A stretch of 64,000 nucleotides of DNA from Nitrosomonas sp. (GTDB taxonomy: Bacteria; Pseudomonadota; Gammaproteobacteria; Burkholderiales; Nitrosomonadaceae). A program made the position numbers and the translations under genes. Positions 1 to 64,000 of this stretch are shown here, piece by piece; position 1 is the stretch's first letter, and each line of letters begins with the position of its first letter. The DNA is taken from assembly GCF_019635155.1 (NCBI RefSeq), contig NZ_JAHBZY010000015.1, positions 1 to 64,000 of the forward strand. Reading direction: 5' to 3'. The notes beneath the pieces were generated by a model that was not told where the DNA came from, ran no database searches, and saw only the letters and a list, made by a program, of their open reading frames with translations.

Positions 1-798
1 TATGGCACAACGAGTGGCGCGTCGAGCGCGAGCTATGACATGTCGCTGTGGTACGATTCCAAGTACTACAAACTGGGCATGGCGACCATGCTTCTGGTAG
101 CGATATTTTGGATTTGGTACCAAAGGACCTTTGCGTATTCGCACGGGATGGACTCAATGGAACCGGAATTTGACAAAGTGTGGATGGGACTGTGGCGAGT
201 GCACATGACCCTGATGCCGTTGTTTGCGTTGGTAACCTGGGGTTGGATATTGAAGACCCGTGACACCAAAGAACAATTGGACAACCTGGACACCAAACTG
301 GAAATGAAACGTTATTTCTACTGGATGATGTGGCTGGGTGTGTATTTGTTTGGTGTTTACTGGGGCGGCAGCTTCTTCACCGAGCAAGATGCAAGCTGGC
401 ACCAAGTGATTATTCGTGACACGAGCTTCACGCCAAGTCACGTAGTGGTGTTTTACGGCTCATTCCCGATGTACATTGTATGCGGCGTTGCTTCATACCT
501 GTACGCGATGACCCGTCTGCCACTGTACAGCCGCGGCACATCGTTCCCGTTGGTAATGGCGATTGCTGGCCCATTGATGATTCTGCCGAACGTAGGTTTG
601 AACGAATGGGGTCATGCATTCTGGTTCATGGAAGAGCTGTTTAGCGCGCCATTGCACTGGGGATTTGTGATTCTGGGCTGGGCAGGTTTATTCTCGGGCG
701 GTATTGCAGCGCAAATCATCACCCGTTACTCTAACCTGACCGACGTAACCTGGAATGGTTCAAGCAGAGAGATTCTGAACAATCGCATTGTTCCTTAA
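1..798 (+). CDS. amoC: Ammonia monooxygenase subunit C (5' end outside the window)
   Basis: AmoC is an integral-membrane subunit of the copper enzyme that oxidises ammonia to hydroxylamine. The reading frame is open from base 1 ([13 protein letters not shown]...) and these residues match the usual AmoC N-terminus, so the true start lies upstream and the first internal ATG at 40 is not the start. Several hydrophobic helices are visible. The metal-site pattern Asp-x3-His-x12-His (DASWH...FTPSH) matches the Asp/His/His site known in PmoC/AmoC. The protein ends [11 protein letters not shown]. No amoA or amoB follows, so this is a stand-alone amoC rather than part of amoCAB. The family call is very secure; which copy it is cannot be told from the window. 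Confidence 0.97.
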
Positions 799-825
799 TC
801 CGTCGTCAGATGTTATGACATCGCC

Positions 826-851
826 CCGCTGCCCTGGTTACCGGGCGGCGG
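826..851 (+). other. GC-rich hairpin just after amoC
   Basis: CCGCTGCCC (826-834) pairs with GGGCGGCGG (843-851) with one G-T wobble, 27 bp after the amoC stop. No T-run follows, so it is not a canonical intrinsic terminator. It could stabilise the amoC mRNA 3' end or act as a weak terminator. Confidence 0.5.
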
Positions 852-960
852 ATTCCATCCCCCAAAAACTCATTTCCCCTAATCAATCCATCCGGCGCAT
901 TGATCCATACGCTAGGCGACTCCGAGTACTCTTTTTCTCCATCATGCCGGCTTTAATTTC

Positions 961-1383
961 ATGGAAGACTTGATCCTGGTTATTCAGCAATGGGTGCCGA
1001 TCAATGTACTCATTGGTCTGACGATCACATCCATTATCAGTTTTATTGGATCGTTAATCGCCATTCCATGGATTCTGATTCGCCTGCCAAGCGACTATTT
1101 CGACTTACGCGTTCCTCGTCACTGGATGAAAGACCGTCACCTTGTGTTACGCACTATTGGATTGATCATCAAGAATGTTACCGGCGCTATTTTTCTGTTT
1201 GCTGGTTTTCTCATGCTGTTTCTGCCCGGACAAGGCCTGCTTACAATGCTGATAGGAATCTCTTTTATTGATTTCCCGGGCAAACGTAAACTGGAAGCCA
1301 AGATTGTCGGGCAGCCGGTCATATTGAATGCCATTAATGCGATGCGTCGAAAATTTAACAAGCCTCCATTAACTCTGTCATGA
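961..1383 (+). CDS. Small integral membrane protein, PGPGW-like
   Basis: A 140-residue protein with two clear hydrophobic stretches: residues about 15-45 (INVLIGLTITSIISFIGSLI) and 75-105, the latter carrying FLPGQGLLTMLIGISF. The Pro-Gly-x-Gly element at a membrane turn resembles the small PGPGW transmembrane family, which has no established function. The C-terminus is basic and soluble. It lies 160 bp after amoC on the same strand. I cannot tell whether it is co-transcribed, given the hairpin between them. The call is from composition and motif only. Confidence 0.6.
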   Translation: MEDLILVIQQWVPINVLIGLTITSIISFIGSLIAIPWILIRLPSDYFDLRVPRHWMKDRHLVLRTIGLIIKNVTGAIFLFAGFLMLFLPGQGLLTMLIGISFIDFPGKRKLEAKIVGQPVILNAINAMRRKFNKPPLTLS

Positions 1384-1675
1384 AATCCGGAAAATAAGCG
1401 GATTTGGACCAACAAAGTACTCAAGCTATCGCAAAACAGATGCAGCCAAACCTACTCGCTAGCTTTCTTCAATCCATATACTTAGCTGCGACAATTTGCC
1501 ACATTTTATCATTCCAGGTTTACAGGCAAAATCCACGCTAACCGATATTTTGCAAAGTATTCTGGATATCAATGAACCACCCATTGTTTCAAACTAAATC
1601 AAATAGAGGAAACGCCGTGCTGCATCATTGGAGTCCCAGTCGCCGTCATCAGTCGTGCTTGCTTTGACTTGATAA

Positions 1676-1768
1676 ATGCCTGATGTTTCAAAATGCGTCT
1701 TTCAACAAGTGATCGAAGAGCTAGAGCGCATTGATCGCTTTTGCCGATTTATGCACATAACCGGATAA
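1676..1768 (+). CDS. Possible 30-residue small ORF ahead of a terminator
   Basis: ATG at 1676 directly follows an in-frame TAA and opens a 30-codon frame (MPDVSKCVFQQ...FMHITG). It stops 19 bp before the stem of a strong terminator. No good ribosome binding site is visible and I recognise no homology. It may be the tail of a decayed gene or part of a small transcript. Confidence 0.2.
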   Translation: MPDVSKCVFQQVIEELERIDRFCRFMHITG

Positions 1769-1786
1769 TTTCGTTCCCTGCGAGTT

Positions 1787-1830
1787 ACACCCATTTAGCC
1801 ACCGGATTCTGGCGAAATGGGTGTTTTTTT
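1787..1830 (+). terminator. Strong intrinsic terminator with no obvious gene upstream
   Basis: ACACCCATTT (1787-1796) pairs perfectly with AAATGGGTGT (1815-1824). Three further inner pairs (1798-1800 with 1811-1813) follow a mismatch, and a T-run ends at 1830. The nearest full-length plus-strand gene ends about 400 bp upstream. Confidence 0.8.
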
Positions 1831-1982
1831 ACACTCAAGCTCTCCATCAAGAAATCAGATGGAAATTACGATACGAGCAATCCGATTTCGCAGCTCGTTA
1901 TCATGAAAAATGACACCGCATCTCCGGTCCGGAAATGATATCAGAATACATAATTTCCTAATTAATCATTATTTTCAGTAAC

Positions 1983-1999
1983 CTGCGTCAATTTGCCGC
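1983..1999. promoter_or_regulatory. Imperfect palindrome upstream of the HupE-TonB gene
   Basis: TGCGTCAATTTGCCGCA reads as an inverted repeat with arms TGCGnCAA and TTGnCGCA around a central T. The same core and centre occur in the larger palindrome at 8070-8104, and a degenerate copy lies near 1487-1503. It lies about 145 bp before the receptor start, a plausible operator or promoter position. The binding protein is unknown. Confidence 0.4.
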
Positions 2000-2144
2000 A
2001 TTTACTTTTTTTGTAATACGCACATAATGAAAATGTGCACGCAAAAAGCAATCGTGTTGATTCAAATTCAGTTGCAAATCCCGGCAAGTTCGATTTCCAA
2101 GTCCCCGCAGAAATTACAAAAATGACTAATGAGGCTGATTTTAC

Positions 2145-4916
2145 GTGACAGAAAAATTTTTCGCTTTAAACCCGCAGCTAATCCGGCACAAACAATTATT
2201 TAATCGGAAAAAACTCATTCTACCGATTCGTTCGAAATGCTGTACATCGCAATTGAAAGCCGCAATCCTCCGGCCATTTTCTTTGATCGCGCTACTGACG
2301 ATCATCGTCTATTCGCAATTGTCTTTCGATCATGACTGGAATGAAGGATTCCAGCACCCTCTGACCGGATGGGATCACATTCTTTGCATGATCGCGGTTG
2401 GTGTTTGGGCGGCCCAAATGCGCGGGCAAGCCATGTGGGTATTACCGGTTGTTTTTGTCAGTGTTATGAGCCTCGGTAGCTTGGCCGGAGCATTCAACCT
2501 GATTATTCCGGGTGCAGAGGCCATGATTCTATTATCCTGCCTCACATTAAGTGCTTTAATCGTGCGTGGTATCCGGTTCGATACTTCCATCAACATCGCG
2601 ATCATTTCATTGTTTGCATTTTTTCATGGTTACGTACATGGACAAGAAATCGCCGCACCCACCAGTCTTGTTTTTTATATCGCGGGTTTCGTATTTGCTA
2701 CTTTGCTGTTGCATGGCGTCGGCATTTTGATTTCGCAATTGCTTTTGTTGTTGATTACCTTTTTTGTCAGCACCGGCCTCAATGCTCAAGGAAAAGATTT
2801 ATCGCCTCATTCGAATACCGCAAAACCAAATGCCCATTTTGACAAGCTGGCACATACCGTTTTGGATGAAATATCCGTCCACGGCCGTGCAGACAAATTA
2901 ATCGGTATTGCCGATTCCGCGTCACAAGGCAAAGTCGGACAAGATCAAATCCGATACCGACCGATTATCCGCCCTGGAGAAGTTCTTGAAACGGTACCGG
3001 GATTAATCGCCACCCAACACAGCGGGGAAGGTAAAGCCAATCAATATTTCTTGCGTGGATTCAATCTGGATCATGGCACCGATTTTTTAACGCAAATCGA
3101 AGGCGTGCCGGTCAACCAGCTCTCACACGCGCATGGCCAAGGCTGGACGGATACCAATTTCCTGATCCCGGAATTAATCGAATCACTCGAGTTTAAAAAA
3201 GGAAATTATTTTGCCGACACGGGTGATTTTTCGAGCGCCGGATCAGCCAATATCCGCTATTTCAACCGCTTGCCTCAGAATATGCTCCGCTTCACTGGCG
3301 GTAGTTTTAATTACTATCGAGGATTAATCGCCGGATCACGTCAGCTATTAAACGGTAACGTTTTATACGCCGGCGAAATCGTACACAACGACGGCCCGTG
3401 GACTGTCGGAAATAATTATCTGAAATTCAACGGCCTGCTCCGCTACAGCGGCAGTAATGGCAATCAAAATTGGCGTGTTACCGCCATGGGGACGCATTCG
3501 GATTGGCGCGCAACCGATCAGATTCCGAGGCGGGCTATCGGCATGAACACGATCCACCGATTCGACGCGATTGATCCGACGGATGGCGGCAAGAGTCATC
3601 GCTACAGTCTGACCGGCGAATGGAATCGGCGCTCCGCAAACAGCTTAACGTCGGTCATGGCGTATGGCATTTATTCCAAATTAGACCTCTATTCAAATTT
3701 TTCTTTTCTCTTGGATGATAATGAAACAACCAACCCTGCGGGATGTTCGGGACTAAACGGCTTACAGTCCGCAAACCGCATTTCTACGAGCATATTTCAA
3801 ACCTGCGGTGATCAGTTCGGTCAACCGGATGACCGCTGGACCACCGGCCTGACAGCCAATCACACCGTATTTCATAAAATTGGCGCATTCGATTCCGAAA
3901 CGACGCTAGGCATACAAGTACGTAACGATAATATCCAAAATGCCTTGACAAAAACCCATGCACAGAGGGTATACGGTATTACCCGCCAGGACTCCATCTG
4001 GGTTACCAGCATCAGTCCCTTTCTGCAAAATAAAACTCAATGGCAAAGCTGGCTGCGCACCAGTGCAGGTGTGCGTTTTGATGGTTTCCGCTTTGCCGTC
4101 AATCACAGCAATATCCAGCAAAACAATGGCACGCGTTATGATGGGCTGGTCAGTCCGAAATTAGGCATCGTCTTCGGCTCCTGGGCTGATACCGAGCTTT
4201 ACCTGAACGGCGGGTTTGGTTTTCACAGCAATGATGCTCGCGGGATCAATACCCGCATCGATCCGGCCAGCGGCGATCCCGTAAATCGCGCCGATCCCCT
4301 TGCTCGTACTTACAGCGCTGAAACAGGTATCCGTTCAACCTGGGTTCGCGGCTTGCAAAGTACGTTGACTGTCTGGTGGATGGATCTTCAATCCGAGTTG
4401 GTTTTTGTAGGAGACGCAGGCACAACTGAAGCAAGCCGCCCCAGCCGCCGCTACGGACTCGAATTCACCAACTATTACCAGCCGGTGCACTGGTTGACAC
4501 TTGACGCGGATTTCAGTTTCTCGCATTCCCGGTTTCGCGACACTGTGCCCGGCGAAGGCAATCATGTACCCAATGCCGTGGAAGCGGTCATTGCCACAGG
4601 CGCGACATTTCATGATGTTTTCGGCGGTTTCTATGGCGGACCAAGATTGCGGTACCTTGGGCCGCGCGCACTGAATGAAGACAACTCCAAGCGCTCGAAC
4701 GGCACAATCTTGCTATCTGCGATGCTGGGATATGAATTCAACCGGTCATTCCGCATCCAGGCCGAAGTGTTCAATATGCTCAACCGCAAAGACGATGCGA
4801 TAACCTACTTTTATACATCACGCCTGCCGGGAGAACCTCTTACCGGCGTGAATGACTTTCACTTCCACCCTGTCGAACCGGTGAGCTTCCGGGTGGGATT
4901 TGTTCTTAATTATTAA
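2145..4916 (+). CDS. HupE/UreJ-type permease fused to a TonB-dependent outer-membrane receptor
   Basis: A 923-residue single frame. Residues about 40-215 are HupE/UreJ-like: several membrane helices with HPLTGWDH (71-78) and HGYVHGQE (161-168), the His/Asp motifs of this Ni/Co/metal permease family. The last helix ends ITFFVSTGLNAQG, which reads like a signal-peptide end. Residues about 240-923 form a TonB-dependent receptor: a TonB-box-like DEISV (about 241), a plug domain (RPGEVLETVPG, YFLRGFNLDHGTDF) and a 22-strand-type barrel ending in an aromatic strand (FRVGFVLNY). The two halves belong in different membranes, so cleavage at the junction or an inner-membrane role as a signal region is needed. 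Neighbours (TlpA-like, CopC) suggest copper or nickel uptake, which is inference. The start codon is GTG with a poor RBS, and a later start is possible. Confidence 0.85.
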   Translation: MTEKFFALNPQLIRHKQLFNRKKLILPIRSKCCTSQLKAAILRPFSLIALLTIIVYSQLSFDHDWNEGFQHPLTGWDHILCMIAVGVWAAQMRGQAMWVLPVVFVSVMSLGSLAGAFNLIIPGAEAMILLSCLTLSALIVRGIRFDTSINIAIISLFAFFHGYVHGQEIAAPTSLVFYIAGFVFATLLLHGVGILISQLLLLLITFFVSTGLNAQGKDLSPHSNTAKPNAHFDKLAHTVLDEISVHGRADKLIGIADSASQGKVGQDQIRYRPIIRPGEVLETVPGLIATQHSGEGKANQYFLRGFNLDHGTDFLTQIEGVPVNQLSHAHGQGWTDTNFLIPELIESLEFKKGNYFADTGDFSSAGSANIRYFNRLPQNMLRFTGGSFNYYRGLIAGSRQLLNGNVLYAGEIVHNDGPWTVGNNYLKFNGLLRYSGSNGNQNWRVTAMGTHSDWRATDQIPRRAIGMNTIHRFDAIDPTDGGKSHRYSLTGEWNRRSANSLTSVMAYGIYSKLDLYSNFSFLLDDNETTNPAGCSGLNGLQSANRISTSIFQTCGDQFGQPDDRWTTGLTANHTVFHKIGAFDSETTLGIQVRNDNIQNALTKTHAQRVYGITRQDSIWVTSISPFLQNKTQWQSWLRTSAGVRFDGFRFAVNHSNIQQNNGTRYDGLVSPKLGIVFGSWADTELYLNGGFGFHSNDARGINTRIDPASGDPVNRADPLARTYSAETGIRSTWVRGLQSTLTVWWMDLQSELVFVGDAGTTEASRPSRRYGLEFTNYYQPVHWLTLDADFSFSHSRFRDTVPGEGNHVPNAVEAVIATGATFHDVFGGFYGGPRLRYLGPRALNEDNSKRSNGTILLSAMLGYEFNRSFRIQAEVFNMLNRKDDAITYFYTSRLPGEPLTGVNDFHFHPVEPVSFRVGFVLNY

Positions 4917-4968
4917 TCGATTGGAAGAAAACCAACCACTTCTTATATCAAATATTAGGAGATAAATC

Positions 4969-5460
4969 ATGCAACTGAACAAATCACTGTTGATTATATT
5001 AATTCTGACAATTGGGCTTGCGGCCCCGGCGCAAGCGGGAGAAGCCACACTGAAACATTTTGTTTCCGGCAGTTATCAGCAATTACTTGAAAAGCACACC
5101 GGTCAACCGGTCATGCTGGTGATCTGGGCGACGACGTGCTCAACCTGCATGAAGAAAATGCCTTTACTGAGTAAACTACAGGAGGATCATAATGATATAA
5201 AAATCATCATGCTTTCTGTCGATGAATTAGCGGATACAAAGCAAGTACAAGCCGCATTGGTTAAGCATGAACTGACCGGCCTGGAAAACTGGATTTTTGC
5301 CGATGAAAACGCACAACGCCTACGCTACGAAATCGATCCGCAATGGTTCGGAGAACTGCCGCGCACTTATTTTCTCGATAGCAAGCATCAGCGCGAAGGC
5401 ATCAGCGGCGCTTTATCTTACGAAGATTATCAATCGATTTTCTACGTGCTCGCCAATTAA
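4969..5460 (+). CDS. Periplasmic TlpA/thioredoxin-like protein
   Basis: A 163-residue protein with a signal peptide (LLIILILTIGLAAPAQA, cleaved near residue 23) and a thioredoxin fold. The redox motif Cys-Ser-Thr-Cys lies in VIWATTCSTCMKKMP (about residues 56-60), and LPRTYFLD supplies the cis-proline loop. TlpA-type proteins reduce or isomerise periplasmic thiols and often serve cytochrome or copper-site assembly. The RBS is GGAG about 9 bp before ATG. It follows the receptor by 52 bp, and its stop overlaps the next start (TAATG), so it sits in one operon with the BNR protein and probably CopC. Confidence 0.85.
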   Translation: MQLNKSLLIILILTIGLAAPAQAGEATLKHFVSGSYQQLLEKHTGQPVMLVIWATTCSTCMKKMPLLSKLQEDHNDIKIIMLSVDELADTKQVQAALVKHELTGLENWIFADENAQRLRYEIDPQWFGELPRTYFLDSKHQREGISGALSYEDYQSIFYVLAN

Positions 5461-6758
5461 TGCTCCATCCAGTAATCCGGCTTATGATTCCCTACAAAGA
5501 AAAATTGCAATCAATGCCCATGCGGCCAATTCAGGCGCTCATTCTCAGTCTCAGTTTCGTACTACCCGCTTCTCCTGCTCTAACCAATGATCCGGCGAAA
5601 GAGCGGTATGTGAAATCAACGTTGGGTTTGTATGACATTGCAACATTCGACGTTTATACGGACCGACAGAATGTTCACATCATCGCAGGCGGCAGGCAGT
5701 CGCAAAACGATACCGCGCTCACATTGCGGTATAAACGGTCAATAGATGGCGGGCATAGTTGGACCATGCCTGTGACCATCTCCGCACAGCTACCTGCAAT
5801 CAATGCCAAGCGCGGTAACGACGTTCAACTGGCAGCGCATGGCAATCAAATAGTCGCGCTCATGCAAGCCAAAACCAGCCTGCCGGGAATCGGCCCGATG
5901 ATGTGCTTGTACTCTGAAGACAGCGGCCTAACCTGGAAATATGGCGCCAATCCTGCTGAAGATAATGACGGTAGCCAAGCACACATCGACCTCGTGGCCG
6001 ACAAAGCAGGGATTTTTCATGCGGTCTGGCTGGAAGATCCGGAAGAAAATGGTTATCAAAGCTTGCGTTATTCCCGCTCTGAAGATGGCGGAAAAAGCTG
6101 GAACCAGCTTAAAACGATCGACGATTCCACCTGTTCCTGCTGCTGGAATACGATCGTAAATTCCCCGCTTAATCACTTGAATGTGCTTTACCGCAACATG
6201 TCACCCAGGGATATGGCGATGGTTCAATCAACCGACCAAGGCGTAACCTGGCAGCAGCTCGGAGCGGTCGGTGATTTCAAATGGCAATTGAATGGCTGCC
6301 CGCATGTCGGCGGCGGCGCAAGCTATGTGACCGGCGGAGCAACGCACTGGCTACATGGACTTGTCTGGACCGGCATCCAGGAAAAAGCCGGTTTGTATCA
6401 CCTGGTTTCTTCCGATCATGGATCAACTTGGTCGGAACCCCTACGGCTAAGCGTCACCGGCATGAACGGCGATATTGCGCATCATGGCCGTCATCTCGTT
6501 GCCGCATGGAACGAAATGAATCCTTCAGGCATGAGTATCAGCTTGGCCACCATAACGGAAAACGGCACCACCTGGAACAAACCAATCCAACTGACACCGG
6601 GAGAAAACGCGGCGACACAACCGAGGCTTACAGCAACGGCAAGCGGCGTATTAGTGGTGTGGACCGAGAAACCTGCTAAACAAACCAGTCAACTGGCCTG
6701 GAAACTGATCAAACCAGAAAAATACGCCACCCCCTTAAAGGAGAATCCACCTCATTGA
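5460..6758 (+). CDS. Secreted BNR/Asp-box beta-propeller protein (sialidase-like fold)
   Basis: A 432-residue exported protein with a hydrophobic leader (ALILSLSFVLPASPA). At least five Asp-box repeats of type S-x-D-G-G-x-S-W are visible (SIDGGHSW, SEDSGLTW, SEDGGKSW, STDQGVTW, SSDHGSTW), giving a sialidase-type propeller. A Cys cluster, CSCCW, lies near residue 224 and might bind metal or form disulfides. True sialidase activity is not supported by anything seen. The first ATG overlaps the previous stop; internal ATGs at about 5514 or 5520 would place the signal peptide closer to the N-terminus and may be the real start. Its place in the cluster suggests a role in periplasmic metal handling (inference). 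Confidence 0.7.
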   Translation: MLHPVIRLMIPYKEKLQSMPMRPIQALILSLSFVLPASPALTNDPAKERYVKSTLGLYDIATFDVYTDRQNVHIIAGGRQSQNDTALTLRYKRSIDGGHSWTMPVTISAQLPAINAKRGNDVQLAAHGNQIVALMQAKTSLPGIGPMMCLYSEDSGLTWKYGANPAEDNDGSQAHIDLVADKAGIFHAVWLEDPEENGYQSLRYSRSEDGGKSWNQLKTIDDSTCSCCWNTIVNSPLNHLNVLYRNMSPRDMAMVQSTDQGVTWQQLGAVGDFKWQLNGCPHVGGGASYVTGGATHWLHGLVWTGIQEKAGLYHLVSSDHGSTWSEPLRLSVTGMNGDIAHHGRHLVAAWNEMNPSGMSISLATITENGTTWNKPIQLTPGENAATQPRLTATASGVLVVWTEKPAKQTSQLAWKLIKPEKYATPLKENPPH

Positions 6759-6871
6759 TACCGGAATGCTATTCAATACTTAATCAACTGAATTTCAGAA
6801 ACTAATTTCTGTTGGTTGTTGACATCTCTGCGCAAGCAAATGCACACCCAATGGATATCATGGAGAATCCA

Positions 6872-7285
6872 ATGAAAAAATACCGTGTTATTTTCACCAA
6901 ACTAAAACTGTTGATACTGATTGTTCCAATTATTGCCGGAATGCCATCAACGATCTTTGCACATGCGATTCTCGTCGAGTCGGAACCCAAGGCTGCAAGC
7001 GTTGTGAGTACGCCTCCCGATCAGATCAAAATCTGGTTCAATGAAAATGTCGCCAGTGAATTCAAATCACTGGCGGTAGTCAACAGCGCCGGAAAGCGTG
7101 TCGACAATAATGACATCAGACAAGCAGCATTGGACCGTTCACACATCTATACCACTGTTCCGAAGCTGCCGCCCGATACTTACACGGTTCGCTATCGTGT
7201 GATGTCTGCGGATACGCATATCATTACCGGCAAATTCACCTTCACCGTTGCTTCCCCAGAAACAGCGGAAATTTCATCCGATTAA
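6872..7285 (+). CDS. copC: CopC-family periplasmic copper-binding protein
   Basis: A 137-residue protein with a signal peptide ending ...STIFA before HAILVESEPKA, so the mature protein would begin with histidine. That is the N-terminal His ligand of the Cu(II) site in CopC. The C-terminal SADTHIITGKFTFTV carries the Asp-x-His ligands and the closing beta strand of the cupredoxin-like fold. CopC binds copper in the periplasm and can pass it to CopD; no copD lies next to it. The start is ATG 6872 with GGAG about 7 bp upstream; the longer frame from 6812 has no such support. It extends the receptor/TlpA/BNR cluster. Confidence 0.88.
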   Translation: MKKYRVIFTKLKLLILIVPIIAGMPSTIFAHAILVESEPKAASVVSTPPDQIKIWFNENVASEFKSLAVVNSAGKRVDNNDIRQAALDRSHIYTTVPKLPPDTYTVRYRVMSADTHIITGKFTFTVASPETAEISSD

Positions 7286-7301
7286 TAATCAGGAGTCAAT
7301 C

Positions 7302-8003
7302 ATGAGAATATTTCAGACCGTGAAACCGCACCTGCTACTGTTGACAACAATCCTGATGCTAACGGCATGCAATCGCATCAGTCCTGTACAGCATCATTAC
7401 AATACTAATGTAGGATGTATCGTCGCGAATGATTTTTACGCAATTTATTTCAGCGCCTATGTCGAGCCTGAAGAAAAAATCGATCATTCGAAAAAGATAA
7501 ACGAATCGCTATTCAAATCCCATTGTAAAAATATACCGCATACCGGGAATGTCTACTTCACAGCGGATCTGGTCGATGAAGATTTGAGAGAAATGCCGAT
7601 CAGTCTGAGGTTGGTCGAACAGGAACCGGCCGGTAAAAATAAAGAAACTGCAGCCGACTATGAAGATACCCGGATAATTTCAGAAGTGATGCCTAAAGTT
7701 TACCCGCAAGGCACTATTGAAACCCGTGCCGTCATTGATAAAACCGGTCACTATGCTTTATATCTGATCATCGGGGACGAGGAATCAGCATTTGCTGATG
7801 ATATTTTAAAAATCCGATTCGATGTCGGTATGGATACGGAAGCAACACCTGTCTGGCGCTACGTGGCAAAAGTAGCGGAACTGTTTATGACGTTTGCTTT
7901 TCCGGTATTCATCGTGCTACTCATCATGTTACCAATGCTGCCGAAGTTAAGATTCAAGCTTCTGTCAAAAATGTTATTCGGCATGCAAAACCGTGGAAAC
8001 TGA
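7302..8003 (+). CDS. Lipoprotein of unknown function with a C-terminal membrane helix
   Basis: The start is ATG 7302 with AGGAG 7 bp upstream; a longer frame overlapping copC is less likely. The leader LLLLTTILMLTAC ends in a lipobox (LTAC), so it should be lipidated at Cys. A middle domain of about 170 residues (VGCIVANDFYAIYFSAYVEP...) is not recognised. A single membrane helix near the C-terminus (FMTFAFPVFIVLLIMLPML) is followed by a basic tail. It follows copC by 16 bp in the same orientation, so it is probably the last gene of the metal cluster. No function is assigned. Confidence 0.65.
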   Translation: MRIFQTVKPHLLLLTTILMLTACNRISPVQHHYNTNVGCIVANDFYAIYFSAYVEPEEKIDHSKKINESLFKSHCKNIPHTGNVYFTADLVDEDLREMPISLRLVEQEPAGKNKETAADYEDTRIISEVMPKVYPQGTIETRAVIDKTGHYALYLIIGDEESAFADDILKIRFDVGMDTEATPVWRYVAKVAELFMTFAFPVFIVLLIMLPMLPKLRFKLLSKMLFGMQNRGN

Positions 8004-8069
8004 TTCATTGATGAACAACCCTAAAATACACGCAATTTCCCGCCCATTTTGGTAATTGATGAAGCGGAG

Positions 8070-8104
8070 CCGATCGGATGCGGCAATTTGCCGCATCCGA
8101 TCGG
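8070..8104. repeat. 35-bp near-perfect palindrome between the metal cluster and the sigma remnant
   Basis: CCGATCGGATGCGGCAA (8070-8086) and TTGCCGCATCCGATCGG (8088-8104) are perfect 17-nt inverted arms around one T. No T-run follows on either strand. It lies 66 bp after the lipoprotein stop and 56 bp before the sigma-factor start. It could be a terminator hairpin, a cruciform or an operator. Its core is shared with the motif at 1983-1999. Confidence 0.75.
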
Positions 8105-8159
8105 AAAACATCCTACGGATAATGCTCAACTTTGCAATTAACCGCGTTACCCAAAGTCA

Positions 8160-8549
8160 ATGCCGCCATCTGTTTTCAATCGTGACGAAGAATCCGCACT
8201 ACCCTCAGTCAATATCGCCGGAACCTCCACCGATACGCATACCGTTGCGGTTGACGCACTCTATCGCGATCATCATCATTGGCTGTATGCCTGGCTCCGG
8301 AAAAAACTGAATTGCCAGCATCAGGCAGCCGATGTTGCGCACGACACGTTTACATGCATCTTCGCTTTATCCAACTTACCTTGTTTGCAAGAACCCAGGG
8401 CTTATCTGGTTACGACGGCAAAACGTTTGCTCATCGATCAAGTGCGAAAACAACGCATTGAGCAAGCATATCTTGCTGAACTGGCACAGGCTGCTCACAC
8501 AATGAGAGACCTTTGCACGACTACGACCTTAAAGCAATGGATCGAGTGA
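8160..8549 (+). pseudogene. Truncated FecI-type ECF sigma factor
   Basis: Residues about 35-110 match sigma region 2 of ECF (FecI-like) sigma factors: HHHWLYAWLRKKLNCQHQAADVAHDTF and EPRAYLVTTAKRLLIDQVRKQ. After ...AQAAHT the frame runs into an IS-type end (8506-8519) and stops 15 codons later. Region 4, which binds the -35 element, is gone, so the product should be inactive. Such sigma factors normally control TonB-dependent siderophore receptors together with a FecR anti-sigma factor; neither a FecR nor a receptor follows. Confidence 0.8.
8506..8519 (+). mobile_element. Solitary IS terminal-repeat end at a deletion junction
   Basis: GAGACCTTTGCACG matches the outer 14 bases of the terminal repeats of the MITE at 23121-23261 and the solo end at 30617-30629. 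Here it marks the point where sigma-factor homology ends. Its resemblance to IS5-group ends is from memory of the family. Confidence 0.6.
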
Positions 8550-8717
8550 TACAATAACGGCAATACCGTGACCAGCTGGCTCTACGCCTTGCACATGGCC
8601 AATATCTTCGGCTTACCCTACCGCATTTTCGTGTACTTGTTCGGCCTGGTCATTGCCATGCTGTCGGTCACCGGCATCGTTATCTGAATGAAAAAACGGC
8701 AAGCGCGCAACCGGCGA
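8550..8717 (+). pseudogene. 3' fragment of a PepSY-type membrane protein with a nonsense codon
   Basis: In frame from 8550, the translation NGNTVTSWLYALHMANIFG and then FVYLFGLVIAMLSVTGIVI matches the last membrane helix of PepSY-associated TM proteins. These normally continue with Trp and a basic tail. Here TGA (8685-8687) stands where TGG is expected, and the basic tail MKKRQARNR continues in the same frame. The 5' portion is missing, removed at the IS-marked junction. PepSY proteins commonly accompany TonB-dependent iron receptors. Confidence 0.65.
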
Positions 8718-9068
8718 TACTATCCGCTGATGAGCGTGGCGATTTTATTGCTGTCGTTATCCGTTGCCAGTTGGTATTTAATTATCACGAAAAGTATCCA
8801 TAACAGCCTCGCCGGCCGGCATGCCAATATTTTTCTGGAACGATTTTGGAAAGCCGAATCCTTGCAGGCATTGAAGATGGAAATGAAAGATACCGCCACT
8901 GACAATGCATTTGCGCACCTGGCGAAATTGGCGATCGATGTTGAAAGCGGTGCACGAAAAGCGAGTTTGAGAGAACTTGCAGTCAGCGGCGGAATGGGTG
9001 AGTTGTTAACACGCACCCTGCCGGAGCTCTCCTTATGCCGGAAGAGAGACAATAATGGCGTTCGATAA
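8688..9068 (+). pseudogene. exbB: N-terminal fragment of an ExbB/TolQ-type proton-channel protein
   Basis: A 126-codon frame. The first about 10 residues are the PepSY tail. After that, LMSVAILLLSLSVASWYLIITKSIHN and HANIFLERFWKAESLQAL match the first membrane helix and following segment of MotA/TolQ/ExbB proteins. Homology stops near GELLTRTL, and the last 15 residues look out of frame. The two later helices that line the proton path are missing. ExbB works with ExbD and TonB to energise outer-membrane receptors, and this copy cannot do so. It overlaps the exbD remnant by 14 bp. Confidence 0.7.
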
Positions 9069-9315
9069 TGGAAACAGTCATCAATCACAGAAAACTTTGT
9101 CTGAAATCAATGTAGTACCGCTTGTAGATGTAATGTTGGTGTTACTGATCATTTTTATCATTACCGCACCACTCATTAGCGTGGATGGGGAATACGTCTG
9201 GAATGGTGAGACCGTGATACCCGAGCTATTGGCGGCGCGTTTCATACAATCGGTAGCAAACTCTCCGCAAACGGAACTCCATAATCAGAGCAGATCAATC
9301 ATTCAATCCACTTAG
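9055..9315 (+). pseudogene. exbD: Internally deleted and truncated ExbD
   Basis: LSEINVVPLVDVMLVLLIIFIITAPL is the ExbD/TolR N-terminal helix with the essential Asp in PLVDVML. It is followed directly by SVDGEYVWNGETVIPELLAARF, which belongs to the periplasmic domain, so about 30-40 residues are missing between them. The frame ends early after ...QTELHNQS instead of the usual further 35-40 residues. It belongs to the same decayed TonB-energising locus as the sigma, PepSY and ExbB remnants. Confidence 0.7.
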
Positions 9316-9395
9316 TTCGATACATTGCTCTCCCAGTACTGACCCGCCCTTGCTGTGAGCGTACAATGGTGTTTTATGCTCGCAACATCGACACC

Positions 9396-9911
9396 ATGAT
9401 CGCATTCGTTCTGCCTTTAACGCCGCAGGATGTTCCCGCTGTTTCGGTGCTTGCCGGGAAGATCTGGCGGTACCATTACACCGGCATCATTGCAACCGGA
9501 CAAATAGAGTACATGCTGATGCAACGCTATCAACCGGCATTAATCAAAGAACAATTATCGAATCCGGGTATCTGGTGGAAAAAACTGGTTCTTGGAAAAG
9601 ATATTATCGGTTTCTGTTGCTGTACGCGCACGGCCAATCCGAACGAGCTTAAAATAGACAAGCTATACATTCATTGCGATCACCATCGCCAAGGTTACGG
9701 CGCCTTACTGGTAGCGGATGCGGTTGAAATACTGAGAGAAAATGAGCTGCAAACATTGGTTCTAACGGTCAACAAACACAATCTCACCGCCATCTCGGCC
9801 TATCGGCATTATGGATTCGAGATTGTGAATGATAGTATTGTGGATATCGGCGGAGGGTTTGTCATGAACGATTATTTAATGATGCTTAATTTTAATAAAT
9901 GGAATGTCTGA
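9396..9911 (+). CDS. GNAT-family N-acetyltransferase
   Basis: About 171 residues from ATG 9396 (an upstream ATG at 9366 would add 10). The acetyl-CoA loop is visible in LYIHCDHHRQGYGALLVADAVE (R/Q-x-x-G-x-G/A type). The C-terminal VNKHNLTAISAYRHYGFEIV is the typical GNAT beta-strand/helix end. The acceptor substrate is unknown. It ends 3 bp before dapF and may share its transcript. Confidence 0.85.
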   Translation: MIAFVLPLTPQDVPAVSVLAGKIWRYHYTGIIATGQIEYMLMQRYQPALIKEQLSNPGIWWKKLVLGKDIIGFCCCTRTANPNELKIDKLYIHCDHHRQGYGALLVADAVEILRENELQTLVLTVNKHNLTAISAYRHYGFEIVNDSIVDIGGGFVMNDYLMMLNFNKWNV

Positions 9912-9914
9912 TTC

Positions 9915-10742
9915 ATGAGACTGAAATTCACCAAAATGCAGGGACTCGGTAACGACTTCGTGGTATTGGACGGAATTCATCAAATCATCGATCTTGACCG
10001 CCAGCAATTACGCTTTCTCGCAGATCGTCATTTCGGTATCGGTTGCGATCAAATCTTGCTGGTTGAGCAAGCCGAAGGTGAAGCCGATTTCCGCTATCGC
10101 ATTTTCAATGCCGATGGCGGCGAAGTGGAGCAATGTGGCAATGGTGCGCGTTGTTTCGTGCGCTACGTGCATGACCATGGTTTGACTGAGAAAAACGAGA
10201 TTCGAATCGAAACATTGGGCGGTGTGATCTCACCAAAATTGGAAATCAACGGCAATGTCACCGTCAATATGGGACCACCCGTTTTTGAACCGGCACAGAT
10301 TCCTTTTATCGCTGAACGCATCGCACCCGCCTATCAACTTGAAATAGCCGGTCAGCCGGTTACAATAAGTGCATTGTCGATGGGCAATCCGCATGCGGTT
10401 CGTGTAGTAGCGGATGTGGATGATGCCCCGGTCGATACGGAAGGCGCACTGCTCGAACGGCACTCGCGCTTTCCCAAAAAAGTCAATGTCGGTTTTATGC
10501 AAATCGTTGACCGTCATCATATTAAATTGCGCGTTTTTGAACGGGGCGCCGGTGAAACATTGGCCTGCGGAACAGGCGCTTGCGCGGCGGTTGCCGCCGG
10601 TATCAATTTGGGGTTGCTCGATCCGCAAGTAGTCGTCAGTACGCGCGGCGGTGAATTAACGATACGCTGGGAAGGAAAGAATGAGCCGGTCTGGATGACC
10701 GGCCCGGCAGTTACCGTGTTTGAAGGTGAAATCAATTTGTAA
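9915..10742 (+). CDS. dapF: Diaminopimelate epimerase
   Basis: DapF converts LL- to meso-diaminopimelate for lysine and peptidoglycan synthesis. At 275 residues it is of usual length. Both catalytic cysteines are visible, in [16 protein letters not shown] (general base) and [14 protein letters not shown]. The N-terminus [19 protein letters not shown] is the family signature. It is the first of a conserved betaproteobacterial run dapF-DUF484-xerC. Confidence 0.98.
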
Positions 10743-10759
10743 TCAATCAAGGAAACACC

Positions 10760-11437
10760 ATGAAAGCAGAAGATGTCGCACAATATTTGCAGGAACATCC
10801 GCAGTTTTTTAACGATCATGCTGATTTACTCGCGGACATCCAGATTTCGCACCCCCAGGATGACAAGGTCATCTCGTTGAACGAACGCCAGATCATTGCA
10901 TTGAGAGAGAGAAACCGTGCGTTGCAAGATAAGCTTCTGGAATTGATTAGTTTCGGGGAAGAAAATGACGCGATTGGAGAGAAAATGCATCGGCTCTCGA
11001 TTGCGCTGATTTCCGTATCCAACCTGGATGAGCTGCTGAATGCATTGTATTTCAGCCTAAAAGAAGATTTTTCCGTACCGCTCGTGGCAATGCGTTTCTG
11101 GAATATACCGAACGCTGATCAATCCAAAACCGAGTTCGACACGATCAGCGAAGATGTTCACGCGATTGCCGAAAGCCTGCCGCAGCCCTATTGCGGCAAC
11201 CATGTCGCGGACGAAATCAAACAATGGTTCGGTGAAGACGCAGAACACTTGCATTCGTTTGCGATGATCCCGTTAAACACAACACGAACCATCGGCTTGC
11301 TTGTTCTTGGCAGCCCCGACCCGGAAAGATTTTATCCCGAGATGGGAACATTGCATTTAAAACGTTTGGGGGAATTGGCCTGCACGACGTTAACGCGCTA
11401 CAGTCAGCTCGAAAACACCGGCGGCGTCACCGCATAA
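10760..11437 (+). CDS. DUF484 family protein
   Basis: 225 residues. The N-terminus VAQYLQEHPQFFNDHADLL is diagnostic for DUF484 proteins. A short coiled-coil-like segment (ERQIIALRERNRALQDKLLEL) is followed by a GAF-like domain (VPLVAMRFWN..., MIPLNTTRTIGLLVLGSPDPERF). These proteins almost always sit between dapF and xerC, as here; their role is unknown. The start is ATG 10760 with AAGGAAAC upstream, and it ends 11 bp before xerC. Confidence 0.93.
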   Translation: MKAEDVAQYLQEHPQFFNDHADLLADIQISHPQDDKVISLNERQIIALRERNRALQDKLLELISFGEENDAIGEKMHRLSIALISVSNLDELLNALYFSLKEDFSVPLVAMRFWNIPNADQSKTEFDTISEDVHAIAESLPQPYCGNHVADEIKQWFGEDAEHLHSFAMIPLNTTRTIGLLVLGSPDPERFYPEMGTLHLKRLGELACTTLTRYSQLENTGGVTA

Positions 11438-11448
11438 ATTCATTCCTT

Positions 11449-12342
11449 ATGTCTAACGAATCTGAATCATTGGCGGCTGCGTATATTGATTATTTGAATT
11501 ACGAACGGCGATTGTCGCCTCATACGAGCAAAAATTATGCGCGCGATATTGCGGTTCTGCTAAAACATCTTAAACAAAACGACGTCGCGCAGGTTCATCC
11601 GCAACATATCCGTCAGGTGATCGCACAACTCCACGGCAAAGGTCTTTCCGGCAAAAGCTTATCAAGAATGCTGTCGGCCTGGCGCAGCTTCTATCACTAT
11701 TTAATCCGGAAACATCGCTTTCAGCATAACCCCTGCATTGGCATACGACTACCCAAATCACCGCAAAAATTACCCAATGCGCTATCACCGGATGAAGCCG
11801 CACAGTTACTGCAGTTTCCGGCTGATCATTCGTTAACGATTCGTGACAGCGCTATGTTCGAGTTATTTTATTCCTCCGGCCTGCGGCTGGCGGAATTAAC
11901 CCAACTCAAACCCGACGATATTGACTTTGCAGAGAGAACGATCAGAGTACTTGGCAAAGGCAGTAAAACCCGGATTGTGCCGGTCGGAAAGTTTGCGATC
12001 CAGGCGCTGCAAGCCTGGCTCAAACAACGCTCCTTGATCGTCAGAGCGGACGAGACGGCGCTTTTTTTATCGCACCGCGGTCATGCAATCAGTGCTCGCA
12101 CCATCGGTTACCGCCTAAAGAACCGCGCCATACAACAAGGCATTCAACAAAATGTGCACCCGCATATTCTTCGGCATTCGTTTGCTTCGCACGTGCTGCA
12201 ATCCAGCGGTGATCTGCGCGCCGTTCAAGAAATGCTCGGGCACGCGCATATCACCTCCACCCAGATCTATACTCATTTGGATTTTCAGCATCTGACAAAA
12301 ATATATGATGCTGCGCATCCCCGCGCCAAAAAAAGAAGTTGA
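11449..12342 (+). CDS. xerC: Tyrosine recombinase XerC
   Basis: 297 residues. XerC, with XerD, resolves chromosome dimers at dif. The N-terminal SAM-like domain (AAYIDYLNYERRLSPHTSKNY) is followed by the catalytic domain. Catalytic residues are seen in SSGLRLAEL (Arg), HILRHSFASHVL (His-x-x-Arg), LGHAHI (His) and STQIYTH (Tyr nucleophile). The context (DUF484 before, hslVU after) is standard for this group. Confidence 0.97.
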   Translation: MSNESESLAAAYIDYLNYERRLSPHTSKNYARDIAVLLKHLKQNDVAQVHPQHIRQVIAQLHGKGLSGKSLSRMLSAWRSFYHYLIRKHRFQHNPCIGIRLPKSPQKLPNALSPDEAAQLLQFPADHSLTIRDSAMFELFYSSGLRLAELTQLKPDDIDFAERTIRVLGKGSKTRIVPVGKFAIQALQAWLKQRSLIVRADETALFLSHRGHAISARTIGYRLKNRAIQQGIQQNVHPHILRHSFASHVLQSSGDLRAVQEMLGHAHITSTQIYTHLDFQHLTKIYDAAHPRAKKRS

Positions 12343-12420
12343 ACAACACAGATAGTTTCTATCCGAATCCGCGATGTGTTATGCGTTATAATTAAATTTT
12401 GTAACAAATTAAGAAATTTC

Positions 12421-12942
12421 ATGACAACAATTGTTTCTGTAAGGCGCGGGCATCAAGTGGCGTTGGGAGGAGACGGTCAGGTAACGCTGGGAGCGGTCGT
12501 AGCCAAATCGAGCGCGCGCAAAGTCCGCAGACTTTACCATGACAAAATTCTCGCCGGATTTGCCGGCGGCACCGCCGATGCTTTTACCCTGTTTGAACGG
12601 TTTGAAGGCAAGCTCGAAGCCCATCAAGGCCATATCATGCGCGCAGCCGTTGAACTGGCTAAAGACTGGCGCACCGACCGGATCCTACGCAGACTAGAAG
12701 CCATGCTGGTGGTCGCAAACGAAGAAGCAACGCTCATCATTACCGGCGCAGGCGATATTATCGAGCCTGAACTGGGAATTGCCGCAATCGGCAGCGGCGG
12801 CTCCTATGCACTGGCCGCCGCGCGCGCGCTTCTGGAAAATACCGATCTACCGCCAGAAGATATTGTAAAAAAAGCACTGACCATTGCCGGCGATATCTGT
12901 ATCTATACCAACCAGGATCATATTATTGAGACCATTAAATAA
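12421..12942 (+). CDS. hslV: ATP-dependent protease peptidase subunit HslV
   Basis: 173 residues from ATG 12421, giving [10 protein letters not shown]. The Thr after the initiator Met is the N-terminal nucleophile of this proteasome-like hydrolase, so the longer upstream frame is rejected. HslV forms a double hexamer capped by HslU and degrades misfolded and regulatory proteins. hslU follows after 109 bp. A TATAAT at 12387-12392 could be part of a promoter, but no good -35 is seen. Confidence 0.97.
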
Positions 12943-13051
12943 TTTCTCCTATCATGATTCCTGATAGATTTATCAGCGCCTATCATCTCGAGGATGCCTG
13001 ACCGGTAATTGAGTAACCCCTTACATTTTCTCTCTTCTAGAATTTATCATC

Positions 13052-14383
13052 ATGTCACAAATGACTCCGCAGGAAATTGTTCACGAACTGGATAAACACA
13101 TCATCGGCCAGGATGCAGCCAAGCGCGCGGTTGCGATTGCGCTGAGAAACCGCTGGCGCCGGCAACAGATCGCTGATCCGTTACGCCAGGAAATCACTCC
13201 CAAAAACATTCTGATGATTGGTCCGACCGGTGTCGGCAAAACCGAGATTGCGCGCCGCTTGGCTAAACTTGCCGATGCGCCTTTTATCAAAATCGAGGCG
13301 ACCAAATTTACCGAGGTCGGATACGTCGGGCGCGATGTTGACTCTATTATTCGCGATCTGGTGGAAACCGCCATTAAGGGAGCCAGGGAAAGAGAAACGC
13401 GCAAAAAACAACCACTGGCGGAAGATCAAGCTGAAGACCGCATTCTCGATGCGCTCTTACCGGGATCAAGGGATTTCGGTTTGCCATCCAATACTGCGGA
13501 CCACGACAGTTCAACCCGGCAAAAATTTCGAAAAAAACTCCGTGAAGGTGAATTGGACGACAAAGAAATTGAAATAGAAGTGGCATCTCCGCGCACCAGT
13601 ATGGAAATCTTCGCGCCTCCCGGCATGGAAGATCTCACCTCGCAGATCCAAGGCATGTTTCAAAACATGACCGGTGAGCGAAAAAAAACCCGTAAGCTAT
13701 CCATACGCGAAGCGAGGAAAATGCTCATCGAAGAAGAAGCTGCAAAAATGGTGAACGATGAAGAACTCAAACTGACCGCCATACAAAATGTCGAGCAAAA
13801 CGGCATCGTCTTCCTTGATGAAATCGACAAAATCGCCAGCCGCTCCGGTCATACCGGAGGCGATGTTTCACGCCAGGGCGTGCAACGCGATTTACTGCCG
13901 CTGGTGGAAGGCACCACTGTTTCCACCAAATACGGCATGATCAAAACCGATCATATTCTGTTTGTCGCCAGCGGCGCGTTCCACATGTCCAAACCGTCGG
14001 ATCTGATTCCGGAACTGCAAGGCCGCTTTCCGATCCGCGTCGAGTTAGCCAGTTTAAGCGTGAGCGACTTTGAGCAGATTTTGACCAATACCGATGCCTG
14101 CCTCACCCGGCAATATGAAGCGTTGCTGGCGACAGAAGGCGTAAAATTGCAATTTGGCAACGACGGTATCAAACGCCTAGCGGAAATCGCTTTTTCGGTT
14201 AACAGTAAAACCGAAAATATCGGCGCCCGGCGCTTACATACCGTGATAGAAAAACTACTCGAAGAAATATCCTTCGACGCCTCCAAACACAGCGGAAAAA
14301 CCATCCAAATCGACGCAACCTATGTCGACGATCGCCTCAAGAATCTGTCGCAAAGTGAAGATCTGGCAAGGTATGTGTTGTAG
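13052..14383 (+). CDS. hslU: HslU, ATPase subunit of the HslUV protease
   Basis: 443 residues, the usual length. The Walker A motif [16 protein letters not shown] lies near residues 57-72, Walker B is [13 protein letters not shown], and the N-terminus [20 protein letters not shown] is typical. The inserted I domain lies between them, and the C-terminal tail (SEDLARYVL) docks into HslV. HslU unfolds substrates with ATP and feeds them to HslV, encoded directly upstream. Confidence 0.98.
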
Positions 14384-14656
14384 CAGTATCCTTGAATAAC
14401 TGTTATTTCGAACACAACGGAAAAGATATATAACTCAAATATTTCCTACTATTGGATAGCATTTCTACATGCTCAGTATGTTGTGATAGCATATCAAAAA
14501 AGGGGAGAAGATATTTGCAAAGTAGCGTTGTAAGCGCGTTAAGGAAAGCCTGCGGTAATTAACCTATCTTTCAATCTAAAACTGTCACAAAAGCACACAT
14601 TTCCCTAATATCTTGCCTTGCACTTGATATGAACCACTTGAAAGGGGATTAACAAG

Positions 14657-17600
14657 ATGATGCCTAAGCACACCGGAGAGCCGGATTTCGCACTGATCGG
14701 CCTTGCTTTGCTCATTATTCTCGCCTTCATGATGTGGCAGGATCGCCCAATCCAAAGCCCCCGTCCCTATGATTCCGCTGGCAAGCACCAGCAGAATCCA
14801 CGCATTACCGGACATACCTATGAAAGCTGGTTGTGGCAAGATCCTTTTGGATTCGATCCCGGGGACGACAAGCTTCATAACAAATTGCATGAAACTTTCA
14901 AGATTAGCGTTGGAGAATCGCATTCTCTCGCTGAAGAATCCAGAAAAAATAATGATCTTTGCTACTGCGAGAATGGCTTACTGACTCAGGAAATATCTAA
15001 AATTTCAGAAAACCAACAAGGAGTACCAGTCAAAATATTGATACCCTCTATTGAAATTAAACCCAACACTGTCGAAAGCAAAGAATTTAGAACCCGGTAT
15101 CGCTATGCAGTAGTCAGCGGCTTAATTGAAGAAGGTTATCGTCCATCAAAACCTCACCCAATCAATTTCTGCACAAGCCAGAATAATCAGGGTGAATTGC
15201 AATACGATATTCGTTGGGAACATTTCAAACGTAATGACAAAGATAATCTTTTTGTGATCTGGGGAACTGACAAAAAAACGTTTAAAACAAGAATGACGAG
15301 CAGTATGCATAAGGGAATAACAATAATTGATTTACCATCATCAATAAACACCGAGAATTCCCTTCTAGAGCCACTAATTAATGAACTCTATACACACCGT
15401 CAACTGCTCCCTTCTGAAATCGCAACCATCTCAGAATATGATACAAAAGAAGTTCAAACGCTAACAAATAATTTCTGGAGCTCTATCAAAAAGACATGTA
15501 GTGAGAATGAAAATAATAGAAAAAATGGATGTAACAGTGACATAAGCACTTATACTTACCTTAAAGGTCTGGATGCTTACCAACGGCAACTTGGTAAACA
15601 GGATCGGGAAGGCGCCGGAAAAACCGCCGAAAAGCGCGAAGAACTCCTTTCCATCATGGATCAGCATAATTTGCCCATCGGTGCGGCGCAATTCGATTAT
15701 CTATACCGCCTGGTCAAGCAAATCAAAGAATCTCACAAAAATAGCGACCGCAGCAAGCACATCAAAGCCGTCGGAGTTTTTGGCAGCGATTTTTATGACA
15801 AGCTGATTATTTTTGAAGCCCTACGCGCCGATATTCCGAATATTGTCCTGTTCACAACCGATCTCGATGCGGAAATGCTGCACCCGCAATACTGGCGCTG
15901 GACTAGAAACTTGATCGTAGCAACACCGTACGATTTGCGCTTGAAGAAAGATCTTCAAAATCAGACACCACCGTTCAGAGATAGCTTGCAAACGCAAATT
16001 TTTCACGAAACACTGAAAAATGTTAAATCTAATATACCGAACGCCGCTCCTTCTTTAATTTTTGAAATTGGCAGAAACGGCCCGGTCTATTTGGACGGAA
16101 ATCAGGAAAACTCGGTTCACCCTGACTACCCCGAGCCGCAGAATCGATTGAAAGACCAATTGATCTTATGGTTCTTCATCGCAATCGCGCTGATCTTTAC
16201 CGTGCAGCAAATTAAACCCCACTCAGGCGCAATCGTCTTTTGGTTGATGGCAACAACCATGGCCCTATTTGCACTGGCAGGTTATGCGATCAACTGGGGA
16301 GAGCCTTTCAGCTTTACCGACGGTATCAGCATGTGGCCATCCATATTGTTGCGATGGTTTACGTTTTTCGTGGTCATCGCATTTTTTTTCTCCGCAATAC
16401 GCGCATTGGAAGCCAATTTCGACCGGCTGAACAGGCGATATTATCCCGATCTTGCCGATGAGCTAATCACGTTGTGGAAGGATGAGAAACCGTTTTCTGA
16501 AAGCGAACTGCTAAACTGGAAGATCATCGAGCAATCTAGTAATCGATTAAAACCAAGCGGAACAACTTTATTGGCGTTCTTGATCATTACTCTAGTAACC
16601 ACTATTTATGCTCTTACAATTCTTGATTCTATTTCCATTCGATTCTTTTTCTTAATAGTTTTAATATTTTTATTAATTTTCTGGGTTGATCAAATTTTAT
16701 TAGTAATTTTGATATTAATCTTGATCTTGATTCCCCTAGTAATTATCAGCATATTAATGTTTTTTATTAAAGTAACTCCTTCTTATGAAAATCTGGATGA
16801 ACGGATAATAGAAGTAGCATTGATAGCGCTCATTTGCCTTGTAGCAAGGTTTGGAAAAAAAATAAAATCCATCCAAATCATGGTTGAAAAAGACACGGTT
16901 CGAACGCAAGAAACCGAACGCAATGAATATACAGGAAAAGATTTAAACAATAAAAAAGAAAGAATAGTCATCCCGTCCGAAGACTTATGGAAAGACTATT
17001 ATCTTCATGGCCGATTCAGGCACCGCTTGCTGCGCGCTTCATTGAAGTTCAGCATTTTCATGCTCGTTGCCGCGTTCTTATACCAATTATTTCCGACGCT
17101 ACCGCCGCCCTGCCGGGGACAGGATTGTATTTTCTGGGAAGAGACTTCCCGGGTACTCAGCTTTTCCATCATCATGTTGTTAACGTTCCTGGTGCTCGAT
17201 GCGCAAAGACTTTGTTTGCATTGGATAGAAAAGATACGCACCAAACACCCATTATTTGTACATCAAGCTATTCTTCCAAAGCATAGTAAACACTTTATCA
17301 ATATTAATGACTGCGTTCCAAACTATGTGAGAATTTATTTCGAAATAAAATCACTTTATGAAAAATTAAAAAGCGGAAATAAAATTCCCACAGACTCTGA
17401 AAAGAATTCACTTGATAAACTTGAGGAACAATTAACAAGACTCGAAAATGACACCAAGAATCCAGAAAACTCATCCAATCAGTGTCAACTAAAGAAACTT
17501 AGAAAAAACTTGGAAATACTTAAAACAAACGTATTGCCGGCTTACGCACAAAAAGATCCTGCGGAAGCGCTAAAATCACTGCAAGGCATTGTTACGCTAG

Positions 17601-17980
17601 TAGCCAAAAGAACCCGCACCGTCGATCGGCTGATTTATTATCCGATTATTGCCATCATGCTATTGCTGATCGCCCGGATGAGCTATTTTGACAACATTGC
17701 TTTCCCGCTGCATGTCGGTTTTACCGTGATCCTGAGCATCTCGCTGCTCCTGTATGCAGGCGCGAAATTGCGAATCGAGGCCATTCAACTTAAACGCGCC
17801 GCTATCAATTGCGCCAAAAACTTGCCGCACCCGAATAAGGAAGACGTGATCCGGGAAATACAGGAAATCGATTATGGCGCATTCGAACCGTTCTTCGAGC
17901 AGCCTGCTATCCGGTCTTTGTTACTGACACTGGGTTTTTTGGGGTTGATTATTGGTGAATACTTCAGGCTGTTTGGTTAA
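14657..17980 (+). CDS. Large multi-pass membrane protein of unknown function
   Basis: 1107 residues, with function not recognised. One N-terminal helix (residues about 11-29) is followed by about 470 soluble residues. Within these, residues about 370-430 (AVGVFGSDFYDKLIIF..., NIVLFTTDLDAEML, WTRNLIVATPYDL) look like a Rossmann or periplasmic-binding-type alpha/beta segment, possibly a ligand sensor. Ten or so further helices follow in two groups (about 510-720 and 785-850), then a charged coiled-coil-like stretch (about 895-960) and three terminal helices. The helix-rich part near 16.56-16.99 kb is strikingly AT-rich compared with its flanks. It stands alone, with AAAGGGG about 11 bp before the start. 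I infer a signalling or conflict-related role only weakly. Confidence 0.75.
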   Translation: MMPKHTGEPDFALIGLALLIILAFMMWQDRPIQSPRPYDSAGKHQQNPRITGHTYESWLWQDPFGFDPGDDKLHNKLHETFKISVGESHSLAEESRKNNDLCYCENGLLTQEISKISENQQGVPVKILIPSIEIKPNTVESKEFRTRYRYAVVSGLIEEGYRPSKPHPINFCTSQNNQGELQYDIRWEHFKRNDKDNLFVIWGTDKKTFKTRMTSSMHKGITIIDLPSSINTENSLLEPLINELYTHRQLLPSEIATISEYDTKEVQTLTNNFWSSIKKTCSENENNRKNGCNSDISTYTYLKGLDAYQRQLGKQDREGAGKTAEKREELLSIMDQHNLPIGAAQFDYLYRLVKQIKESHKNSDRSKHIKAVGVFGSDFYDKLIIFEALRADIPNIVLFTTDLDAEMLHPQYWRWTRNLIVATPYDLRLKKDLQNQTPPFRDSLQTQIFHETLKNVKSNIPNAAPSLIFEIGRNGPVYLDGNQENSVHPDYPEPQNRLKDQLILWFFIAIALIFTVQQIKPHSGAIVFWLMATTMALFALAGYAINWGEPFSFTDGISMWPSILLRWFTFFVVIAFFFSAIRALEANFDRLNRRYYPDLADELITLWKDEKPFSESELLNWKIIEQSSNRLKPSGTTLLAFLIITLVTTIYALTILDSISIRFFFLIVLIFLLIFWVDQILLVILILILILIPLVIISILMFFIKVTPSYENLDERIIEVALIALICLVARFGKKIKSIQIMVEKDTVRTQETERNEYTGKDLNNKKERIVIPSEDLWKDYYLHGRFRHRLLRASLKFSIFMLVAAFLYQLFPTLPPPCRGQDCIFWEETSRVLSFSIIMLLTFLVLDAQRLCLHWIEKIRTKHPLFVHQAILPKHSKHFININDCVPNYVRIYFEIKSLYEKLKSGNKIPTDSEKNSLDKLEEQLTRLENDTKNPENSSNQCQLKKLRKNLEILKTNVLPAYAQKDPAEALKSLQGIVTLVAKRTRTVDRLIYYPIIAIMLLLIARMSYFDNIAFPLHVGFTVILSISLLLYAGAKLRIEAIQLKRAAINCAKNLPHPNKEDVIREIQEIDYGAFEPFFEQPAIRSLLLTLGFLGLIIGEYFRLFG

Positions 17981-18154
17981 TCACAAAAATCCGGGAAAAT
18001 GAGAAGGAATCTTCCATATCGGTATTGGTTTTCATGCTTGCGATGCGGAAAATGGCTAACCGGAACCACTGAATGACGCCGGACTGACATGACCGAATAC
18101 CATCACTCCGATTCCAATCAAGGTGAGATACCTATCAAACCCAGGGAGTTAAGG

Positions 18155-18160
18155 TATAAT
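18155..18160 (+). promoter_or_regulatory. Probable -10 element ahead of fmdB
   Basis: A perfect TATAAT lies 36 bp before the fmdB start. The -35 region (about 18132-18137) is poor, so this is a moderate call. Confidence 0.45.
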
Positions 18161-18196
18161 ACTCGGCTTTTCAATATTGTATTGTCGGAGGTCTCG

Positions 18197-18502
18197 ATGC
18201 CTATTTATGAATATCTTTGCAATTCATGCGGCGCTGAGAAAGAGCATTTACAAAAAGTAAGCGATGCGCCGATCGCGGCTTGCCCGGTTTGTGGCAGCAG
18301 CAATTATGTCAAGCGCATTTCGGCTGCAGGGTTTCAGTTAAAAGGAAGCGGCTGGTATGTGACCGATTTCAAGAATAACAAATCCAAACCGGCGGATAAT
18401 ACTGCGGCAACCAAAGATAACGTGCAGACAGCAGCAACGCCCGCTAAGGAATCATCGGCAAATCAAGAAAGCAAACCCACTTCCACAACCGCAGCCGAGT
18501 GA
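18197..18502 (+). CDS. FmdB-type zinc-ribbon protein
   Basis: 101 residues from ATG 18197, with GGAG 7 bp upstream. MPIYEYLCNSCGAEKEHLQ and AACPVCGSSNYVKR supply two Cys-x2-Cys knuckles of a zinc ribbon. The C-terminal third is a low-complexity Ala/Lys/Thr tail. Family members (FmdB/CxxC_CxxC_SSSS) are putative regulators of unknown target. They very often sit just before aspS in Betaproteobacteria, as here. A longer upstream frame from 18089 reads through the promoter and is rejected. Confidence 0.9.
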   Translation: MPIYEYLCNSCGAEKEHLQKVSDAPIAACPVCGSSNYVKRISAAGFQLKGSGWYVTDFKNNKSKPADNTAATKDNVQTAATPAKESSANQESKPTSTTAAE

Positions 18503-18632
18503 TGGATTTAAGCCGCTACCAAAATACCCAAGCTACCCAAGCGATCTGTTTAAATCCGATACCTTGATCGCTCGCAATGCAATCAACACTAATGTCCTTT
18601 AACTTTCATTATCCAATCTACTGAACAACATC

Positions 18633-20414
<1,782 letters not shown>

Positions 20415-20432
20415 TAGCCTGCCTTTCAGCGG

Positions 20433-20864
20433 ATGTACAAAATACCGGTTTCCGTTTTGGTTGTTATTCACACCGCTGATTTGCAAGTCTTATTATTGGA
20501 ACGCGCGGATCATCCCGGTTATTGGCAGTCGGTCACCGGCAGTCAGGATCCCGGTGAAACGCTGTTTGACACGGCAATTCGCGAAATTGCCGAAGAAACC
20601 GGTTTAAACGCTGCCGACTATCAATTAACCGACTGGCACGTCGAGAATCGCTACGAAATCTACGAGGAATGGCGCTGGCGCTATGGTCCGGATGTACGAT
20701 TCAACACCGAACATGTATTCGGTTTACGCTTGCCCGCGACCATCCCTGTCAAACTCTCAACCCGGGAACATTTGAACTCTATCTGGCTACCTTGGCAACA
20801 AGCCGCTCAGAAAGTTTTTTCCAGCAGTAACGCCGACGCGATCCTAAGCTTGCCATCGCGGTAA
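20433..20864 (+). CDS. nudB: Dihydroneopterin triphosphate diphosphatase (Nudix)
   Basis: 143 residues with a Nudix box GSQDPGETLFDTAIREIAEETGL (G-x5-E-x7-R-E-x2-E-E-x-G) near residues 37-59. NudB removes pyrophosphate from dihydroneopterin triphosphate in folate synthesis. Its position immediately after aspS and the start MYKIPVSVLVVIHT fit NudB well. It starts 18 bp after aspS and is probably in the same operon. Confidence 0.9.
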   Translation: MYKIPVSVLVVIHTADLQVLLLERADHPGYWQSVTGSQDPGETLFDTAIREIAEETGLNAADYQLTDWHVENRYEIYEEWRWRYGPDVRFNTEHVFGLRLPATIPVKLSTREHLNSIWLPWQQAAQKVFSSSNADAILSLPSR

Positions 20865-20885
20865 CAAACCGGAGAACAGGTATGG

Positions 20886-21701
20886 TTAATGGCGCTGTCG
20901 GCTCAACAGCGATTCCGCAAGTTGCAGATCTTCCACCTTATCAACATCGATGCCGGCACGCGCATCGTCCAGCACGATCACCTGGATGACCACCCCTGAT
21001 TTCTCCGATACCGCCGCTACACCTTGCCGCAACGTTAGCCATCCAAAAAAATACGACAGCACGGTTTTGAAACCCAGCACGCGCGCAACTAATTTCAGAG
21101 GTTTTTTGCGCAAATCCTCGGCTTGCTGCCAGAAACGTACCAGCGCGCGTCCGCGCGATCTGAATGCATACAGATTGCAGCCACGAAATCCGCCGTCGCG
21201 CAACCTTATGATAGTACGCTTAACACCGGGAAATGCCGCAACGATCGCTTGCTCAGTGACGGTTCCGACCGTGGCATCCGCCGTCGCCGCTAATGATGCA
21301 GCTATAAATTGCTGGATGATCGCAGGAGTCAGCAACGCATGATCGGCGGTGGTTATTAATACCGGAATGTCATCGGGAATAATACTCAGCCCCCGGTCCG
21401 CGCTGCGGCTTGGCGAATCGAGATTGGATAACCATGTCACCTGACCGCAAGCGATCCGCTGCTGTAACTCCGGGCAATGCTGCAATAATGATTCCGGCGG
21501 ACCGCATAAAATGATTCGATTAATGGATTCGCAAGCGGCAAGCGTATCCAGAACGCGGATAACCATCGGAACACCGGCAACAGGCGCAAATGCTTTGCAG
21601 GCGGCGCCGGTATGCCGGGTTATGGGATCTTTGCCGGTGCGGTCGGCTGCCAATACCAATGCGGCGAATTGTTGCGATTCCGGTCGTTTCTGCTCACTCA
21701 T
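20886..21701 (-). CDS. MobA-like nucleotidyltransferase
   Basis: 271 residues. The N-terminus FAALVLAADRTGKDP resembles the nucleotide-binding Gly-rich loop of NTP-transferases, though the usual LAGGxGxR pattern is altered to LAADRTGKDP. CKAFAPVAGVPMVIRVLDTL and DDIPVLITTADHALL fit the acceptor and metal-site strands of the GT-A fold. The specific substrate is unknown. It is convergent with nudB. Confidence 0.75.
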   Translation of the reverse strand: MSEQKRPESQQFAALVLAADRTGKDPITRHTGAACKAFAPVAGVPMVIRVLDTLAACESINRIILCGPPESLLQHCPELQQRIACGQVTWLSNLDSPSRSADRGLSIIPDDIPVLITTADHALLTPAIIQQFIAASLAATADATVGTVTEQAIVAAFPGVKRTIIRLRDGGFRGCNLYAFRSRGRALVRFWQQAEDLRKKPLKLVARVLGFKTVLSYFFGWLTLRQGVAAVSEKSGVVIQVIVLDDARAGIDVDKVEDLQLAESLLSRQRH

Positions 21702-21798
21702 ATTGTTTTTGCGGCTTGATGAAAATACGTTATACCCATAGGGCGATGTTAACGGCGATCATACCGGAAAACAATTTTCCCGACTCATCATGCGTGAA

Positions 21799-23091
21799 TT
21801 AATCAGCACCACCTCCAATAGAAAATCGCTGCAAATATTTCCTGACGATCGCGCTGACTTTAATATTATGTACATAATATAAAATCACATAATTCACAAA
21901 CCCGTGGATAGCCAGCGCCAACAGCAATCCTTCAAAAATCCCCAACCGGTAAACCAACAACGCGCACAACGTTGCGAGCATCAATGCGTATTGCCCTTGA
22001 TGCGCAACATGCAGTAATCCCAGAATCATCTTCCAACCGGTAAAAATCATGATCACCGCCAGGGAAAATTTTGGTAGAAATTCCAAATATTGCGTATTGA
22101 CCACAAAAAATAAAATCACCAACCCGACCACCAACACCGAGAATTTGGTATAAGCGCCGGCCAGTTTGTTGGTAGTGCTTTTAGCCAAGCCGTCCAGATT
22201 TGTCATGCCGCCGAAAAAACTCGATCCCATGTTGGCGATCCAAATGGCCAACAAACTGTTATTGGTATTGCATCTGCGTTGCAACGGATCGATTTTTTGT
22301 ATGGCGGCATTACTCATGACTTGTTCAATCACATCAATAATCGCCAGCATGGCTGCAAAACCAATCACATAGAGCCACATCCGCATATCATCGAAATATG
22401 GCAGCGGCAATGACAAACGTAAAGGCACGTCCTCGACATGCAGCATCGGCATCGCGATAAACTGCGCCAGAATCGCACCGGCAACCATCAGAAAAAAATA
22501 CGGAACAGCCGGTTGCCGGGTTTGAAATTTACTGAAGAGAAATATGAAAGCAATCATCCCCAGCAATGAAATCGACACCATCTGAATACGCGCGCCGTTC
22601 CAGAAACTTTCCGTTACCATGCCATCCGGTATTTCGTAAGTCATGGCAAAAAAATTGATGGCGATTTTAAGCCCAACCCCGGCTAACAATCCTTCAACCA
22701 GATACTCCGGGACGGCGACCAGAATGTACTTTTGCAAATTGAATTTCCAGATGACGGATTGCATGAATGCTGTCAGGAAAATAACGAAAGCCATATTGTC
22801 CATGCCGAATGTCGCCACACCCAATGCCAGCACCGGTGCCAAACCGGCAGCAACGCCGGGAGCGCCGACATAATTTCCAGGACGGAACCAGGCGTTGATC
22901 CAGCCGACGAGACACGCGAAAACGACGGTTGCCAACGCTACTTTGATGGGATAAGCGGACATCAATGCAATCCCGGCGGATAATGGGATCGCCATTGTTC
23001 CGGTAATGATGCCGGCTTGCAGATCGCGAATCAAGAATTGCGATTGAAATGCAGCCGAACCGGTCGATGGGTTTTGCGTGTTCTGCGACAT
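21799..23091 (-). CDS. SulP-family anion transporter, probably bicarbonate, without STAS domain
   Basis: 430 residues from ATG 23091, with GGAAGG 6 bp upstream. A longer frame starting at 23184 reads into the MITE and is rejected. About 10-12 helices are visible. SulP signatures include LQAGIITGTMAIPLSAGIAL, YVGAPGVAAGLAPVLA and ANMGSSFFGGMTNLDG. The protein ends after the last helix with no STAS domain, so it is shorter than usual SulP proteins. The carbonic anhydrase-like gene upstream on the same strand suggests bicarbonate as substrate, as in BicA-like members; sulfate or molybdate remain possible. Confidence 0.85.
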   Translation of the reverse strand: MSQNTQNPSTGSAAFQSQFLIRDLQAGIITGTMAIPLSAGIALMSAYPIKVALATVVFACLVGWINAWFRPGNYVGAPGVAAGLAPVLALGVATFGMDNMAFVIFLTAFMQSVIWKFNLQKYILVAVPEYLVEGLLAGVGLKIAINFFAMTYEIPDGMVTESFWNGARIQMVSISLLGMIAFIFLFSKFQTRQPAVPYFFLMVAGAILAQFIAMPMLHVEDVPLRLSLPLPYFDDMRMWLYVIGFAAMLAIIDVIEQVMSNAAIQKIDPLQRRCNTNNSLLAIWIANMGSSFFGGMTNLDGLAKSTTNKLAGAYTKFSVLVVGLVILFFVVNTQYLEFLPKFSLAVIMIFTGWKMILGLLHVAHQGQYALMLATLCALLVYRLGIFEGLLLALAIHGFVNYVILYYVHNIKVSAIVRKYLQRFSIGGGAD

Positions 23092-23120
23092 GATCCTTCC
23101 GAAGGATTCAACAACCTTTT

Positions 23121-23261
23121 GAGACCTTTGCACGGTTACTACGCGACACGATAATTGCGTTAAAAATTTGCGAAAAATGCTCATTTACCCTGTGTAAACT
23201 CCACTTTTTCGCAAATTTTTGCCTCATTCTCGCACCGCTCATGACACCGTGCAAAGGTCTC
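23121..23261. mobile_element. 141-bp MITE with 16-bp terminal inverted repeats
   Basis: GAGACCTTTGCACGGT (23121-23136) and ACCGTGCAAAGGTCTC (23246-23261) are perfect terminal inverted repeats. Inside, AAAAATTTGCGAAAAA (23162-23177) and TTTTTCGCAAATTTTT (23205-23220) form a second perfect 16-bp inverted repeat. There is no transposase. The ends resemble IS5-group ends and recur singly at 8506 and 30617. It lies 30 bp upstream of the SulP start. No clear target duplication is seen. Confidence 0.85.
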
Positions 23262-23483
23262 CTTGTATGAATTATCCTGTGCCACGACAAGCCGAATCAG
23301 CTATAGACTTATCCCAGGCTGGTCCATTACATACTATTTGCCGGCGCGTGACATTGATATAAATCACACTTGTTGAATAACGAAACGATAGCGATTGCCG
23401 CTGATAGGATGCGGGCACACACGCGCTTTCTTCGGATCGAATAAATCCGGAGGAAGCGGGTATGCGCCCGTTATCTGAAAAAA

Positions 23484-24479
23484 TTAAGCGATGGGTATAA
23501 TCCGCAATGAGCCATGGCCGAGAATCGAAGCCGTAGCGACATTCTGAATTGTGATTGCTTTCGCGATGCGTTGCGCATCATCATCGCTGCCGCTCGCATT
23601 GATATCTTTTGCCGCATTGCCGAATGCCCAGGCATCGACCACGAACATATCGTATTGCGGCCCGTATTTGGCACGGATCGCGGCACGATCAATCGTGGTG
23701 CCGGGTTTGGTATTCAATGCGATGCCGAGTTCATTGTGCTTGCCCACCAATTCTTCATAAAGCGCTCCGCATTCTTGCGCCGCTTGCAGCACCGCAGCCC
23801 GGTCTTCGGCAAAAAAGCCCGCTTGACCCAGACGGTTCTTAGCTTGCTGTACAATCGAACCCTTTTCCGATTCCGTAACATCGATACCCAGTTTGCCGAC
23901 CAGCGCTGCAATATCATTGATGCGCTCCGAGATATGTTGATAAATCGTCGGTGCTTTGGCGCATGCGCCGCAACCGCAAGGACCGTGATCATCGCCGTGC
24001 ACGCCGGTGGAATGCCCTTTCGATTTGAGCGTATTGATCGCCTGTGTCGTCAATTGAAGCTCATTGACATCCCCAGCGGCTGAGCCACCGCCAAGATCAC
24101 CGCCATAAACGATGCTCAATGTGCCACCGGCTGCACATGGCGCGCTGAAACGCGATCCATCGGCTTTGGTACGGCCATCGACACAAATTTCCGGCACTGC
24201 TCCGTTTGCAGGCACATTAAATGTACCGGCTGCAATCGATTGATACATCTGGACCAAAACATTTTTATCGATATCATCCCGATTGTCAGGCCCGATGCTA
24301 CCCAAGCCCAAGTTAAATTGACCTAGTGAAATATACTGATTAAGACTTTCTTCAGCGGCGGAAGTGGTTGAGGCGGGTGTTGAAGCTGATTGTGGTTGTG
24401 ATTTTGTTTCCGGAACTGCCGATTCTGTTTCTTGACTGCCTGTAAAATGTTTTAACAGATTTTTTAAACTTTCAAACAT
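23484..24479 (-). CDS. Putative carbonic anhydrase with CxDxR...HxxC motif (cadmium-CA-like)
   Basis: 331 residues. After a Ser/Thr/Pro-rich linker (residues about 15-45) the core carries EICVDGRT (Cys99, Asp101, Arg103) and HGDDHGPCGCGAC (His165, Cys168, with Cys170 and Cys173). The Cys-x-Asp-x-Arg...His-x2-Cys order is the zinc/cadmium site of beta-type carbonic anhydrases and their zeta-class (CDCA-like) mimics. Overall similarity to classical beta enzymes is low, so I favour a cadmium-CA-like assignment. AAGGA lies about 9 bp before ATG. The gene precedes the SulP transporter on the same strand, with the MITE in between. Confidence 0.62.
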   Translation of the reverse strand: MFESLKNLLKHFTGSQETESAVPETKSQPQSASTPASTTSAAEESLNQYISLGQFNLGLGSIGPDNRDDIDKNVLVQMYQSIAAGTFNVPANGAVPEICVDGRTKADGSRFSAPCAAGGTLSIVYGGDLGGGSAAGDVNELQLTTQAINTLKSKGHSTGVHGDDHGPCGCGACAKAPTIYQHISERINDIAALVGKLGIDVTESEKGSIVQQAKNRLGQAGFFAEDRAAVLQAAQECGALYEELVGKHNELGIALNTKPGTTIDRAAIRAKYGPQYDMFVVDAWAFGNAAKDINASGSDDDAQRIAKAITIQNVATASILGHGSLRIIPIA

Positions 24480-24775
24480 TTTAGATATCCTTTGTAGTAA
24501 TTAGTCATTTGATCATAAGTTCTATCTCATACTTGCCATATTCAAAGTAACTCAAGGAAAGGGCAAACATTGCCAAGGCCTTCTCTATCAATTTATCAAT
24601 TCCCTAATACGATAAAAATAAACTCGGCGTTAGGATTCTAACACTACTTTTCTGTACCTCAGATAGTAATTCTCCATTTTTTGCTGAGCGATGCGGCAAT
24701 TTTCTTTACAAGCATCTGGGAGCGCAGCACCTTGCGCCTAACCATTTACCCCAAAACGACAATGCCCTTCGATTA
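24480..24775. other. Intergenic region between the conflict operon and the carbonic anhydrase gene
   Basis: No gene is seen. It holds the likely promoter region of the carbonic anhydrase-like gene, a TGCGGCAATTT half-motif at about 24692-24702 like the motif at 1983 and 8070, and a REP-like sequence at its right edge. Confidence 0.5.
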
Positions 24776-24781
24776 TTACAC
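24757..24781. repeat. Degenerate copy of the REP-like palindrome at 30455
   Basis: CAATGCCCTTCGATTATTAC here differs by only two bases from CAATGCCCTTCGGTTATTGC at 30459-30478, in the same orientation. The two copies bracket the three-gene vWA/MoxR/TIR operon as direct repeats. Confidence 0.55.
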
Positions 24782-27721
24782 TCCATCGCCTATTCCCTCG
24801 CAGTCCATCCCCCGCTTGTCCCCAGCGCGGCTGCCAATCGGCTGCTGGCCTGCTCCGAGCACCCGGCTTGGCTTGAGCTCATGACCTCGGGCAAGGCGAA
24901 AGCCAATGCGGCGGCTGCGAAGGGACGGATCGTCGTAGTAGCGGTAAGCAGAACGACAGTCCCTGCCGCCGTCGATCCACGAGCCGCCGCGCAGCACGCG
25001 GTAGGCGCCTGATTCCGGCCCTTGCGGGTCGATGACTCGCTCCGCTGGATACTCGTCATACCTGTCCTGACACCATTCCCATACGTTGCCGTGCATCTCA
25101 TACAATCCCCAAGCATTCGACGCATAACTTCTAACCGCCGCGGTTTGCTGCAAAGCGCCTTCACCCCAATTATCATAATCATCCCAAGTACCGCGATAAT
25201 TCGCTTTATCAAGCGCAATGTCAGAACCAAAATGAAACGCTGATTCAGTTCCCGTCCGGCAAGCATTTTCCCATTCGGCTTCAGTGGGTAAGCGCAACTG
25301 CAACTGCGGGTGGCTGTTATTGAGCTGTTTCAGGAAATTTTGCACATCTTCCCAACTGACTGACTCCACCGGCAATTGCTCTCGTTTGAAACTGCTCGGA
25401 TTCTTGCGCATCACTGCCTGCCATAGTTCCTGCGTGCAAACCGTTTCCGCAAGCCAATAACCTTGCGTGAGAATAACTGGATGTTGATGTTCCCAGTCAT
25501 AACGCCCTGCTTCATTTGCCGGAGAACCCATCATAAAATTATTCGGCTCGATCCAGCGGAAACGCTGGATGACGCCAGAGACTTCAGCGTCGGCGTAGAA
25601 GCCGTATTGGTCACGGCCTGCATTGGTTGCCCAATCCGGTTTATGTGCTGCTCCCTCATACACAGGCAAATAGAACCAGAAGCCTGGTAGCATGCCTTCA
25701 CCGTCTCGCCATTCAGGCGGATGCCAGTACCAGCGGTAGACATTACCTTTGTTATCCATCGATTCTGCATTTAAACCACCGGTTGTATTGGCGATCAATA
25801 TCGCCCAATCAGGTTTGGTAAAACGCTCTACGGTTAATTCTTCTCCATCAATGTGCAGCTTTTGTTTCTCCTGTTCATCCAGCGTAAATTCATATTGATC
25901 GATTTTGCTTAACGGTAATAAAGTATTACTGGATGCTCCCAAAGCTCCGACATGCTGACGCAACATACAAGACGATGATGTAACAAACTCAGCCAGCACA
26001 CTGCCCAATCTAAATCCATCCGTTTCTTCCTGGAATCGATCAGACGTGGTCAGTTTTAGCTCTCTAACTCCCTGTTGATAAAGAATAAAGGTTTGCTGCT
26101 TGGATGTTTCTGTTTCAAGAAATGACATAACAGTCTGCATATCCCAGTCATCCGGTATAACGACTTCACTGTTTATACCCTGCTTACCCAGACGGCTTGC
26201 CCAGATAGCCTGATAACATGAATTCTTGGATAGTACTTCATCATGCTGCCTATCCAAAAGATTCTCGAGAAAAGACGGCAGCGTCGGTATTTCCTGTTTC
26301 TGTTCAATAGATGCTTTTATCAATTCGCACATAGCTAGCCGTGCAGATTCGATTTCTTCACGATCATCCGCATCAAGATTCTCTTTCATTAACTGCTCAA
26401 GAATTAACAGCTCTTCATCACGCTGCGTTTGAAACACATGCCGATGGTAACGCCGAATCATGCGGGAAATGATTCTTGCCAGTTCCGGATTCTCTTGTGC
26501 CATGCTCATGAACTGCTGCCGATATTCTTTCAAGGTATCCGGTTTATAATAAAAACCCAACGGTGTTGGCACGACATTTTCATGATGCCACGCCGCCAAT
26601 TCATGACCGATGTCAACTTCTGAAAGCGGCAAACAATGACGAATCGCTCTTAATAATGCTGGTTCCACCAGCTTAGCCGGTGACAACCAGGCCAGCAACT
26701 GTTTGGCACCGCCGGCATCCTTCTGCATTGGCGTTTCGACGCTATTATCCGGCGGTGGCACATATCTTACAGGCGATAGTTGACTATTCCTGTCCCAACA
26801 AACGCAATCAAAAAGGCCTATTAAGTCCGGCGCCAGGTAACGTTCTGGCACAGGTACTAACGCTACCGTGCGACAACCGGCCTGGCGCAGCAGATTGCCT
26901 ACTCTCAGCCAAGAACGTAAAGCCATTCCTGTTCTATCCAGCAACCCCAAATCACTTAGGACAAACACCGTATTGCCTGCAACAGGTGCTTTCCATTGTT
27001 TGTTGACAATGGCTTTACCTTGAACAATTTGCACATTACCACCAGGCCGCTGCAGGATTTTTTGAATGACCAATCCCGTTCCGCCTCGTAATTTCTCTAA
27101 TTGATGTAAGACTTGATTGTAATCACGATTGAACAAATGAGTTCGCTGTGGCCTGTCAACCAGCACCTGAACCGATGCCGCCCAACGGCGACGTGTCCGG
27201 CGTGGTATTTTTTGCAATAACAAGCCATTTGCCATCGTTTTGATAATACGCGGCATATCCGGTTGCCGCGTTACTTTAGTCTCGCTAAGCAATGACCTTA
27301 ACACTGGCCATAATCTGGACCATGGCACCAGAGGTTCTTTGTACGGTGGCTGATCAGATGGTCGATGCATGGCTGCCGGATTCAATCGTTTAGCTTCTTG
27401 ATACCAGCGCGGCTTGGGTAATGCATTTATGCTTGCTGGTTCTGGGAGTAAGCTGCTTCCCTTTCTTTCTGTAATCGCGTAATAAACGGCTTGCGTTTTT
27501 TTTTGCGGCGCCGGTATTGGCTCTATGGTAATTTTATGTGGAAATGGCTTATTTGATTGATCCTGTACTAGCGACGGCAAGATCAGTTGTACTTTCTTTC
27601 GAGGCGGGGCAACGTATCCGCTATATTCTGCAACCGTATCCAGCGCGTCGCCACCCAGTTGCTTTAGTGCACGTAATAAATCAGCCCGGTTCAACCGCTT
27701 TGCGGACTGGTAGGCATGCAT
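24776..27721 (-). CDS. Degenerate vWA protein with C-terminal FGE-sulfatase (C-type lectin) domain; DGR-type variable region
   Basis: 981 residues from ATG 27721, whose A is shared with the MoxR stop (TGATG). A GTG one codon earlier is possible. Residues about 180-300 (VQVLVDRPQRTHLF, NTVFVLSDLGLLDRTG, GCRTVALVPVP) look like a CoxE/MoxR-linked vWA domain lacking an intact DxSxS site. Residues about 310-700 are unassigned and partly helical. Residues about 720-946 are an FGE-sulfatase domain (FRWIEPNNFMMGSPANE, RLPTEAEWENACRTG, YEMHGNVWEWCQD, YRVLRGGSW, IGFRLARG). Only one Cys is in the position of the catalytic FGE pair, so it is probably a binding domain. The C-terminal 34 residues are translated repeat DNA after loss of the stop seen in the paralogue. 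It is the third gene of a TIR-MoxR-vWA operon, probably the sensor. Confidence 0.8.
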   Translation of the reverse strand: MHAYQSAKRLNRADLLRALKQLGGDALDTVAEYSGYVAPPRKKVQLILPSLVQDQSNKPFPHKITIEPIPAPQKKTQAVYYAITERKGSSLLPEPASINALPKPRWYQEAKRLNPAAMHRPSDQPPYKEPLVPWSRLWPVLRSLLSETKVTRQPDMPRIIKTMANGLLLQKIPRRTRRRWAASVQVLVDRPQRTHLFNRDYNQVLHQLEKLRGGTGLVIQKILQRPGGNVQIVQGKAIVNKQWKAPVAGNTVFVLSDLGLLDRTGMALRSWLRVGNLLRQAGCRTVALVPVPERYLAPDLIGLFDCVCWDRNSQLSPVRYVPPPDNSVETPMQKDAGGAKQLLAWLSPAKLVEPALLRAIRHCLPLSEVDIGHELAAWHHENVVPTPLGFYYKPDTLKEYRQQFMSMAQENPELARIISRMIRRYHRHVFQTQRDEELLILEQLMKENLDADDREEIESARLAMCELIKASIEQKQEIPTLPSFLENLLDRQHDEVLSKNSCYQAIWASRLGKQGINSEVVIPDDWDMQTVMSFLETETSKQQTFILYQQGVRELKLTTSDRFQEETDGFRLGSVLAEFVTSSSCMLRQHVGALGASSNTLLPLSKIDQYEFTLDEQEKQKLHIDGEELTVERFTKPDWAILIANTTGGLNAESMDNKGNVYRWYWHPPEWRDGEGMLPGFWFYLPVYEGAAHKPDWATNAGRDQYGFYADAEVSGVIQRFRWIEPNNFMMGSPANEAGRYDWEHQHPVILTQGYWLAETVCTQELWQAVMRKNPSSFKREQLPVESVSWEDVQNFLKQLNNSHPQLQLRLPTEAEWENACRTGTESAFHFGSDIALDKANYRGTWDDYDNWGEGALQQTAAVRSYASNAWGLYEMHGNVWEWCQDRYDEYPAERVIDPQGPESGAYRVLRGGSWIDGGRDCRSAYRYYDDPSLRSRRIGFRLARGHELKPSRVLGAGQQPIGSRAGDKRGMDCEGIGDGV
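24800..25030 (-). repeat. DGR-type variable region VR1 and downstream homology
   Basis: This block is closely similar to 31241-31484. Identity begins abruptly at the codons for DPQG and runs past the gene end. Within the core 24905-24976 (24 codons) there are 15 differences from the other copy, all at codon positions 1 or 2 and none at position 3. Flanking codons differ only at third positions (for example Gly GGG/GGC and Ser TCA/TCG). This pattern fits replacement of template adenines in AAY codons. No template repeat was recognised in the window. Confidence 0.8.
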
Positions 27722-28842
27722 CACTCAGATGCCTCGTTTACTTCTTGCGCATCTTTTCTATTTTGCACTTTGCTATCAATCTGCTTTTGCATCCCTGGAT
27801 ATTTCTTCAACGCAAAATCTTTAATCGTTTTTAGCAGTTCCTTTTGCTGTTCTGTATCATTGGGCACGAGCTCATCGAGCACACGCAGCATATCCAGATA
27901 CTCAGCCTGGCCGGGCGGGGTCACACCCAGACTATTCGCTTCCAGTCGATCTTTGAATAGCTGATCTGCTGCTTCTTGCAGCACATCTTCATGCAATCGG
28001 CATTTTTGTAACGGTACATCATTTTCATCACGCTGAATCTCGGTATCACTTTCTGATTCACCCTTTTTCATAACAGGAAAATGAAAAACAGCCCGTTCTT
28101 TTAATCTCCGAATCAACTCGTTTCTTTCTTTTGGCAATTGTAAATCCAACACAAGGCACCGGCGAATAAAGGCACCTGGCAATTGTCGATCTTCATTGGT
28201 CGTCAGCACGACTAGCGGACGGTTTGCCAATTCACCATGCGCCACACCAACTGTTTTCTTGATCCAGGGCACAGTAAATTGTCCATTGTCCAAGGTCTCC
28301 AACAAACTGTTGGGAAGATCGGCATCGGCTTTATCGATTTCATCGAGCAGCAGAACAATGCCTTTTTTCTCATCGCCCGGATCGTTTACATCCGGTATGA
28401 AAAAAGGATGCTTCCCTTTCTTACTGGATGCATCGTTCCAGTCAAAAGCCCACCAGAGTATACCGGGACTTAAGTATTCTTCTGGATTCAGCATCTGGTC
28501 GATTTGTCCATCACTTTTATTTTTGCCTATGGCGCTCAATACCTGGGCATTCCCCAACCGGCTAACCGCATCGAAGCGATACCATAAATCCTGTATTTCG
28601 GTGTGCGCATCGACGACATGCGACAAAAACTTGCGCCCCAGCACTTTAGCTGCCGCCCGCGCCAACTGGCTTTTCCCTGTGCCAGGCTCACCCCGCACCA
28701 GCAGCGGTCGCCCTGACGCCAGTGCTGCACGTACCGCCTGTGCTGTTCTTTCATCAAAAACATGTACGCTTTTACGCCATGTTCCTATCGCAGGCAAAAC
28801 ATGCTTGATGTCGACAAAAGCTTTAAGTCCAGGAATTTTCAT
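27721..28842 (-). CDS. MoxR-type AAA+ ATPase of a ternary conflict system
   Basis: 373 residues. Walker A GEPGTGKSQL (51-60), Walker B IVLLLDEIDKAD (162-173), sensor 1 VVLTTNEDRQ (211-220) and an arginine-finger candidate AFIRRCLVLDL (224-234) are all present, so it should hydrolyse ATP. MoxR ATPases typically work with vWA proteins as chaperone-like remodelling machines. Here the gene starts 3 bp after the TIR gene and overlaps the vWA-FGE gene at TGATG, which shows tight coexpression. In the ternary conflict systems the MoxR/vWA pair is thought to gate the effector. Confidence 0.9.
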   Translation of the reverse strand: MKIPGLKAFVDIKHVLPAIGTWRKSVHVFDERTAQAVRAALASGRPLLVRGEPGTGKSQLARAAAKVLGRKFLSHVVDAHTEIQDLWYRFDAVSRLGNAQVLSAIGKNKSDGQIDQMLNPEEYLSPGILWWAFDWNDASSKKGKHPFFIPDVNDPGDEKKGIVLLLDEIDKADADLPNSLLETLDNGQFTVPWIKKTVGVAHGELANRPLVVLTTNEDRQLPGAFIRRCLVLDLQLPKERNELIRRLKERAVFHFPVMKKGESESDTEIQRDENDVPLQKCRLHEDVLQEAADQLFKDRLEANSLGVTPPGQAEYLDMLRVLDELVPNDTEQQKELLKTIKDFALKKYPGMQKQIDSKVQNRKDAQEVNEASE

Positions 28843-28845
28843 AAG

Positions 28846-30399
28846 TTATGTGTACTTGTTAAATGTTTTAAGAAATTCTTCTATTGCACTCATCAAATCG
28901 AATTCAATTCCACCAAAAGAAGATTGAGTCATATTTTTATCTTTTATACCAAAACGCACCAATGGGATTTCAAGCTGCATCAAAAAATTTTCACAAATTT
29001 TCCGATAGGAATCATCGCCACCGTCCTCAAATTTAATAGCCACACAATATTTTTTTGGATCGTGCTCTATTTCACGCAATGTATTGATTTTAGCTTTTAA
29101 TCTTTCTAAATCATCTTCATCTAATAACTGCTCTCGTTCATCGTCCATAATAATATTCCAGATAATACGTTTTACTTCATCCAGACGAACTTGCTCATGC
29201 CAAGTCAGTGGATTTGTATCTATAAAGATCAGATGCTTACCAGTGATCTCGTGACCATCAATAGTAACCGTCGCTTTTCTTTCCTGTTGCCTGGCGATAA
29301 ACAACTCTACGCCACCCAATGTCCGTACACGCAGCTCAAAATAAAACCCGTGAAGATCATCATTTAACCAATCCGACACATCACGCGCATCATCTTCAAC
29401 AACAAGACTCAGCACAAGATAACCTAAAATCTGCTCAATTTTTTCTATGATATTCTTTTGATAAGGAATCGCTTTCTCAAAAATCTGCCCACCTTTCTCT
29501 TTATCCAGACACATGACGACGGTGTTAGTCAGTACTTTATTGATAACCGGGCATTTTTTACCGCCAAGCTGCAATGCAGTGATTAGATTTTCTGCGATAT
29601 CTTTAGCATTACATTCAATTTGATCCCTTTCAAGCATCACCAAAACTTTATTTAATTCTCCATATAGAACCTGCTTACATACCGCCATTGCATCGCCCGA
29701 GAGTGTTTCAGCAATATGCTTCTGTATAACTTGGATATATTTGTCTTGGAATTTCGGAGTGGGTCGAGCAGTCTTTTTTTCGTCTCTAACAAGTGGATTA
29801 GATTCATCTGGCTCGATGAAATCTCTGATTCCATTTTTTAAAGGGCTTATTTTGTTAAGAATTTGAGAGTAATGCTGTGCTTTGAGTTGATCCAGCGGTG
29901 TTGTTAGGCGATTTGCAGCAAAATCTAGCAATTCATCAAGCGCTTGACTTATATCGCGATACAGAACTGATTTATCAATCAATTTTCTTCTATTCTTTGA
30001 ATTCTTATCACTTAATATTCCATCTGCTTCTTTTTCTTTAGCTTCCCAATAAGAAATAATGTCATCGTGATACTTGTCATCTCCTAATTTGCAATTAACA
30101 TCGATAAACAATGCATGAGTACGTTCGTTGAAACCTCCTTTTCTCCATATTGCTAACAATTCATACATACACCAAGTAGAGCGAAAATAATCATCGCTAA
30201 ATATCGTAATGATGTGCTCACCGCCACTCAATCGATCCATAAAATCTCTGATCAAATCGCCGTGCTGCATCTCGTTTTTATCGCGAATCAAGTTGATATT
30301 ACGACGCTGGTGGCATAGCCCCTCCAATTCATCCACAACACGTGTATGCTTTTCGTGCGCCCACGAATATGAAACAAAAACGTTAACTGGTTTTGTCAT
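28846..30399 (-). CDS. TIR-domain effector protein, VMAP-like C-terminal region
   Basis: 517 residues. The TIR domain occupies about 1-135: VNVFVSYSWAHEKHTRVVDEL (first strand and BB-loop region) and SDDYFRSTWCMYELLAIW with the candidate catalytic Glu80. Bacterial TIR domains commonly cleave NAD+ or make nucleotide signals. The remaining about 380 residues are not a family I can name. They include a charged helical middle and a C-terminal alpha/beta region (LIFIDTNPLTWHEQVRLDEVKRIIWNII, KYCVAIKFEDGGDDSYRKICENF), compatible with the vWA-MoxR-associated (VMAP) component. It is the first gene of the operon. This segment is more AT-rich than its surroundings. Confidence 0.85.
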   Translation of the reverse strand: MTKPVNVFVSYSWAHEKHTRVVDELEGLCHQRRNINLIRDKNEMQHGDLIRDFMDRLSGGEHIITIFSDDYFRSTWCMYELLAIWRKGGFNERTHALFIDVNCKLGDDKYHDDIISYWEAKEKEADGILSDKNSKNRRKLIDKSVLYRDISQALDELLDFAANRLTTPLDQLKAQHYSQILNKISPLKNGIRDFIEPDESNPLVRDEKKTARPTPKFQDKYIQVIQKHIAETLSGDAMAVCKQVLYGELNKVLVMLERDQIECNAKDIAENLITALQLGGKKCPVINKVLTNTVVMCLDKEKGGQIFEKAIPYQKNIIEKIEQILGYLVLSLVVEDDARDVSDWLNDDLHGFYFELRVRTLGGVELFIARQQERKATVTIDGHEITGKHLIFIDTNPLTWHEQVRLDEVKRIIWNIIMDDEREQLLDEDDLERLKAKINTLREIEHDPKKYCVAIKFEDGGDDSYRKICENFLMQLEIPLVRFGIKDKNMTQSSFGGIEFDLMSAIEEFLKTFNKYT

Positions 30400-30454
30400 T
30401 TACGCACTCATTGGTTTAATCGATTTTTGGATTGTACTGCAGGAAAAGTCGTAA

Positions 30455-30481
30455 GGTGCAATGCCCTTCGGTTATTGCACC
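30455..30481. repeat. REP-like palindrome upstream of the TIR operon
   Basis: GGTGCAAT (30455-30462) and ATTGCACC (30474-30481) flank GCCCTTCGGTT, giving a short hairpin. A near-identical direct copy lies at 24757-24781, so the pair brackets the operon. Similar short palindromes are scattered in many proteobacterial genomes. Confidence 0.6.
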
Positions 30482-30616
30482 CTATAGTCTTAAGAGAATT
30501 CTTTTTCCACATACGGTGAGTTACATCTGTATTCCGAAAATACTCATAGTCAATAATTCAATACCGTTGTTTTAAAACATAATTGTAACGCCAGTTACAT
30601 ACTCTGGGGGCGTTGC

Positions 30617-30629
30617 CGTGCAAAGGTCT
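30617..30629 (-). mobile_element. Solitary IS/MITE terminal repeat ahead of higB
   Basis: CGTGCAAAGGTCT is the reverse complement of AGACCTTTGCACG, the same end found at 8506 and on both sides of the MITE at 23121. No partner end is seen nearby. It lies 25 bp before higB and suggests past IS insertion or recombination here. Confidence 0.6.
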
Positions 30630-30654
30630 TATGAAAATGATTATAATAAAAATC

Positions 30655-30933
30655 ATGATCAAATCATTCAAGCATAAAGGATTGCAGCAATTTTTCGAAA
30701 GCGGCAATTGCGCCGGTATCATTCCGGCACACCAAACAAAATTAAGGATGAGATTGGTTGCATTGGATACCGCCACTGGTATCGAGGACATGCGTTTGCC
30801 CGGTTTTGATCTGCATGCATTGAAAGGCGACAAAGCAGGATTATGGGCAATTCGCGTTAACAAAAACTGGCGCATCACTTTCGAGTTTTCTGACGGCAAT
30901 GCGACCATCGTCAATTACGAGGATTATCACTGA
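30655..30933 (+). CDS. higB: HigB/RelE-family mRNA-interferase toxin
   Basis: 92 residues from ATG 30655 (MIKSFKHKG), the canonical family start; the longer frame from 30613 reads out of the IS end. The pattern GLQQFFESGNCAGIIPAHQTKLRMRLVALDTA, LHALKGDKAGLWAIRVNKNWRITFEF and VNYEDYH is typical HigB. Such toxins cleave mRNA on the ribosome. The stop overlaps the antitoxin start (TGATG), the usual coupling. Confidence 0.95.
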   Translation: MIKSFKHKGLQQFFESGNCAGIIPAHQTKLRMRLVALDTATGIEDMRLPGFDLHALKGDKAGLWAIRVNKNWRITFEFSDGNATIVNYEDYH

Positions 30934-31223
30934 TGAGTATGCACAATCCACCGCACCCCGGCGAATTTATTCGCGAAGTCTATCTTGAGCCGTTGGGTAT
31001 TAGTTACCGGGCTGTCGCGCTGAAACTGCATGTATCGCCATCGACATTTCATCGGATCGTTCAAGGCCGCGGCAGCATCAGTTCCGAGATGGCATTGCGA
31101 CTATCAAAAACACTCGGCCGTAGCCCGGAAAGCTGGCTGGCGATGCAAAGCAACTACGATCTCTGGCAAACAAAACAGCGCGTCAATCTCGACGAAGTTG
31201 AAAAATTAGCGATTTTGGGTTAA
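30933..31223 (+). CDS. higA: HigA antitoxin, XRE-type HTH
   Basis: 96 residues. HPGEFIREVYLEPLGISYRAVALKLHVSPSTFHRIVQG is an HTH of the HigA family, with the recognition helix in VSPSTFHRIVQG. LGRSPESWLAMQSNYDLW is the usual C-terminal region. HigA neutralises HigB and represses the operon. It converges on the second FGE-domain gene, whose downstream repeat begins 18 bp after its stop. Confidence 0.96.
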   Translation: MSMHNPPHPGEFIREVYLEPLGISYRAVALKLHVSPSTFHRIVQGRGSISSEMALRLSKTLGRSPESWLAMQSNYDLWQTKQRVNLDEVEKLAILG

Positions 31224-31240
31224 TTCGCTGAGCCTCCCCG

Positions 31241-31484
31241 CAGTCCATCCCCCGCTTGTCCCCCGCGCGCTCCGCCAGCGCGGCTGCCAATCGGCTGCTG
31301 GCCTGCTCCACTGCCTTGACTTGGCTTGAGCTCATTGACCTCGGGCAAGGCGAAAGCCAAAGTTGATGAAGCGATGGGACGGATCGTCGCGGTAGCGGTG
31401 AGCAGAACGACAGTACCCGCCGCGGTCGAACCACGAGCCGCCGCGCAGCACGCGGTAGGCGCCCGATTCCGGGCCTTGCGGGTC
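31241..31484 (-). repeat. DGR-type variable region VR2 and downstream homology
   Basis: This is the partner of 24800-25030. The variable core is 31359-31430 (24 codons), flanked by invariant GGSW and GFRLARG codons. The downstream part continues past the stop at 31332 and includes a hairpin at 31266-31282 that the other copy has lost. The downstream GC-rich identity is in the position of an IMH (initiation of mutagenic homing) element. Confidence 0.8.
31266..31282. other. GC hairpin downstream of VR2
   Basis: CGCGCT (31266-31271), loop CCGCC, AGCGCG (31277-31282). It lies about 50 bp beyond the stop of the FGE gene. Known DGR targets often carry a short hairpin just beyond the variable region that raises homing efficiency. 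The VR1 copy lacks about 14 bp here, including one arm. Confidence 0.5.
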
Positions 31485-32138
31485 CGTGACTGGTTGCGAT
31501 GGATAATCGCCCAACCAATCCTGGCACCATTCCCAAACATTACCATGCATTTGGTGCAGCCCCCAGTCGTTGCACGGTAATTCCTTCACCGCCACCGTTT
31601 GTTTCCGGTATTCGCTGTTGCTGCCATTGTTGTATGGGTAATTGCCATCGAAATTTACATACCTTGAGTCGATCTGATCGCCCCAACTGAACGGCGTAGT
31701 GGTTCCGGCACGGCAGGCGTACTCCCATTGCGCTTCCGTCGGCAGGCACAACTTCAATTCCGCTTTCATATCATTCATCTTACTGATGAAGGCTTGTGCA
31801 TCATGCCAATTAACATTTTCCACCGGGTTCTCATCACCTTTAAATTCGCTGGGATTTTCGCCCATGATCACTTGCCACAACGTTTGCGTCACCGGCGTAT
31901 CCGCAATCCAGAAACCTTTGGTCAGAGTAACTTCTTGTTGCAATTCATCTTCATAACGTTCCGGTTCATCGCTTGGCGAACCCATCAAAAATGTTCCCGG
32001 CTCGCACCAGCGGAACGCTTGCCGCACGCCTTTGTACGTGAATGCCATCCACAGCCCGAATTCATCCTCGCCCCAATCGGATGCCCACGCTTCGGGGAAT
32101 TCTTCGGGGAAAATAGTGTGTTGACGGATTTTGAACAT
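31332..32138 (-). CDS. FGE-sulfatase (C-type lectin fold) protein with DGR-type variable C-terminus
   Basis: 268 residues, almost entirely one FGE-sulfatase domain: FRWCEPGTFLMGSPSDEPERY, LTKGFWIADTPVTQTLWQVIMG, LCLPTEAQWEYACRAGT, HQMHGNVWEWCQDW, YRVLRGGSW and FGFRLARGQ at the very end. A short N-terminal extension (about 35 residues) precedes it. The variable segment between GGSW and GFRLA differs from the long paralogue at 11 codons, only in their first two positions. The CRSAHR Cys remains, but the first Cys of the catalytic FGE pair is absent, so it is likely a binding protein. It starts 1 bp after the DUF5995 gene stop, so the two are translationally coupled. Confidence 0.85.
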   Translation of the reverse strand: MFKIRQHTIFPEEFPEAWASDWGEDEFGLWMAFTYKGVRQAFRWCEPGTFLMGSPSDEPERYEDELQQEVTLTKGFWIADTPVTQTLWQVIMGENPSEFKGDENPVENVNWHDAQAFISKMNDMKAELKLCLPTEAQWEYACRAGTTTPFSWGDQIDSRYVNFDGNYPYNNGSNSEYRKQTVAVKELPCNDWGLHQMHGNVWEWCQDWLGDYPSQPVTDPQGPESGAYRVLRGGSWFDRGGYCRSAHRYRDDPSHRFINFGFRLARGQ

Positions 32139-32139
32139 A

Positions 32140-32919
32140 TCATTCCAGAATTTCGATGCGTTGACGCGTTGTGCCGCGTTCTCCCAGGCGGATGATGCCG
32201 ATGATAAGTGAGCCGTAAAAACCCGGATGGGAGATCACATCGGAGAACAATGCCATCATCTCGTCTTTTTCCAGAATTGCCTGTTGCCGTTGCGATTCCG
32301 TGAGTGGAGACAATTTCTCCGCGAATAACCAGGCGGCGTTGCGGGCTTTTTCCATGCTGAAATTGATAAGAGCGGTCTGTACCGATCCCAAAAAACGGTT
32401 AAGCAATCCGAAGACCGGCCAGATTTCCGCCAGTTCGCTTTGCACGTCACCTACCAAATCGGCCAGCACTTTATTGATCTTCTCGAAATCACCCTTGAGG
32501 TTTTGCAATTCTTCCGGCGGCACGGTTTCCGCCGCGGCGATGCCCAGATCCAGATTGATATGCGCATTCATGCCCAATAACAAATGTTGCAATACAATCG
32601 GCCACCATTGTTGCGTGGCGTCGAATGCCCGCACCCACGATTTCGTCGGCGTTTGATCGGTAAAATGCAGATAGCAGGCGCGAATATAGCGATTGGCGAA
32701 AATCACATCGAGACGTTCCATGCGCAGGCCATCGTCGAAGTAACTTTGCTCGATACCTTTTTTGACTTGAATGGTTACCTTGCGATACAGCGCCGCAAAA
32801 TAGCCCATGCGTGAGTTGTTTTGTTTGGACCATTCGACAATGGCGGTTAATTGCGCAATGACTTCGTCAATGGTTGTAGCTGGTGTTGCAATCACGTAGG
32901 GAAAGCTATTGGGCGGCAT
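32140..32919 (-). CDS. DUF5995-like helical protein
   Basis: 259 residues, largely alpha-helical, with no signal peptide. LLLGMNAHINLDLGIAAAETV (about residues 112-132) resembles the signature of the DUF5995 family, whose function is unknown. HPGFYGSLIIGIIRLGERGTTRQRI is a hydrophobic C-terminal segment that might touch membrane. AAGGAGA lies 5 bp before the ATG. Operon position directly ahead of the variable FGE protein suggests that the two work together, perhaps as a sensor-effector pair (inference). Confidence 0.65.
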   Translation of the reverse strand: MPPNSFPYVIATPATTIDEVIAQLTAIVEWSKQNNSRMGYFAALYRKVTIQVKKGIEQSYFDDGLRMERLDVIFANRYIRACYLHFTDQTPTKSWVRAFDATQQWWPIVLQHLLLGMNAHINLDLGIAAAETVPPEELQNLKGDFEKINKVLADLVGDVQSELAEIWPVFGLLNRFLGSVQTALINFSMEKARNAAWLFAEKLSPLTESQRQQAILEKDEMMALFSDVISHPGFYGSLIIGIIRLGERGTTRQRIEILE

Positions 32920-33339
32920 AATTTCTCCTTGAAATTTTGATTTTTCGCATCATACGCACTGTTGATTGCGATGCAAGTCGTAGAATAAACAAGCTTGAGA
33001 TTTAAGCGGTTCGCGATCCATTAAAGCAGCTTGGATCATTGGATTAGGTTGATGGAACAAAGCTCGGCGCGAAGCATGACCCGGCTTCCGGCGCTTCTGC
33101 CGGACCGATTCTAGCATTTATTTTACATGCGCATGACGAGTACGTTGACTGATCCCGTTAAAATCCATCCCGATCACGGGTAATTATTCTGATATGCAAT
33201 CAATACACTACCGTTATTCTGTGTCTAGCGATGCGGCGGCTCTTCCGCGAGACATTGATTGCAAGTATAATTCGTTCACATTTCCCCATATACCGCCAAT
33301 TTTCCAACCTATTGGTGGCTTTTCGAGGATTGGAAAAAA
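32920..33339. other. 420-bp divergent intergenic region
   Basis: No gene is seen. It separates the DUF5995/FGE pair from mdh and must hold promoters for both. One small hairpin, TCCGGC (33088-33093) with GCCGGA (33100-33105), has no T-run. Confidence 0.5.
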
Positions 33340-34323
33340 ATGAAACCGCCTATTCGTATCGCCGTCACCGGCGCGACCGGACAGATTTGTTATAGCCTGT
33401 TATATCGCATTGCAGCAGGTGATATGCTTGGTAAAAACCAACCGGTCATTTTGCAGTTGCATGATGTAACCGAAGCGCAACCCTTCTTTGAAGGTGTTGT
33501 GATGGAACTTTATGACTGCGCTTTTCCGCTGTTAGCAGGCATCATCACTACCGATAATCCGGAAGTTGCGTTCGAGAATGCCGATATCGCGCTGCTGATC
33601 GGTGCACGGCCGCGCGGTGAAAATATGGAACGGAAAGATTTGCTCGCAGCCAATGGTCCGATATTCATTTCGCAAGGCAGAGCCTTAAATTCCGTCGCCA
33701 AACGCGATGTCAAGATTCTGGTCGTGGGTAATCCGGCCAATACCAATGCTTACATCACCTTAAAAAACGCACCCGATTTGGATCCGGATAATTTCTCGGC
33801 GATGCTGCGATTGGATCACAATCGTGCGTTGTCGCAAGCTGCCCTAAAACTCCGAGCACCGGTATCTGACATAAGAAGAATGATCGTGTGGGGTAATCAC
33901 TCCAACACGCAATTTCCTGACTTGAGTCACGCCATGATCGGTGAGGACAACGTATCTTCTTTGATCAATGACGCCGGATGGGTCGAGCACCACTTTATCC
34001 CGACTGTGCAAAAACGCGGCGCGGCCATCATCGAAGCGCGCCGTGGCAAATCCAGCGCCGCCAGTGCCGCCAATGCGATTATCAATCATATGCAAGATTG
34101 GATCTTCGGTACTCGCGAAGGTGATTGGGTGTCGATGGGCGTCCCGTCGGACGGTAGCTACGGAATACCGAGCGGCGTTATTTATAGTTTCCCGGTCACA
34201 TGCCAGAATGGCCGGTATCAAATTGTCGATGGCCTGAAAATCAATGATTCGGATCAGGAAAAAATGCAAGCAAGCTACCGGGAATTGGCTGCCGAACAAG
34301 AAGCCGTCCGACACTTATTTTAA
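33340..34323 (+). CDS. mdh: Malate dehydrogenase
   Basis: 327 residues, matching the NAD-dependent, MDH type 2 (cytosolic-like) family. The NAD fold is seen in [21 protein letters not shown]. Substrate arginines lie in [14 protein letters not shown], and the catalytic region is [18 protein letters not shown] with His. The enzyme interconverts malate and oxaloacetate in the citric acid cycle. It is a monocistronic gene in a core-genome stretch. Confidence 0.97.
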
Positions 34324-34436
34324 GGAAGCTTCGGAGAAATTACTGCGGTTTTTTACTGAATCTCATCTTGTTTGATCATCGTTCGCCAGCTTTTTCAAAA
34401 CTTCCTCACGGAAGTATGCTGAGCCGATTCCGTCAA

Positions 34437-35696
34437 TTAGCGCGATAACCCGCTCGCTGCTTCACGGATTGCGATCAGCACGGCGGTATCCAGATGACCA
34501 TCCGCAATCCGCTGCGTTTTCTGTTGAAAACGGCTGATTGCTTTCCGGGTAGCGGAACCTAGCACACCATCAGCTTCACCGGCATCAATGCCTAATGACA
34601 GTAGATCTTTTTGCAGTTGACGCACTTGCTCGCGCGATATTTTGACGTTTTCAATGGGCGGTAAGCGATATAATCCCGTGGCGCCCGCAATCCGATCGGC
34701 CAAGTGTCCGACGGATAGCGCATAAAACTCGGAACGATTCCAGCGCATGATGACATGAAAGTTCTGAGTGACTAAAAAAGCGGGACCTTGATGCCCCGAA
34801 GGCACCAATAAGGCGGCTTTATGCTCCCTCGGTCCCAGCGATGTGCCGGACACAGCCGTTACGCCAAGCCGCTCCCATTCGGCATAGTTCATCAATTGAT
34901 CACGCCCCGCCAGCGAATAATCAAAAGATGGCGGCAAGCGTACCTCCTGCCCCCAGTTTAACCCTGCCACCCAACCCAGTTGGCGTAAGAAGTTGGCTGC
35001 GGAGCCCATCGCATCGGGGATACTGCCCCATAAATCCCGGCGCCCGTCGCCGTCGATATCTTTGGCGTACCGCAAAAAGGTTGATGGCATGAATTGCATA
35101 TGACCCATCGCACCCGCCCAAGACCCGATCATTCGCTCGACGACAATGTCACCGGCATCAACGATCCGCATTGCATTGAACAATTCCTGCGTAAAAAATG
35201 AACTGCGGCGCGTATCACAAGCCAATGTCGCCAGCGAATCGGTGACCCGGAAATCCCCAAAAAAACCGCCATAGTTAGTCTCCAGTCCCCAGAACGAAAC
35301 CAGAAATTGCGCCGGAATACCGGATTCCTGTTCAATCTGCCGCAGCAATGCGCGGTGCCTGGCCAGCAATTCCCGTCCGCGTTGAACCCGTTCCTCGTTA
35401 ATGCGCGCATTGAAGTAGTTTGCAAATGTTTGCGTAAATTCGGGTTGCCGCCGATCCAATTCAATTACGCGTGGCAGATATCTTACGTTTCCGAGAACCT
35501 GGCTGATGGTTCTGTCAGAGATACCTTCCACTCGCGCCTGATCTTTCATTCTCGAGATGCATTCACCAAACTGGGGATTGCCTGCTTCCGCAGGCTGCAT
35601 TAAAAGTGAAACGGTAAGCGCGACAAAACCAGCACCCAGTTTCTTGTTATGCAAGAGAGATTTGATTGAAAAATATTCTAGCGCGATCAACGGCAT
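34437..35696 (-). CDS. Lytic murein transglycosylase, MltB family, with peptidoglycan-binding domain
   Basis: 419 residues. An N-terminal hydrophobic leader (GFVALTVSLLMQPAEA) exports it. The catalytic domain shows LVSFWGLETNYGGFFGDF with the active Glu, and GSWAGAMGHMQFMPSTFLRYAKDIDGDGRRDLW. The C-terminal about 60 residues (VRQLQKDLLSLGIDAGEADGVLG) are a PG_binding_1 domain. It cleaves glycan strands to anhydromuropeptides. The frame begins 4 bp after the fur stop, so the two may be cotranscribed; a later start nearer the leader is possible. Confidence 0.9.
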   Translation of the reverse strand: MPLIALEYFSIKSLLHNKKLGAGFVALTVSLLMQPAEAGNPQFGECISRMKDQARVEGISDRTISQVLGNVRYLPRVIELDRRQPEFTQTFANYFNARINEERVQRGRELLARHRALLRQIEQESGIPAQFLVSFWGLETNYGGFFGDFRVTDSLATLACDTRRSSFFTQELFNAMRIVDAGDIVVERMIGSWAGAMGHMQFMPSTFLRYAKDIDGDGRRDLWGSIPDAMGSAANFLRQLGWVAGLNWGQEVRLPPSFDYSLAGRDQLMNYAEWERLGVTAVSGTSLGPREHKAALLVPSGHQGPAFLVTQNFHVIMRWNRSEFYALSVGHLADRIAGATGLYRLPPIENVKISREQVRQLQKDLLSLGIDAGEADGVLGSATRKAISRFQQKTQRIADGHLDTAVLIAIREAASGLSR

Positions 35697-35699
35697 TCT

Positions 35700-36140
35700 T
35701 TATTTTCGATGCGAACAATTGGGCTTCGTGCAATCCGCATACAGTGACAACGAATGCTCCTGCAACGTAAAGCCGCGTTCTTTTGCTATAGCGATTTGAC
35801 GTTTCTCAATCTCGGCATCGTAGAACTCTTCCACACGGCCGCATTGTAAACAAACCAGATGATCATGATGACCATCGCTTCTTAGTTCAAATACCGCCTT
35901 GCCGCTTTCAAAATGATGCCGCTCCAGCAATCCGGCCTGCTCAAACTGCGTTAACACTCGATAGACGGTTGCCAATCCAATGTCTTCGCCTTCATTGATC
36001 AATTCCTTGTAAACATCTTCAGCCGATAAATGCCGCACGCTGCTTTGCTCGAATAAATTCAGTATCTTCAACCGCGGTAAAGTAGTTTTAAGACCACTGT
36101 TTTTTAAATCGATACTTTTCAGATCATCAAAGTTACCCAT
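35700..36140 (-). CDS. fur: Ferric uptake regulator Fur
   Basis: 146 residues. The winged helix carries [27 protein letters not shown]. Metal-site histidines lie in [19 protein letters not shown], and the structural zinc cysteines are in CLQCG and the C-terminal CTKPNC. Fur represses iron-uptake genes when Fe2+ is bound. It is divergent from bamE, the common arrangement. Iron regulation of the decayed TonB locus elsewhere in the window would have run through this protein. Confidence 0.97.
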
Positions 36141-36217
36141 AGTTATCTCTGTTCAGAAAATAATTTACTGTATCATATAGTGCTGTGTTCACTTTGGAAA
36201 CATATAATATCAACAAA

Positions 36218-37484
<1,267 letters not shown>

Positions 37485-37493
37485 AACCGTTCC

Positions 37494-38297
37494 ATGGCAA
37501 TCTATGCAATCGGTGATTTACAAGGCTGTTTCACGGCGTTCCGCCGCCTCATCGATTTAATCCGCTTCGATCCTACCCAAGACAAATTATGGCTGGTAGG
37601 CGATCTCGTCAACCGCGGCCCGGATTCCTTAGCGACTTTGCGTTATATCAAACAAGCCGGCGATGCGATGCAGGTCGTACTGGGCAATCATGATTTGCAT
37701 TTACTGATGGTTGCAGCCGGCATCGCAAGAAATCACCCGAACGACACCTTGCAATCGATCCTCAGCGCACCTGACCGCGACGAATTGTTACATTGGTTAC
37801 GGCAACAGAAATTGTTTCACAGCGAAGGCTCTTATGCCATGGTACACGCCGGCCTGCTGCCATCCTGGTCAATCGCGCAAGCCGTGCAATTCTCAACCGA
37901 AGTGGAAAATGCCTTGCGCCAAAACGACTATCCTGCGTTATTCTCACGCATTTATGGCAACGAACCCGATTACTGGTTTGATGATTGGAGTGGCTACATT
38001 CGTTTGCGCGTCATCGTCAATGCCATGACACGAATGCGAATTTGCACTGCCGATGGCAAAATGGGCTTGTACTTTAAAGGCGCACTATCATCGATTCCAT
38101 CCGATTATTTACCGTGGTTTCGCGTTCCTCGGCGCGCCAGCGAACAACACACCATCGTATGCGGGCATTGGTCAGCACTGGGATTCCATATGAGTGACAA
38201 TATAATTGCTTTAGATAGCGGTTGTGTTTGGGGCAGGCAGTTATCGGCTATTCGCTTGGAAGACCGGAAAATTTTCCAGATTCCTTGTGAACAATAG
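37494..38297 (+). CDS. apaH: Symmetrical bis(5'-nucleosyl)-tetraphosphatase
   Basis: 267 residues. Phosphoesterase motifs AIGDLQGCF, WLVGDLVNRGPDSL and VLGNHDLHLL coordinate the two metals, and CGHWSALGF and ALDSGCVWG complete the site. ApaH hydrolyses Ap4A to two ADP and affects stress physiology. Its last 50 bp overlap the 3' end of the convergent acyltransferase gene. Confidence 0.97.
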   Translation: MAIYAIGDLQGCFTAFRRLIDLIRFDPTQDKLWLVGDLVNRGPDSLATLRYIKQAGDAMQVVLGNHDLHLLMVAAGIARNHPNDTLQSILSAPDRDELLHWLRQQKLFHSEGSYAMVHAGLLPSWSIAQAVQFSTEVENALRQNDYPALFSRIYGNEPDYWFDDWSGYIRLRVIVNAMTRMRICTADGKMGLYFKGALSSIPSDYLPWFRVPRRASEQHTIVCGHWSALGFHMSDNIIALDSGCVWGRQLSAIRLEDRKIFQIPCEQ

Positions 38298-39051
38298 GCA
38301 CGCTTAAAGTATCTGCAATCGCTTGTTCGGCCAAACGTGCCAGTTCCCGCCGATTTCTCGAACCGCATGGAATCGGCGGATTAAAAATCAATGCCACATC
38401 AATCCGTGGTTGGCTCAAAATCTTCTGCAGCGATAAAATAAGGGATGAATCGATATACGCGGCTTCCTTGCAAACCTCACCGGCAGCGTTATGGTATCTG
38501 ATTGCCACTGGATAGAGTAAGGCGTCCGCATTAACTGCCGATTGCAGCAATGAAGCATGAAAATGATTCAATTGCGTACCATCCGTCGTTGTTCCCTCCG
38601 GAAATACCGTTACCGTCTCACCGTTTTCCAGCACTTCACCAATTTTTTTATTAATACGTTGCGTATCGCTGCGTCTTGCACGCTCGATAAATAGCGTACC
38701 AGCATTCCGGCTTAGAAAACCCAAGATGGGCCATTGGCTGATCTCGGCCTTAGCAACAAAACGCGTTGGATGTGCAGCCATCAACACGCACACATCAAGC
38801 CAGGAAACATGATTCGCTGCAAGCAATGCTCGTTGTACTTGCCACACAGGCAAGCTTCCGCAACATTGCAGTCTGATTTCAAGACAGGTCAATACGCCCT
38901 TTGCCCATCGTTGCATCATCGTACGCTGGATGTACGAAGGAAAATAGGGATAAACCAGCGATTGCAACACACCGGAAAACACCTGCAGCAACAATTTAAT
39001 CAATCGGATAACCCGCAATAACAATGGCGTGGTTTTTTGCATGGCAGGCAC
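38248..39051 (-). CDS. 1-acyl-sn-glycerol-3-phosphate acyltransferase family
   Basis: 267 residues. The acyltransferase HX4D motif is in AANHVSWLDVCVL and the second block is VTVFPEGTTTDG, with LFIERARRSD between them. An N-terminal hydrophobic segment (LRVIRLIKLLLQVFSGVLQSL) anchors it at the inner membrane. The family transfers an acyl chain to lysophosphatidate (PlsC) or related lysolipids; the exact acceptor cannot be told. The 3' end overlaps apaH on the opposite strand by 50 bp. Confidence 0.9.
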   Translation of the reverse strand: MPAMQKTTPLLLRVIRLIKLLLQVFSGVLQSLVYPYFPSYIQRTMMQRWAKGVLTCLEIRLQCCGSLPVWQVQRALLAANHVSWLDVCVLMAAHPTRFVAKAEISQWPILGFLSRNAGTLFIERARRSDTQRINKKIGEVLENGETVTVFPEGTTTDGTQLNHFHASLLQSAVNADALLYPVAIRYHNAAGEVCKEAAYIDSSLILSLQKILSQPRIDVALIFNPPIPCGSRNRRELARLAEQAIADTLSVPIVHKESGKFSGLPSE

Positions 39052-39191
39052 TAACAGGTTGATAACAAAACCGATATTTTAAATTTATCATCGGCATTTA
39101 TTATCTGTTTGAGATAAAGCAATACGCGCAATAGAAAACTATTGCGCGTATGCTGGGATAAAACGGAATTTAAAAAATTAAAAAAAACAGA

Positions 39192-39509
39192 TTAATAAGA
39201 GACTGCCGGTCCTTCGAGCCACAGACACTCGGAAATCAGGCACATACCGCCCAATTTCTTAAGAACTGGCCGCAATTCGCTGACAATTCTTTGTGCCTGC
39301 TCATCTTTACAAGCAAGAATAACCATCACATTTTCTTGTTCCATCAAAACATCGCCAGGATCCCGCACGCCACGCGATCCCAATCCGCCCGCATTCTTCA
39401 GCACCGTGTAACCACGCACTTCACACCGCTCCAATATTTCCGTCAGTTGTTCGAGCTGCTCAATACCGACAACGATCTCAAATCGTCTCATAGCAATCGT
39501 ATTATTCAT
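39192..39509 (-). CDS. PII-like regulator of the SbtA bicarbonate transporter (SbtB-like)
   Basis: 105 residues with the PII/SbtB ferredoxin-like fold: FEIVVGIEQLEQLTEILERCEVRGYTVLKNAGGLGSRGVRDPGD, where GGxGSR begins the T-loop. It ends ECLWLEGPAVSY and lacks the C-terminal Cys-Gly-Pro-x-Gly-Cys loop of many cyanobacterial SbtB proteins. It lies 42 bp downstream of sbtA on the same strand. SbtB-type proteins bind adenine nucleotides and block SbtA when carbon is plentiful; that role here follows from context. Confidence 0.82.
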   Translation of the reverse strand: MNNTIAMRRFEIVVGIEQLEQLTEILERCEVRGYTVLKNAGGLGSRGVRDPGDVLMEQENVMVILACKDEQAQRIVSELRPVLKKLGGMCLISECLWLEGPAVSY

Positions 39510-39551
39510 AAATTTTTCCCATTAATTGTCTGGTTAATTAGATATATTTCA

Positions 39552-40508
39552 TTATACTGCAATGCCATGGAACCAGTGCGCCATTTCCCAGTAAATCGGT
39601 ACCCCGATAAAAATATTGAAAGGGAATGTTACACCCAGCGAAGCGCCAATTGAAAGCGCAGGATCAGCATCGGGTACCGCAATACGCATAGCCGCCGGCG
39701 CAGCAATGTACGAGCAGCTGGCATACAATACCGCCAACAACATAGTACCACCTTCAGACAGGCCGAAGATCCAACCTAAATAAGCGCCAAACAATCCAGC
39801 CGTCAACGGAAATAGAATACCAAACGCCACGATGAAAATACCTTTGTCTATAACCGCTTTCAACCGCGCTGCTGCCAACAAGCCCATTTCCAGCAGGAAG
39901 AATGCCAACACGCCCATGAACAAGTCCATAAACATTTTATCCAACGGCGATACTAATTTTACTACACCTGCGTAGTATCCAATCAGAACACCCACAATTA
40001 GCAAATAAAGACTGGTACCAGTCAAAATTTCGTGCATCAGTTTGCCCCATTGGGTTTTCTCACCGCCGGCACCAGCACGTGCCAAAATAGTACCGGTTAC
40101 CAACGCCGGAATCTCCATCAACGCCATAATCAAAACCATATAACCTTCAGAAGGCTCATTCATGGTCCCCAGGAAAGCCACACCCACAGCAAAAGTCACC
40201 GCACTGACCGAGCCATAGTGCGCGGAAATCGCACCAGCATCCGCTTGCGAAAATTTACCAATGAATCTTAAGATCGGATAAGCAGATAATGGAATCAATG
40301 CTGATAAAACCACCATAGAAACAGCAATCGGCAATACTTCCATAATTTCGTATTTCGCCATTGACACCCCGCCTTTGAAACCAATGGCAATCAGCAAGAA
40401 CAAGCTCAAGCTCTTGTACAGCGCTTCGGGTATTTTCAGGTCAGACTTGATTACACCTGCCAGAACCCCAGCAACAAAAAAGAACACTACTGGTTGTATA
40501 GTAGCCAT
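39552..40508 (-). CDS. Sodium-dependent bicarbonate transporter SbtA family
   Basis: 318 residues with about ten helices. The start VFFFVAGVLAGVIKSDLKIPEALYKSLSLFLLIAIGFKGG is diagnostic for the SbtA (DUF897) family. Inverted-repeat elements such as ISAHYGSVSAVTFAVGVAFL and ASCSYIAAPAAMRIAVPDADP contain the conserved polar substrate and Na+ positions. It imports HCO3- with Na+. With the PII-like gene next to it, this is the second inorganic-carbon module of the window, fitting an autotroph. The SulP/carbonic anhydrase pair is at 21.8-24.5 kb. Confidence 0.92.
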   Translation of the reverse strand: MATIQPVVFFFVAGVLAGVIKSDLKIPEALYKSLSLFLLIAIGFKGGVSMAKYEIMEVLPIAVSMVVLSALIPLSAYPILRFIGKFSQADAGAISAHYGSVSAVTFAVGVAFLGTMNEPSEGYMVLIMALMEIPALVTGTILARAGAGGEKTQWGKLMHEILTGTSLYLLIVGVLIGYYAGVVKLVSPLDKMFMDLFMGVLAFFLLEMGLLAAARLKAVIDKGIFIVAFGILFPLTAGLFGAYLGWIFGLSEGGTMLLAVLYASCSYIAAPAAMRIAVPDADPALSIGASLGVTFPFNIFIGVPIYWEMAHWFHGIAV

Positions 40509-40812
40509 GCAACACTCCCTATTTTATTAATTATGTCTATTCTTAATTGAGAAAAATCCTTTCTCTCCAGTATCTTTCAAAGCGCCATAAATCCAGAGAA
40601 AAAAAAGATAGTCCCAAAATCCGTATAACTTATGGGGGATTCAATTCTTTAACTGAGACTCTACGAAACGTAACAACCTAGTTGGAGTAAGTAACGAAAA
40701 AACGCTCTGTTATAGATCTGGAAACCCGTGACTCAAGTACCCTTCACGCTTAAACGTTAACATAGGAAACGTGAAGAATTCGTGAAGAAAATTAGGTATC
40801 TGCCTTCGATAA
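40509..40812. other. 304-bp intergenic region upstream of sbtA
   Basis: No gene is seen. It lies upstream of sbtA and downstream of the histidine kinase gene (both minus strand). It contains GTGAAG repeats (about 40771-40789), which might be operator half-sites, but no clear promoter. Confidence 0.4.
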
Positions 40813-42087
40813 TCAAGGAAAAATAATGTGAAAAGTCGTGCCCTTACCAGGGGTACTGTCGACTTCGATACGCCAACCATAGTGGTCGCTGATACGTTTT
40901 ACGATCGCCAATCCAATGCCTAAACCTTCGCCTTGCGTGGATCCGCGAAAGAAACGCTCATACAGCAAGGGCAGATAAGCCGGCTCAATGCCAATGCCTG
41001 AGTCGGCAACGGACAAACGCCGGTTGTTGAAATCCACGCGAATAAAGCCATTTTCGGTATACTGCACGGCGTTGCGCAGCAAATTCATCAGAGTAGTATG
41101 TAAGGCCTGGCGGTTCAGCACTACCGTCACAGACGGTGCGATATTGACCTCAAAATTCAGTCTTTTGCGATAAATCTCGGTACAAATCGGTTCAACTGCG
41201 TCGTAAACGCATTCAGCGATCGCAACCGGTTCAGTCACACCCAACGACTGTTCCCGCGCCAAGAACAACAAAGCTTGCAGTTGCTCGCCCATACGCGTTG
41301 CCGCACTCTCGATCATTTTTATCCGGTGTTGAACTCTCGAAGGTACGTCAGAAGAAGCTTCCAGCAATTCGCAACTGGTCAGAATCGTGGTAATGGGCGT
41401 ACGCAATTCATGGCTGATATTGGCGGTAAACTCTTGCTCGCGCTGCAGCATCCGTTTAATGCGGATCTGGTAATCGTCCAGAGCTTGCGCCAGCTGCGCA
41501 ACCTCCTCATCCATGTCGGGTTGCGTCAGCAAACCTGTCTGAACATTCCCCGTTGCCAGAGTACTGACACGGTCCGCTAAATCCGTTACCTGCTTGACCA
41601 GTACGCCAGCCAGCAAATACCCGACAACAAAGGTAATTGCAACCACTGCAAACCAGGAAAACAAAATAATTACCCTTAATTTACTCAACCGCTGTTGATG
41701 CAGTGCAATCCGGTATGCAACCAGAAACTTCACTTCTTTATCGGTTCGCACCAGTACGTGGAAATTCTCCAAGCCATAGTAAATCCGGTGATACCCCGCA
41801 TTCAATCCACGTAAATAAGTAGGAATCTGCAGCTCGTCATCGATATTATGGATAACATAGCTTTTAAGATGCAAACCGACTTGGAAAATAAAATCGGAGT
41901 GCTTTTGATAGCGTTGAACGAGATGATCCATTTCCATCTCGATCACCTGCTCAATATGTTCCTCTTCGATATTGTCTGAGACAAAATAAAGAATGATGCA
42001 AAGCGTTCCAACGATAAAAACGCTAAAAGTTGTCAGCGCTACGGCAACCCGGTAGCGCAGGCTATTTTCACTCGGGAATCTGAACAC
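40813..42087 (-). CDS. Sensor histidine kinase
   Basis: 424 residues. Two membrane helices (about 11-31 and about 150-172) bracket a small periplasmic sensor, followed by HAMP (ADRVSTLATGNVQTGL), the H-box FTANISHELRTPITTI (His about 222), N-box TLMNLLRNAVQYTENG, and G-boxes VADSGIGIEPAYLP and GEGLGIGLAIVKRI. It autophosphorylates and passes phosphate to the regulator encoded just upstream, whose 3' end overlaps this gene by 20 bp. The signal is unknown. Confidence 0.95.
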   Translation of the reverse strand: MFRFPSENSLRYRVAVALTTFSVFIVGTLCIILYFVSDNIEEEHIEQVIEMEMDHLVQRYQKHSDFIFQVGLHLKSYVIHNIDDELQIPTYLRGLNAGYHRIYYGLENFHVLVRTDKEVKFLVAYRIALHQQRLSKLRVIILFSWFAVVAITFVVGYLLAGVLVKQVTDLADRVSTLATGNVQTGLLTQPDMDEEVAQLAQALDDYQIRIKRMLQREQEFTANISHELRTPITTILTSCELLEASSDVPSRVQHRIKMIESAATRMGEQLQALLFLAREQSLGVTEPVAIAECVYDAVEPICTEIYRKRLNFEVNIAPSVTVVLNRQALHTTLMNLLRNAVQYTENGFIRVDFNNRRLSVADSGIGIEPAYLPLLYERFFRGSTQGEGLGIGLAIVKRISDHYGWRIEVDSTPGKGTTFHIIFP

Positions 42088-42757
42088 GCGATGTCAAACA
42101 ATAACCGAGACCATGCACGGTTTCTATCGGATCGTACCCTCCGGCTTTGGTCAACGCTCGCCGCAGTATGTGCATATGGCTACGCAAGGTATCACTCGTT
42201 TCCTGAACATCTTCCCACGCCTCCATTTCCAGTTCTTCACGGCTAAAAACCCTGCCCGGCTCACTCATCATCAAAGCTAATAAACGTATGCACTTGGGAG
42301 GAAGCTTGACATTCTGATTCTCAAAACGAATGGAAAGCGTTTTCGGGTCGAAAGAAAGCTTGTCAAACTCCAATGTGCGATTGGCCACTTTTCCTGCATG
42401 CCGCTTATGCAATGCCAATAAACGCGCTTCCACTTCCTTCAAAGCAAAGGGTTTGATCAAATAATCATCGGCCCCTTGTTCAAAACCTGCTAACTTATCT
42501 TCCAAAGTGTCTCGTGCAGTCAGCATTAAAATGGGCGTGTCGATTTGCGATTCTTGTCTTAGCTTACGACATAGCGTCATGCCATTCATCCCAGGCAAAC
42601 CTAAGTCAAGTAATATTGCATCAAACCGTTGCGTAACCGCCAAGTGTAAACCTGCAACACCATTCACTGCAGCATCGACCGTATGTCCTCTTGATTCCAG
42701 AAAGTCATAGAGGTTAGCAGCAATAGCTAAATCATCTTCAATAATTAATATATGCAT
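42068..42757 (-). CDS. OmpR/PhoB-family response regulator
   Basis: 229 residues from ATG 42757 (MHILIIEDD); a start seven codons upstream is less likely. The receiver has the acidic pair ED, phospho-acceptor Asp51 in DAILLDLGLPGMNG, and Lys in YLIKPFALKEVEARL. The C-terminal winged helix (PKCIRLLALMMSEPGRVFSREELEMEAW, LRSHMHILRRAL) binds DNA. It is partnered with the adjacent kinase. Targets are unknown. Confidence 0.96.
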   Translation of the reverse strand: MHILIIEDDLAIAANLYDFLESRGHTVDAAVNGVAGLHLAVTQRFDAILLDLGLPGMNGMTLCRKLRQESQIDTPILMLTARDTLEDKLAGFEQGADDYLIKPFALKEVEARLLALHKRHAGKVANRTLEFDKLSFDPKTLSIRFENQNVKLPPKCIRLLALMMSEPGRVFSREELEMEAWEDVQETSDTLRSHMHILRRALTKAGGYDPIETVHGLGYCLTSRVQIPE

Positions 42758-42788
42758 AGGATTACCTGCAACTATCAATTGGCTGTGG

Positions 42789-43862
42789 TTAAACTCCTTC
42801 AGAATGGAACCTGCGACTTAAAGAATGAACAGCACTGACTAATGCCGCAGCATTTTCCGGAGGCGTAAATTGCGAGATACCGTGTCCAAGATTAAAGACG
42901 TGCCCACTTCCTTTGCCATAGCTCGTCAGAATTTTTTCCACCTCGGCGGCAATAATTGTCGGGGTTGCAAATAGCACGGATGGATCAAGATTACCTTGCA
43001 AAGCAACCTTATCGCCGACTCGTCGACGCGCTTCCCCGATATCGATCGTCCAATCCAACCCGATCGCATCGCACCCAATATCCGCAATTGCTTCTAACCA
43101 TAAACCACCGCCTTTGGTAAAAACAATATTGGGTATACGCGAACCATTCTGCTCCCGTTTCAGACCGGCGATTATCTGCCGGATATAGCGCAATGAAAAT
43201 TCCTGATACGCAGCATGCGATAACACACCACCCCAGGTATCGAAAATCATAACGGCTTGCGCGCCTGATTCAATCTGTGCATTCAAATAAGCCGTCACGG
43301 CTTTTGCATTGATCTCCAAAATATGATGCAGCAGCTCAGGCCGTGCGTACATCATAGTTTTGATTTCACGGAACTCGGTGCCGCCACGCCCTTCCACCAT
43401 GTAACAGGCAAGTGTAAAAGGGCTACCGGAAAATCCGATTAACGGCACTCGATTGTCCAGCGCTTTCCTGATCTCGGATACGGCGTCCATCACATAACGC
43501 AATTCCGCCCCCGGATCGGGAACCTTCAGTGCCTGGATTTCAGCTTCATTCCGCAAAGGATGCTTAAACATGGGGCCTTCGCCCTGAGAAAAGTATAATC
43601 CCAACCCCATTGCATCCGGGATTGTTAAAATATCAGAAAACAATATGGCAGCATCCAGCGGAAAACGAGCAAGCGGCTGCATGGTAACTTCGGTTGCAAA
43701 TCCAGGGTTCTTACATAGAGAAAGAAAATCACCCGCGCGCGCGCGCGTTTCATTATATTCCGCAAGATATCTACCCGCTTGCCGCATCAACCAAACAGGC
43801 GTGTATTCAATGGGTTGCTTCAGCAATGCGCGTAGCAACGTGTCGTTTTTAAGTGTTGTCAT
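42789..43862 (-). CDS. hemE: Uroporphyrinogen decarboxylase
   Basis: 357 residues. The signature [20 protein letters not shown] and the conserved [16 protein letters not shown] are present, with active-site Asp in [19 protein letters not shown]. HemE makes coproporphyrinogen III for heme, which is in high demand in nitrifiers rich in cytochromes and hydroxylamine oxidoreductase. It lies upstream of the two-component system on the same strand, 31 bp apart. Confidence 0.98.
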
Positions 43863-44065
43863 CCAAAAGCCTCTATTTATAATTGTTATAAAAGGCTACC
43901 TTCCCGTAAATATTTAACCTTTTCCTAACCGTGATTTTACCAGCGAATGGCCATCACGTATATTCTCATTCCATAGGATAAAACCAATGCGTGTCGTTTC
44001 GCGCATCCGACCATGACAACTGGACAAGTAATCCAAGCAACTGCACACCGTACAACTATTGCTTG

Positions 44066-45187
44066 TCAGTCTTGTGCAATCGTGAATAAACGTTGGTATT
44101 CTTTGATGGCATAACGATCTGTCATGCCAGCAATATAATCTGCAACCGCTTGTTGCCCTTCCGCTTCAAATTTTTCTTGATACTTCTGCGGTAATAGCCT
44201 TATTTCCGAACTGAACGCGGAAAATAATTTTTCGATGGTATGACGCGCTTTGTTATTCATGCGCACCACACGAAAATGCCGGTATAGCTTATCGAACAAA
44301 AATTTCTTTAATTCCTGCTGCTCTTTTTTTACCTGCCCGCTGAAACCAATCAGCGGAGGTGCGGCATGCACATCTTCCAAATTGCGGATACAGGCATCCC
44401 GGATATTTTGGGTGCTCTGTTGTATCAGATCGGTTACTAACGTATTGATCATGTTGCGCACCGTTTCATAAACCATACGCCGTTCCGAAAGCGATGGATG
44501 CAGGGTTTTCACGCGCAGCAGGTGGCGGGAGAAAATCGAAACTTCCTGCAATTGCGCCAAATTGATCAACCCGGATCGCAAACCGTCATCGACATCATGA
44601 TTATTATAGGCAATTTCATCAGCAAGATTCGCTAATTGCGCTTCCAAAGATGGGCTTTTATGTTGCAAGAAACGTTCCCCTAACGCTCCTAATTTTTGTG
44701 CATTTTTTTTCGCCACATGCTTAAGAATACCTTCCCGGGTCTCATAACATAGATTAAGACCATCGAAGGTCGCATAACGCTCTTCGAGCACATCAACAAC
44801 CCGCAAGGATTGAAGATTGTGTTCAAAACCACCGTAGTCGCGCATGCAATTATTCAATGCGTCTTGCCCGGCATGTCCGAATGGTGTATGCCCCAGGTCA
44901 TGCGCCAAGGTTATGGCTTCAACCAAATCCTCGTTCAGTCCCAAGTTTCTTGCAATCGATCGGCCGATCTGGGCAACCTCCAGACTATGTGTTAAGCGCG
45001 TACGAAACAGATCCCCTTCATGATTAACAAACACTTGGGTTTTATATTCCAACCGGCGGAAAGCCGCTGAGTGGATGATACGATCCCGGTCTCGCTGAAA
45101 TTCGCTTCGTCCGGTCGGCGATTCTTCAAAAATCACGCGCCCTCGTGAATTCTCGGAAGACACCGCATAATCGGTCAGTTTATTCAT
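44066..45187 (-). CDS. dgt: dGTPase-like dNTP triphosphohydrolase
   Basis: 373 residues. The HD domain is visible: [23 protein letters not shown] (His), [20 protein letters not shown] (His-Asp) and [23 protein letters not shown] (Asp). These enzymes cleave dNTPs to nucleoside and tripolyphosphate. Its start overlaps the end of the aroK-aroB fusion gene by 8 bp; an aroK-aroB-dgt order is common in Betaproteobacteria. Confidence 0.95.
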
Positions 45188-46877
45188 GCGGCATGCAAGC
45201 CCGAATCGTATCGTTCAGTAATTCAGGAGGCACATCGGCGCGCATCACCGCTTCTCCGATGCGATTAAGAACAATAAAACGCGTTTTACCAGACTCCACT
45301 TTCTTATCCAGCATCATCAACTCCAGATACTGTTCCACAGGCATTTTCGGTGCAACAACCGGCAGGCCTACTTGCAGAAAAATTTTGCGGATTCGATTCA
45401 CATCCGTTTCGCTAATTAACTTCATGCGACGTGATAACTCCGCCGCCAGAATAGTTCCGGCCGCCACCGCTTCGCCATGCAACCAAACACCATAACCCAT
45501 GCCATTTTCAATCGCATGACCAAAAGTATGCCCCAAATTCAATAACGCCCTGACGCCCCTCTCCCGCTCATCGGATGCAACGATCTCCGCTTTGTTTTCG
45601 CAGCTCCGCCGAATCGCTTCGTTTAACGTTGTCGGATCACGCGCCAGCAGCCGATGCATGTTTTGCTCCAACCATTCGAAAAAAACCGGATCACGGATCA
45701 AACCGTATTTAATGATTTCAGCAATTCCCGCGCGCAGCTCCCGATCAGGTAAGGTATTCAGCGTTGCGCTATCGGCTAGCACCATCCGTGGCTGATAAAA
45801 TGCGCCGATCATGTTTTTACCTAATGGGTGATTGATACCCGTTTTACCGCCGACCGAGGAATCGACTTGCGCCAATAGCGTGGTTGGAATTTGGATAAAT
45901 GGAACACCGCGTAAATAAGTTGCTGCGGCAAATCCGGTTAAATCACCGACTACGCCACCACCCAACGCCAAGATTGCGGTTTTGCGTTCGCAATGGTTTT
46001 TGAGCAACGCATCAAAAATCAAATTCAATGTTTCCCAATTTTTACAGGCTTCGCCGTCTGGAAGAATAATGGGAATAGAAACAACCCCTCTGGTTTCCAA
46101 GGCTGCACGCAACTTATCCAGATAGAGCGGTGCAATGGTAGTATTGCTGACAATTGCCACCCGTTTTTGCGGCAAGCAATTAACAATCAGATCAATCTGC
46201 TGCAATATTCCATGCCCCACATGAATTGGATAGTTGCGTTTTTCAGATGAAGACGTAAAATCTACCGTAATGGTTTGCATAACATCCTTGTCTCTACCGT
46301 ACATAATATAATCGAGGTCGTTAGAAATTAATTTATTGATAAGTTTTTGAACGAGAAAACGAATGCCTTGCTTACCGCTGTCGACAATGAGATGCGCCGT
46401 TTCGCGATACAGCGAATCCCGCTGACCGTAAAGTTCGCTCAACCGGGCATACAAATTATCGGTCTGTAGCAACGGACGATTCTTATCATACCGGGTACGC
46501 CGGTATAAATCATTGACCGATGCCCGCAGATAGATGACGATGCCACTGCGTCGCAACAACTGCCGGTTGCCTGAATTAAGGACAGCCCCGCCCCCGGTCG
46601 CCAGCACCACATTCTCTTTATTAACCAGATCAGACAAGGTTTCCGATTCGCGTTTCCGGAATCCGGCTTCGCCTTCGATTTCAAAAATTACCGGGATTTT
46701 TACACCGGTACGCTTCTGAATTTCATGATCGGAATCAATAAATTCTTTATTCAGCGCATTGGCCAGCGCTTTGCCGATCGTAGTTTTGCCAGCACCCATC
46801 ATGCCAATCAAAATAATATTGGTATTTCCGATTTTTTTCTGAAGAGGTTGCAGCATTTTCGTTTTACTTAAATTCAT
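45180..46877 (-). CDS. aroKB: Fused shikimate kinase / 3-dehydroquinate synthase
   Basis: 565 residues in one frame. Residues about 18-185 are AroK: Walker [14 protein letters not shown] (23-35), the [11 protein letters not shown] shikimate site and LATGGGAVL (92-100). Residues 200-565 are Aro[46 protein letters not shown] and [14 protein letters not shown] with metal-binding residues. A 15-residue linker ([15 protein letters not shown]) joins them. Met200 sits where a separate AroB would start, so internal initiation is possible. The enzymes catalyse steps 2 and 5 of chorismate synthesis. Confidence 0.95.
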
Positions 46878-46981
46878 AGCCGTGATTGTAGCTGAATTAG
46901 CAGCTTGCTCGCGGGAACACTTTCCATCGGGCTGAGCTTCCGCCGAGATAATCCCTGAGAACCCCTTACCATTCGATCAAT

Positions 46982-49900
46982 TTATGCGGCTGGTTGCTGC
47001 GGTACAGTTTTATCCTTATTTCCGGATTGTTTGGAACTCTGCTTGCGTACAAACCAAGAAAAAAATAGTGGCACAAAAATTGTTGCGATCGTCGTGGCCA
47101 GTATCATCCCGCCAAAAACGCCGGTCCCCATGGATTGCCGGGCTGCCGAACCGGCACCGGTGGCTAATACCAAGGGAACGACACCCAGTATAAAAGCCAT
47201 CGAGGTCATCACAATGGGGCGGAAACGAAGTTGCGCGGACCGTATGGCTGCGTGAGAAATCGCCACACCTTGTTTCATTTTTTGGTTTGCAAATTCGACC
47301 AGTAGTATCGCATTCTTCGCTGTCAATCCGATCAAAGTCACCATACCGATCTGAAAATAAATATCGTTCGGCATGCCACGCAACAAAATCGCCATCAAAG
47401 CCCCCATCATCGCGAAAGGGATCGCCATGATGACCGCTAATGGCAATGCCCAGGTTTCAAATTGCGCCGCTAAAATAAGAAAGACCATTATAACTGCCAG
47501 ACTCACCGCCATAATCGCAGCCGACCCCATCTTCTTCTCTTGAAAAGCTGCCCCCGTCCAGGCGATCTGATAACTATCCGGTAATGTTCTAGCCGCAATT
47601 TCCTCCACCCGTGCAATCGCTTCGCCGGAACTCACCCCCTTCGTACCGCTGCCCATCACCTTAGCCGCTAACAAGCCATTAAACCGCTCCAGCTGTTCCG
47701 CACCAACGATATGTTTCACCATACTTAAGGCCGACAACGGAATCATCGCACCTGATTCTGAACGCACATATACTTTCCCAAGATCCTCCGCGGTCATTCT
47801 GAATGGCGCTTCAGCCTGCAATTGCACGCGATAGGTTCGCCCGAAACGATTAAAATCATTCACATAAAATGAACCCATGGTGCTTTGCAATGCTGCATAG
47901 ATATCCGATATCAACACGCCCTGTGCAATCGCCTTGGCATCATCGACTTCAATAAAATATTGCGGCACCGATGACCGCAAGAATGTATTTACAGTTGCCA
48001 ATTTAGGATCCTGCCGCAGCGTCTGCATCAATTCGTCGACAACACGCGCCAATTGTGCCGGATCAGAATCCGTTCGGCTCTGCACGAACAATTCAAACCC
48101 GCCGGTGCTGCCAAGCCCGCGAATCGCCGGCGGGTTAAATGCAATAGCCATTCCATCCGGCTGCTGCGCACCGGCTTCCGTCATTTTCTTGACCACATCT
48201 TCAGCGGTAATGGTCCGTTCAGACCAGTCTTTCATTCGTAAAAAAATCGTCGACACATTCGCTTTGTTTCCGCCGCCGACAAAATCCAGGCCGTTGACAG
48301 AGAATTGAAAAGTTACACCGGGTAACTGCCCCATTTCGGTCGTAATGGCATTCGCCGTTTGAATCGTCCTGCCAAGTGCCGCACCATCGGGCAAAATTAC
48401 CGCCCCCAGTACGAATCCTTGATCTTCCGGCGGTATAAAACTATCCGGAATTCTATTTATCAGAACAATTAAACACACGATCACTGCTGCGAATATCAGC
48501 GTACTTTTGATCGAATTTCGCAGACTCAGCCCCACCATTCCGACATATAACCGACGAGTGCGCTCAAAATAGCGATTAAACCAGGAAAAGAAAGCCGATT
48601 GCCGGTGCGTGGATCGAAGTAACATCGCACATAGCGTCGGTGTCAACGTTAATGCCACGATGCCTGAAATCACACCGGCGACAGCCACGGTCACCGCGAA
48701 TTGCTGATATAACTCCCCGGCGATGCCTCCCAAAAACGCTACGGGAACAAAGACCGCCACCAATACCATGGTCATGGCCACCACAGCGCTGGAAACTTGC
48801 TGCATTGCTTTCATCGCCGCATCAATCGGCGATAACTTTTCATGTGATATCAGGCGCTCAATATTTTCCAGCACCACAATGGCATCATCGACCACGATGC
48901 CTATCGACAATACCATGGCAAACAGCGTCAAAGTATTAATGGAGTATCCAAGTAACCACAATCCGGCAAACGTGCCGATCAACGAAATCGGAATGGCAAT
49001 GATCGGGATAAGAGTCGCTCGCCAGCTCTGCAAAAACAGATACACGACCAGCACGACCAGCAGCAAAGCTTCTCCCAAGGTCTTCACAACCTCCCAAATC
49101 GATGCTTTAACAAAAATACTGGTATCGTACGATATGACGTATTCCATGCCTTCCGGAAAATACTGCTTCAACTCAGCCATTTTGGCTTTAACCGCTGCAG
49201 CAGTTTCCAGCGCATTGGCGCCGGATCGCAGAAAAATTCCGATTCCCAAGCCGGGTTGGCCATTCAGCAATGTACGCGTCGCATAATCCTGCGCACCCAG
49301 TTCAATGCGTGCGACATCTCTCAGATAAAGCACACCGCGCACCCCATCGGAGCGCAGAATCACTTCTTCGAATTGCTCGGGTTCCAATAACCGACCCTTC
49401 GCAGTCACTGTATAGACCAGCTGCTGGTCGGCCAATGCAGGTTCCTGACCGATTTTCCCGATTGCTTGCTGTGCATTCTGTGCACGAATGGCATTCACGA
49501 TATCACTGGTGGTAACCCCCAGTTGCGCCATACGATCCGGCCGCAACCAGATTCGCATGGAATAGTCTTGCGCACCAAAAATCCGCGCTTCGCCCACTCC
49601 CGTGGCGCGTCTCAGATCATCCAGCAAGTTGATTGCAATAAAATTGCTAAGGAACAGCGTATTATGTTTTGGATCGCTGGAAGTCAGTGCTAAAACCAGC
49701 AATAAATCATTCGAACGCTTCTGAACGGTAACGCCGGTTCGTCTAACCTCATCGGGCAAACGCGCCAACGCGGTATTGACTTCGTTACTGACATTAAAAA
49801 CAGCGCGATCAACATCGGTTCCGATTTCAAACGTAATCGTAATCGTCAACCGGCCGCTGGAGTCAGCGCTGGAATTAAAGTATAACAGCCCTTCAATAGC

Positions 49901-50110
49901 GCTAAGTTTCTCTTCAATGGGCGCTGCTACGGTTTTTATCATTGTTTCGGCACTCGCACCTGGAAAGGTCGCCGTTACTATGACCGTGGGAGGCGTAATC
50001 CGAGGATACTGTTCAATCGGCAATTGTATCGCCGCAGCCAGCCCCGCCAACACGATGATGATTGACAATACCGAAGCAAAAATCGGCCGTTCAAGAAAAA
50101 ATTTAGTCAT
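46982..50110 (-). CDS. RND multidrug efflux permease (HAE1, AcrB/MexB type)
   Basis: 1042 residues from ATG 50110 (MTKFFLERPIFASVLSIIIVLAG), the standard family start. Proton-relay Asp pair lies in GIVVDDAIVVLENIER. The duplicated 2x6 helix layout with two large periplasmic loops is clear (FLQSWRATLIPIIAIPISLIG; LTAKNAILLVEFANQ). It forms the inner-membrane trimer of a tripartite pump. No membrane-fusion protein or TolC-type gene is adjacent on either side, so partners must be encoded elsewhere. Confidence 0.95.
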   Translation of the reverse strand: MTKFFLERPIFASVLSIIIVLAGLAAAIQLPIEQYPRITPPTVIVTATFPGASAETMIKTVAAPIEEKLSAIEGLLYFNSSADSSGRLTITITFEIGTDVDRAVFNVSNEVNTALARLPDEVRRTGVTVQKRSNDLLLVLALTSSDPKHNTLFLSNFIAINLLDDLRRATGVGEARIFGAQDYSMRIWLRPDRMAQLGVTTSDIVNAIRAQNAQQAIGKIGQEPALADQQLVYTVTAKGRLLEPEQFEEVILRSDGVRGVLYLRDVARIELGAQDYATRTLLNGQPGLGIGIFLRSGANALETAAAVKAKMAELKQYFPEGMEYVISYDTSIFVKASIWEVVKTLGEALLLVVLVVYLFLQSWRATLIPIIAIPISLIGTFAGLWLLGYSINTLTLFAMVLSIGIVVDDAIVVLENIERLISHEKLSPIDAAMKAMQQVSSAVVAMTMVLVAVFVPVAFLGGIAGELYQQFAVTVAVAGVISGIVALTLTPTLCAMLLRSTHRQSAFFSWFNRYFERTRRLYVGMVGLSLRNSIKSTLIFAAVIVCLIVLINRIPDSFIPPEDQGFVLGAVILPDGAALGRTIQTANAITTEMGQLPGVTFQFSVNGLDFVGGGNKANVSTIFLRMKDWSERTITAEDVVKKMTEAGAQQPDGMAIAFNPPAIRGLGSTGGFELFVQSRTDSDPAQLARVVDELMQTLRQDPKLATVNTFLRSSVPQYFIEVDDAKAIAQGVLISDIYAALQSTMGSFYVNDFNRFGRTYRVQLQAEAPFRMTAEDLGKVYVRSESGAMIPLSALSMVKHIVGAEQLERFNGLLAAKVMGSGTKGVSSGEAIARVEEIAARTLPDSYQIAWTGAAFQEKKMGSAAIMAVSLAVIMVFLILAAQFETWALPLAVIMAIPFAMMGALMAILLRGMPNDIYFQIGMVTLIGLTAKNAILLVEFANQKMKQGVAISHAAIRSAQLRFRPIVMTSMAFILGVVPLVLATGAGSAARQSMGTGVFGGMILATTIATIFVPLFFSWFVRKQSSKQSGNKDKTVPQQPAA

Positions 50111-50629
50111 GAAACTGTTATCGCTATTGTTAACCGCTCCTCCAAGATGCACGCAGTTCCGTAAAATCAAGGTTCGAAGCTATCGCAAATTAAAATCGGG
50201 AATTTAAGTATTACTGGGAGTCACTTCAGGATTCCACGACTGGATCTTGCTTAGGCCGAATCGTGTTGAAACCAGTGTGATTAGCTGATTGCCGCATTAG
50301 ATTGGATTCTCATTGCCCGTATCGCAAACCTTGATCGCATTCAACATGCGTCGTCAAAGACGTTATCTTATTACAATCATCGCCCTGATAAGTCCCGCAT
50401 TATTGTAACAGTAGGCTCAACTGTCGAGATCTTTTTACGAATGGCTGTTACAAATAAAAACACCACCTGGATACCAGGTGGTGTTTTTATCAAGGAAAAC
50501 CAAATTGCCTGCGCAAACAAATTACTGCATTAGGTGACGCTCAAAAATTCATCTATCTTGAGAATATATCGCGCGTTTTTTGCACCCCATTTGCTTGACA
50601 TCATATCTTGCTCGGCAAATTAATCAATG
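50111..50629. other. 519-bp intergenic region between the RND permease and MCP genes
   Basis: No gene is recognised. It contains the strong terminator at 50456-50488 that ends the chemotaxis operon, and presumably the promoter of the RND permease gene. No membrane-fusion protein remnant is evident. Confidence 0.5.
50456..50488 (-). terminator. Strong intrinsic terminator, symmetrical, after the MCP gene
   Basis: AAAAACACCACCTGG (50456-50470) and CCAGGTGGTGTTTTT (50474-50488) form a perfect 15-bp stem with an ATA loop. Runs of A and T flank both sides, so it can work on either strand. It lies 142 bp beyond the MCP stop. Confidence 0.9.
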
Positions 50630-52363
50630 CTAAAACTCTTCCCAATCATCGCCACCGCCACCGGATGCAACTTTGCGAGGCTGTGTTGATACACTCGATG
50701 ATGCCGCTTCAGGTTTTACTAGCGCTTTCTTGGTCGCCGGGCCGCGGTTCGGTAACTTGGCTACCGCCGCCGGACGATTATTTCTCTTAACCGGTGTGAC
50801 GGCCGATCCATGACCACCCGATAGCTTGAATATGCTGACCGCTTGCGATAGCGATTGCGCCTGTTCTTGCATTGATTCAGCTGCAGCTGCCGATTCTTCC
50901 ACCAACGCCGCGTTTTGCTGCGTCACCTCATCCATCTGCGTGACCGCTTGGTTCACTTGCTCAATTCCTGAGCTTTGTTCTTGCGATGCCGCCGATATCT
51001 CACTCATGATGTCCGTTACGCGTTTCACCGCACTCACGATTTCGTCCATCGTCGTTCCCGCTTCATCGACCAGCCGTGTTCCTTCATCGACTTTCGCTAC
51101 CGAGTCACTAATCAGTTCCTTGATTTCTTTCGCCGCCGCCGCTGAACGTTGCGCCAGGGTTCGAACTTCCGTTGCCACGACCGCAAATCCACGCCCTTGT
51201 TCTCCAGCACGCGCCGCTTCCACTGCCGCATTCAATGCCAAAATGTTGGTCTGGAACGCGATCCCGTCTATGACGCTGATGATGTCGACAATTTTATGCG
51301 AGCTTTCGTTGATTGATTTCATAGTGTGCACCACTTGACCCACCACGGTACCGCCTTTGACCGCAACTTCCGATGCGCCCGCCGCCAGTTGATTCGCTTG
51401 GCGCGCATTATCGGCATTCTGCTTCACTGTCGATGTCAGTTCTTCCATCGAGGAGGCTGTTTCTTCTAGGCTCGATGCTTGCTCTTCGGTCCGTTGACTC
51501 AAGTCCATGTTGCCGGAAGCTATTTCACCCGATGCCGTCGTTATTTGATCGGTACTGGAGCGTACTTTTCCGACCAAGTCTATCAAGCTGTCATTCATCT
51601 CTTTTAATGCTTGCAATAACCTGCCCGTCGACGATTTCGTTGAGCCTACTACGATATTCGAAGTCAGATCGCCTGACGCTACTCTATGGGCGATATCTAT
51701 CGCTTCATTCAGCGGATCCACAATCGACTTTAATAGCAACATGCAAAACACGAATGCTAATACTACGCCTGCAATCATCGTTCCCACCAAAACCATAAGA
51801 ATGGTCTCGAAATTTGTTTGCGCATGCGCATATTCCTTTTCAGCAACTGTGCCTTGCAAATCCAGCAATGCAAAAACCGTATCACGCAAAGCATTAAACT
51901 TTGGCACGGTATCGTTTGCGAGATTCTGTGCCGCGGCTTCAAATTCTCCGGTCGAAGCTAATTGAATCGTCCGGTTCATTGAATTTACATACTGCACGTG
52001 TTGCTCACCTTTGGTTTTGGTCAGCAATTCTTCTTCAGGCGTTAAGTAGGTTGCAAGATATTTGGCCCACACCCCTTCGTTTTGCTTGACCAAACGATTC
52101 GCATCGTCTCCCAATGTTCTTGCGGTCGCAACATTTCTCGATTCAACCGCGTTTCTGGCATTTTCCCGAACTTGGTACCAGACATCCAGAATGGAGCCTA
52201 ATTGAACTGATGGAGTCAAGCGGTCTTCAAAAACCGATTTCAATCCATTATTTGACTGACTAAAACCATACAAACCCACTGCGCCAGTACAAACCAACAA
52301 TATTGCCATTATCGATAACACAAAATTTAAGCGAAACTTAATTGACGTCTCAGTAAACATCAA
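50630..52363 (-). CDS. Methyl-accepting chemotaxis protein
   Basis: 577 residues. A first helix ([21 protein letters not shown]) and a second ([22 protein letters not shown]) flank a 4-helix-bundle periplasmic sensor (about 40-190), followed by HAMP and the signalling hairpin [27 protein letters not shown]. Methylation helices are Gln/Glu-rich. The C-terminus DDWEEF resembles the tethering pentapeptide (xWxxF) for CheR/CheB. It is transcribed after cheW. The ligand is unknown. Confidence 0.95.
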
Positions 52364-52398
52364 AACCTCCTATGAATTTTTTTCTAAAAGCCACTCTG

Positions 52399-52911
52399 TT
52401 AGTTAATGCTTGGTTCAATCAATTCCATATCGCCACTGCTCATCAGCTTCTCGATATCGATCAATATCAACATCCGTTCATCAATCGTCCCAAGACCCAT
52501 TATGTGCTCGGTATCGATCACGGAACCTAATCCCGGCGCTGGGCGCATTTGCTCAGACTCCAAGCTGATGACATCGGAAACGCCATCCACCACGATACCC
52601 ATCACCCTGCCAGCGACATTTATAATAATCACCACAGTAAATTGATTATATTCAACATTTCCCAAGCGAAATTTGATTCGCATATCGACGATCGGTACGA
52701 TGATACCTCTCAAATTCACAACGCCCTTAATGAAGTCGGGCGCATTGGCTATTTGCGTAATGGCTTCATAACCACGAATCTCCTGCACCTTGAGGATCTC
52801 TATCCCATATTCCTCATTTCCCAGACGAAAGGTTAGGAATTCATTGGTAATGCTGCTCGTCCGCAGCTGCGTTGACCCACTCACGGCTGGGGTCGTCTGC
52901 TCCTGTAACAT
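52399..52911 (-). CDS. cheW: Chemotaxis coupling protein CheW
   Basis: 170 residues. [55 protein letters not shown] is the CheW signature, followed by [23 protein letters not shown]. CheW links receptors to CheA. It lies 35 bp upstream of the MCP gene. No cheA is in the window, so this is a detached receptor-coupler pair. Confidence 0.96.
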
Positions 52912-53642
52912 GCGCCTACTCCTTCTAGTTACAAAACTGATTTTGGATTAGATGACAATTCGTATTCTTACCGACTCAAACAGATAGGTAGGAGTTTTCT
53001 TACGGAAGAAGGAAATATTTTCTTTAATTTATTTTTTAATAATTTAAAATAAAACCTCAAGAAAGAAAATCAAATCCGGCACAGAGTCCCACACACGCCG
53101 GTTCTACGTGGATTCTATAAATCTCGTCTTGAAGTATTATGCGATCAATTTTCCAGTGGCTTTACACGGGCAGCGGCATTATCTTTCGTCAATACTTGAG
53201 GCATCACCCCACATTGACACTACCCAAAACAATGCGCCCAAAATGCTCGGTGCAAATCACGCCTCTCTCAAGCTCACTTTCATCGGAGCTTATTCTCATT
53301 AAATCCCGTTTAATAACAAACTATTGATAGAAAATAAATAAATAAACAGGTGATCAAAAGAGTGGCTACACAAAAATATTGCTGGTAGACTTTTATGTTC
53401 TTACAGGCAAATCCAATCATCAATTTCCGAATGCTGCTATCTTTGAACGGCATCAGCTGGCGATAAGCATGGTTTGTTATCACCATTTTAGTGAGGATCA
53501 GAAAAATCCAAGTATGGAATAAGAGGAGGAAAAATCCTCTATATATGTAGGAATATATGAAATTATTTGTAAGGGTACGGAGCAGGTAGCAGATTTAGTT
53601 TCGTCCCGGATATGAATTAGCATTATGCAGGAGCGTAACAAA
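52912..53642. other. 731-bp region without a recognised gene
   Basis: It is AT-rich with short open frames only, such as one ending HASLKLTFIGAYSH at 53302. None has a ribosome binding site or family resemblance. It should hold the cheW promoter (leftward) and the promoter of the glyoxalase-like gene (rightward). It may contain decayed sequence. Confidence 0.4.
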
Positions 53643-54026
53643 ATGAAAATCCTCGGCATGAATCATTTCACGGTTCTAAGCAGCAATCTTGAAAGAAGCA
53701 AAAATTTCTATATCAATATCTTAGGTCTTTCAGAAGGTTACCGGCCACCGTTTACGTTCCCGGGTGTCTGGCTCTATGCGGGAGATCAAGCCATATTGCA
53801 CATCATGACGGGTAAACCGATACCGGCCAATGCAGCCGGCGTCATTGATCACATGGCTTTCACAGCTTCCGGCTTACAAGCGACAGCCGATACTCTCAAG
53901 CTACACGGTATCCATTATGAATTACAACGATTGCCGGAATTGGAAATATGGCAATTATTCTGCCATGACCCGGATGGCGCAAAAGTCGAACTGGATTTTC
54001 CGGCAAACGAGCCGGCGCCAAAATAA
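53643..54026 (+). CDS. VOC (glyoxalase/bleomycin-resistance-like) protein
   Basis: 127 residues from ATG 53643, with AGGAG about 9 bp upstream. LGMNHFTVLSSNLERSKNFYINILGLSEG and the second half (GVIDHMAFTASGLQATADTLKLHGIHYE, CHDPDGAKVELDF) form the paired VOC modules. Metal ligands are likely His7 in the first module, a His in IDHMAF, and Glu near the end. The substrate is unknown. Confidence 0.88.
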   Translation: MKILGMNHFTVLSSNLERSKNFYINILGLSEGYRPPFTFPGVWLYAGDQAILHIMTGKPIPANAAGVIDHMAFTASGLQATADTLKLHGIHYELQRLPELEIWQLFCHDPDGAKVELDFPANEPAPK

Positions 54027-54034
54027 TAATAACC

Positions 54035-54820
54035 TTATTTAACGCAATTTGGCTTTTTCCCGGCAGCACGGGCTTGTTGCATCAATGCCGTGGCTTTCGG
54101 CATTCGTTCCTGCAAATCATGGATCCGGGTTTCGTGCGACGGATGGGTTGACAAAAATTCAGCCGGTTGCGAACCCTGACTGGCCTGTGCCATTTTTCTC
54201 CAAAGTGTAATGCTTTCGGCAGGATTGAATCCTGCTTTGGCCATCAAATCAATTCCGATCGAATCCGCTTCGCTTTCATGTAAACGGCTAAACGGCATCA
54301 ACACACCATATTGAGTACCGACACCAAGCAACCCCAGGGCAGTTTGGCCCATCGGCGTTTGCGGCGCCGCCACCGCGGCGATCAGTGAAATTCCAATTTG
54401 CGCGCCTAATTTCTGGGACATCCGCTCATTGCTATGTCTCGCCAATACGTGGCCAATTTCATGACCTATCACGGAAGCCAATTGATCCTGGTTATCCACC
54501 AAATCGATTAAACCGGTATGAACGCCAATTTTTTTACCGGGTAATGCGAAAGCATTCAAAGTTTTATCTTCAAATACGACAACTTCCCACTCACCACCGA
54601 CTTCGTGAGTGATCGCATCGGTAATGCAACGCACAAACTGATTCTCCCGCGTATCTTGACTCATTTGCTTTTCATTTTTCATATCGGTAAAAGCTTGTAA
54701 TCCCATCGCATCCACCTCATTATCCGGCATAAAAACCATCTGACTTCTACCGGTAGGCGTCGTCGCACAAGCCGTCATCAGCACGAGCATCGACAAAACA
54801 ACGACCAATCTGAATCTCAT
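54035..54820 (-). CDS. M48-family metallopeptidase lipoprotein
   Basis: 261 residues from the Met at 54820 (MRFRLVVVLSML); an ATG five codons upstream is possible. A lipobox ends the leader (VLMTACATT). The zinc motif is HEIGHVLARHSNERM (HExxH) with the third ligand in SRLHESEADSIGIDLMAKAGF. Such proteins (LoiP/BepA-like) degrade or mature outer-membrane proteins. The gene is convergent with the VOC gene, only 8 bp apart. Confidence 0.93.
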   Translation of the reverse strand: MRFRLVVVLSMLVLMTACATTPTGRSQMVFMPDNEVDAMGLQAFTDMKNEKQMSQDTRENQFVRCITDAITHEVGGEWEVVVFEDKTLNAFALPGKKIGVHTGLIDLVDNQDQLASVIGHEIGHVLARHSNERMSQKLGAQIGISLIAAVAAPQTPMGQTALGLLGVGTQYGVLMPFSRLHESEADSIGIDLMAKAGFNPAESITLWRKMAQASQGSQPAEFLSTHPSHETRIHDLQERMPKATALMQQARAAGKKPNCVK

Positions 54821-54899
54821 GACAAATTGCTCCATTAAAATAAATGACCAAAGTATGATATAACGTTTCTTCCATCAACATAAAAGGGGGATTTCAAAA

Positions 54900-55106
54900 A
54901 TGAGCGATCATGTCTACAAAGTGATTGAAATTGTCGGCTCATCGACCAAAAGCAGTGATGATGCCATTCATCAGGCAATTGCCAAAGCCGGACAATCGTT
55001 GCATCACTTGGATTGGTTTGAAGTTGTAGAAACCCGCGGTCATATCGTTGATGCAAAAATCGCGCATTTTCAGGTAAAGCTAAAAATCGGTTTCCGTTTG
55101 GACTAG
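54900..55106 (+). CDS. Dodecin flavin-binding protein
   Basis: 68 residues, the exact family size. MSDHVYKVIEIVGSSTKSSDDAIHQAIAKAGQSLHHLDWFEVVETRGHI matches dodecin, including the Trp in DWFEV that stacks flavin. It assembles as a 12-mer that stores flavins and quenches their photochemistry. It is a monocistronic gene with GGGGGA about 8 bp upstream, divergent from the M48 peptidase. Confidence 0.93.
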   Translation: MSDHVYKVIEIVGSSTKSSDDAIHQAIAKAGQSLHHLDWFEVVETRGHIVDAKIAHFQVKLKIGFRLD

Positions 55107-55175
55107 CGCACCTATCGCAGTTTTCGTTAGCACAAAACCCATTTCTGCGGTTTGCACATTGTCGATCGTACACCG

Positions 55176-55853
55176 TCAGGCATTTCTGATCACGCCGTCT
55201 TCCAGTTCCACCACGCGATCTGCAATATCCAGGATTCGATAATCATGCGTGACCAGTAATATCGTAGTACCTCGTTCTTTTGCCAATCTTTTCAACATCC
55301 CGACAGCTTCGTAACCGCTTTGCTTATCCAGCGAAGCTGTCGGTTCATCAGCCAAAATGATTTTAGGTTGTCCGACCAACGCTCGAGCAATCGAAACCCG
55401 TTGGCGCTGCCCCCCGGAAAGCTGTTCCGGACGATAATCCATCCGGTCGCCAAGTCCGACCGCATCCAGCATCGCTGCAGCCCGATCAAGTCTTTGTTGT
55501 TCTGTCATGGTATCGTGCATTTCCAAAGCCATGCTGACATTCTGCAACGCTGTCAACGCTTTAAGCAGATTATGTTGCTGAAAAATATAGCCGGTTTGCT
55601 GCCGGATCTTAATCCTGACTTGCTCCTCGCTACCGACCAGTTGCTGATCCAACACGTGCACGCTGCCATGGCAAGCTTGACGCAAACCACCGACGATGGT
55701 TAAAAACGTCGTTTTCCCGGAACCGGACGGCCCCGTCATTAAAACGATCTCCCCCTTGTCGATCGAGAGCGTCACATCCTTTAAAACAGGGCGTTCTATC
55801 TCACCGCTGCCGAAACTGAAATTCAGACGACGCACATCAATGATTCCAGCCAT
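55176..55853 (-). CDS. ABC exporter ATP-binding subunit, DevA family
   Basis: 225 residues. Walker A MTGPSGSGKTTFLTI, Q-loop QQHNLLKALTALQN, signature LSGGQRQRVSIARAL, Walker B KIILADEPTASLD and H-loop LLVTHD are all intact. It pairs with the DevC-type permease whose stop it adjoins at 55853. DevBCA-type exporters move glycolipids or other substrates with an outer-membrane channel; the substrate here is unknown. Confidence 0.94.
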   Translation of the reverse strand: MAGIIDVRRLNFSFGSGEIERPVLKDVTLSIDKGEIVLMTGPSGSGKTTFLTIVGGLRQACHGSVHVLDQQLVGSEEQVRIKIRQQTGYIFQQHNLLKALTALQNVSMALEMHDTMTEQQRLDRAAAMLDAVGLGDRMDYRPEQLSGGQRQRVSIARALVGQPKIILADEPTASLDKQSGYEAVGMLKRLAKERGTTILLVTHDYRILDIADRVVELEDGVIRNA

Positions 55854-57022
55854 CAGAACATATCCGCGGGATCAGCGGCTTTCAACTTGCGAATGGCTAA
55901 CACTCCGGCCATTACGCACATCGATAAAATAAACACAAATACCGTACCCAATTTGCTAAAAGTCATCGGCATGGGCATGAATATTTGCGATTCAGCAAGG
56001 TAATATAAGCCGGTCGACAGCATAAGCCCGGGAAAGAACCCCAGTACCGCCAGGAAAAAAGCCGAAGCAAAGACGACACGAATAAAATAGCCATGTTCAT
56101 ACCCCATAGCTTTCAGTGTTGCGAATTCGTAACGCAGATTGGCGATATCGGTAAAAAGAATCTGATAAACGATGACAAGACCGACAATCAATCCCATGAT
56201 CGTGCCAAAGCCGAAGATGAAACCGATCGGCGCCATATCCGCCCAATAATCCTTTTCATGTTTCAACAACTCTTCGTACGTAAAAACATCGACAAATTCG
56301 TTAAGTTGATATCTTAACTCCCGTTGCACTTGCTGAATCGACGATCCGGAATCAAGCTTAATCACGCCTAAATCAATCGCATTATGGTTTCTATTGGGAA
56401 AAATACGCATGAAATTGAGATCACTGGTCACTATATTGCCATCGGCTGCAAAGGAGACACCTAAGTGGAACAATCCGATCACGTCGACTTTGTAATCATT
56501 GACTTCGGTAGAGCTTCGGCCTGCTTCCAGCAGTTGGCGCATGGGTCCGAATTCAGGACGGGAATATTCGTCGAATAAAACCGTATCCTTAATCCGCAGT
56601 CCATCGCGGTAATTCCGGATACCGGCGATATCGAATATCTGCGAATCGGGATCAAAACCATATACCATCAGCGTTCTTTTCACCCGCGTCTCAATATTCT
56701 TGAATGATGCCAGTCCTAAATACACAGGAATCACATCAACGACCGCCGGATGCCCCAGCGCCCGCATCAGTTCGCGGCGTGGAAATTTAGCCGGACGCCA
56801 CATCGCTTCGGTCTGTTTGTGCATTAGAAACAAATCGCCGGTTAATTTCAATGGTGCGGAAATCGCGCTATCGTATAAGGAATCTCTAAAGCCCAACTGC
56901 ATAAACACCAATACACAGGCGAACATCACTCCGAAAATTGCAGCCACCAGCTTGGTACGATCGAACACCAGTTGCCGCCACGCCAAACGCGCCGGGAAAT
57001 AGCACCAATTCACAATATTCAT
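55853..57022 (-). CDS. ABC exporter permease, DevC family
   Basis: 389 residues. One N-terminal helix (LVAAIFGVMFACVLVFMQLGF), a large periplasmic MacB-like domain, then three helices (IGFIFGFGTIMGLIVGLVIVYQIL; FFLAVLGFFPGLMLSTGLY; LGTVFVFILSMCVMAGVLAI) give the FtsX/MacB layout. LAWRQLVFDRTKLVAAIFGV is typical of DevC. Its start overlaps the HlyD gene stop by 4 bp and its stop abuts the ATPase start. Confidence 0.92.
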   Translation of the reverse strand: MNIVNWCYFPARLAWRQLVFDRTKLVAAIFGVMFACVLVFMQLGFRDSLYDSAISAPLKLTGDLFLMHKQTEAMWRPAKFPRRELMRALGHPAVVDVIPVYLGLASFKNIETRVKRTLMVYGFDPDSQIFDIAGIRNYRDGLRIKDTVLFDEYSRPEFGPMRQLLEAGRSSTEVNDYKVDVIGLFHLGVSFAADGNIVTSDLNFMRIFPNRNHNAIDLGVIKLDSGSSIQQVQRELRYQLNEFVDVFTYEELLKHEKDYWADMAPIGFIFGFGTIMGLIVGLVIVYQILFTDIANLRYEFATLKAMGYEHGYFIRVVFASAFFLAVLGFFPGLMLSTGLYYLAESQIFMPMPMTFSKLGTVFVFILSMCVMAGVLAIRKLKAADPADMF

Positions 57023-57930
57023 GGCAGGAAACGCACTTTGACTTGACGGAAAATCTGATGCCGCAACACATCGACCGCTTCCGCTTCCAGCGTCAAACGG
57101 ACTTCTACAATGCGATTATCAGTATCCGCCAATGGATCGGTATCGTTCAAATCGTTCTTCTTTACCTGAAAACCGATTTCCCCGACTTGCGCTTGATAAG
57201 CCCGCTGCCAACCGGTTGCACTGATCAAAGCTTGCTGTCCCGTTTTTATTTGTAACAAATCCACTTCATAGACTTCCGCAACGACATCCAATTGCGATAA
57301 ATCCGCCATCTCCAGCAGACCATTTTCCTTAATCCGCTCACCGGGACGTGTCAGGATTTTTAAAACAGTACCGGTAATCGGCGCATAAATAAACGCATTG
57401 TCGAGCTCCGCCTCGGCGATTTTCTGTTTGAACCGCGCATTGGCAATTTCAGCCGATAGACGTTCTATCGTCGTTTCCGATTGCTGCAGCGCCAAACGCT
57501 TGCTATCGGTTTGCGATTCACTGGTGGCAACGTCTTGTTGCAACGATTGGTAGCGTTTAAATTCTCTTCGATTGAAAGTCAGTGAATATTTTTCCGCCTT
57601 CAATTGCGCTTCAAGCATCGTCACAAAAGTCCTTGCTGCACCGACTTCCGCTTTTCTTTTCAGGTCATCCGAGAGAACCGCCAATTTATCGCCGGAAATA
57701 ACCAGATCGCCTTCCTGAATCAGCAATTGCTGCACTCGCGCGCCTTCCGGTCCGGCATTATGAGAAATTTTGATGACCCGGGAGCGCGGCTCAATCCGGC
57801 CTAAAGCGCCGACGCCATGATTTCCGTGCACCCGTGCCGATGTATCGGCGAATGTGTCCGTACTTATTGAAAACCAACTGATAATAATAAAACAGCAAAA
57901 GAGGCTTCGCTGCAGCAGAGGAACTCCCAT
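57019..57930 (-). CDS. Membrane-fusion protein of the DevBCA-type exporter
   Basis: 303 residues with an N-terminal signal/anchor (FCCFIIISWFSISTDTFA). LGRIEPRSRVIKISHNAGPEGARVQQLLIQEGDLV is the lipoyl-like half-motif of HlyD/DevB proteins. A coiled-coil hairpin follows (about 115-175), then the second half (NAFIYAPITGTVLKILTRPGERI). It bridges the ABC permease to an outer-membrane channel. It is the first gene of the operon, divergent from leuS. Confidence 0.9.
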   Translation of the reverse strand: MGVPLLQRSLFCCFIIISWFSISTDTFADTSARVHGNHGVGALGRIEPRSRVIKISHNAGPEGARVQQLLIQEGDLVISGDKLAVLSDDLKRKAEVGAARTFVTMLEAQLKAEKYSLTFNRREFKRYQSLQQDVATSESQTDSKRLALQQSETTIERLSAEIANARFKQKIAEAELDNAFIYAPITGTVLKILTRPGERIKENGLLEMADLSQLDVVAEVYEVDLLQIKTGQQALISATGWQRAYQAQVGEIGFQVKKNDLNDTDPLADTDNRIVEVRLTLEAEAVDVLRHQIFRQVKVRFLP

Positions 57931-57988
57931 AATGCTTTTAAATAGATGACGGATTGAAAGAGACTAAGCGCGCCGGTTAGCAGTATAA

Positions 57989-60616
<2,628 letters not shown>

Positions 60617-60632
60617 CGCCCACTCTCTTCAA

Positions 60633-61139
60633 ATGATGAAGTTTCCAATTTTTATTCTGATCGTATTATTGCTGCTAAGCGCTTGTGGATTTCAATTGCG
60701 CGGCCAAGTTTCTCCTTTGCCGTTCAAGTCGTTGTACGTTATCGCGCCAGACGGTCACACCATTGGAATGGAGATGAAGCGTATGCTCAGAAACTCTTCC
60801 GCTACCAAACTGGCGACTAGTTCTACAGAAGCCGAAGCGACCTTGGATATCATCAGCGCTACCAACGAGAGGATCATTTTGTCTTTGTCGGGTGGTGGCC
60901 GCGTGCGGGATTTTAATCTGGTATACCGTGTGACTTACCGTGTACTTGATCATCGAGGTGTTGAAATCGTACCCAATACCGCAATTTCCTTAACGCGCAT
61001 CCTACCATTCTTGGATGCGCAAATTCTCGCTAAAGAATCGGAAGAACATTTATTGGTGAAGGAAATGCAAAGCGATGCAATACAACAAATTATCTGGCGT
61101 TTATCCGCCTATAAAGCGCCCCTCGAAAACTCGCGGTAA
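60633..61139 (+). CDS. lptE: LPS-assembly lipoprotein LptE
   Basis: 168 residues. The signal peptide ends in a lipobox (LLLLSACG), and the mature part begins FQLRGQVSPLPFKSLYVIA, the LptE signature. It plugs the LptD barrel and helps place LPS in the outer leaflet. It sits between leuS and holA as in most proteobacteria. Confidence 0.95.
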   Translation: MMKFPIFILIVLLLLSACGFQLRGQVSPLPFKSLYVIAPDGHTIGMEMKRMLRNSSATKLATSSTEAEATLDIISATNERIILSLSGGGRVRDFNLVYRVTYRVLDHRGVEIVPNTAISLTRILPFLDAQILAKESEEHLLVKEMQSDAIQQIIWRLSAYKAPLENSR

Positions 61140-61161
61140 TCGTTGATTTTGGTTACGCAAT

Positions 61162-62172
61162 ATGCGAATCAGGCCTGAGCAATTAACACAATTCCTGCAG
61201 AATCAATCCGCGTCACTCTATACATTCTCCGGTAACGAGCCGCTCCTGATCCAGGAAGCCACTGATCAAGTCCGTTCTTACGCACGCCAGCAAGGCTATA
61301 CCGAGCGTGAGCTTTTTACCGTTGATCAGCACTTTGCTTGGCCCGATCTGCTCAATGCAGGCAATAATCGGTCACTGTTCGGTGACCGGAAAATGATCGA
61401 TATTCGTATTCCATCCGGAAAACCCGGCAAAGAAGGTAGCAAAGTTATCGAAGCTTATTGCAAAGCCTTGCCCCCCGATACCATAACACTGGTTACACTG
61501 CCACGAATCGATAAACAAGGACAAGCAAGCAAGTGGTTTAAAACGCTCGAATCCACCGGTGCATACCTTCCGCTTTATGCCGTCGAGCGCAACCAGCTAC
61601 CGGAATGGCTCAGTCGGCGCCTTGCCAAACAACATCAAAAAGCAACCTCGGCCACATTACAGTTTCTTGCCGATCGTCTTGAAGGAAATTTACTTGCCGC
61701 GCATCAGGAGATACAAAAATTTGCCCTGCTTTATCCGAGTGGTAATCTCACATTCGATCAAGTGAAAGATGTCGTACTGAATGTAGCACGGTACGATGTC
61801 TATCAACTGGCGGATGCACTGATTGCTGGCGATATCAAACGCTATCATCGTATCCTGATAGGATTACAAGACGAAGGAACCGCGCCTTTGCTAATTCTCG
61901 CCACTTTAACCGAGCACATCCGCCAACTCATCGCCATACACAAAGGGCTTAATAATGGCCAATCTCCAGATCAACTATTGCTAAAGGCAAGAGTTTGGGG
62001 AGAACGCCAGAAGATCGTCTTAACTGCAGCCAAACGAACCAGTTTACATTCCCTATTACAAAAGCTTTGCCTGGCCGCACACATTGATCGCATCATTAAA
62101 GGCATTGCGCACGGCAATGTCTGGGATGAATTATTACAACTGGGTTACCCGCAAGTTGCCAATGCAGACTAA
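61162..62172 (+). CDS. holA: DNA polymerase III delta subunit
   Basis: 336 residues. LYTFSGNEPLLIQEATDQVRSYARQQGYTERELFTVD is the delta N-terminal signature, and the central NLLAAHQEIQKFALLYP and DALIAGDIKRYHRILIGLQDEGTAPLLILATL follow. Delta opens the beta clamp in the clamp loader. It follows lptE by 22 bp and is probably cotranscribed with leuS-lptE. Confidence 0.96.
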   Translation: MRIRPEQLTQFLQNQSASLYTFSGNEPLLIQEATDQVRSYARQQGYTERELFTVDQHFAWPDLLNAGNNRSLFGDRKMIDIRIPSGKPGKEGSKVIEAYCKALPPDTITLVTLPRIDKQGQASKWFKTLESTGAYLPLYAVERNQLPEWLSRRLAKQHQKATSATLQFLADRLEGNLLAAHQEIQKFALLYPSGNLTFDQVKDVVLNVARYDVYQLADALIAGDIKRYHRILIGLQDEGTAPLLILATLTEHIRQLIAIHKGLNNGQSPDQLLLKARVWGERQKIVLTAAKRTSLHSLLQKLCLAAHIDRIIKGIAHGNVWDELLQLGYPQVANAD

Positions 62173-62220
62173 TGCATTGAATGACACCACAGTCAAAATT
62201 AATCAACGGTTGTTCGAAAT

Positions 62221-62249
62221 TTGACTTTTAGGGATGTCTATCATAGAAT
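62221..62249 (+). promoter_or_regulatory. Sigma70 promoter of rplM-rpsI
   Basis: TTGACT (62221-62226), a 17-bp spacer and TAGAAT (62244-62249) give a near-consensus promoter. Transcription would start near 62256, about 28 bp before the rplM GTG start. Confidence 0.8.
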
Positions 62250-62283
62250 TCCCGACTCTTTTGAATACGCAGGACAGGTTTTC

Positions 62284-62718
62284 GTGAAAACATTTTCAGC
62301 CAAACCACACGAAGTAAATCATGACTGGTTTGTTATTGACGCAACAAATAAAGTGCTCGGTCGACTTGCTTCTCAAATCGCTCACCGTTTACGTGGTAAA
62401 CATAAACCGATCTATACGCCTCATGTTGATACCGGTGACTATATTATTGTCATCAATGCAGACAAATTACGCGTAACCGGTAATAAAGCTGACGATAAAA
62501 TTTATTATCGCCATACCGGCTATCCCGGCGGAATTTATGCAACCACTTTTAAGAAAATGCACGCTCGTTTTCCTAATCGTCCGCTTGAAAAAGCTGTTAA
62601 AGGCATGTTACCGAAGGGACCATTGGGATATGCAATGCTAAAGAAACTTAAAGTGTATGCCGGTGATTCACATCCGCATGCTGCTCAGCAACCCAAACCA
62701 CTTGAGATAAGAGCCTAA
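62284..62718 (+). CDS. rplM: 50S ribosomal protein L13
   Basis: 144 residues from GTG 62284 ([33 protein letters not shown]). This start gives the usual family length and follows the promoter at 62221, whereas a frame opening at 62221 would begin inside the -35. The signature [27 protein letters not shown] is intact. L13 is an early-assembling 23S rRNA-binding protein. rpsI starts 1 bp after its stop. Confidence 0.97.
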
Positions 62719-62719
62719 T

Positions 62720-63112
62720 ATGACTACCCAATCTAATTATGGAACCGGCAGACGAAAAAGCGCGGTAGCTCGTGTTTTCATAAAACCGGGCAAGGGAGCG
62801 ATCGTTATTAACGACAAACCGATTGATGATTACTTCTCCAGAAAAACCGGGCGCATGATCGTCAGGCAGCCGCTGGAATTAACAGATAATCTTTCAACAT
62901 TTGATATCATGGTCAATATCCATGGAGGCGGTGAATCCGGTCAAGCTGGTGCGGTGCGTCATGGAATCACGCGGGCGTTAATTGATTATGATGCAGCTTT
63001 AAAACCGGTTCTCAGTAAAGCTGGTCTGGTTACCCGGGATGCTCGGGAAGTGGAGAGAAAGAAAGTCGGTTTACGTAAGGCGAGACGTCGTAAACAATTC
63101 TCTAAACGATAA
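62720..63112 (+). CDS. rpsI: 30S ribosomal protein S9
   Basis: 130 residues. [20 protein letters not shown] and [24 protein letters not shown] are diagnostic. The C-terminal tail [12 protein letters not shown] reaches the P-site tRNA in the ribosome. It is cotranscribed with rplM and followed by an intrinsic terminator. Confidence 0.99.
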
Positions 63113-63134
63113 TTTTATTTGTATTTGGAATTTC

Positions 63135-63164
63135 AAAAGCCGCCTTGTATTGGGCGGCTTTTTT
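63135..63164 (+). terminator. Intrinsic terminator after rpsI
   Basis: AAAAGCCGCC (63135-63144) pairs with GGCGGCTTTT (63153-63162) and is followed by further T residues. It ends the rplM-rpsI operon and separates it from argC. Confidence 0.9.
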
Positions 63165-63209
63165 ATTGATACTTTTGCAAAATACATCCAATAAAATATA
63201 GGAGTCATT

Positions 63210-64000
63210 ATGATTAACGTCGGTATTGTCGGTGGTACAGGCTATACGGGAGTTGAATTACTTCGACTGCTCGCACTCCATCCCAAAGTCAGAATTAAAG
63301 CGATCACATCACGTAACGAAGCTGGCATCACTGTTTCTGAATTATTCACTAATCTTAGAGGCTATCTCGATCTCAAATTCAGCGACCCTACCGACGCTAA
63401 ACTTAATAAATGCGACTTAGTTTTTTTTGCCACACCAAATGGCATCGCAATGCAACAAGCAGAATCTTTACTTCAGGCGGATGTGAAAATTATTGATCTC
63501 GCAGCGGATTTTCGTATCAAGAATGTTGCAGAATGGGAAAAATGGTACGGTATACGGCATGCTTGCCCAAATCTCGTAGCTGAAGCGGTTTACGGACTCC
63601 CCGAGATTAATCGAGAACAAATAAAAAATGCACGATTAATCGCCAATCCGGGCTGTTACCCCACTGCAGTACAACTCGGCTTTTTACCGTTAATAGAAGC
63701 GAAGGTCATTAACACCGATCACCTCATCGCCGATGTCAAATCGGGCGTATCCGGCGCAGGTAGAAAAGCGGAAGTTCACACTTTACTTGCTGAAGCATCC
63801 GATAATTTTAAAGCCTACGGCGTACCTGGCCACCGGCATCTCCCCGAAATTAAGCAGGGGCTATCGAATGTTGCCAAGCATCCGGTCGGTTTGACTTTTG
63901 TTCCTCACCTAGTACCGATGATTCGCGGAATTCATGCAACGCTTTATGCGAAACTCACCAAACAAGTTGATCTGCAGTCGCTCTACGAGCAACGTTATCA
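63210..64000 (+). CDS. argC: N-acetyl-gamma-glutamyl-phosphate reductase (3' end outside the window)
   Basis: ATG 63210 with TAGGAG 6 bp upstream opens a frame that runs off the window (263 codons seen). [25 protein letters not shown] is the NADP-binding start, and [17 protein letters not shown] carries the catalytic Cys. [10 protein letters not shown] and [12 protein letters not shown] are also typical. ArgC reduces N-acetylglutamyl phosphate in arginine synthesis. Confidence 0.97.

Follow-up and report, generated by a model that had tools for sequence, protein, structure and literature searches.

Two FGE-domain genes of a Nitrosomonas TIR/MoxR-type module as probable targets of a diversity-generating retroelement whose core was probably lost recently

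The window, that is the whole 64,000-nucleotide stretch of Nitrosomonas sp. DNA that was analysed, carries two genes for proteins with an FGE-sulfatase domain, a short and a long one, separated by toxin-antitoxin, TIR and AAA genes and bordered by a chromosomal marker. The genes of the locus are the following:

24776..27724, minus strand: long variable protein (982 aa), whose C-terminal FGE-sulfatase domain (PF03781, residues 725-946, E 8e-40) holds the variable region (VR)
27721..28842, minus strand: MoxR-like AAA ATPase (AAA_5, E 1.3e-13; bpMoxR 22.3 bits, below the cut-off of 27)
28846..30399, minus strand: TIR-domain protein, 517 aa (TIR_2, E 2.5e-8)
30613..30933, plus strand: HigB-like toxin, one half of a toxin-antitoxin pair that separates the TIR gene from the short FGE gene (PF05015, E 1.6e-23)
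30933..31223, plus strand: HTH protein adjoining the HigB-like toxin gene (HTH_3, E 1.8e-8)
31332..32138, minus strand: short variable protein of 268 aa, consisting of an FGE/C-type-lectin-fold domain on its own (PF03781, E 1.1e-46)
32140..32919, minus strand: DUF5995 gene, a chromosomal marker with FGE genes nearby in several relatives (PF19458, E 1.7e-75)

The open reading frame of the long gene ends at 27724 and not at 27721, as given in the first-pass annotation, and its N-terminal extension of about 700 aa has no Pfam match. The HTH protein is presumably the HigA-type antitoxin, judging from its neighbour. Regarding the AAA gene, the NCBIfam MadB ATPase profile gave 64 bits, far under its cut-off of 475, and a MADS identity was rejected; so was a PADLOC assignment, for which the window genes gave weak matches only (best E 1.9e-7, TIR gene). 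Neither vWA nor VMAP was matched in the five locus genes scanned, so that of a MoxR-vWA-VMAP ternary conflict system only the AAA component is present, with bpMoxR below its cut-off. No Rfam family reached the gathering threshold between 24400 and 32400. Copies of a palindromic repeat flank the block of long FGE, AAA and TIR genes on both sides.

Sharing 52% amino acid identity, the long and short FGE genes are paralogues; their two variable tracts are:

24884..25009, minus strand: VR A tract, 42 codons with a 24-codon variable core at 24905-24976 and zero silent differences to VR B
31338..31463, minus strand: VR B tract, with its core at 31359-31430

Codon-by-codon comparison of the cores on the minus strand gave 15 base differences in 11 of the 24 codons, 10 at position 1, five at position 2 and none at position 3, the same counts as first reported; zero third-position differences would have p = 0.0009 if the 15 were scattered randomly over 72 bases. 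Ordinary divergence favours third positions. Perfect identity extends past the core, over 11 codons before it and seven after it. The differences outside the core had been described as third-position and silent only, which does not hold farther 5′: the 26 codons preceding the identical stretch show a mixture of 10 third-, three first- and four second-position differences.

Downstream of each VR lies a copy of an inverted-repeat element:

31245..31306, minus strand: intact element (copy B), with pairing followed over 17 copies
24805..24853, minus strand: damaged element (copy A), 13 bases shorter than copy B, with the loop and one arm missing

Altogether 18 copies were found in the 22 loci scanned in eight relatives and the window. 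Over 17 of them 92.8% of cells are paired, compared to at most 52.2% when the arms are slid, and both-sided changes occur in four of 15 pairs; the nine further pair types are no excess over shuffles (mean 8.7; 292 of 500 shuffles reach nine). The inverted repeat expected 3′ of a DGR VR is thus intact for VR B and damaged for VR A. The absence of 13 bases from the element of VR A was counted on the side of loss.

The AlphaFold model of the short variable protein reached pLDDT 91 with an alignment of 35 sequences, of which 34 rows were IMG/VR FGE relatives (best 80 of 94 relatives, 78 loci), and pLDDT 30 from the single sequence. Its best PDB match was Treponema denticola TvpA (2y3c, E 5e-21, TM 0.77). 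Both PF03781 and the model place the VR at the C-terminus of an FGE/C-type-lectin fold, as in DGR variable proteins. The active-site cysteine pair of a formylglycine-generating enzyme is not complete: in human FGE numbering, taken from PDB titles and placed by eye in the alignment, a Cys stands only at the place of C341, and the place of C336 holds an Asp, in a template-A codon.

A relative, Nitrosomonas sp. D5_Bin_16 (NZ_JAKFWH010000060.1; hereafter G022), holds an intact DGR at the corresponding place, beside the same DUF5995 and MDH neighbours, in the order FGE-VR, HRDC gene, reverse transcriptase (RT), template repeat (TR), FGE-VR. Its RT is of DGR type, carries LPIGSLTSQ and YMDD and is 35% identical to brt of Bordetella phage BPP-1; its TR is adenine-rich and both its FGE targets are homologous to the window genes. 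The G022 DGR has the target family and the genomic neighbourhood of the window locus, but possesses an RT and a TR, neither of which was found in the window genome, and the window differs by the HigBA, TIR and AAA genes between its two FGE genes. Of the window's 15 variable bases, in a 96-base stretch running from RGGSW to GFR, 14 are A in the template, which here is the TR of G022 rather than one of the window genome's own; among the 81 bases that do not vary, 12 are A (Fisher p = 5.2e-9). Adenines had been predicted at exactly all 15 positions; the sole exception falls in a CAC codon of the G022 TR, where the window's own template may have differed. The VR-VR identity of the window starts at a GGC codon, roughly where TR-VR identity starts in G022. 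Because of this match to the template adenines, both window genes are DGR variable regions, diversified at adenine-rich codons between RGGSW and GFR; the claim to that effect in the first-pass annotation is thus borne out by a homologous template. A TR-motif pattern matched four records of the genome collection, G022 and three Verrucomicrobia/Planctomycetes records, and none of IMG/VR. A phage or plasmid origin was rejected, the VR DNA being unmatched in phage and plasmid collections.

The window's own assembly (GCF_019635155.1) is a draft of 3.09 Mb in 49 contigs, listed as 100% complete. Neither PF00078 nor the G022 RT, both of which detect RTs in relatives, found an RT in it. One DNA search for a TR recovered both VRs and, besides them, only short matches (16-21 bases, E 0.2-0.8; 13 of 13 candidates scored), another returned the two VRs alone (nine of nine scored), and an AAY-rich pattern gave no TR of the window class and one TR remnant of another class. 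The HRDC accessory query had a single weak match (33% identical), inside a 604-aa frame and not a stand-alone gene. The genome shows neither a DGR-clade RT nor a TR matching the VRs, and the proposal that the genes are served by an RT outside the window found no support in these searches. Absence of RT and template from the genome and its relatives had also been named as what would speak against the original reading: in this assembly it does so for a live DGR, whereas a DGR origin stands, a relative carrying the template.

Contig C4 of the same assembly carries a second target class beside a truncated TR remnant, which ends early. Compared over 40 bases (908-947), three of the four VRs of this class differ from the remnant by three, three and four bases, all at A, with 0 of 34 non-A bases differing, and the fourth shows two A-site and five other differences. 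Between two of the C4 VRs there are 12 base differences over 26 codons, all of them at first or second positions. By this pattern the C4 targets seem to share the history of the window pair, with the truncated template still present.

VR-DNA matches were obtained in 21 of 85 genomes of the genus (up to the best eight candidates per genome scored). Regions picked from these genomes and from RT matches were read by motif (39 of 40, L078 omitted, plus the window), which located 33 VRs of CRSA type, together with a single TR, in 12 genomes, the window genome included; genomes whose matches escaped the motif, e.g., G084, are not counted, and differences were counted in the 30 VRs of 32 codons. Seven of these 12 genomes had no RT match, RT status resting on the G022 RT search at E 1e-6 and a motif check of 30 loci, and one showed a complete matching TR; a weak TR could have escaped in a few relatives, as the later DNA search for TRs scored up to the best 10 candidates per genome. 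Among the RT-less genomes, G075 is 91% and G080 89% complete. A DGR-clade RT with an IGxLTSQ-type motif occurs in at least 12 of the 85 genomes. In the one-contig genome G006, four targets of the window class are present with no matching TR found (best 10 of 16 candidates scored) and only another DGR class; pairwise comparison of three of its four VRs gives 11, 15 and 17 differences, none of them at third positions. When 17 within-genome pairs from the seven RT-less genomes are pooled, 281 of 442 comparisons at template-A sites show a difference, and those at other sites do so in 19/187 cases for first, 24/187 for second and 85/408 for third positions. Some pairs (G053, G080 and three of the six of G075) have 7-10 silent differences and look like old paralogues, which counts against the loss reading. 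In the RT-bearing G073 silent differences range from 0 to 8, therefore silent counts alone do not separate live from lost systems. DGR counts usually rest on detecting the RT; with no RT match in seven of 12 genomes and one complete matching template, surveys of that kind would miss such targets.

The explanation that we prefer, with a probability of roughly 0.84, is that the two proteins are hypermutated sensors with an FGE/C-type-lectin fold, that they belong to defence-like modules of the TIR/MoxR type, and that the DGR core of these has recently been lost. Homology to the intact G022 DGR shows that adenine-specific errors arose during reverse transcription of an AAC-rich template repeat of the NNNGRN-C-RSANR kind and that the product was copied into both genes; the copying was recent, no silent difference having accumulated over 42 codons. 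The absence from the assembly suggests that template and RT were then lost from the lineage, so that both binding faces would now be fixed. The TIR, MoxR-like AAA, long-FGE and short-FGE genes make up a module resembling those that published work proposes to be invader-sensing conflict systems, with the FGE domain as its putative ligand sensor.

Alternatively, the module was acquired from a DGR-bearing cell after diversification, into a lineage that never held RT and TR of this class. This is a variant of the loss explanation with the loss moved to the donor, and the odds of the two overlap; taken by itself we consider it doubtful. Diversification may have preceded the arrival of the VRs, since in G066 and G067, the nearest relatives by the single MDH gene, the module is altogether absent from the syntenic place, and a related TIR-AAA-long FGE module (37-54% identity) exists in G053 and G080. 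However, G022, G053, G016 and the window all carry FGE genes close to DUF5995, which suggests that this place is old and shared, and for the second class the truncated TR shows that a TR was once in this genome.

A live DGR acting in trans, with RT and TR in the cell or the population on a replicon or in a gap missing from the assembly, is clearly improbable. The assembly is a draft, and an RT may sit on an unassembled plasmid or in a gap; zero silent differences, a sign of very recent copying, fit an RT still active in the population as well as they fit loss. G090 has some window-class targets on a different contig from its RT, albeit with a TR of another class, and contigs end at or near TRs in G073 (C202 stops at 5059, within the TR match) and likewise in G010. 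On the other hand, RT genes are unique sequence and should assemble, yet none is present in 49 contigs listed as 100% complete; the matching plasmid (3314) and phage (137) records all fall short of 60% identity to the G022 RT; an IMG/VR search whose reach is limited to close relatives yielded a single locus, at 31%; the one-contig G006 is likewise without a matching TR among the candidates scored; and on C4 the template itself is physically broken. A scheme with no retroelement, combining ordinary duplication, positive selection on a binding face and gene conversion of the flanks, deserves almost no weight, for although the genes are paralogues and converted flanks could resemble each other, selection cannot predict the A bases in another species' template (14/15, p = 5e-9) or identical silent bases within variable codons, and gene conversion would have levelled the variable codons too.

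One of the closest known cases is the cyanobacterial gene all3226, of a strain that we take to be Anabaena/Nostoc PCC 7120. In PMC7517822 this gene, like the window, shows remnant TR-VR homology with no RT nearby, and the authors suggest that the machinery was removed once a variant had been selected; unlike the present case, it is one gene in one genome. PMC4891356, which mentions HRDC, describes Treponema denticola strains where VRs differing at template adenines persist with RT and TR not identified, as in the window, and TvpA of this species is the best PDB match. Those are strains of one species with many predicted lipoproteins; in Nitrosomonas several species of the genus are concerned, the proteins are TIR/MoxR-linked, and a truncated TR was caught in place. 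PMC10907252, which names Nitrosomonas, reports DGR loci of multicellular bacteria with a MoxR ATPase by a target with a long N-terminal extension, a short CLec-only target and often a TIR gene nearby, some with MITE-like arrays replacing RT or TR. The window shares this MoxR/TIR/long and short CLec-target layout, but differs from the loci as described there in having no window-class RT or TR found anywhere in the assembly and vWA/VMAP unmatched in the scanned genes. DGRs, TIR/MoxR-type modules and leftover targets are thus already in print; new here are the truncated TR and the finding that the pattern recurs in a single genus.

Tentatively, Nitrosomonas may use DGRs in a hit-and-run manner, in which an RT-template core persists only briefly, diversifies several sensors of immune type at once and is then lost, leaving a fixed repertoire behind, repeatedly and in separate lineages. 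In that case the number of silent VR-VR differences within a genome, which goes from 0/24 in the window genome up to 10/24 in G053, would serve as a fossil clock dating its latest round of diversification. Should the loss prove real and repeated, binding faces made by DGRs would be fixed and inherited without the machinery, and programmed hypermutation would be linked in a testable way to defence-type genes, the silent sites possibly acting as a clock.

The two FGE genes of the window carry the variable regions (VRs) A and B, respectively:

24776-27724, minus strand: long FGE gene with VR A, C-terminal FGE-sulfatase domain (PF03781, E 8e-40)
31332-32138, minus strand: short FGE gene with VR B, C-terminal FGE-sulfatase domain (PF03781, E 1.1e-46)

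Codon-by-codon reading of the 24-codon cores (24905-24976 and 31359-31430) confirmed what the first-pass annotation had claimed, namely 15 differences in 11 of the 24 codons, exclusively at codon positions 1 and 2; over the 42-codon stretch containing the core there is no silent difference. In the 26 codons upstream of this stretch the paralogues vary freely, and the silent changes proposed just outside the core were indeed present (10 third-position differences) but mixed with 3 first- and 4 second-position differences.

VR-like DNA was searched in 85 genomes of the genus and was present in 21. In the relative Nitrosomonas sp. D5_Bin_16 (G022), a locus corresponds to the window, since nine proteins encoded between the window's FGE gene and position 39051 are matched there at 73-94% identity, and it comprises two FGE genes flanking an HRDC-domain gene, a reverse transcriptase (RT) of the type of diversity-generating retroelements (DGRs) and a template repeat (TR) with AAC codons. 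This RT shows the motifs LPIGSLTSQ and YMDD and shares 35% identity with the RT of BPP-1. The G022 template has adenine at 14 of the 15 bases variable in the window, one short of the full set that had been proposed as a check, and the window sequences are therefore DGR variable regions, as claimed; both genes bear the DGR signature. Nine third-position states common to VR A and VR B differ from the G022 template, pointing to one other template, so that, judging from these sequences, both were most likely copied from a single template of their own lineage. That template was not found in their own genome.

The own assembly (3.09 Mb, 49 contigs) is listed as 100% complete. A PF00078 search detected no RT, the G022 RT used as query gave no match, and the VRs or the G022 TR as DNA queries recovered the two window VRs and no matching TR, the five other matches being 16-21 bases long (E 0.2-0.8). 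The sole match to the HRDC accessory protein is a 604-aa frame with 33% identity. The same RT searches do yield RTs in relatives, with a DGR-motif RT in at least 12 of the 85 genomes. The RT and matching TR were not found in this assembly, and neither the RT proposed to serve both VRs from outside the window nor the expected core-matching repeat could be recovered.

The own genome, with 7 FGE-domain matches in total, holds a second target class, on contigs C4 and C47, whose DGR is broken. The pattern GGSWNNN in AAY codons matched once, at C4 912-929, about 0.16 kb downstream of the FGE gene 1103-3871; this resembles the opening of a template, beyond which the sequence no longer matches:

G000:C4:908-947 (L129), minus strand: apparent template repeat breaking off early, near three FGE genes

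We compared this remnant with the four VRs of its class over 40 bases (six adenines, 34 others). Three of them, two in C4 and one in C47, differ from it at adenines only (3, 3 and 4 differences; 0 of 34 other bases), and the fourth at 2 adenine sites and 5 other bases. Two C4 genes show 12 differences over 26 codons, none at third positions. One C4 VR gene encodes a TIR-nSTAND1-FGE protein, a 946-aa gene seems similar to it, and the third C4 FGE gene adjoins a TIR and an AAA gene. Neither the PF00078 nor the G022 RT search gave a match near the remnant. A putative ribbon-helix-helix antitoxin and a putative frame-broken PIN gene, named by eye from sequence, follow the remnant, and a putative PIN-type gene was seen by eye near DGR loci of G006 and G011 (L065, L079). 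Together with the window HigBA pair and the C4 genes, this hints that DGR loci may repeatedly have toxin-antitoxin genes as neighbours.

VRs of the window's class (CRSA-type) were read in 12 genomes (the own genome G000, and G002, G006, G016, G022, G041, G050, G053, G073, G075, G080 and G090), seven of which gave no match to the G022 RT (G000, G002, G016, G041, G053, G075, G080). DGRs with templates of other kinds are present in G006 and G050; the G090 RT belongs to the HRDC-type clade, at 61% identity, and its template is a different one, and in G073 the RT shows 79% identity while the TR is truncated where the contig stops. A complete matching TR occurs in G022 only. Because the G006 assembly is a single contig (3.74 Mb), its lack of the TR cannot be ascribed to a gap: the G022 TR matches this genome at four places, which are its four VRs (10 of 16 candidates scored). 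Pair by pair, three of these VRs show 0 third-position and 11, 15 and 17 other differences; the fourth has 7 third-position differences from them. The G016 FGE gene is seemingly frameshifted near its VR (L075:8439-9225). Single-contig G020 has an other-class FGE gene that is VR-like (L127), and the RT searches gave no match in this genome. In G010 (L308, C21:36000-41136; L293) a VR is followed by a complete other-class template, NNHPDNMRAATRNNNHPDNRNNNIGFR, about 0.7 kb before the contig end; the G022 RT search and motif check showed no DGR-motif RT in this genome, which would reflect another loss or an assembly break.

Within-genome silent counts are 0 in G000, three pairs of G006 and three pairs of G075, 2-6 in G002 and 7-10 in G053 and G080, a spread as would be expected if copying had stopped at different times. 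A high count alone is no proof of loss, because RT-bearing G073 spans 0 to 8 and G022 has 1.

A 60-base inverted-repeat element can follow these VRs, with 18 copies in 22 loci scanned in eight relatives and the window. In the 17 copies measured, it lies 34-71 bases beyond the GFRL codons. In an alignment of 17 copies the named pairs formed in 92.8% of cells versus at most 52.2% when slid, and both-side changes occurred in 4 of 15 pairs (reached by 10 of 500 shuffles), counts that relatedness among copies inflates; further pair types were not above shuffles. Within the own genome, a core of the element is confined to the two window VRs:

31245-31306: intact element, VR B copy, conserved inverted repeat
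24805-24853: damaged element, VR A copy, without 13 bases including the loop

Guo et al. (PMC3240598) show that efficient BPP-1 homing needs an inverted repeat immediately after the VR, the distance being 4-34 bases in phage DGRs; the Nitrosomonas repeat lies farther away than those described there. A separate palindromic repeat (two copies, 81%; 24760-24791 and 30459-30490, direct orientation) brackets the long-FGE, AAA and TIR genes, with matches on both strands at 30456-30480. In relatives, palindromes like these were seen by eye after some VRs. FGE genes lie near DUF5995 in the window, G022, G053 and, at a distance of some 5 kb, G016, and other genes do so in G066, G067 and G071 (loci of the relatives: L062, L072/L166, L075, L162, L163, L170); the DUF5995 neighbourhood may be an insertion hotspot.

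The FGE-domain model (pLDDT 91, 35 sequences) had Treponema TvpA as best structural match, and of the active-site cysteine pair of FGE the window domain lacks one (alignment, by eye). The domain would act as a ligand sensor rather than an enzyme, with the AAA and TIR gene products relaying and executing. The module resembles loci of Dore et al. 2024 (PMC10907252) and the conflict systems that Kaur et al. 2020 (PMC7159879) described, but a scan of five window genes revealed neither a vWA nor a VMAP component.

No account of recurrent DGR loss across Nitrosomonas was found among the open-licence papers searched. Earlier papers already name DGRs in Nitrosomonas (PMC10907252) and describe targets without RT and TR in Treponema denticola (PMC4891356) and targets left without them in a cyanobacterium (PMC7517822), so that the present case is of a known rather than a new kind. 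Within that kind, the fossil record is unusually clear.
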